A DNA stretch of 18,861 bases from Gammaproteobacteria bacterium. Lineage in GTDB: Bacteria > Pseudomonadota > Gammaproteobacteria > Halothiobacillales > Halothiobacillaceae. Positions 1-18,861 of this stretch are shown here, one piece after another. The DNA lies in the NCBI GenBank assembly GCA_029335925.2, contig JARJMX020000101.1:1-18861 (forward strand). Reading direction: 5' to 3'. Numbering within the stretch: position 1 is the stretch's first letter; every line of letters begins with the position of its first letter. The translations under genes and the position numbers were made by a program. The notes below the pieces were generated by a model, which ran no database searches, had not been told where the DNA came from, and saw only the letters and a list, made by a program, of their open reading frames with translations.

Positions 1-502
1 CGAGCATGCGCCCCTGCGGGCCGTCACCGGAGTAGATGCCGAGCGGCTTGAGGGGCATCGGCTGCCCGTTGATGAACAACTGCTTGTTCTCGTAGCGGAC
101 GCGATCTCCTGGCAGGCCGATGATGCGTTTGATGTAGTCCACCTCGGGCTGCTGCGGGTACTTGAACACCACCACATCGCCGCGTTTGGGCTCCCCGAGT
201 GGAATCACCTTGGTGCGCATCACCGGCAGGCGGATGCCATAGGCGAATTTGTTGACCAGAATAAAGTCACCCACCTCAAGGGTCGGCATCATCGAGCCGG
301 AGGGGATGCGGAAGGGCTCGGCGACAAACGAGCGCAGCAACAGCACAACCAGCAGCACGGGGAAGAAGCTGCGCGAGTATTCGACCAACAGCGGCTCCTT
401 GCCCTGTGCCTCCTCACGAGCGCGGCGGAAGTAGAGCCGGTCGATACCGACGACCAAGCCGGTGAACAGGGTGGCAAGCACCAGGATGAGTTCGAAATTC
501 AT
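1..502 (-). CDS. lepB: Signal peptidase I (LepB), C-terminal part cut off by window edge
   Basis: Membrane serine protease that removes signal peptides from Sec/Tat-exported proteins. The frame opens with ATG at 502 and runs off the left edge after 167 codons. Two hydrophobic segments (about residues 3-20 and 46-62) fit the usual N-terminal double anchor. The catalytic serine is Ser70 in the SGSMMPT motif and the general base is Lys125 in [11 protein letters not shown]; their 55-residue spacing equals that of E. coli Ser90/Lys145. The start lies only 8 bp after the lepA stop, so it is almost certainly co-transcribed with lepA, the standard lepA-lepB arrangement. The C-terminal part of the catalytic domain is outside the window. 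Identification is firm. Confidence 0.96.
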
Positions 503-510
503 GCGTCGCC

Positions 511-2310
511 TTATTTCTTGTCCATTTGCAGCACAGCGAGGAAGGCCTCCTGCGGCACCTCGACCCGACCGATGGACTTCATCCTCTTCTTGCCCTCCTT
601 CTGCTTTTCCAACAGTTTGCGCTTGCGGGAGACGTCACCACCGTAACATTTCGCCAGAACATTCTTGCGCAAGGCTTTGATATTCGTGCGGGCGATGATC
701 TTGCCGCCGATCGCGGCCTGGATCGGCACCTCGAACTGCTGCCGGGGAATCAGTTCCTTGAGCTTCTCGCACAGCTCGCGCCCGCGCGATTCGGAGATCT
801 GCCGATGCACGATCATCGACAGGGCGTCCACCGGCTCGCCGTTGATCAGCACATCGAGCTTGACCAGCGGTGCCTGCTGGAAACGCAGAAAATGGTAGTC
901 GAACGAGGCATAGCCACGGCTGACCGACTTGAGCTTGTCGAAGAAGTCCATCACCACCTCGGCCAGCGGCAGTTCGAACTTGAGTGAGACCTGGTTGCCA
1001 AGATAGAGCATCTGCTTCTGCACCCCGCGCTTCTCGATGCACAGGGTGATGACGTTGCCGACGTAGTCCTGCGGCACGAGGATGTTGGCCTCGATGATCG
1101 GCTCACGCATCTCGCTGATATTGGAGACCGGTGGCAGATCGGCGGGATTGTGGATGTGCAGCACATCGCCTTGAGTGGTGACCACCTCATACACCACCGT
1201 CGGGGCAGTGGTGATCAGATCCAGGTTGTATTCGCGTTCCAGGCGCTCCTGGATGATCTCCATGTGCAACAGGCCAAGAAAACCGATGCGGAAGCCGAAG
1301 CCCAGCGCCTGCGACACCTCCGGCTCGAAATGCAGGGCGGCATCGTTCAGGCGCAGCTTGCGCAGCGCCTCGCGCAGGTTCTCGTACTCCTCCGAATCCA
1401 CCGGATAAAGGCCGGCGAACACCCGCGGCTGAACCTCCTTGAAGCCCGGTAGGGGTTCCTCCGCAGGGTTTTCGAAATCGGTGATGGTGTCGCCCACCTT
1501 GGCTGCGTCGATCTCCTTGATGCCGGCGATCATGAAGCCGACCTCGCCGGTCTTCAGCACCTCACGCTCTTGGCGCTTGGGAGTGAACACGCCCACCTTG
1601 TCGACACTAAACACCCCGCGAGTGCCCATCATGCGGATCTTCTGCTTCACGCGCAGCTCACCATCGACGACGCGCACCAGCGCGACCACACCGACGTAGT
1701 TGTCGAACCAGGAGTCGATGATCAAGGCCTTGAGCGGTCCATCCTCCTTGCCGGAGGGCGGCGGGATGCGTTTGATCAGGGCCTCGAGCAGTTCGGGTAC
1801 GTTCAGGCCACTCTTAGCGGACACGCGCTCGGCATCGCTTGCGTCGATGCCGATGATGTCCTCGATCTCCTTGGCCACACGCTCGGGATCGGCGTTCGGC
1901 AGGTCCATCTTGTTCAGCACCGGAACCACCTCGAGGCCGAGATCAATGGCGGTGTAGCAATTCGCCACCGACTGCGCCTCCACCCCCTGCGAGGCGTCGA
2001 CCACCAGGAGCGCCCCCTCGCAGGCGGCGAGCGAGCGGGACACCTCGTAGGAGAAGTCGACATGCCCTGGGGTGTCGATCATGTTCAGTTCATACTCCTG
2101 GCCATCGCGTGCCACATAGCGTAGCGACACACTCTGCGCCTTGATGGTGATGCCGCGCTCGCGCTCGATGTCCATCGAATCGAGCACCTGGGCCTCCATC
2201 TCGCGCGCCTCAAGCCCTCCGCAGAGCTGGATAAAGCGGTCGGCCAAGGTCGACTTGCCGTGGTCGATGTGGGCGATGATGGAGAAGTTGCGAATGTGGG
2301 CTTGATCCAT
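511..2310 (-). CDS. lepA: Elongation factor 4 / LepA, ribosome back-translocation GTPase
   Basis: Cytosolic translational GTPase that binds ribosomes and can reverse or remodel translocation. The 599-residue length is normal for the family. All G motifs are visible: G1 HIDHGKST (14-21), G2 with RGITIK (52-57), G3 DTPGH (79-83), G4 NKMD (133-136) and G5 SAK (164-166). The basic C-terminal domain, with [23 protein letters not shown] and the ending MDKK, is diagnostic of LepA rather than EF-G. The ATG at 2310 begins the standard [20 protein letters not shown]-terminus. No clear Shine-Dalgarno precedes it (the upstream bases are pyrimidine-rich). It lies 74 bp downstream of htrA and 8 bp before lepB. 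Confidence 0.98.
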
Positions 2311-2340
2311 GGAGAGCGATCGGTAGGCAAGAAGGCGCGG

Positions 2341-2349
2341 AGTATACCA
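2341..2349 (-). promoter_or_regulatory. Candidate extended -10 promoter for lepA-lepB
   Basis: On the minus strand the 74-bp htrA-lepA gap contains TGGTATACT, an extended -10 element (TGn plus TATACT, 5 of 6 matches to consensus). There is no good -35 at 17 bp, as is usual for extended -10 promoters. Initiation would fall near 2334, leaving a leader of about 24 nt before the lepA ATG at 2310. It would let lepA-lepB be expressed independently of the stress operon. This is a motif reading only. Confidence 0.4.
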
Positions 2350-2354
2350 GCAAC

Positions 2355-2370
2355 CCCGCCATGAGGCGGG
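2355..2370 (-). repeat. Small GC hairpin between htrA and lepA
   Basis: A perfect 6-bp inverted repeat (CCCGCC and GGCGGG around a 4-nt loop) lies 14 bp past the htrA stop and just upstream of the candidate lepA promoter. It may be a weak terminator or attenuator, but no T-run follows it on the minus strand, so full intrinsic termination is unlikely. Confidence 0.35.
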
Positions 2371-2384
2371 AGCGATGAGCGATG

Positions 2385-3551
2385 TCAGGCGGCGTGAAGC
2401 CGCAAAGGACTCCGGAGAACACGGGTGGGCATGGTCGAGGCATCGACCTCCGGAGCCTGGGGGGCCACAGCTGCGTTAGGCGTTTCGACCACGCGCAGGC
2501 GCAGGGTGACAAATTTTCCTTCCCGGGCGACGGTCAGCTTCGCCTCCTCGCCCGGCGGGATGCGGCCCACCAGCATGGGCAGACTGCTGGCATCGATCAG
2601 CGGCGTGCCATTGACCTCGAGTAGAACATCCCCGGGCACTAGGCCGGCGAGCTCGGCCGGACTGTCTGGCAACACCCGCACCACCAGTGCGCCAACCGGA
2701 CGGTCGAGGCCAAAGGCTGCGGCCAGATTGCGATCCATGTCCTGCACCTGCACGCCGAGGAAGCCGCGCGAGACATGCCCTTGGCGCTTGAGCTGGGCGA
2801 CGACGTCCATCGCAAGATTCACCGGGATGGCGAAGGATAGTCCCATGTAGCCGCCGGATTCGGTGTAGATCTGTGCATTGATACCCACCACCTCGCCGCG
2901 CATATTCAGCAACGGCCCGCCCGAGTTGCCGGGGTTGATCGCCACGTCGGTCTGGATGAAGGGCACGTAGGTCTGGTTGCTGTCGTTCGGGATGCCGCGC
3001 CCCTTGGCGCTGACGATGCCGGCGGTAACGGAATGGTCGAAGCCGAACGGCGTGCCGATGGCGACCACCCATTCGCCCACACGCAGCTTGTCCGCGTTGC
3101 CGATCCGCAGAGTCGGCAGACCGTTGGCGTCGACCTTGAGCAGGGCGATATCGGTCGTGACATCCTGTCCAACGACCGTCGCCACCAGCTCGCGCCGATC
3201 GGAGAGGCGCACCACGATCTGCTCTGCATCGGCGATGACGTGCTGGTTGGTCAGGATGTAGCCATCGGGCTCGAGGATAAAGCCGGAGCCGAGCGATCCC
3301 TCACTCTCACCCTCGCCCTGATCGGGAGAGCCAAAGAAGTGACGGAATAGCTCGCCTAAGGAGGATCCTTCCGGAAACGGATTCGCCATCGCCGTCTCGG
3401 ACTTGGGGGGGCTCTTGAGGGTGGTACTGATATTCACCACCGCAGGCGCGGCGCGATCAACGAGATCGCTGAAATCAGGCAGGGCGACTTTCGGTTCGGA
3501 ACAGCCCGCCAAAATCAGACCCAGCAGTAGGGCAATGAAATGCTTTTTCAT
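2385..3551 (-). CDS. HtrA/Deg-family periplasmic serine protease, lipoprotein with a single PDZ domain
   Basis: Trypsin-like envelope quality-control protease in the mucD position of the rpoE operon. The catalytic triad is visible: His104 in TNQHVIAD, Asp134 in TTDIALLK and Ser210 in NPGNSGGPL. The N-terminus is a lipoprotein signal with lipobox LAGC (Cys17) followed by Ser, so outer-membrane sorting is expected if Lol rules apply. One PDZ domain spans about residues 260-357 ([10 protein letters not shown] to RLRVVETP). After a short Ala/Pro-rich tail the protein ends at 388, whereas DegP, DegQ and MucD usually have two PDZ domains and about 450-475 residues. The architecture is therefore DegS/AlgW-like, although DegS uses a transmembrane anchor. 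Its ATG overlaps the rseC stop (ATGA), indicating translational coupling. MucD-type turnover or DegS-type RseA cleavage are both possible. Confidence 0.93.
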
Positions 3552-4006
3552 GAATGAACATCACAGCGGACAACCACGGGATCCTGGATACGGGCGAGGA
3601 TGCGAGGCTCGGCCTGCCGACCCGCGGCACGCCGGCCAAGAGGACCGAGTAGCAACAGACCTCCGGCAAGACCGAGCCCCCCCGCCAAGAGGGACCAGCC
3701 TTCCCCGACCGACTGAAACAGAGTCATGCCGCCGACGAAGCCTGCGAGGGGCAGGCCGTAGAGCAGCAGCGAGGCACGCACGACACCATCCTCCGGCAGG
3801 CCGAGCACGACCTCGTCCCCCACCTGCACGCCGAGCGTGTCGCGCACCGCGATGCGACTGACCCTGCCGCCCATCAGCGCATCTCCCAGCAGACCGCTAC
3901 CGCAAAGCCCCTTAAAGGCGCAGCTGCCGCAGGCGGACTGACGCGGGGTTTCGACCCAGGCTATGCCGTCCTCAATGGCGACGACCCTGCCACGCGCCTC
4001 AAGCAT
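3548..4006 (-). CDS. rseC: RseC/MucC family sigma-E regulatory membrane protein
   Basis: Integral membrane protein of the SoxR-reducing/RseC family, encoded next to rpoE regulators. The frame is open further upstream from a TTG at 4039, but the ATG at 4006 is preferred: it gives MLEARGRVVAIEDG, the family N-terminus, and leaves one base after the rseB stop. From that start it is 152 residues (E. coli RseC has 159). A cysteine cluster CGSCAFKGLC (Cys26, Cys29, Cys35) precedes the domain, followed by two hydrophobic segments (about 82-100 and 106-122). The family is linked to the reduction of SoxR and modulation of sigma-E; the exact role here is inferred from family and location. Confidence 0.9.
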   Translation of the reverse strand: MLEARGRVVAIEDGIAWVETPRQSACGSCAFKGLCGSGLLGDALMGGRVSRIAVRDTLGVQVGDEVVLGLPEDGVVRASLLLYGLPLAGFVGGMTLFQSVGEGWSLLAGGLGLAGGLLLLGPLGRRAAGRQAEPRILARIQDPVVVRCDVHS

Positions 4007-4007
4007 A

Positions 4008-4976
4008 TCAGGGCACCGCCACCGGCCGCAGGCCGTCAAGGATCATGCGTATGGTGGCCTCCGGCGCCTCGCCGATGGCGGTCAGGCGAAACCCATCAAT
4101 GTTACGCGTGATGCGTTGCATGGCGCCGCTGAGGGCCTGCTCGGGGGGCCTCTGTTCGGCTTGGCGTTCGATGAAGACCGACACGTTACCTAGGCCGTCG
4201 GAATAGATGAGATGCTCAAGCAACTTGCCGTTGTGCGGGTTGCGGCGCTCGGCTGCATGGCGCAAGGTGTAGCCGGGCGGTAAGGTCGTGGCGATCCAGC
4301 GCGGCTCAAAGGGCTCCTCCTCAGCCGGCTCCTCCACCACGCGGAACCCCTGGATATCGGTACTCAAGCGCATGACCTCCTCGCCCATTTCCGGCACGAT
4401 GCGAAGGCTAGCGAACTGACTCATCTCCAGACGCCTGTCTCCATCAAGCACCTCGAGGCGAAGCAACATGGCGCTCGGCTCGTGGATGCACAGGCGGTAG
4501 CCATGCCGGTAGGCATCCTTGGGCACCAGCCTGACCACGTTGCAGGTCAGGTTGGCCACACGCGCATCCCCGTTCTGTACAAAATCGTAGAACTTGGCCA
4601 GCTGGACGGTCTCGCCAAAGCGTTCGGCAGACAGGCGCCCGCGCCAGGAAGGTGTACGACCGGTGATCACCAGCCGCGCACGCGGCCAGACACAGGTGCA
4701 ACGATCGCCCTCCTGCAGCAGCTCCCGCGCCGGGCCATCCATGCTTATCAAGCGCTCGCGCTCGCCATGCTGCGCATCGAAGAGATGAAAGATGTGCATG
4801 GTGCGGCTGTCACCGCCCTGCCCCTGCACATGCAGCAGCAGCCCCTCGTAATTAACGGTGTGCAGAGTGTACACCATGCGCTGGAGGAGCGCCTCGATAT
4901 CCGGCGAGGCGCCTGCGACACCGGCGAGCCCAAAGAAAAATGCGATGGGGAGCAGGCGGTTTAGGACAAGAGACAT
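4008..4976 (-). CDS. rseB: RseB/MucB periplasmic sigma-E regulator
   Basis: Periplasmic protein that binds the periplasmic part of RseA/MucA, shields it from site-1 proteolysis, and senses mislocalised lipids or LPS in studied members. The 322 residues begin with a Sec signal peptide (MSLVLNRLLPIAFFFGLAGVAGA) with a likely cut after Ala23. The mature N-terminus PDIEALLQRMVYTLHTVNYEG matches the MucB/RseB N-terminal domain, which has a LolA/LolB-like fold. The smaller C-terminal domain includes PRWIATTLPPGYTL and a region ending in the RITRNIDGF segment. Its ATG shares one base with the rseA stop (TGATG), so translation is coupled. Function is assigned from family and operon position. Confidence 0.95.
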   Translation of the reverse strand: MSLVLNRLLPIAFFFGLAGVAGASPDIEALLQRMVYTLHTVNYEGLLLHVQGQGGDSRTMHIFHLFDAQHGERERLISMDGPARELLQEGDRCTCVWPRARLVITGRTPSWRGRLSAERFGETVQLAKFYDFVQNGDARVANLTCNVVRLVPKDAYRHGYRLCIHEPSAMLLRLEVLDGDRRLEMSQFASLRIVPEMGEEVMRLSTDIQGFRVVEEPAEEEPFEPRWIATTLPPGYTLRHAAERRNPHNGKLLEHLIYSDGLGNVSVFIERQAEQRPPEQALSGAMQRITRNIDGFRLTAIGEAPEATIRMILDGLRPVAVP

Positions 4977-5539
4977 CAGGGACGTTCGTAAGCTACCAGA
5001 CGGACATTGGAGGCCATGGAGGTCATCGGACCACCCTCGGCATGGGTCAGATGCTGGACGAGATAGGGGTCGGGCAGGGCATCCATTTCTTGCACTTTTT
5101 GCGTATCCTTGGCCGCGACTTGGACACCGGACACCTGCGGGGAGGTGAGGACAACGAACGAATCATCCGGGTTCTGCTGCGCGGGATGGATCACCAGCAC
5201 GGCGATACCCGCCACGGTGGCCGCCAAGGCCATGCCAAAGGCGGGAAGGCGCCAGGTGCCCAGCCAGTCGCGCAAGGTGTCGAGGACCGTGGCCCTGGGT
5301 ACCGGCGCAACCTGTTGGGCCCGGATGCTGGCCATAATGCTCGCTGTCATATCGCGCGAAGGAACTTCCCCCAGCTCGCCTCGCATGGCCATGCCGATCA
5401 GGCTGTAGCGGTCCATGCGCTCACTCTCCCGCGGATCATGACGCAATTGCTCGAGCAGCTGGTCGACCTCATGACGACTGAGGGCGTCGTCCAGCATGGC
5501 GGATAGGGCTTCATCACGATCAAGGCTTGGTTTGTTCAT
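4976..5539 (-). CDS. rseA: Anti-sigma-E factor RseA/MucA
   Basis: Single-pass inner-membrane anti-sigma factor holding RpoE/AlgU inactive until regulated proteolysis. The cytoplasmic N-terminal domain (about residues 8-75) carries ALSAMLDDAL and the WxxY-like MDRYSLIGMAMRGE segment of the RseA_N family. A transmembrane helix spans about 99-118 (LPAFGMALAATVAGIAVLVI), followed by a periplasmic domain of roughly 70 residues ending in YERP. The ATG at 5539 has a clear Shine-Dalgarno (GGGAGAA) 6 bp upstream. The gene follows rpoE by 18 bp and overlaps rseB by one base. The 187-residue length fits the family (MucA has 194). No truncation of the kind seen in mucA mucoid mutants is visible. Confidence 0.95.
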   Translation of the reverse strand: MNKPSLDRDEALSAMLDDALSRHEVDQLLEQLRHDPRESERMDRYSLIGMAMRGELGEVPSRDMTASIMASIRAQQVAPVPRATVLDTLRDWLGTWRLPAFGMALAATVAGIAVLVIHPAQQNPDDSFVVLTSPQVSGVQVAAKDTQKVQEMDALPDPYLVQHLTHAEGGPMTSMASNVRLVAYERP

Positions 5540-5557
5540 CTGTATTCTCCCACCCGC

Positions 5558-6133
5558 TCAGCCCAGCAAGGGCTGCAGGCGCTTGTCGATCGCTTCACGC
5601 GCACGGAAGATCCGCGAACGGACAGTCCCGATGGGACAACCCATGACCTCGGCGATTTCCTCATAACTTAACCCTTCCAGCTCCCGCAGGGTGATAGCGG
5701 TGCGCAGGTCTTCCGGTAGGTCGTGGATGGCCTGCATAACCACGCGGTGCAATTCGCGCCCCAGCGTCTCGCCCTCTGGCGTGTCGGCATCGGTCAGGCC
5801 AGGCTCGGCGGCATACTGATCCGTCTCGTCGGCATCCAGATCGACCGTGTAGGGCTGGCGCTGCACGCTGACCAGGTGATTCTTAACCGTGTTGACGGCA
5901 ATGCGGTAAATCCAAGTGTAGAAGGCACTTTCACCACGGAAGGAGCCCAAAGCCTTCCAGGCCTTAATGAAAGTCTCTTGGGTCAGATCCATGGCCTCGT
6001 CCATGTCCCGCACGTAGCGCATGATGAGCTTGAACACCTTGTGCTGGTATTTGCGCACCAACAACTCGAAGGCGAGTTGATCACCTTCGCGCGCACGGGC
6101 GACGAGTTGTTGGTCGGTTGGACTGGACGACAT
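5558..6133 (-). CDS. rpoE: RNA polymerase sigma-E factor (RpoE/AlgU)
   Basis: Group 4 (ECF) sigma factor directing the envelope-stress regulon. At 191 residues it is the usual size. Region 2 (about 21-90) includes LVRKYQHKVF, DLTQETFIKAW and FYTWIYRIAVN; region 4 (about 128-182) ends in the helix-turn-helix SYEEIAEVMGCPIGTVRSRIFRARE. The ATG at 6133 is the only reasonable start, since an in-frame TAA lies seven codons upstream. It heads the rpoE-rseA-rseB-rseC-htrA operon and is divergent from nadB, as in E. coli and Pseudomonas. A sigma-E-type promoter lies 51 bp upstream, pointing to autoregulation. Confidence 0.97.
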   Translation of the reverse strand: MSSSPTDQQLVARAREGDQLAFELLVRKYQHKVFKLIMRYVRDMDEAMDLTQETFIKAWKALGSFRGESAFYTWIYRIAVNTVKNHLVSVQRQPYTVDLDADETDQYAAEPGLTDADTPEGETLGRELHRVVMQAIHDLPEDLRTAITLRELEGLSYEEIAEVMGCPIGTVRSRIFRAREAIDKRLQPLLG

Positions 6134-6183
6134 GCGTGCTGCATTCCTAGGTTACCCCCACATCACGTCTTATGCCCAAGGAG

Positions 6184-6211
6184 ATAGACGGCTGCGGGGC
6201 GGGAAGGTTCC
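6184..6211 (-). promoter_or_regulatory. Candidate autoregulated sigma-E promoter of the rpoE operon
   Basis: On the minus strand GGAACCT (6211-6205) is followed by a 16-bp spacer and TCTAT (6188-6184). Established sigma-E/AlgU promoters read GGAACTT, 16-17 bp, TCTGA, so this differs at one position in the -35 and slightly in the -10, with ideal spacing. Initiation would be near 6177, giving a leader of about 44 nt to the rpoE ATG at 6133. Autoregulation of rpoE is well known in the family. Confidence 0.65.
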
Positions 6212-6269
6212 GTCGAAGCAAGATTGTCGATATTGTTGGGATCATACAAGGTAACATGAATTAAACGAT

Positions 6270-6279
6270 GGGATATCCC
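6270..6279. repeat. Short palindrome next to the nadB start
   Basis: GGGATATCCC is a perfect 10-bp palindrome ending two bases before the nadB ATG at 6282. It overlaps the place where a ribosome-binding site would sit; the GGGAT half is the only Shine-Dalgarno-like purine stretch. It may be chance. Confidence 0.25.
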
Positions 6280-6281
6280 GC

Positions 6282-7916
6282 ATGACCGCTGCTCCTCACA
6301 CCTTTGACGTGCTCATCATAGGCAGCGGGGCCGCCGGGCTGACTTGCGCACTCCATCTGCCGGGCGGCCTACGCGTCGGAGTGCTGGCCAAAAACGCCAT
6401 GTTTGAGGGCAGCACTCAATGGGCTCAGGGGGGCATCGCGGCCGTACTGGATCCCATGGACAGCGTGGCCAGCCACGTCGAGGACACCCTGGACTCGGGC
6501 GCGGGCCTGCCCCATCGCGCAGTGGTCGAACGCATCGCCTCGGAGGCTGCCGAGCTCATCGACTGGCTCGAGCGCTTAGGCATGCCTTTCACCCGCGAAA
6601 AGGGGCGCCTGCATCTGACCCGCGAGGGGGGACACAGCCACCGGAGGGTGGCCCACGCCCAAGACGCGACCGGCGCAGCGCTGGAGAGCACCCTCCTGCG
6701 CGCCGCCCGTGCACGCCGGTCCCTCACCCTGATCGATCAGCACTCCGCCATCGACCTCATCACCTCCCGCCGCCTGGTATTTGATGACGTCCGCTGCGTG
6801 GGCGCGTATGCCCTCAACCGCAACACCGGGCATGTCGAAGTCTTCCGCGCCCGTTTCGTGGTGCTAGCGACCGGCGGCGCGAGCAAGGTCTACCTCTATA
6901 CCACCAACCCTGACGGCTCGACCGGCGATGGGATTGCCATGGCCTGGCGTGCGGGCTGCCGGGTGGCGAACATGGAATTCATCCAGTTCCACCCCACCGC
7001 CCTCTTTGATCCACGCGCCAAGACCTACCTGATCTCCGAGGCGGTGCGCGGCGAGGGCGGGCGTCTGCTGCTTCCGGATGGCACTCCCTTCATGCACCGT
7101 TATGATCCGCGCGGCGAGCTGGCCCCACGCGACATCGTCGCCCGCGCCATCGACCATGAGATGAAGCGCCTGGGGTTGGACTGCGTTTATCTCGATATCA
7201 GCCATAAACCGCCGGAATTCGTGCGCGAGCATTTCCCTACCATCTATGCCCGCTGCCTGGAGTATGGCTACGACATCACCCGTCAGCCCATTCCCGTGGT
7301 TCCGGCCGCGCACTACACCTGTGGCGGGGTGATGGTGGACGAGCACGGCCGTACCGACATCGACTGCCTGTATGCGATTGGCGAGGTCAGCCATACCGGC
7401 CTGCACGGCGCCAACCGCCTGGCGAGCAACTCGCTGCTCGAATGCCTGGTCTACGGCCGGGCTGCGGCACAGGACATCGCCCGCCGCAGGCGGGAGGCCA
7501 ACGCCCTACCCAAGATTCCGGAGTGGGACGAGAGCCAGGTGACCGACTCCGACGAGGAGGTCGTCGTCAGCCATAACTGGCACGAGCTGCGGCAAACCAT
7601 GTGGGACTACGTGGGCATCGTGCGCACCACCAAGCGCCTGGAGCGTGCCCTCAACCGCATTGACCTGCTCAAGCGGGAGATCAACGAGTATTACGGCCAT
7701 TTCCGCGTTACCCACAACCTGATCGAACTCCGTAACCTGGTGGTGGTGGCCGAGCTGATCGTGCGCTGCGCCATGGCACGCAAGGAAAGCCGCGGTCTGC
7801 ACTATATTCTCGACTATCCCGCTCTGCTGCCAGGGCCGCCGAAGGACACCGTGCTGACGCCGGAACCGCCGAAGCCTTACCCACACCTCCATCCCAAGGA
7901 GGGCTCAGGGGCCTGA
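6282..7916 (+). CDS. nadB: L-aspartate oxidase (NadB)
   Basis: FAD enzyme that oxidises L-aspartate to iminoaspartate, the first step of de novo NAD synthesis; NadA then makes quinolinate. The 544-residue protein has the N-terminal dinucleotide-binding motif GSGAAG (14-19), the NadB motif [12 protein letters not shown] (44-55), and succinate-dehydrogenase-flavoprotein-like catalytic residues His237 (QFHPT), Arg283 (APRD) and His344 (AAHYTCGG). Each sits exactly seven positions before the E. coli NadB residues 244, 290 and 351. [21 protein letters not shown] near residue 367 is the conserved FAD loop. The ATG at 6282 gives [14 protein letters not shown]. It is divergent from rpoE and converges on the ABC-F gene, leaving 56 bp between stops with no clear terminator. 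Confidence 0.97.
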
Positions 7917-7972
7917 ATCCTCCCCTGTCGCGGATCGCCTCACAAACCACACCCGGCTCTGGAGGAATACCC

Positions 7973-9892
<1,920 letters not shown>

Positions 9893-10222
9893 GGGCGTGA
9901 AGTCTAGCAGCTTCGAGGTCAAGACTTACTCGACAAAAGCGTGGTGGGCAGCGGCAGCGAGATCCGTCCGACGCGAAGGCTTGTACCCATCCACGGTCAA
10001 TGAACTGCTGCGCCTCACACTGCCGCAGCCCCCCATCATCCTGGCCATCCTGGCGCGTCAAGCAGCCGCGCTGCATGAGCTTGCTATGATTCCAGCGAAC
10101 CCCGCCGCCAACCGACGGGGTGGCGCAGTGGGATGTGCTCGCGCGGTTCGATGCGTGAGATTGCGTTTTACGCCATTCGGCGCATTGGCCCATCTGCAGC
10201 AAATCGCCCTCTGCATAAGCTC

Positions 10223-10260
10223 AAGGCCTGAGAAACACAGACAGAAGGCGCAGCGGCCTT
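10223..10260. repeat. AAGGCC/GGCCTT inverted repeat
   Basis: AAGGCC at 10223-10228 and GGCCTT at 10255-10260 are perfect inverted repeats 26 bp apart, immediately left of two stronger hairpins. On its own it is weak and could be chance. Confidence 0.25.
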
Positions 10261-10272
10261 CCATTCAGAAGA

Positions 10273-10290
10273 ACGTCTGGAATCAGACGT
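10273..10290. repeat. Perfect 7-bp stem-loop 1 upstream of integrase
   Basis: ACGTCTG (10273-10279), loop GAAT, CAGACGT (10284-10290). It is the first of two adjacent perfect hairpins and no T-run follows on either strand, so simple intrinsic termination is not supported. It may mark an attachment or recombination region or a structured transcript. Confidence 0.45.
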
Positions 10291-10299
10291 CGGATGAGA

Positions 10300-10320
10300 T
10301 GGCGGAGGGAGAGTCCGCCA
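10300..10320. repeat. Perfect 7-bp stem-loop 2 upstream of integrase
   Basis: TGGCGGA (10300-10306), a 7-nt loop and TCCGCCA (10314-10320), nine bases after stem-loop 1. The left arm plus loop, read on the minus strand, ends in CTCTCCCTCCGCCA, which resembles the 3' end of a serine tRNA. That raises the possibility of an attachment core, but no tRNA body is present here. Confidence 0.4.
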
Positions 10321-10406
10321 AACCCATATTTCACGACGTTTCCGGCAATGCAAATTATCCATGGGGAAACAATGAGTTAGAAGCATTTTTTGTCCCAATT
10401 CTTCCG

Positions 10407-10435
10407 TTCGAATCCCGCAGAATCCCAGTTATAAT
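10407..10435 (+). promoter_or_regulatory. Candidate integrase promoter
   Basis: A perfect TATAAT box (10430-10435) lies 37 bp before the integrase start. At 17-bp spacing the -35 position reads TTCGAA (10407-10412), a poor match (3 of 6). The expected start near 10442 leaves about 30 nt of leader. The box sits between the two ATTTTTTGT direct repeats, which could be integrase arm sites and allow autoregulation. Confidence 0.5.
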
Positions 10436-10472
10436 TTGTTGGATTTTTTGTAGGACGAACGGGAGGTGAGGG

Positions 10473-11708
10473 GTGCGTCTAACCGATTTGCATATCAAGG
10501 CGCTGCTTTCCAAGCCCGGCAAGCACCGGATCGACAGGCGGCTTTATCTGCTGGTGAAAGCGAGCGGCGCGGCTAGCTGGAGCTATCGTTATCTCGGCGC
10601 GGACGGCAAAGCGCACGAGATCGGCCTGGGCGGATACCCGGACACGTCACTGGCGCGGGCACGGGCCAAGGCGCTTGAGCTTACGGCCAAACGGCAGCAA
10701 GGCATCGATCCTGCCGCCGAGCGCAGACGGGCACGTGGCGGCGCAACCTTTCAGGCTATCGCCGAGCGGCTGATTGCAGCAAAGGCAGCGGGCTGGCGCA
10801 ACGCCAAGCATGCCCAACAATGGCGATCATCTTTGCGCGACTATGCCTATCCGGTCATCGGCCGTCTGGACGTGGATAAGGTGACGGTGGAGCACGTCTT
10901 GAAGTGCCTGCGCCCCATCTGGACGGAAAAGCCAGAGACAGCAAGCCGTCTTAGGCAGCGTATCGAGGCAGTATTGGATGCTGCAACGGCGCAGGGGCTA
11001 CGCACTGGCGATAACCCGGCACGCTGGCGCGGCTGCCTGCAAGCATTGCTGCCACCGGCGGGCAAGGTCAAGCGTACCGAGCATCATCCCGCCCTGCCCT
11101 ATGAGCGGGTGGCAGAGTTTTTCGGCGAGCTTGGCCGCATCGATGGCATGGCGGCGATCTGCCTGCGCTTCGTCATCCTGACGGCCTGCCGATCTGGAGA
11201 GGCGCGGTTTGCGAGGTGGCGTGAGATAGATATGGAGCGTGGGCTATGGACGATCCCGGCCGAGAGGATGAAGGCCGGGCGCGAACACATCGTTCCCCTG
11301 TCTGATCAGGCGCTGGCACTGTTGCGCGATCTGCCGAGGATAGAAGGCTGCGACTGGGTGTTTCCATCGCCGACGAGCAAGCCCATGTCCGACATGGCGC
11401 TGACGTCCTGCATCCGGCGCATGGATGAGAAAGAGCCGGGCCGGTGGATCGACCCACAGACGGGCCGCACCATCACTGTGCACGGATTCCGCGCGACATT
11501 CCGCAACTGGGCCGGCGAAGCAACGCACCATCCGCGCGAAGTGATCGAGCATGCCTTGGCCCACCAAATTCCCGACAAGGCCGAGGCGGCCTACGCCCGT
11601 GGCACGCTGCTTGAGAAGCGCCGACGACTGATGCAGGACTGGGGCGATTTTGCGACCCAAGGGCATAAGGTCATCGATCTGGCGAGCCAGAAGGTTGGCG
11701 CTTTGTAA
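10473..11708 (+). CDS. P4-type tyrosine recombinase (phage integrase)
   Basis: Site-specific recombinase for insertion and excision of the element. The 411 residues start at GTG 10473 behind a strong Shine-Dalgarno GGAGGTGAG. The N-terminus (about 1-90) is the DUF4102 arm-binding domain typical of P4/CP4-type integrases (LTDLHIKALLSKPGKHRI, DRRLYLLVKASGAASW). A SAM-like core-binding domain covers about 92-185. The catalytic domain shows Arg240 (TACRSGEA), Lys267 (MKAGREH), His337/Arg340 (HGFR), His364 (ALAH) and the nucleophile Tyr374 (AYARG), so all active-site residues appear intact. Such enzymes commonly target tRNA or tmRNA 3' ends. The stop codon lies inside the operator of the next pair of genes. 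Confidence 0.96.
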   Translation: MRLTDLHIKALLSKPGKHRIDRRLYLLVKASGAASWSYRYLGADGKAHEIGLGGYPDTSLARARAKALELTAKRQQGIDPAAERRRARGGATFQAIAERLIAAKAAGWRNAKHAQQWRSSLRDYAYPVIGRLDVDKVTVEHVLKCLRPIWTEKPETASRLRQRIEAVLDAATAQGLRTGDNPARWRGCLQALLPPAGKVKRTEHHPALPYERVAEFFGELGRIDGMAAICLRFVILTACRSGEARFARWREIDMERGLWTIPAERMKAGREHIVPLSDQALALLRDLPRIEGCDWVFPSPTSKPMSDMALTSCIRRMDEKEPGRWIDPQTGRTITVHGFRATFRNWAGEATHHPREVIEHALAHQIPDKAEAAYARGTLLEKRRRLMQDWGDFATQGHKVIDLASQKVGAL

Positions 11709-11724
11709 TGCTCAGGATTACAAT
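11695..11724 (+). promoter_or_regulatory. Candidate higBA promoter overlapping its operator
   Basis: TTGGCG (11695-11700), an 18-bp spacer and TACAAT (11719-11724, 5 of 6 to the -10 consensus). The -10 box is formed largely from the right arm of the inverted repeat 11703-11723, so repressor binding would block the polymerase. The predicted start falls at or within a base or two of the higB ATG (11731), and no Shine-Dalgarno is properly placed, suggesting a leaderless toxin transcript. Confidence 0.5.
11703..11723. promoter_or_regulatory. higBA operator, perfect 7-7-7 inverted repeat
   Basis: TTGTAAT (11703-11709), 7 bp, ATTACAA (11717-11723). The arms are perfectly complementary, lie eight bases before the higB ATG and include the last bases of the integrase gene (stop 11706-11708). 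The size and position suit a dimeric HigA-type repressor autoregulating the pair. Confidence 0.7.
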
Positions 11725-11730
11725 TCCGAC

Positions 11731-12009
11731 ATGATCAAGCGGTTCCGGCACAAAGGGTTGGAGCGATTTTTTGCCGAAAGTGACCGGCGCGGCATTCCGG
11801 CCCAATATGCCGCGCGGCTGGAGCGCATGCTGGATCGGCTGGATGCGGCGATTCAGCCCGAAGACATGCGCTTGCCCGGCTACCGCTTTCACGGCTTGAC
11901 GGGTGACCGGCGCGGGTATTTCGCCGTGTCGGTGTCCGGCAACTGGCGATTGACGTTCCGTTTCGAGGGCGAAGACGCAACCGATGTTGATTTGGAGGAT
12001 TATCACTGA
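11731..12009 (+). CDS. higB: HigB-type toxin (RelE/ParE superfamily, GraT-like)
   Basis: Type II toxin of the HigB/GraT branch, family members of which cleave mRNA on the ribosome. From the ATG at 11731 it has 92 residues (MIKRFRHKGLERFF), the standard family length and N-terminus; the frame is open further upstream only through the integrase end. The signature run GYRFHGLTGDRRGYFAVSVS followed by GNWRLTFRFEG and VDLEDYH at the C-terminus is typical. The toxin precedes the antitoxin, the usual order for higBA. The stop overlaps the antitoxin start (TGATG), coupling their translation. It directly follows the integrase, so it probably stabilises the element. Confidence 0.94.
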   Translation: MIKRFRHKGLERFFAESDRRGIPAQYAARLERMLDRLDAAIQPEDMRLPGYRFHGLTGDRRGYFAVSVSGNWRLTFRFEGEDATDVDLEDYH

Positions 12010-12308
12010 TGAGCCTGCGCGATCCGAACCGCAAGCCGACACATCCCGGCGCGATCCTGCGTGAAGACATCCTGCCCGCCCTGGGCATGACGCAAACCGA
12101 ACTGGCCAGACGGCTGCATGTGTCCCGCCTGACGGTGTCCGAGCTGCTGCATGAAAAGCGCCGACTAAGTCCAGAGCTTGCCATCAGACTGGGCAAGTTG
12201 ATGGGCACGAGCGCCGAATCCTGGCTGGCCATGCAAGCGGCGCTGGATTTGTGGGAGGCCAGACGCATGGATAAGACCTTGCCCACAATCCAGCCGCTGG
12301 CGTCATGA
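12009..12308 (+). CDS. higA: HigA-type antitoxin, XRE-family HTH
   Basis: Antitoxin and autorepressor of the HigBA pair. Of 99 residues, about 12-75 form the lambda-repressor-like domain: PTHPGAILREDILPALGMTQTELARRLHVSRLTVSELLHEKRRLSPELAIRLGKLMGTSAESWL, of which the start HPGAILREDILPALG is a hallmark of the HigA/VapI family. The recognition helix lies near residues 39-50 (VSRLTVSELLHE). Its ATG shares one base with the higB stop. The likely binding site is the inverted repeat at 11703-11723. The short C-terminal tail after WLAMQAALDLWEA should contact the toxin or dimerise. Confidence 0.95.
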   Translation: MSLRDPNRKPTHPGAILREDILPALGMTQTELARRLHVSRLTVSELLHEKRRLSPELAIRLGKLMGTSAESWLAMQAALDLWEARRMDKTLPTIQPLAS

Positions 12309-12455
12309 ACGACTAGCGGATATTTGGGCGTTGCTCCAGAGGCTGCCCGACGAAGACCGGTGGCGAACAGGGGGCCTTATGACGACAAGGATAGGCAGGA
12401 CATATCGCGGCAGCCGGCGGAGATGGTGGATGCAGCACGGCTGGAGAAAATAAGC

Positions 12456-12944
12456 ATGCATGAAATAGAACAACTTGCGCGCGCCTATCTAAGCGCCGAG
12501 CCGAACAGAATCGAGGTTTACGCGGCTGGATTGGTGCATGCCTTAGGTATAGACGAAGAGATAGACAGCATCATCTGCAAGGCATTTGTTGATCGTCTTT
12601 TGAAAGACGGCACCTTTCCGCTGGTGTTGTTCTGGTGGTTTTTTGGCGTGCTGGCTGCTAAGGCTGGTGGCGCATCGTGGAGCAATGCCATAAATAGAGA
12701 AAACAACAAGGCGTTCGACATCATTCACGACGTCCAAGAAGCCTTGTCGCAAGGACTGAAAACATCCAAAGACGGTGAGCCTGGCCCTGCGTTCGAGTAT
12801 GCAGCATCCAAGCTTGGCAAAAGTCCAAGTGCCGTTAGGTCGGCCTACTACAGAATTCCCAAGCATCTGTTGGAATCGCACCGCCTATCGAGAGAGTTGG
12901 CAGAGGCGATCTTGGCTGACGACCAACTAGCGATCAGACACTGA
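12456..12944 (+). CDS. Hypothetical protein between higBA and the AlpA regulator
   Basis: I do not recognise a family. The frame is open from a TTG at 12324, but the ATG at 12456 has a good Shine-Dalgarno (GGAG, 9-nt spacing) and gives 162 residues starting MHEIEQLARAYLSAEPNRIEVYAAGL. Visible features are an aromatic, hydrophobic segment at about 54-69 (FPLVLFWWFFGVLAAK), possibly a buried helix or one membrane pass, and a helix-turn-helix-like stretch at about 112-132 (AFEYAASKLGKSPSAVRSAYY). Parts are noticeably lower in GC than the surrounding element (12541-12600 is about 42%), which suggests a separately acquired gene. It occupies the accessory slot behind the integrase where satellites and prophages often carry cargo. 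Confidence 0.6.
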   Translation: MHEIEQLARAYLSAEPNRIEVYAAGLVHALGIDEEIDSIICKAFVDRLLKDGTFPLVLFWWFFGVLAAKAGGASWSNAINRENNKAFDIIHDVQEALSQGLKTSKDGEPGPAFEYAASKLGKSPSAVRSAYYRIPKHLLESHRLSRELAEAILADDQLAIRH

Positions 12945-12947
12945 AAA

Positions 12948-12986
12948 ATTCTCAATTTCCCGCATTCATAGCGGGACATTGAGAAT
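12948..12986. promoter_or_regulatory. Long two-part inverted repeat upstream of alpA
   Basis: Arms ATTCTCAAT (12948-12956) and ATTGAGAAT (12978-12986) enclose TCCCGC (12958-12963) and GCGGGA (12971-12976) around a 7-nt loop; only one pair is mismatched. On the minus strand the stem is followed by T's (five in all, counting the last arm base), so it would be a good intrinsic terminator against transcription coming from the right. On the plus strand no T-run follows. Alternatively, it is an operator: the right arm includes TTGAGA, a possible -35 for alpA. Confidence 0.6.
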
Positions 12987-13009
12987 CGACACAAGCTGAG
13001 CACCATATG
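12979..13009 (+). promoter_or_regulatory. Weak candidate alpA promoter
   Basis: TTGAGA (12979-12984) and CATATG (13004-13009) are separated by 19 bp. The match is modest and the spacing long, but this is the best pair in the 103-bp gap before alpA, and its -35 lies inside the inverted repeat 12948-12986, consistent with repression. Confidence 0.3.
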
Positions 13010-13017
13010 CACCATGC

Positions 13018-13046
13018 GGGCATCCCAACTCAACCTGAGGATGCCC
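13018..13046 (+). promoter_or_regulatory. alpA leader hairpin covering the ribosome-binding site
   Basis: GGGCATCC (13018-13025) pairs perfectly with GGATGCCC (13039-13046) around a 13-nt loop. The Shine-Dalgarno TGAGG (13036-13040) straddles the loop and the 3' arm, and the arm ends one base before the ATG at 13048. Folding in the mRNA would partly hide the ribosome-binding site; as DNA it could equally be an operator. Confidence 0.5.
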
Positions 13047-13047
13047 T

Positions 13048-13284
13048 ATGGATACGCTGCTACGTCTTCCCAAAGTCATTGAGATAACTGGTCTAGGCCG
13101 GTCCACTATCTACCGTCTGATGGGGTCCGGCGAGTTTCCACATCAAGTTGCTATCTCGCGCGGCGCGGTCGGCTGGCGCAAGTCCGACATCGAAGCGTGG
13201 ATCGAAAGCCGCAAGCTGGCCGTTGAAGCCCGTGCCGTGCGCGGCTTGGCCAAGAAGATTCTGACCGGCGAAGTTGAGGTGTGA
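13048..13284 (+). CDS. AlpA-family transcriptional regulator / excisionase-like protein
   Basis: Small winged helix-turn-helix DNA-binding protein (78 residues) of the AlpA/MerR-like phage regulatory family. The pattern LLRLPKVIEITGLGRSTIYRLMGSGEFPHQVAISRGAVGWRKSDIEAWIESR is characteristic: HTH at about 12-28, wing with FPHQV, and the VGWRKSDIEAWI ending. AlpA of CP4-57 activates excision via expression of an excisionase, and relatives act as switch regulators or directionality factors. The gene stands first in the replication module, with only 3 bp to the next gene, so it probably controls that operon or excision. Its upstream region contains two strong inverted repeats. Confidence 0.92.
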   Translation: MDTLLRLPKVIEITGLGRSTIYRLMGSGEFPHQVAISRGAVGWRKSDIEAWIESRKLAVEARAVRGLAKKILTGEVEV

Positions 13285-13287
13285 GCC

Positions 13288-13776
13288 ATGCTCGCACCCA
13301 AAGAAAAAGCCGCCCACGTCGGCCAACGGGAAGCGGCATCTAATACATACGCGTTCGCCATTCTATCCCGCCTGCTCGACAGGCTGCAAGGAGTCAAGCG
13401 CACCGGTGCCGGTCGGTGGATTGCACGCTGCCCGGCGCATGAAGATCGTCATCCATCGCTTGCGATTCGTGAGCTGGAAGACGGCCGAGTGCTACTCCAT
13501 TGCTTCGCCGGTTGCGACGTCCATCAGATCGTTTCCGCGGTAGGGCTGTCTTTAGCCGACTTGTTCCCGCCGCGCGCCATCGATCACGCAAGGCCGGAAC
13601 GCATCCCCTTTCCTGCCGCCGACGTTTTGCGCGCAGTGGCCTTCGAGGCCCTACTGTGCGCCGTGGCGGCGGCGGATATGGCCAAGGGCAAGACGCTATC
13701 GGACGCCGAGCGCGAGCGGCTGATCAAGGCGGCCGCACGTTTGCAAGAAGCCGCACGGCTGGGGGGTGCGGCATGA
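13288..13776 (+). CDS. CHC2-type zinc-finger protein (primase zinc-binding domain only)
   Basis: 162-residue protein with a primase-like zinc-ribbon: CPAH (Cys48, His51) followed by HCFAGC (Cys72, Cys76), in the context RWIARCPAHEDRHPSLAIRELEDGRVLLHCFAGCDVHQIVSAVGLSLADLF, the form found at the N-terminus of P4-alpha-like and phage primases. In primases this domain recognises template DNA. No Toprim or AEP catalytic motifs follow: the remainder (about 95-162) is helical and Ala-rich. The ATG at 13288 follows alpA by 3 bp with GAGGTG as the Shine-Dalgarno. The stop overlaps the DUF927 start (ATGA), so the two are translationally coupled and probably work together at the origin. Confidence 0.88.
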   Translation: MLAPKEKAAHVGQREAASNTYAFAILSRLLDRLQGVKRTGAGRWIARCPAHEDRHPSLAIRELEDGRVLLHCFAGCDVHQIVSAVGLSLADLFPPRAIDHARPERIPFPAADVLRAVAFEALLCAVAAADMAKGKTLSDAERERLIKAAARLQEAARLGGAA

Positions 13777-15758
13777 ACGCGCGCGTATGGGAAGGCATCG
13801 AAAACGGCGCGGCCTTTCTGGATGCGCGAGCGCAAGCGCCAAGCTGCGACTATGCCGGAGGGCGTTTTGTGGTGCGCGATGAAGGCGTCTTTTTCGAGGC
13901 CCACGACAAGGACGGTGAGCCGCAGCCGCCGCTGTGGATTTGCTCGCGCATTGACGTGTTGGCCAAGACGCGCAACGGCGGCAGCGAAGAGTGGGGGCGT
14001 CTGCTCGAATGGCACGACGACGATGGCATGGCCCATCGATGGGCCATGCCGATGAGCCTGCTGCAAGGCGACGGGCTGGAGGTGCGGCGCGAGCTGGCCC
14101 GGCGCGGCCTGCGTATCTCGCCATCCCGTAAGGCCCGCGACCTGTTGCAAGCTTACCTGCAAGTCTGGCCCACCGAAGCGATGGCGCGGTGCGTGGAGTG
14201 CATCGGCTGGCATGGCAGCGTCTATCTTCTGCCGCAAGAAGCGATTGGCCAGACCGAGGAAATCGTCGTCTATCAAAGCGAGCATGCCATCGCCCCCGGT
14301 TTTGCGACGCGCGGCGACGTGGAAAGCTGGCGCGAGCATGTCGGCAAGTTGCTATCTGGTAACTCTCGGTTGGTGTTTGCCGCAGCGTGTGCCTTGGCCG
14401 GTTCGCTGCTGGATATCGTGGGCGAAGAAGGCGGCGGCTTTCACCTGCGCGGCGCATCCTCTACCGGCAAGAGCACGGCACTGCGTGCAGCCGCCAGCAT
14501 CTGGGGTGGGCGGGATTACGTGCGCAACTGGCGCGCAACGGCCAACGGTCTTGAGGGCGTGGCGGCGGCGCACAACGATGGTGTGCTGATTCTCGACGAG
14601 ATCGGCCAGTGCGACCCGAAACAAGCGGGCGAGACCGCTTACCTGCTCGCCAATGGGCAAGGCAAGACCAGAGCCAACCGCACGGGCGCGGCGCGGCCTG
14701 TTGCCCGCTGGCGGTTGTTGTTTCTTTCCTCTGGCGAGGAGAGCCTGCCCGCACTGGCGGCCCGAGCTGGCTATCGGACGACGGCCGGGCAGGAGGTGCG
14801 GCTGGCTGACATCGAAGCCGATGCCGGGTGTGGCATGGGGCTATTTGAGAACCTGCACGGGTATTCTTCCCCGGCCGCCTTCGCGCAAGCCATCAAAGAC
14901 GCTACCGACCGCCATCACGGCGCGATTGGCCGCGCGTGGCTGGAACGCATCGTGGCTAATCGCGAGCAATGGGCTGACACCCTGCGCAGCATCGTGGACA
15001 AGTTTGCGACCATGGGCGGAGAAGGTGCGACCGGCCAAGTGGTGCGCGTGGCCAAGCGGTTCGGGTTGGTAGCCGCTGCCGGTGAGTTGGCAACCCGCTA
15101 CGGTCTGACCGGTTGGCAAGAAGGCGAGTCCTTCGCCGCCGCCAAGGCCTGCTTCCTGTCGTGGCTGGAAGGCTTTGGCGGTGGGAAGGTGCTACACGAG
15201 GAGCGCGCCATACTGGCGCAAGTACAAGCCTTCATCGAAGCGCACGGCGATGCACGGTTTCAGCGTCTGGACGGCGACGACAACCGCATCGTCCGCGATC
15301 GTGTTGGCTTCGTGCGCCAGCGTGAAGGCGCGACCGAATACCTGATCCTGCCTGAGGCTTTCCGCCGTGAGGTGTGCAAGGGTTTCGACAGCAAGGAGGC
15401 TGTGCGGGTGCTGCGTGAAGTCGGCTGGCTGGTGCCCGGAGGAGACAACAGACCTACACGTTCAGAGCGGATAGGGGGCTACGGCACTGTGCGTGTCTTC
15501 TTATTGCGCCCATCGTTTTTGAGTGGTGACACTGGTGACATTGGTGACAGCCTTATAAATCAATGGGTTACGGTGTCACCACTGCAAAAACGCACTGGTG
15601 ACACTGGTGACAAGTACGCCGGTTTGTCACCACTGTCACCACTTTCTTCTGATGGTGGTGACAGGAAAAACTTCAATAAAAACAATGATTTAACCACTGT
15701 CACCACTGTCACCAGCGAAAAAACCATCCCCCGCATTGAAGTGGAGTTGCGGCTATGA
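13773..15758 (+). CDS. DUF927 helicase-like ATPase (element replication protein)
   Basis: Replicative helicase-like P-loop ATPase common in prophages, satellites and integrative elements. The frame is open from 13500, but the ATG at 13773 overlapping the previous stop is the evident start, giving 661 residues. The DUF927 region covers about 1-340: AYLQVWPTEAMARCVECIGWH, then Walker A GASSTGKST (227-235), Walker B VLILDEIGQ (271-279) and sensor-1-like LLFLSSGEES (315-324). A winged-helix-like portion around 480-570 includes VRDRVGFVRQ and AVRVLREVGWLV. The last 75 or so residues are low-complexity (GDTGDIGD, LSPLSPLSS, TTVTTVTSE) because they are encoded by the repeat array 15524-15714. The C-terminal tail is therefore probably constrained by DNA function rather than protein fold. 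Confidence 0.93.
   Translation: MNARVWEGIENGAAFLDARAQAPSCDYAGGRFVVRDEGVFFEAHDKDGEPQPPLWICSRIDVLAKTRNGGSEEWGRLLEWHDDDGMAHRWAMPMSLLQGDGLEVRRELARRGLRISPSRKARDLLQAYLQVWPTEAMARCVECIGWHGSVYLLPQEAIGQTEEIVVYQSEHAIAPGFATRGDVESWREHVGKLLSGNSRLVFAAACALAGSLLDIVGEEGGGFHLRGASSTGKSTALRAAASIWGGRDYVRNWRATANGLEGVAAAHNDGVLILDEIGQCDPKQAGETAYLLANGQGKTRANRTGAARPVARWRLLFLSSGEESLPALAARAGYRTTAGQEVRLADIEADAGCGMGLFENLHGYSSPAAFAQAIKDATDRHHGAIGRAWLERIVANREQWADTLRSIVDKFATMGGEGATGQVVRVAKRFGLVAAAGELATRYGLTGWQEGESFAAAKACFLSWLEGFGGGKVLHEERAILAQVQAFIEAHGDARFQRLDGDDNRIVRDRVGFVRQREGATEYLILPEAFRREVCKGFDSKEAVRVLREVGWLVPGGDNRPTRSERIGGYGTVRVFLLRPSFLSGDTGDIGDSLINQWVTVSPLQKRTGDTGDKYAGLSPLSPLSSDGGDRKNFNKNNDLTTVTTVTSEKTIPRIEVELRL
15524..15714. 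repeat. Iteron-like array, candidate replication origin inside the DUF927 gene
   Basis: Eleven perfect copies of TGGTGACA. Forward copies start at 15524, 15533, 15542, 15596, 15605 and 15656; inverted copies (TGTCACCA) start at 15574, 15625, 15634, 15698 and 15707. Adjacent copies are 9 bp apart, which keeps the reading frame (three codons). AT-rich DNA lies between copies (15551-15570 and especially 15664-15692). About 0.006 copies would be expected by chance in this length. The satellite phage P4 alpha protein binds similar type I iterons (TGTTCACC) at its ori and crr. The origin role is inferred. Confidence 0.75.
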
Positions 15759-16180
15759 CCGCTGGCGGCTTGTTGAACACGGTGCGCGAGGTGGGGCTGA
15801 AGGTGGCGCTGAGCGACAAAGGTGCTGTCACGGTGCGTGGCGACGAGGCAACGCTGGCGCGCTGGCGGCCTGTGCTGCGTGAGCACAAGCTCGCCCTTCA
15901 AGCCGCCTTGCTGGCAGAGCATGCGCAAGACATCGAGGCGGCATTGGCCTGCGTCATGCCGCGCGCGCAGGCACACGCCGAAGCGATGGCGGCCACCGGG
16001 CTACTGGCCCGCAATACCGGCTGCCCGTGGGTGGCGCTGCGTGATGCGCTGCACGATGAGACGCTGCCCAACACGACCGATCCCGTGGATAGGCCGCCCT
16101 ATGGCCTGCCTGCGTGGTGTTTAGCGCCCAAGACGGGAATACCTATTCGTCAAGGGCAATACTCGCAACCCCAACCCTAA
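15755..16180 (+). CDS. Hypothetical protein with TubC N-terminal docking-like domain
   Basis: 141-residue protein starting at an ATG that overlaps the DUF927 stop (ATGA). The N-terminal 50 residues (LLNTVREVGLKVALSDKGAVTVRGDEATLARWRPVLREHKLALQAALL) have the helix-strand-strand-helix pattern of TubC_N docking domains, which also occur as short proteins beside phage primase or helicase genes. In megasynthases these domains dock subunits; here a protein-protein contact with the replication proteins is a guess. The C-terminal half is Ala-rich and helical, followed by a short Pro-rich segment (VDRPPYGLPAWCLAPK). No catalytic motif is seen. Confidence 0.75.
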   Translation: MTAGGLLNTVREVGLKVALSDKGAVTVRGDEATLARWRPVLREHKLALQAALLAEHAQDIEAALACVMPRAQAHAEAMAATGLLARNTGCPWVALRDALHDETLPNTTDPVDRPPYGLPAWCLAPKTGIPIRQGQYSQPQP

Positions 16181-16192
16181 AGGAAAACTGAG

Positions 16193-16414
16193 ATGAACGA
16201 AGTAATGTGCCTTGTTGAAGACCTGCGCAGCTACATCGCCAAGCTGATCAACCACTACGACGCACCGGACGCACCGATGGCCAAGATTTGGCGGCTACCG
16301 GACGGTTCCGTCATTGCCTACGACGCACCCATGACGGCAGAAGAGGCGGCCGACGATACCGGCTTCGATCCCGAAGACATTGAACCCATCCACCCCCAAG
16401 GAGGCCTGCAATGA
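16193..16414 (+). CDS. Small acidic hypothetical protein
   Basis: 73 residues beginning MNEVMCLVEDLRSYIAKLINHYDAP, with a strong Shine-Dalgarno (AAAGGA, 7-nt spacing) at the start. It is rich in Asp and Glu in the C-terminal half (TAEEAADDTGFDPEDIEPIHP). No family is recognised. It lies 12 bp after the TubC-like gene, and its stop overlaps the next ATG (ATGA), so it is a genuine member of the operon. Confidence 0.75.
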   Translation: MNEVMCLVEDLRSYIAKLINHYDAPDAPMAKIWRLPDGSVIAYDAPMTAEEAADDTGFDPEDIEPIHPQGGLQ

Positions 16415-16971
16415 GCCTGACCGTAACCATGACCGAAGCAAGCTATGAACTGCCGCCTGCGGGCACTTTCGCTGCGCGCTGCTGCCATGTCATCGATATG
16501 GGCACGCAGACGCTGGCCTTTCAGGGCGATGAAAAGCGTGTGCATCGCATCGCCATCGCGTGGCAACTGGCCGACGAGGCTAAAAGCGATGGCACGCCGT
16601 TTATCCTGTCGCGCCGCTTCACCGCGAGCCTGCATGAGAAAAGCGCCCTACGCCAGTTTCTGGAAGGCTGGCGCGGCCGCGCCTTCACGCCGGAGGAGCT
16701 TAAGGGGTTTTCTCTCGCCAAGCTGATCAATGTTCCCTGTCTGCTCAATGTAGTGCATGCCGAGCGCGAGGGTAAGACCTATGCAGAAGTCAAGGCTGCA
16801 AGCCCGCTGCCCCGAGGCATGACCCCACCGCCAGAGGTGGCCGACCCGATCCTGTTCGACATCGACGACTCCGCGACGTGGGGCGCCTTCGACCGGCTGA
16901 CCCCGCGCCAACAGGAGGCCATCGTCGCAAGCCCGGAGTGGCAGAACCGCGTCAAAGAGGAGGTGTTCTGA
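16411..16971 (+). CDS. Phage replication-module protein of unknown function, possibly OB-fold-like
   Basis: 186 residues starting with the ATG that overlaps the previous stop, behind GGAGG. The pattern PPAGTFAARCCHVIDMGTQ, RVHRIAIAWQLADE, FILSRRFTASLHEKSALRQFLEGWRGRAFTPEELKGF and NVPCLLNVVH recurs in phage early-region proteins that accompany exonucleases and recombinases. The alternating strands suggest an OB-fold-like, possibly ssDNA-binding, role. The acidic C-terminus, with ILFDIDDSATWGAFDRL, would suit contact with partner proteins as in SSBs. I cannot confirm the fold by eye. Its stop overlaps the exonuclease start (TGATG). Confidence 0.78.
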   Translation: MSLTVTMTEASYELPPAGTFAARCCHVIDMGTQTLAFQGDEKRVHRIAIAWQLADEAKSDGTPFILSRRFTASLHEKSALRQFLEGWRGRAFTPEELKGFSLAKLINVPCLLNVVHAEREGKTYAEVKAASPLPRGMTPPPEVADPILFDIDDSATWGAFDRLTPRQQEAIVASPEWQNRVKEEVF

Positions 16972-17696
16972 TGCTCCCCCTGTTCCTCGATATCGAGACC
17001 ATCCCCGGCCAAAGCGACGAAGCCCGCGAGATAGCCCGCGCCGAGACCCGACCACCCGGCAATCTCAAGAAAGAGGAGAGCATCGCCGCTTGGTGGGAAG
17101 AGCACGGCCAAGCGGCCGTTGAAGAGAACTGGCGTAAGCAAGCGCTTGATCCAGCCTTGGGAGAGGTGTGTGCTATCGGCTTTGCCCTGGATGAAGGCCC
17201 GGCCCATTCCTTGGTGCGCGAGTGCAAGGAAACGGAAGGCGACTTTCTGCGCCGAGCGCTTTGGGCAATCAAGTGGCGCATCGAGGCCGTTATCGCCAAC
17301 AACGAAGACCCACGGCGCGGCCCGTGGGATGCCATCAGCATCAAGCCGGTTGCGCACAACGCGGCTTTCGATTTCGGATTTCTGCGTGCGCGCTGCTGGG
17401 CGAATCGCATTCGTCCCCCCTACTGGCTGCCGCGAGCCGATGGACGGCACGGGCGCGACTATGACGATACCATGCTGCACTTTGTCGGCTATGGCGGTAG
17501 GGTGAGCTTGTCGCGCCTTGCTCGTTGCCTTGGCGTCCCAGACCCCAAGGCCGAATTTGACGGGAGCGCGGTATGCGACCTGTGGCGCAATGGCGAGCAC
17601 GAAAAACTGGCCGCTTACAACGCGGCTGACGTGGAGACCTGCCGCGCAATATGGGGCATCGTCTGCGCATCCAGCGATTGCGAGGTGATCGGGTGA
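16971..17696 (+). CDS. DnaQ/PolB-like 3'-5' exonuclease
   Basis: DEDD-superfamily nuclease of 241 residues. The start is the ATG at 16971, overlapping the preceding stop; it puts the Exo I motif FLDIETIPG at the N-terminus (Asp7, Glu9). Exo II is AHNAAFDFGFL (Asp134) and Exo III is YNAADVETC with Tyr216 and Asp220, so this is the DEDDy type found in predicted PolB-like exonucleases of phages. No polymerase domain is attached. It probably processes DNA ends during replication or recombination of the element. It is coupled to its neighbours by TGATG upstream and GTGA downstream overlaps. Confidence 0.9.
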   Translation: MLPLFLDIETIPGQSDEAREIARAETRPPGNLKKEESIAAWWEEHGQAAVEENWRKQALDPALGEVCAIGFALDEGPAHSLVRECKETEGDFLRRALWAIKWRIEAVIANNEDPRRGPWDAISIKPVAHNAAFDFGFLRARCWANRIRPPYWLPRADGRHGRDYDDTMLHFVGYGGRVSLSRLARCLGVPDPKAEFDGSAVCDLWRNGEHEKLAAYNAADVETCRAIWGIVCASSDCEVIG

Positions 17697-18145
17697 TCGT
17701 GCTGGGCATTGACCCCGGCCTGCATGGAGCGCTGGCATGGGTGGAGGATGGGCGCGTGATTCATGTCGAGGATGCGCCCATCCTGGCCGAAGGAAGGCAG
17801 AAGGCCATCGATGCCGCGCGACTGGCCGCATGCATCGCTCGCCATCGCGCCGACCATGCGGTCATTGAACGTGTGGGGGCGCGGCCAACAGACGCCAAGG
17901 CAAGCGCTTTTGCCTTCGGGCGCATCACGGGTGCGCTGGAGGCGCTGGTGATGGCCACCGGCCTGCCGCTGGAGCGCGTATCTCCCATCACGTGGCGGCG
18001 CTGGGCAGGGATACCCGCCGGAGCCAGCAAGGACGCCAGCATCGCTGCCTGCTTGCGTCTGTGCCCATCATCTCGCCCCTACCTGAGCCGCCATGATCGA
18101 GCCGATGCCGTCTTGCTTGCGCTGTGGAGGATGCGCAATGCCTAA
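17693..18145 (+). CDS. RuvC-like Holliday junction resolvase
   Basis: RNase H-fold endonuclease expected to cut four-way junctions or branched replication products. The GTG at 17693 overlaps the exonuclease stop (GTGA) and gives a 150-residue protein beginning with IVLGIDPGLHGALAW. The four acidic catalytic positions are present: Asp7 (GIDPG), Glu59 (VIERVG), Asp135 and Asp138 (HDRADAVLLA). PITWRRWAGIPAGASKD corresponds to the conserved PxxWK...K segment of phage RuvC relatives. Chromosomal RuvC proteins are longer (about 170) and have ruvA/B neighbours, which are absent here, so this is the phage type. Confidence 0.9.
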   Translation: MIVLGIDPGLHGALAWVEDGRVIHVEDAPILAEGRQKAIDAARLAACIARHRADHAVIERVGARPTDAKASAFAFGRITGALEALVMATGLPLERVSPITWRRWAGIPAGASKDASIAACLRLCPSSRPYLSRHDRADAVLLALWRMRNA

Positions 18146-18542
18146 GGTACCGGCCAAAGTATCACGTGACGCGGCGGAGACTGCGCAGCTTAGGCGAGCG
18201 ATCCGCAAGGTGCTGCCGCCGGTGCTGCAAAAGCTCTACCAGATGGCGGTGGCAGGTGATGTGCAAGCGGCCAAGCTGCTACTGGATCGGGCGCTGCCGC
18301 CGCTGCAAGCGGTGCGTGATGCCGTGTTCATCGATGGCGACACGCCTGCGGCAATGAAAGCCGATCTGCTCGCCAAGGTTGCCGGAGGCGAGATTGCGCC
18401 GAGGGAAGCGTTGGCCATGCTGGAAGTGTTGGCGCATATGCCGGGCAACGCATCAAAAGAGCGGCGCGCCATCGATGCGCAGGTCTTGCATCAAGTGCGC
18501 ACAAAACTCTACGGCGAGGAGAATACGAGTGGCCAAAGCTGA
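18138..18542 (+). CDS. Hypothetical phage protein, helical
   Basis: 134 residues from the ATG at 18138, which overlaps the resolvase gene by 8 bp and has an excellent Shine-Dalgarno GGAGG 7 nt upstream. The sequence appears almost entirely alpha-helical: basic N-terminus MPKVPAKVSRDAAETAQLRRAIRKVL, then VLQKLYQMAVAGDVQAAKLLLDRALPP, and LLAKVAGGEIAPREALAMLEVLA. Small proteins of this kind are common beside Mor-type regulators and ahead of terminase genes in phages, but I cannot assign a function. It overlaps the next gene by 14 bp. Confidence 0.75.
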   Translation: MPKVPAKVSRDAAETAQLRRAIRKVLPPVLQKLYQMAVAGDVQAAKLLLDRALPPLQAVRDAVFIDGDTPAAMKADLLAKVAGGEIAPREALAMLEVLAHMPGNASKERRAIDAQVLHQVRTKLYGEENTSGQS

Positions 18543-18861
18543 TACCCGACTGCTCGAACGGCTGATCGGACGCGAGGCGCTGGAAGCCCTGATCCAGACC
18601 TGTGGCGGGCTGGCTATCCCCATCCCGAAGCGACTGCCTGAGCGTGGGCCGCTGGCCGATCTGCCGCTGCCGGCGCAGGAGGCGCTGATCGGATACGCAG
18701 GAGGGGATAAGCTCTATATCCCGAAAGCCCAACACCTACACATCCACCGCCGCTATGAAGCGATCCGCAAGGCCTAGGACTCCGGTGAGAGGGTGCGGGA
18801 GATCGCTAGGGATCATGGCGTGTCGGAGCGCTGGGGGTTGGTGTTAGTCAACTCGCCTGAG
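18529..18861 (+). pseudogene. Mor transcription activator family protein interrupted by in-frame TAG
   Basis: The frame starts at GTG 18529 behind GAGGAGA (6-nt spacing). It reads 82 residues matching the N-terminal Mor domain (LLERLIGREALEALIQTCGG, GGDKLYIPK, YEAIRKA) and then meets TAG at 18775-18777. The same frame continues without further stops for 28 codons to the window edge and encodes DSGERVREIARDHGVSERW, the family's C-terminal helix-turn-helix. Family members usually have a Tyr at the stop position (AYDSGE-type), so a TAC or TAT to TAG change is likely. Mu Mor activates the middle promoter as a dimer using this HTH; the 82-residue product would lack DNA binding. Alternatives are TAG readthrough or suppression, or a sequencing error. 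Confidence 0.65.

Follow-up and report, generated by a model that had tools for sequence, protein, structure and literature searches.

The alpha protein of P4 binds type 1 repeats. In the P4 record (NC_001609), the six annotated type 1 repeats at ori read FFF-R-FF, where F is GGTGAACA. PICI origins consist of two iteron sets flanking an AT-rich region, as described in the legend to Fig. 2 of PMC6092414, and passages of the same paper state that both rep and the ori site of EcCICFT073 are needed for plasmid maintenance. Among self-loading helicases, Cch contains DUF927 and a C-terminal DNA-binding domain according to excerpts of PMC7581432, in which SaPI Rep is also said to appear to bind its iterons as two hexamers. 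In lambda, a passage of PMC3349717 places the iterons of ori inside the initiator gene O. The literature searched (titles, abstract starts, and passages, with few subscription journals) contained no description of a DUF927 iteron origin in coding sequence, and within the same scope, again with few subscription journals, no satellite iterons with double hexamers were described.

The window, i.e., the whole stretch of 18,861 bp analyzed here, contains eleven exact copies of the octamer TGGTGACA, all inside positions 15524-15714. As the first-pass annotation had reported, six are forward (starting at 15524, 15533, 15542, 15596, 15605, and 15656) and five inverted (15574, 15625, 15634, 15698, and 15707), with a spacing of 9 bp within groups. 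Dinucleotide shuffles of the window yielded a mean of 0.41 copies and a maximum of 3, while the 1.64-Mb assembly to which the window belongs holds 57 copies and no further cluster. The heptamer GGTGACA occurs in the window outside the array only at 2505 and, inverted, at 4808, in agreement with the two occurrences noted earlier (near 2505 and 4806). A twelfth, degenerate copy (TTTAACCA, 2 mismatches) lies at 15689; this copy and the global symmetry of the array had both been overlooked. The twelve sites form one dyad, FFF-R-FF followed by RR-F-RRR, with its axis at approximately 15618/15619 and mirror pairs at 15524/15707, 15533/15698, 15542/15689, 15574/15656, 15596/15634, and 15605/15625, whose start positions sum to 31230-31231 in all six cases. 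None of 500 shuffles of gaps and orientations matched the five exact mirror pairs. The left half-module (15524-15612, + strand; module score 6.0/6) comprises 15524, 15533, and 15542 (F), 15574 (R), and 15596 and 15605 (F), with start-to-start gaps of 9, 9, 32, 22, and 9. Its mirror image, the right half-module (15625-15714, - strand; module score 5.0/6), comprises 15625 and 15634 (R), 15656 (F), the degenerate 15689, and 15698 and 15707 (R), and a central spacer of 12 bp (15613-15624, 42% AT) separates the two.

The AT-rich stretch that had been noted within the array is present at 15664-15688 (76% AT vs 38% in the whole window) and sits within one half of the array, not at its center. Its proposed role as an unwinding element gains weak support from comparison: of 13 convergent arrays, only 8 have a matching gap that is AT-richer than its mirror gap. 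Conservation of such an element was therefore rejected, and we treat the stretch as a possible unwinding element. In the GC-skew check that had been recommended, cumulative skew climbs along the element but shows no extremum at the array. Scans for Rfam families and tRNAs in the window produced no matches, and a blastn comparison of the array with phages returned two matches, both at chance level.

The array lies in the gene for a DUF927 initiator-type helicase of 660 aa (13776-15758, + strand), which is related to SaPIbov1 Rep, its closest solved fold, and to SCCmec Cch, also among its nearest folds, and which would act as the initiator. A winged-helix-like C-terminal domain (residues 472-585; 15189-15530, + strand), presumed to bind the iterons, is followed by a C-terminal extension of 75 codons (15531-15755, + strand) that spans the array and is predicted to be disordered (pLDDT <50 for 586-661). 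The stop codon occupies 15756-15758 and the array ends at 15714, placing the iterons within the helicase reading frame. The next gene (15755-16180, + strand; 141 aa, without a family match) starts with an ATG that overlaps the helicase stop (ATGA). Directly upstream of the helicase is a CHC2 zinc-finger primase-like protein (13288-13776, + strand), which matches PF01807 at an E value of 2.9e-4, below the family cut-off, and the DNA primase family phrog_6088 at 1e-15; it is preceded by an AlpA-family excisionase/regulator (13048-13284, + strand; PF05930, 8.5e-18). A tyrosine integrase (10473-11708, + strand; PF22022, PF13356, and PF00589) lies at the left of the element, which carries phage-type genes as well. 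A HigBA-like toxin-antitoxin pair adjoins the integrase at 11650-12308; its antitoxin (12009-12308) matches phrog_1381, and the toxin was judged by eye.

Relatives were compared at 73 DUF927 loci from plasmids and genomes, of which 65 were analyzable, the other 8 having no match that reached residue 530. An array was scored where the 500 bp past the helicase fold held at least 5 copies of one 7-mer, with both strands counted together, and no more than 5 of 100 shuffles equaled this number. Just 3' of the helicase fold, 36 of the 65 genes (window included) carry such an array, a count that retains the near-duplicates L273/L291 (one place), L300/L301, and L304-L306, whereas among 195 control windows, placed inside or upstream, only 4 reached five 7-mer copies. 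This comparison supports the earlier suggestion of a putative iteron origin inside the helicase gene. No array was detected by this test in the remaining 29 of 65 homologues, including L268 (47% identity). Eight relatives were found in IMG/VR with the alignment A2, all of which hold 10-14 array copies; queries with the window protein or the P0004 protein yielded no confirmed relatives there. Dyad symmetry is significant (p <0.05) in 21 of 44 arrays and not significant in the other 23.

The array words, among them GGTGACA, GGGGACA, GTGGGAC, GGCAACA, GGTAACA, and GTGGTAC, vary by lineage but center on the theme G..ACA, which is matched at 4.0 of 5 positions vs 2.6 of 5 in shuffled words, although each word had been registered to that theme beforehand and the comparison is biased in its favor. 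Conservation of the octamer itself in plasmid homologues was rejected, because a TGGTGACA array occurs in none of 13 plasmid DUF927 loci (taken from 20 listed of 72 matching plasmid records). However, 6 of these 13 (L245, L248, L249, L251, L252, and L253) carry their own word at 5 or more copies, so the absence of TGGTGACA there no longer reads as a refutation. In Mantel tests, the distance between words is correlated with that between helicases (r 0.23-0.35, p 0.0005-0.005). The DNA-binding domain shows no stronger correlation than the core, however, and since all helicase parts behave about equally, the covariation may reflect shared ancestry only. L301, L325, and L274 were left out of this correlation and of the frame-openness and free-gap module analyses described below.

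Arrays trail helicase genes in plasmids and elements of varied make-up, and in 32 of the 36 loci the stop codon precedes the array or, as in L278, L280, and L310, is located among its first sites. The helicase frame runs through the array in L263, L264, L285, and the window, with tails of 93, 91, 125, and 84 residues past residue 576, respectively. The next ORF contains the array in L293, L296, and L299. In L292 the array is spanned by a small ORF, which begins on the helicase stop (GTGA), crosses a GGGGACA array, and finishes on a later ATG (ATGA; L292:3240-3560), a possible translational relay across a putative origin. The highest copy number among the DUF927 loci was observed in L280, with 15 CTGATAC copies in ~410 bp past the DUF927 gene, which is matched in two frames. 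L252 (E. coli plasmid NZ_CP128951, 460619-470355) is a P4-like satellite with psu, ogr, and a TOPRIM-DUF927 protein, whose gene is followed 3' by the satellite's own GTGGAACA-type array.

The extension of the window protein through the array, about 80 codons, is rare. Among the best 120 of 3699 homologues, the alignment passes window residue 540 in every case, yet 116 stop no more than 15 residues past the aligned part and lack a tail, which is present only in the window protein and P0002-P0004; a protein search with the tail alone matched only P0001 and P0002. The bodies of P0003 and P0004 are identical to the window protein at 396/574 and 387/579 positions, and their tails at 13/74 and 14/73. 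To decode the tails, all possible codons were enumerated from the protein, and the best-fitting word with mirror symmetry was taken. The P0003 tail decodes to GGGGACA with 12 sites ordered FFFRFFRRFRRR and all six mirror pairs, the P0004 tail to TGGGACA (10 sites, 4 mirror pairs), the window tail to TGGTGAC (11 sites, 5 mirror pairs), and the P0002 tail to GGTGAC words (13 sites, 4 mirror pairs). None of the shuffled tails (40 each) reached these site counts or had more than 2 mirror pairs. Two homologues without a tail, decoded over their final 84 residues, gave results like those of shuffles. Peptide shuffling also breaks tandem repeats, and mirror pairs are therefore the more telling measure. 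The word thus changes in the coding tails while the layout is kept. Judged from arrays decoded from protein, the long-tailed relatives appear to keep a DNA layout rather than a peptide, in line with the first-pass view of the tail as a probable by-product of the DNA pattern. The accompanying expectation of an array conserved while its residues drift held for the layout, against a changed peptide, but not for the octamer itself, whose word differs between lineages.

Selection for read-through of the array is only suggested by these data. Of 5000 shuffles, 132 left the tail frame open, and the 4 long tails among 73 loci are near the chance level given by shuffles, so the case for such selection rests on P0001-P0004 and on the difference between forward and reverse openness. 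Frames are open across 24 of 36 arrays in the forward direction (expected 9.4) and 16 of 36 in reverse (expected 10.2), a forward excess that is only suggestive because 9-bp phasing by itself favors open frames. The start of the next gene overlaps or adjoins the helicase stop in all four read-through loci (ATGA in the window, GTGA in L264, TGATG in L263, and TAAATG in L285), and read-through probably keeps this gene translationally coupled.

A scan with TGGTGACANTGGTGACA found at least 116 stretches in bacterial genomes and at least 120 in viral contigs. Four or more octamers within 400 bp were present at 72 loci; 25 of these had <2 copies in one orientation and were left out of the module analysis, leaving 47 mixed-orientation loci (window included), 44 of them distinct. 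One stretch (L193:1780-2048) holds 16 TGGTGACA copies in a single orientation within a 782-aa ORF and is probably a true coding repeat, in contrast to the mixed arrays. The hand-picked nearest large ORFs (n=43, window included) comprised 18 VapE and 4 DUF927 proteins, with terminase families also represented; 19 array neighbors scanned singly gave 14 VapE, 2 DUF927, and 3 without a match. The half-module template (F0 F9 F18 R50 F72 F81), with a score of at least 4.5 as cut-off and the window in both sets, was found in 37 of 88 half-searches of the DUF927 set and 19 of 88 of the octamer set; the corresponding figures for its mirror image were 10 of 88 and 1 of 88. Both halves reached 4.5 in 14 loci of the DUF927 set, with 12 convergent readings, among which the halves of L245 overlap and L323 and L325 are near-identical, and 2 divergent ones (L251 and L322). 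Excluding the window, 9 loci of the octamer set had both halves at 4 or above: 7 are divergent with spacers of 77-86 bp (L015, L139, and L141 being confirmed VapE loci), L019 is an overlapping reading, and L045, a DUF927 locus, is convergent. When the gaps were not fixed, 42 of 87 arrays gave a total of 63 readings, some of which overlap and 48 of which share one polarity; the triple-to-single gap peaked at 32 bp (17/63), and the single-to-double gap measured 21-24 bp in 38/63.

Freshly sampled loci, 5 of 60 of which were unusable and some of whose ORFs may have been mischosen by the ORF picker, held arrays of at least 6 copies in 6 of 26 VapE 3' regions (1 of 51 control windows) and in 3 of 29 D5_N 3' regions (0 of 58 control windows); these results are supportive of the module idea, but sparse, with most loci lacking an array. 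In L335, fetched irrespective of arrays, a complete divergent dyad of 12 TGGGAAC sites (6 pairs) lies downstream of a VapE helicase gene. The 288-bp interval that separates rep of EcCICFT073 from its neighboring gene, taken as ori, is a dyad array of 11 GGTAGA sites (local numbering R62 R71 F117 R139 R150 R159 F190 F201 R223 F269 F278), ten of which form five pairs with a sum of 340, leaving R159 without a partner; the automatic module reading recovered a half of the expected polarity together with a reading of the opposite polarity. The annotated repeats of the P4 crr (L328:4291-4590) include a group partly related to the ori module, and the automatic reading gave no full module there. The two distant cis regions of P4 might each hold one half-module. 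We tentatively propose, with somewhat more doubt than confidence, that a six-site docking code (three sites, one inverted, two, with gaps near whole helical turns) is common to satellite and phage origins with initiators from distinct helicase families (P4 alpha, D5_N, VapE, and DUF927). Each half would seat one hexamer, and two halves, convergent in most DUF927 loci or divergent in VapE loci and EcCICFT073, would load a double hexamer; the word could be swapped in all copies with the layout kept, and the code, being short and phased, could be overprinted by coding sequence.

The array is very probably the replication origin of the integrated element, built, like P4 and PICI origins, of iterons, here as two facing six-site half-modules overprinted by coding sequence. 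The DUF927 helicase whose gene holds the array would recognize it through its C-terminal domain. The octamers could instead be binding sites through which the helicase or another element protein regulates expression or copy number, with the origin elsewhere. Iterons often double as control sites in known replicons, the array overlaps the operon junction, and in P4 the ori repeats recur in another cis region apart from ori; however, a position directly 3' of the fold of an initiator-type helicase resembles that of the PICI origin region tested in plasmids, the P4 ori has a matching group of six sites, and we consider purely regulatory sites improbable. Protein-level selection on a low-complexity C-terminal peptide, with the DNA repeats as its by-product, would fit the keeping of frame within groups and the about equal tail length in P0001-P0004, but it is hard to reconcile with inverted copies that are read in different frames (SPLSP and TVTTVT), with the tail-less state of nearly all the best listed homologues, with the many loci whose array is outside the helicase frame, with the low tail identity (13/74) despite the same decoded layout, and with the predicted disorder of the tail. 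Because the word is replaced in both orientations while the layout is kept, peptide selection offers no explanation, and we give it very little credence. It is likewise highly unlikely that the array serves the mobile element in recombination, packaging (cos/pac), or another non-replicative process: integrase and phage-type genes and the terminase families near some octamer arrays would suit such a role, but the arrays follow the helicase gene in elements of different make-up, and VapE helicases are the commonest family among array neighbors (18/43).

Under the origin reading, a hexamer of the self-loading helicase would dock on each half-module, with the two rings loaded in opposite orientation, nearby AT-rich DNA would melt, and bidirectional replication of the excised element could begin, with the upstream CHC2 protein as candidate primase. 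The array lies just beyond the helicase stop codon in most of the array-bearing relatives compared, and in the clade of the window an in-frame extension crosses it and runs as far as the next start codon; the operon would probably stay translationally coupled via this extension, with the encoded tail as a by-product. DUF927 is still a domain of unknown function in Pfam, though present in many mobile elements, and the arrays offer its proteins a predicted origin and binding word. The dyad of six plus six sites provides a concrete hypothesis for the placing of self-loading hexameric helicases on DNA. In addition, the coding tails appear to be a clean natural example of selection on DNA prevailing over peptide sequence, in which protein sequence alone is enough to read out the array layout.

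Compared with described origins, the P4 ori matches the left half of the array, sharing six sites in the same order and polarity (FFF-R-FF), which bears out the likeness to P4 type I iterons drawn in the first-pass annotation; the right half matches at five of six sites plus one degenerate. P4 also resembles the element of the window in being a satellite that encodes its own primase-helicase. However, the P4 ori word is GGTGAACA as against GGTGACA, the P4-type repeat word TGTTCACC is absent as a word of the window array, which uses TGTCACCA, and the gaps are 10, 11, 22, 43, and 10 in P4 and 9, 9, 32, 22, and 9 in the window half. The six-site ori and the distant crr of P4 are both outside the alpha gene, whereas the window array is inside the helicase gene. 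The window encodes a DUF927 protein and a separate CHC2 protein.

The O protein of lambda is not known to be a helicase. The O gene resembles the window locus in holding iterons within the coding sequence of the initiator, but, in the passages cited above, its four 18-bp iterons are accompanied by a 38-bp AT-rich stretch, while the window has 8-bp sites in both orientations arranged as a dyad. The window helicase shares the DUF927 core and the C-terminal winged helix with the self-loading helicases SaPIbov1 Rep and Cch; the putative origin of SCCmec Cch2, as given in excerpts, consists of three intergenic AAGTG iterons, whereas the window array is within coding sequence. In PICI origins the array is directly 3' of rep; the window array is directly 3' of the conserved helicase fold, but inside an extended ORF before the stop. 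EcCICFT073 has divergent halves, a D5_N helicase, and the hexamer GGTAGA, whereas the window halves converge and are paired with a DUF927 helicase. The two iteron sets of the cited PICI legend are matched by two mirror-image six-site halves, but the AT-rich center described there has no counterpart in the 12-bp spacer (42% AT), the AT-rich DNA being within a half, and for this reason we describe the window array as very probably working like a PICI or P4 origin rather than classifying it as one.
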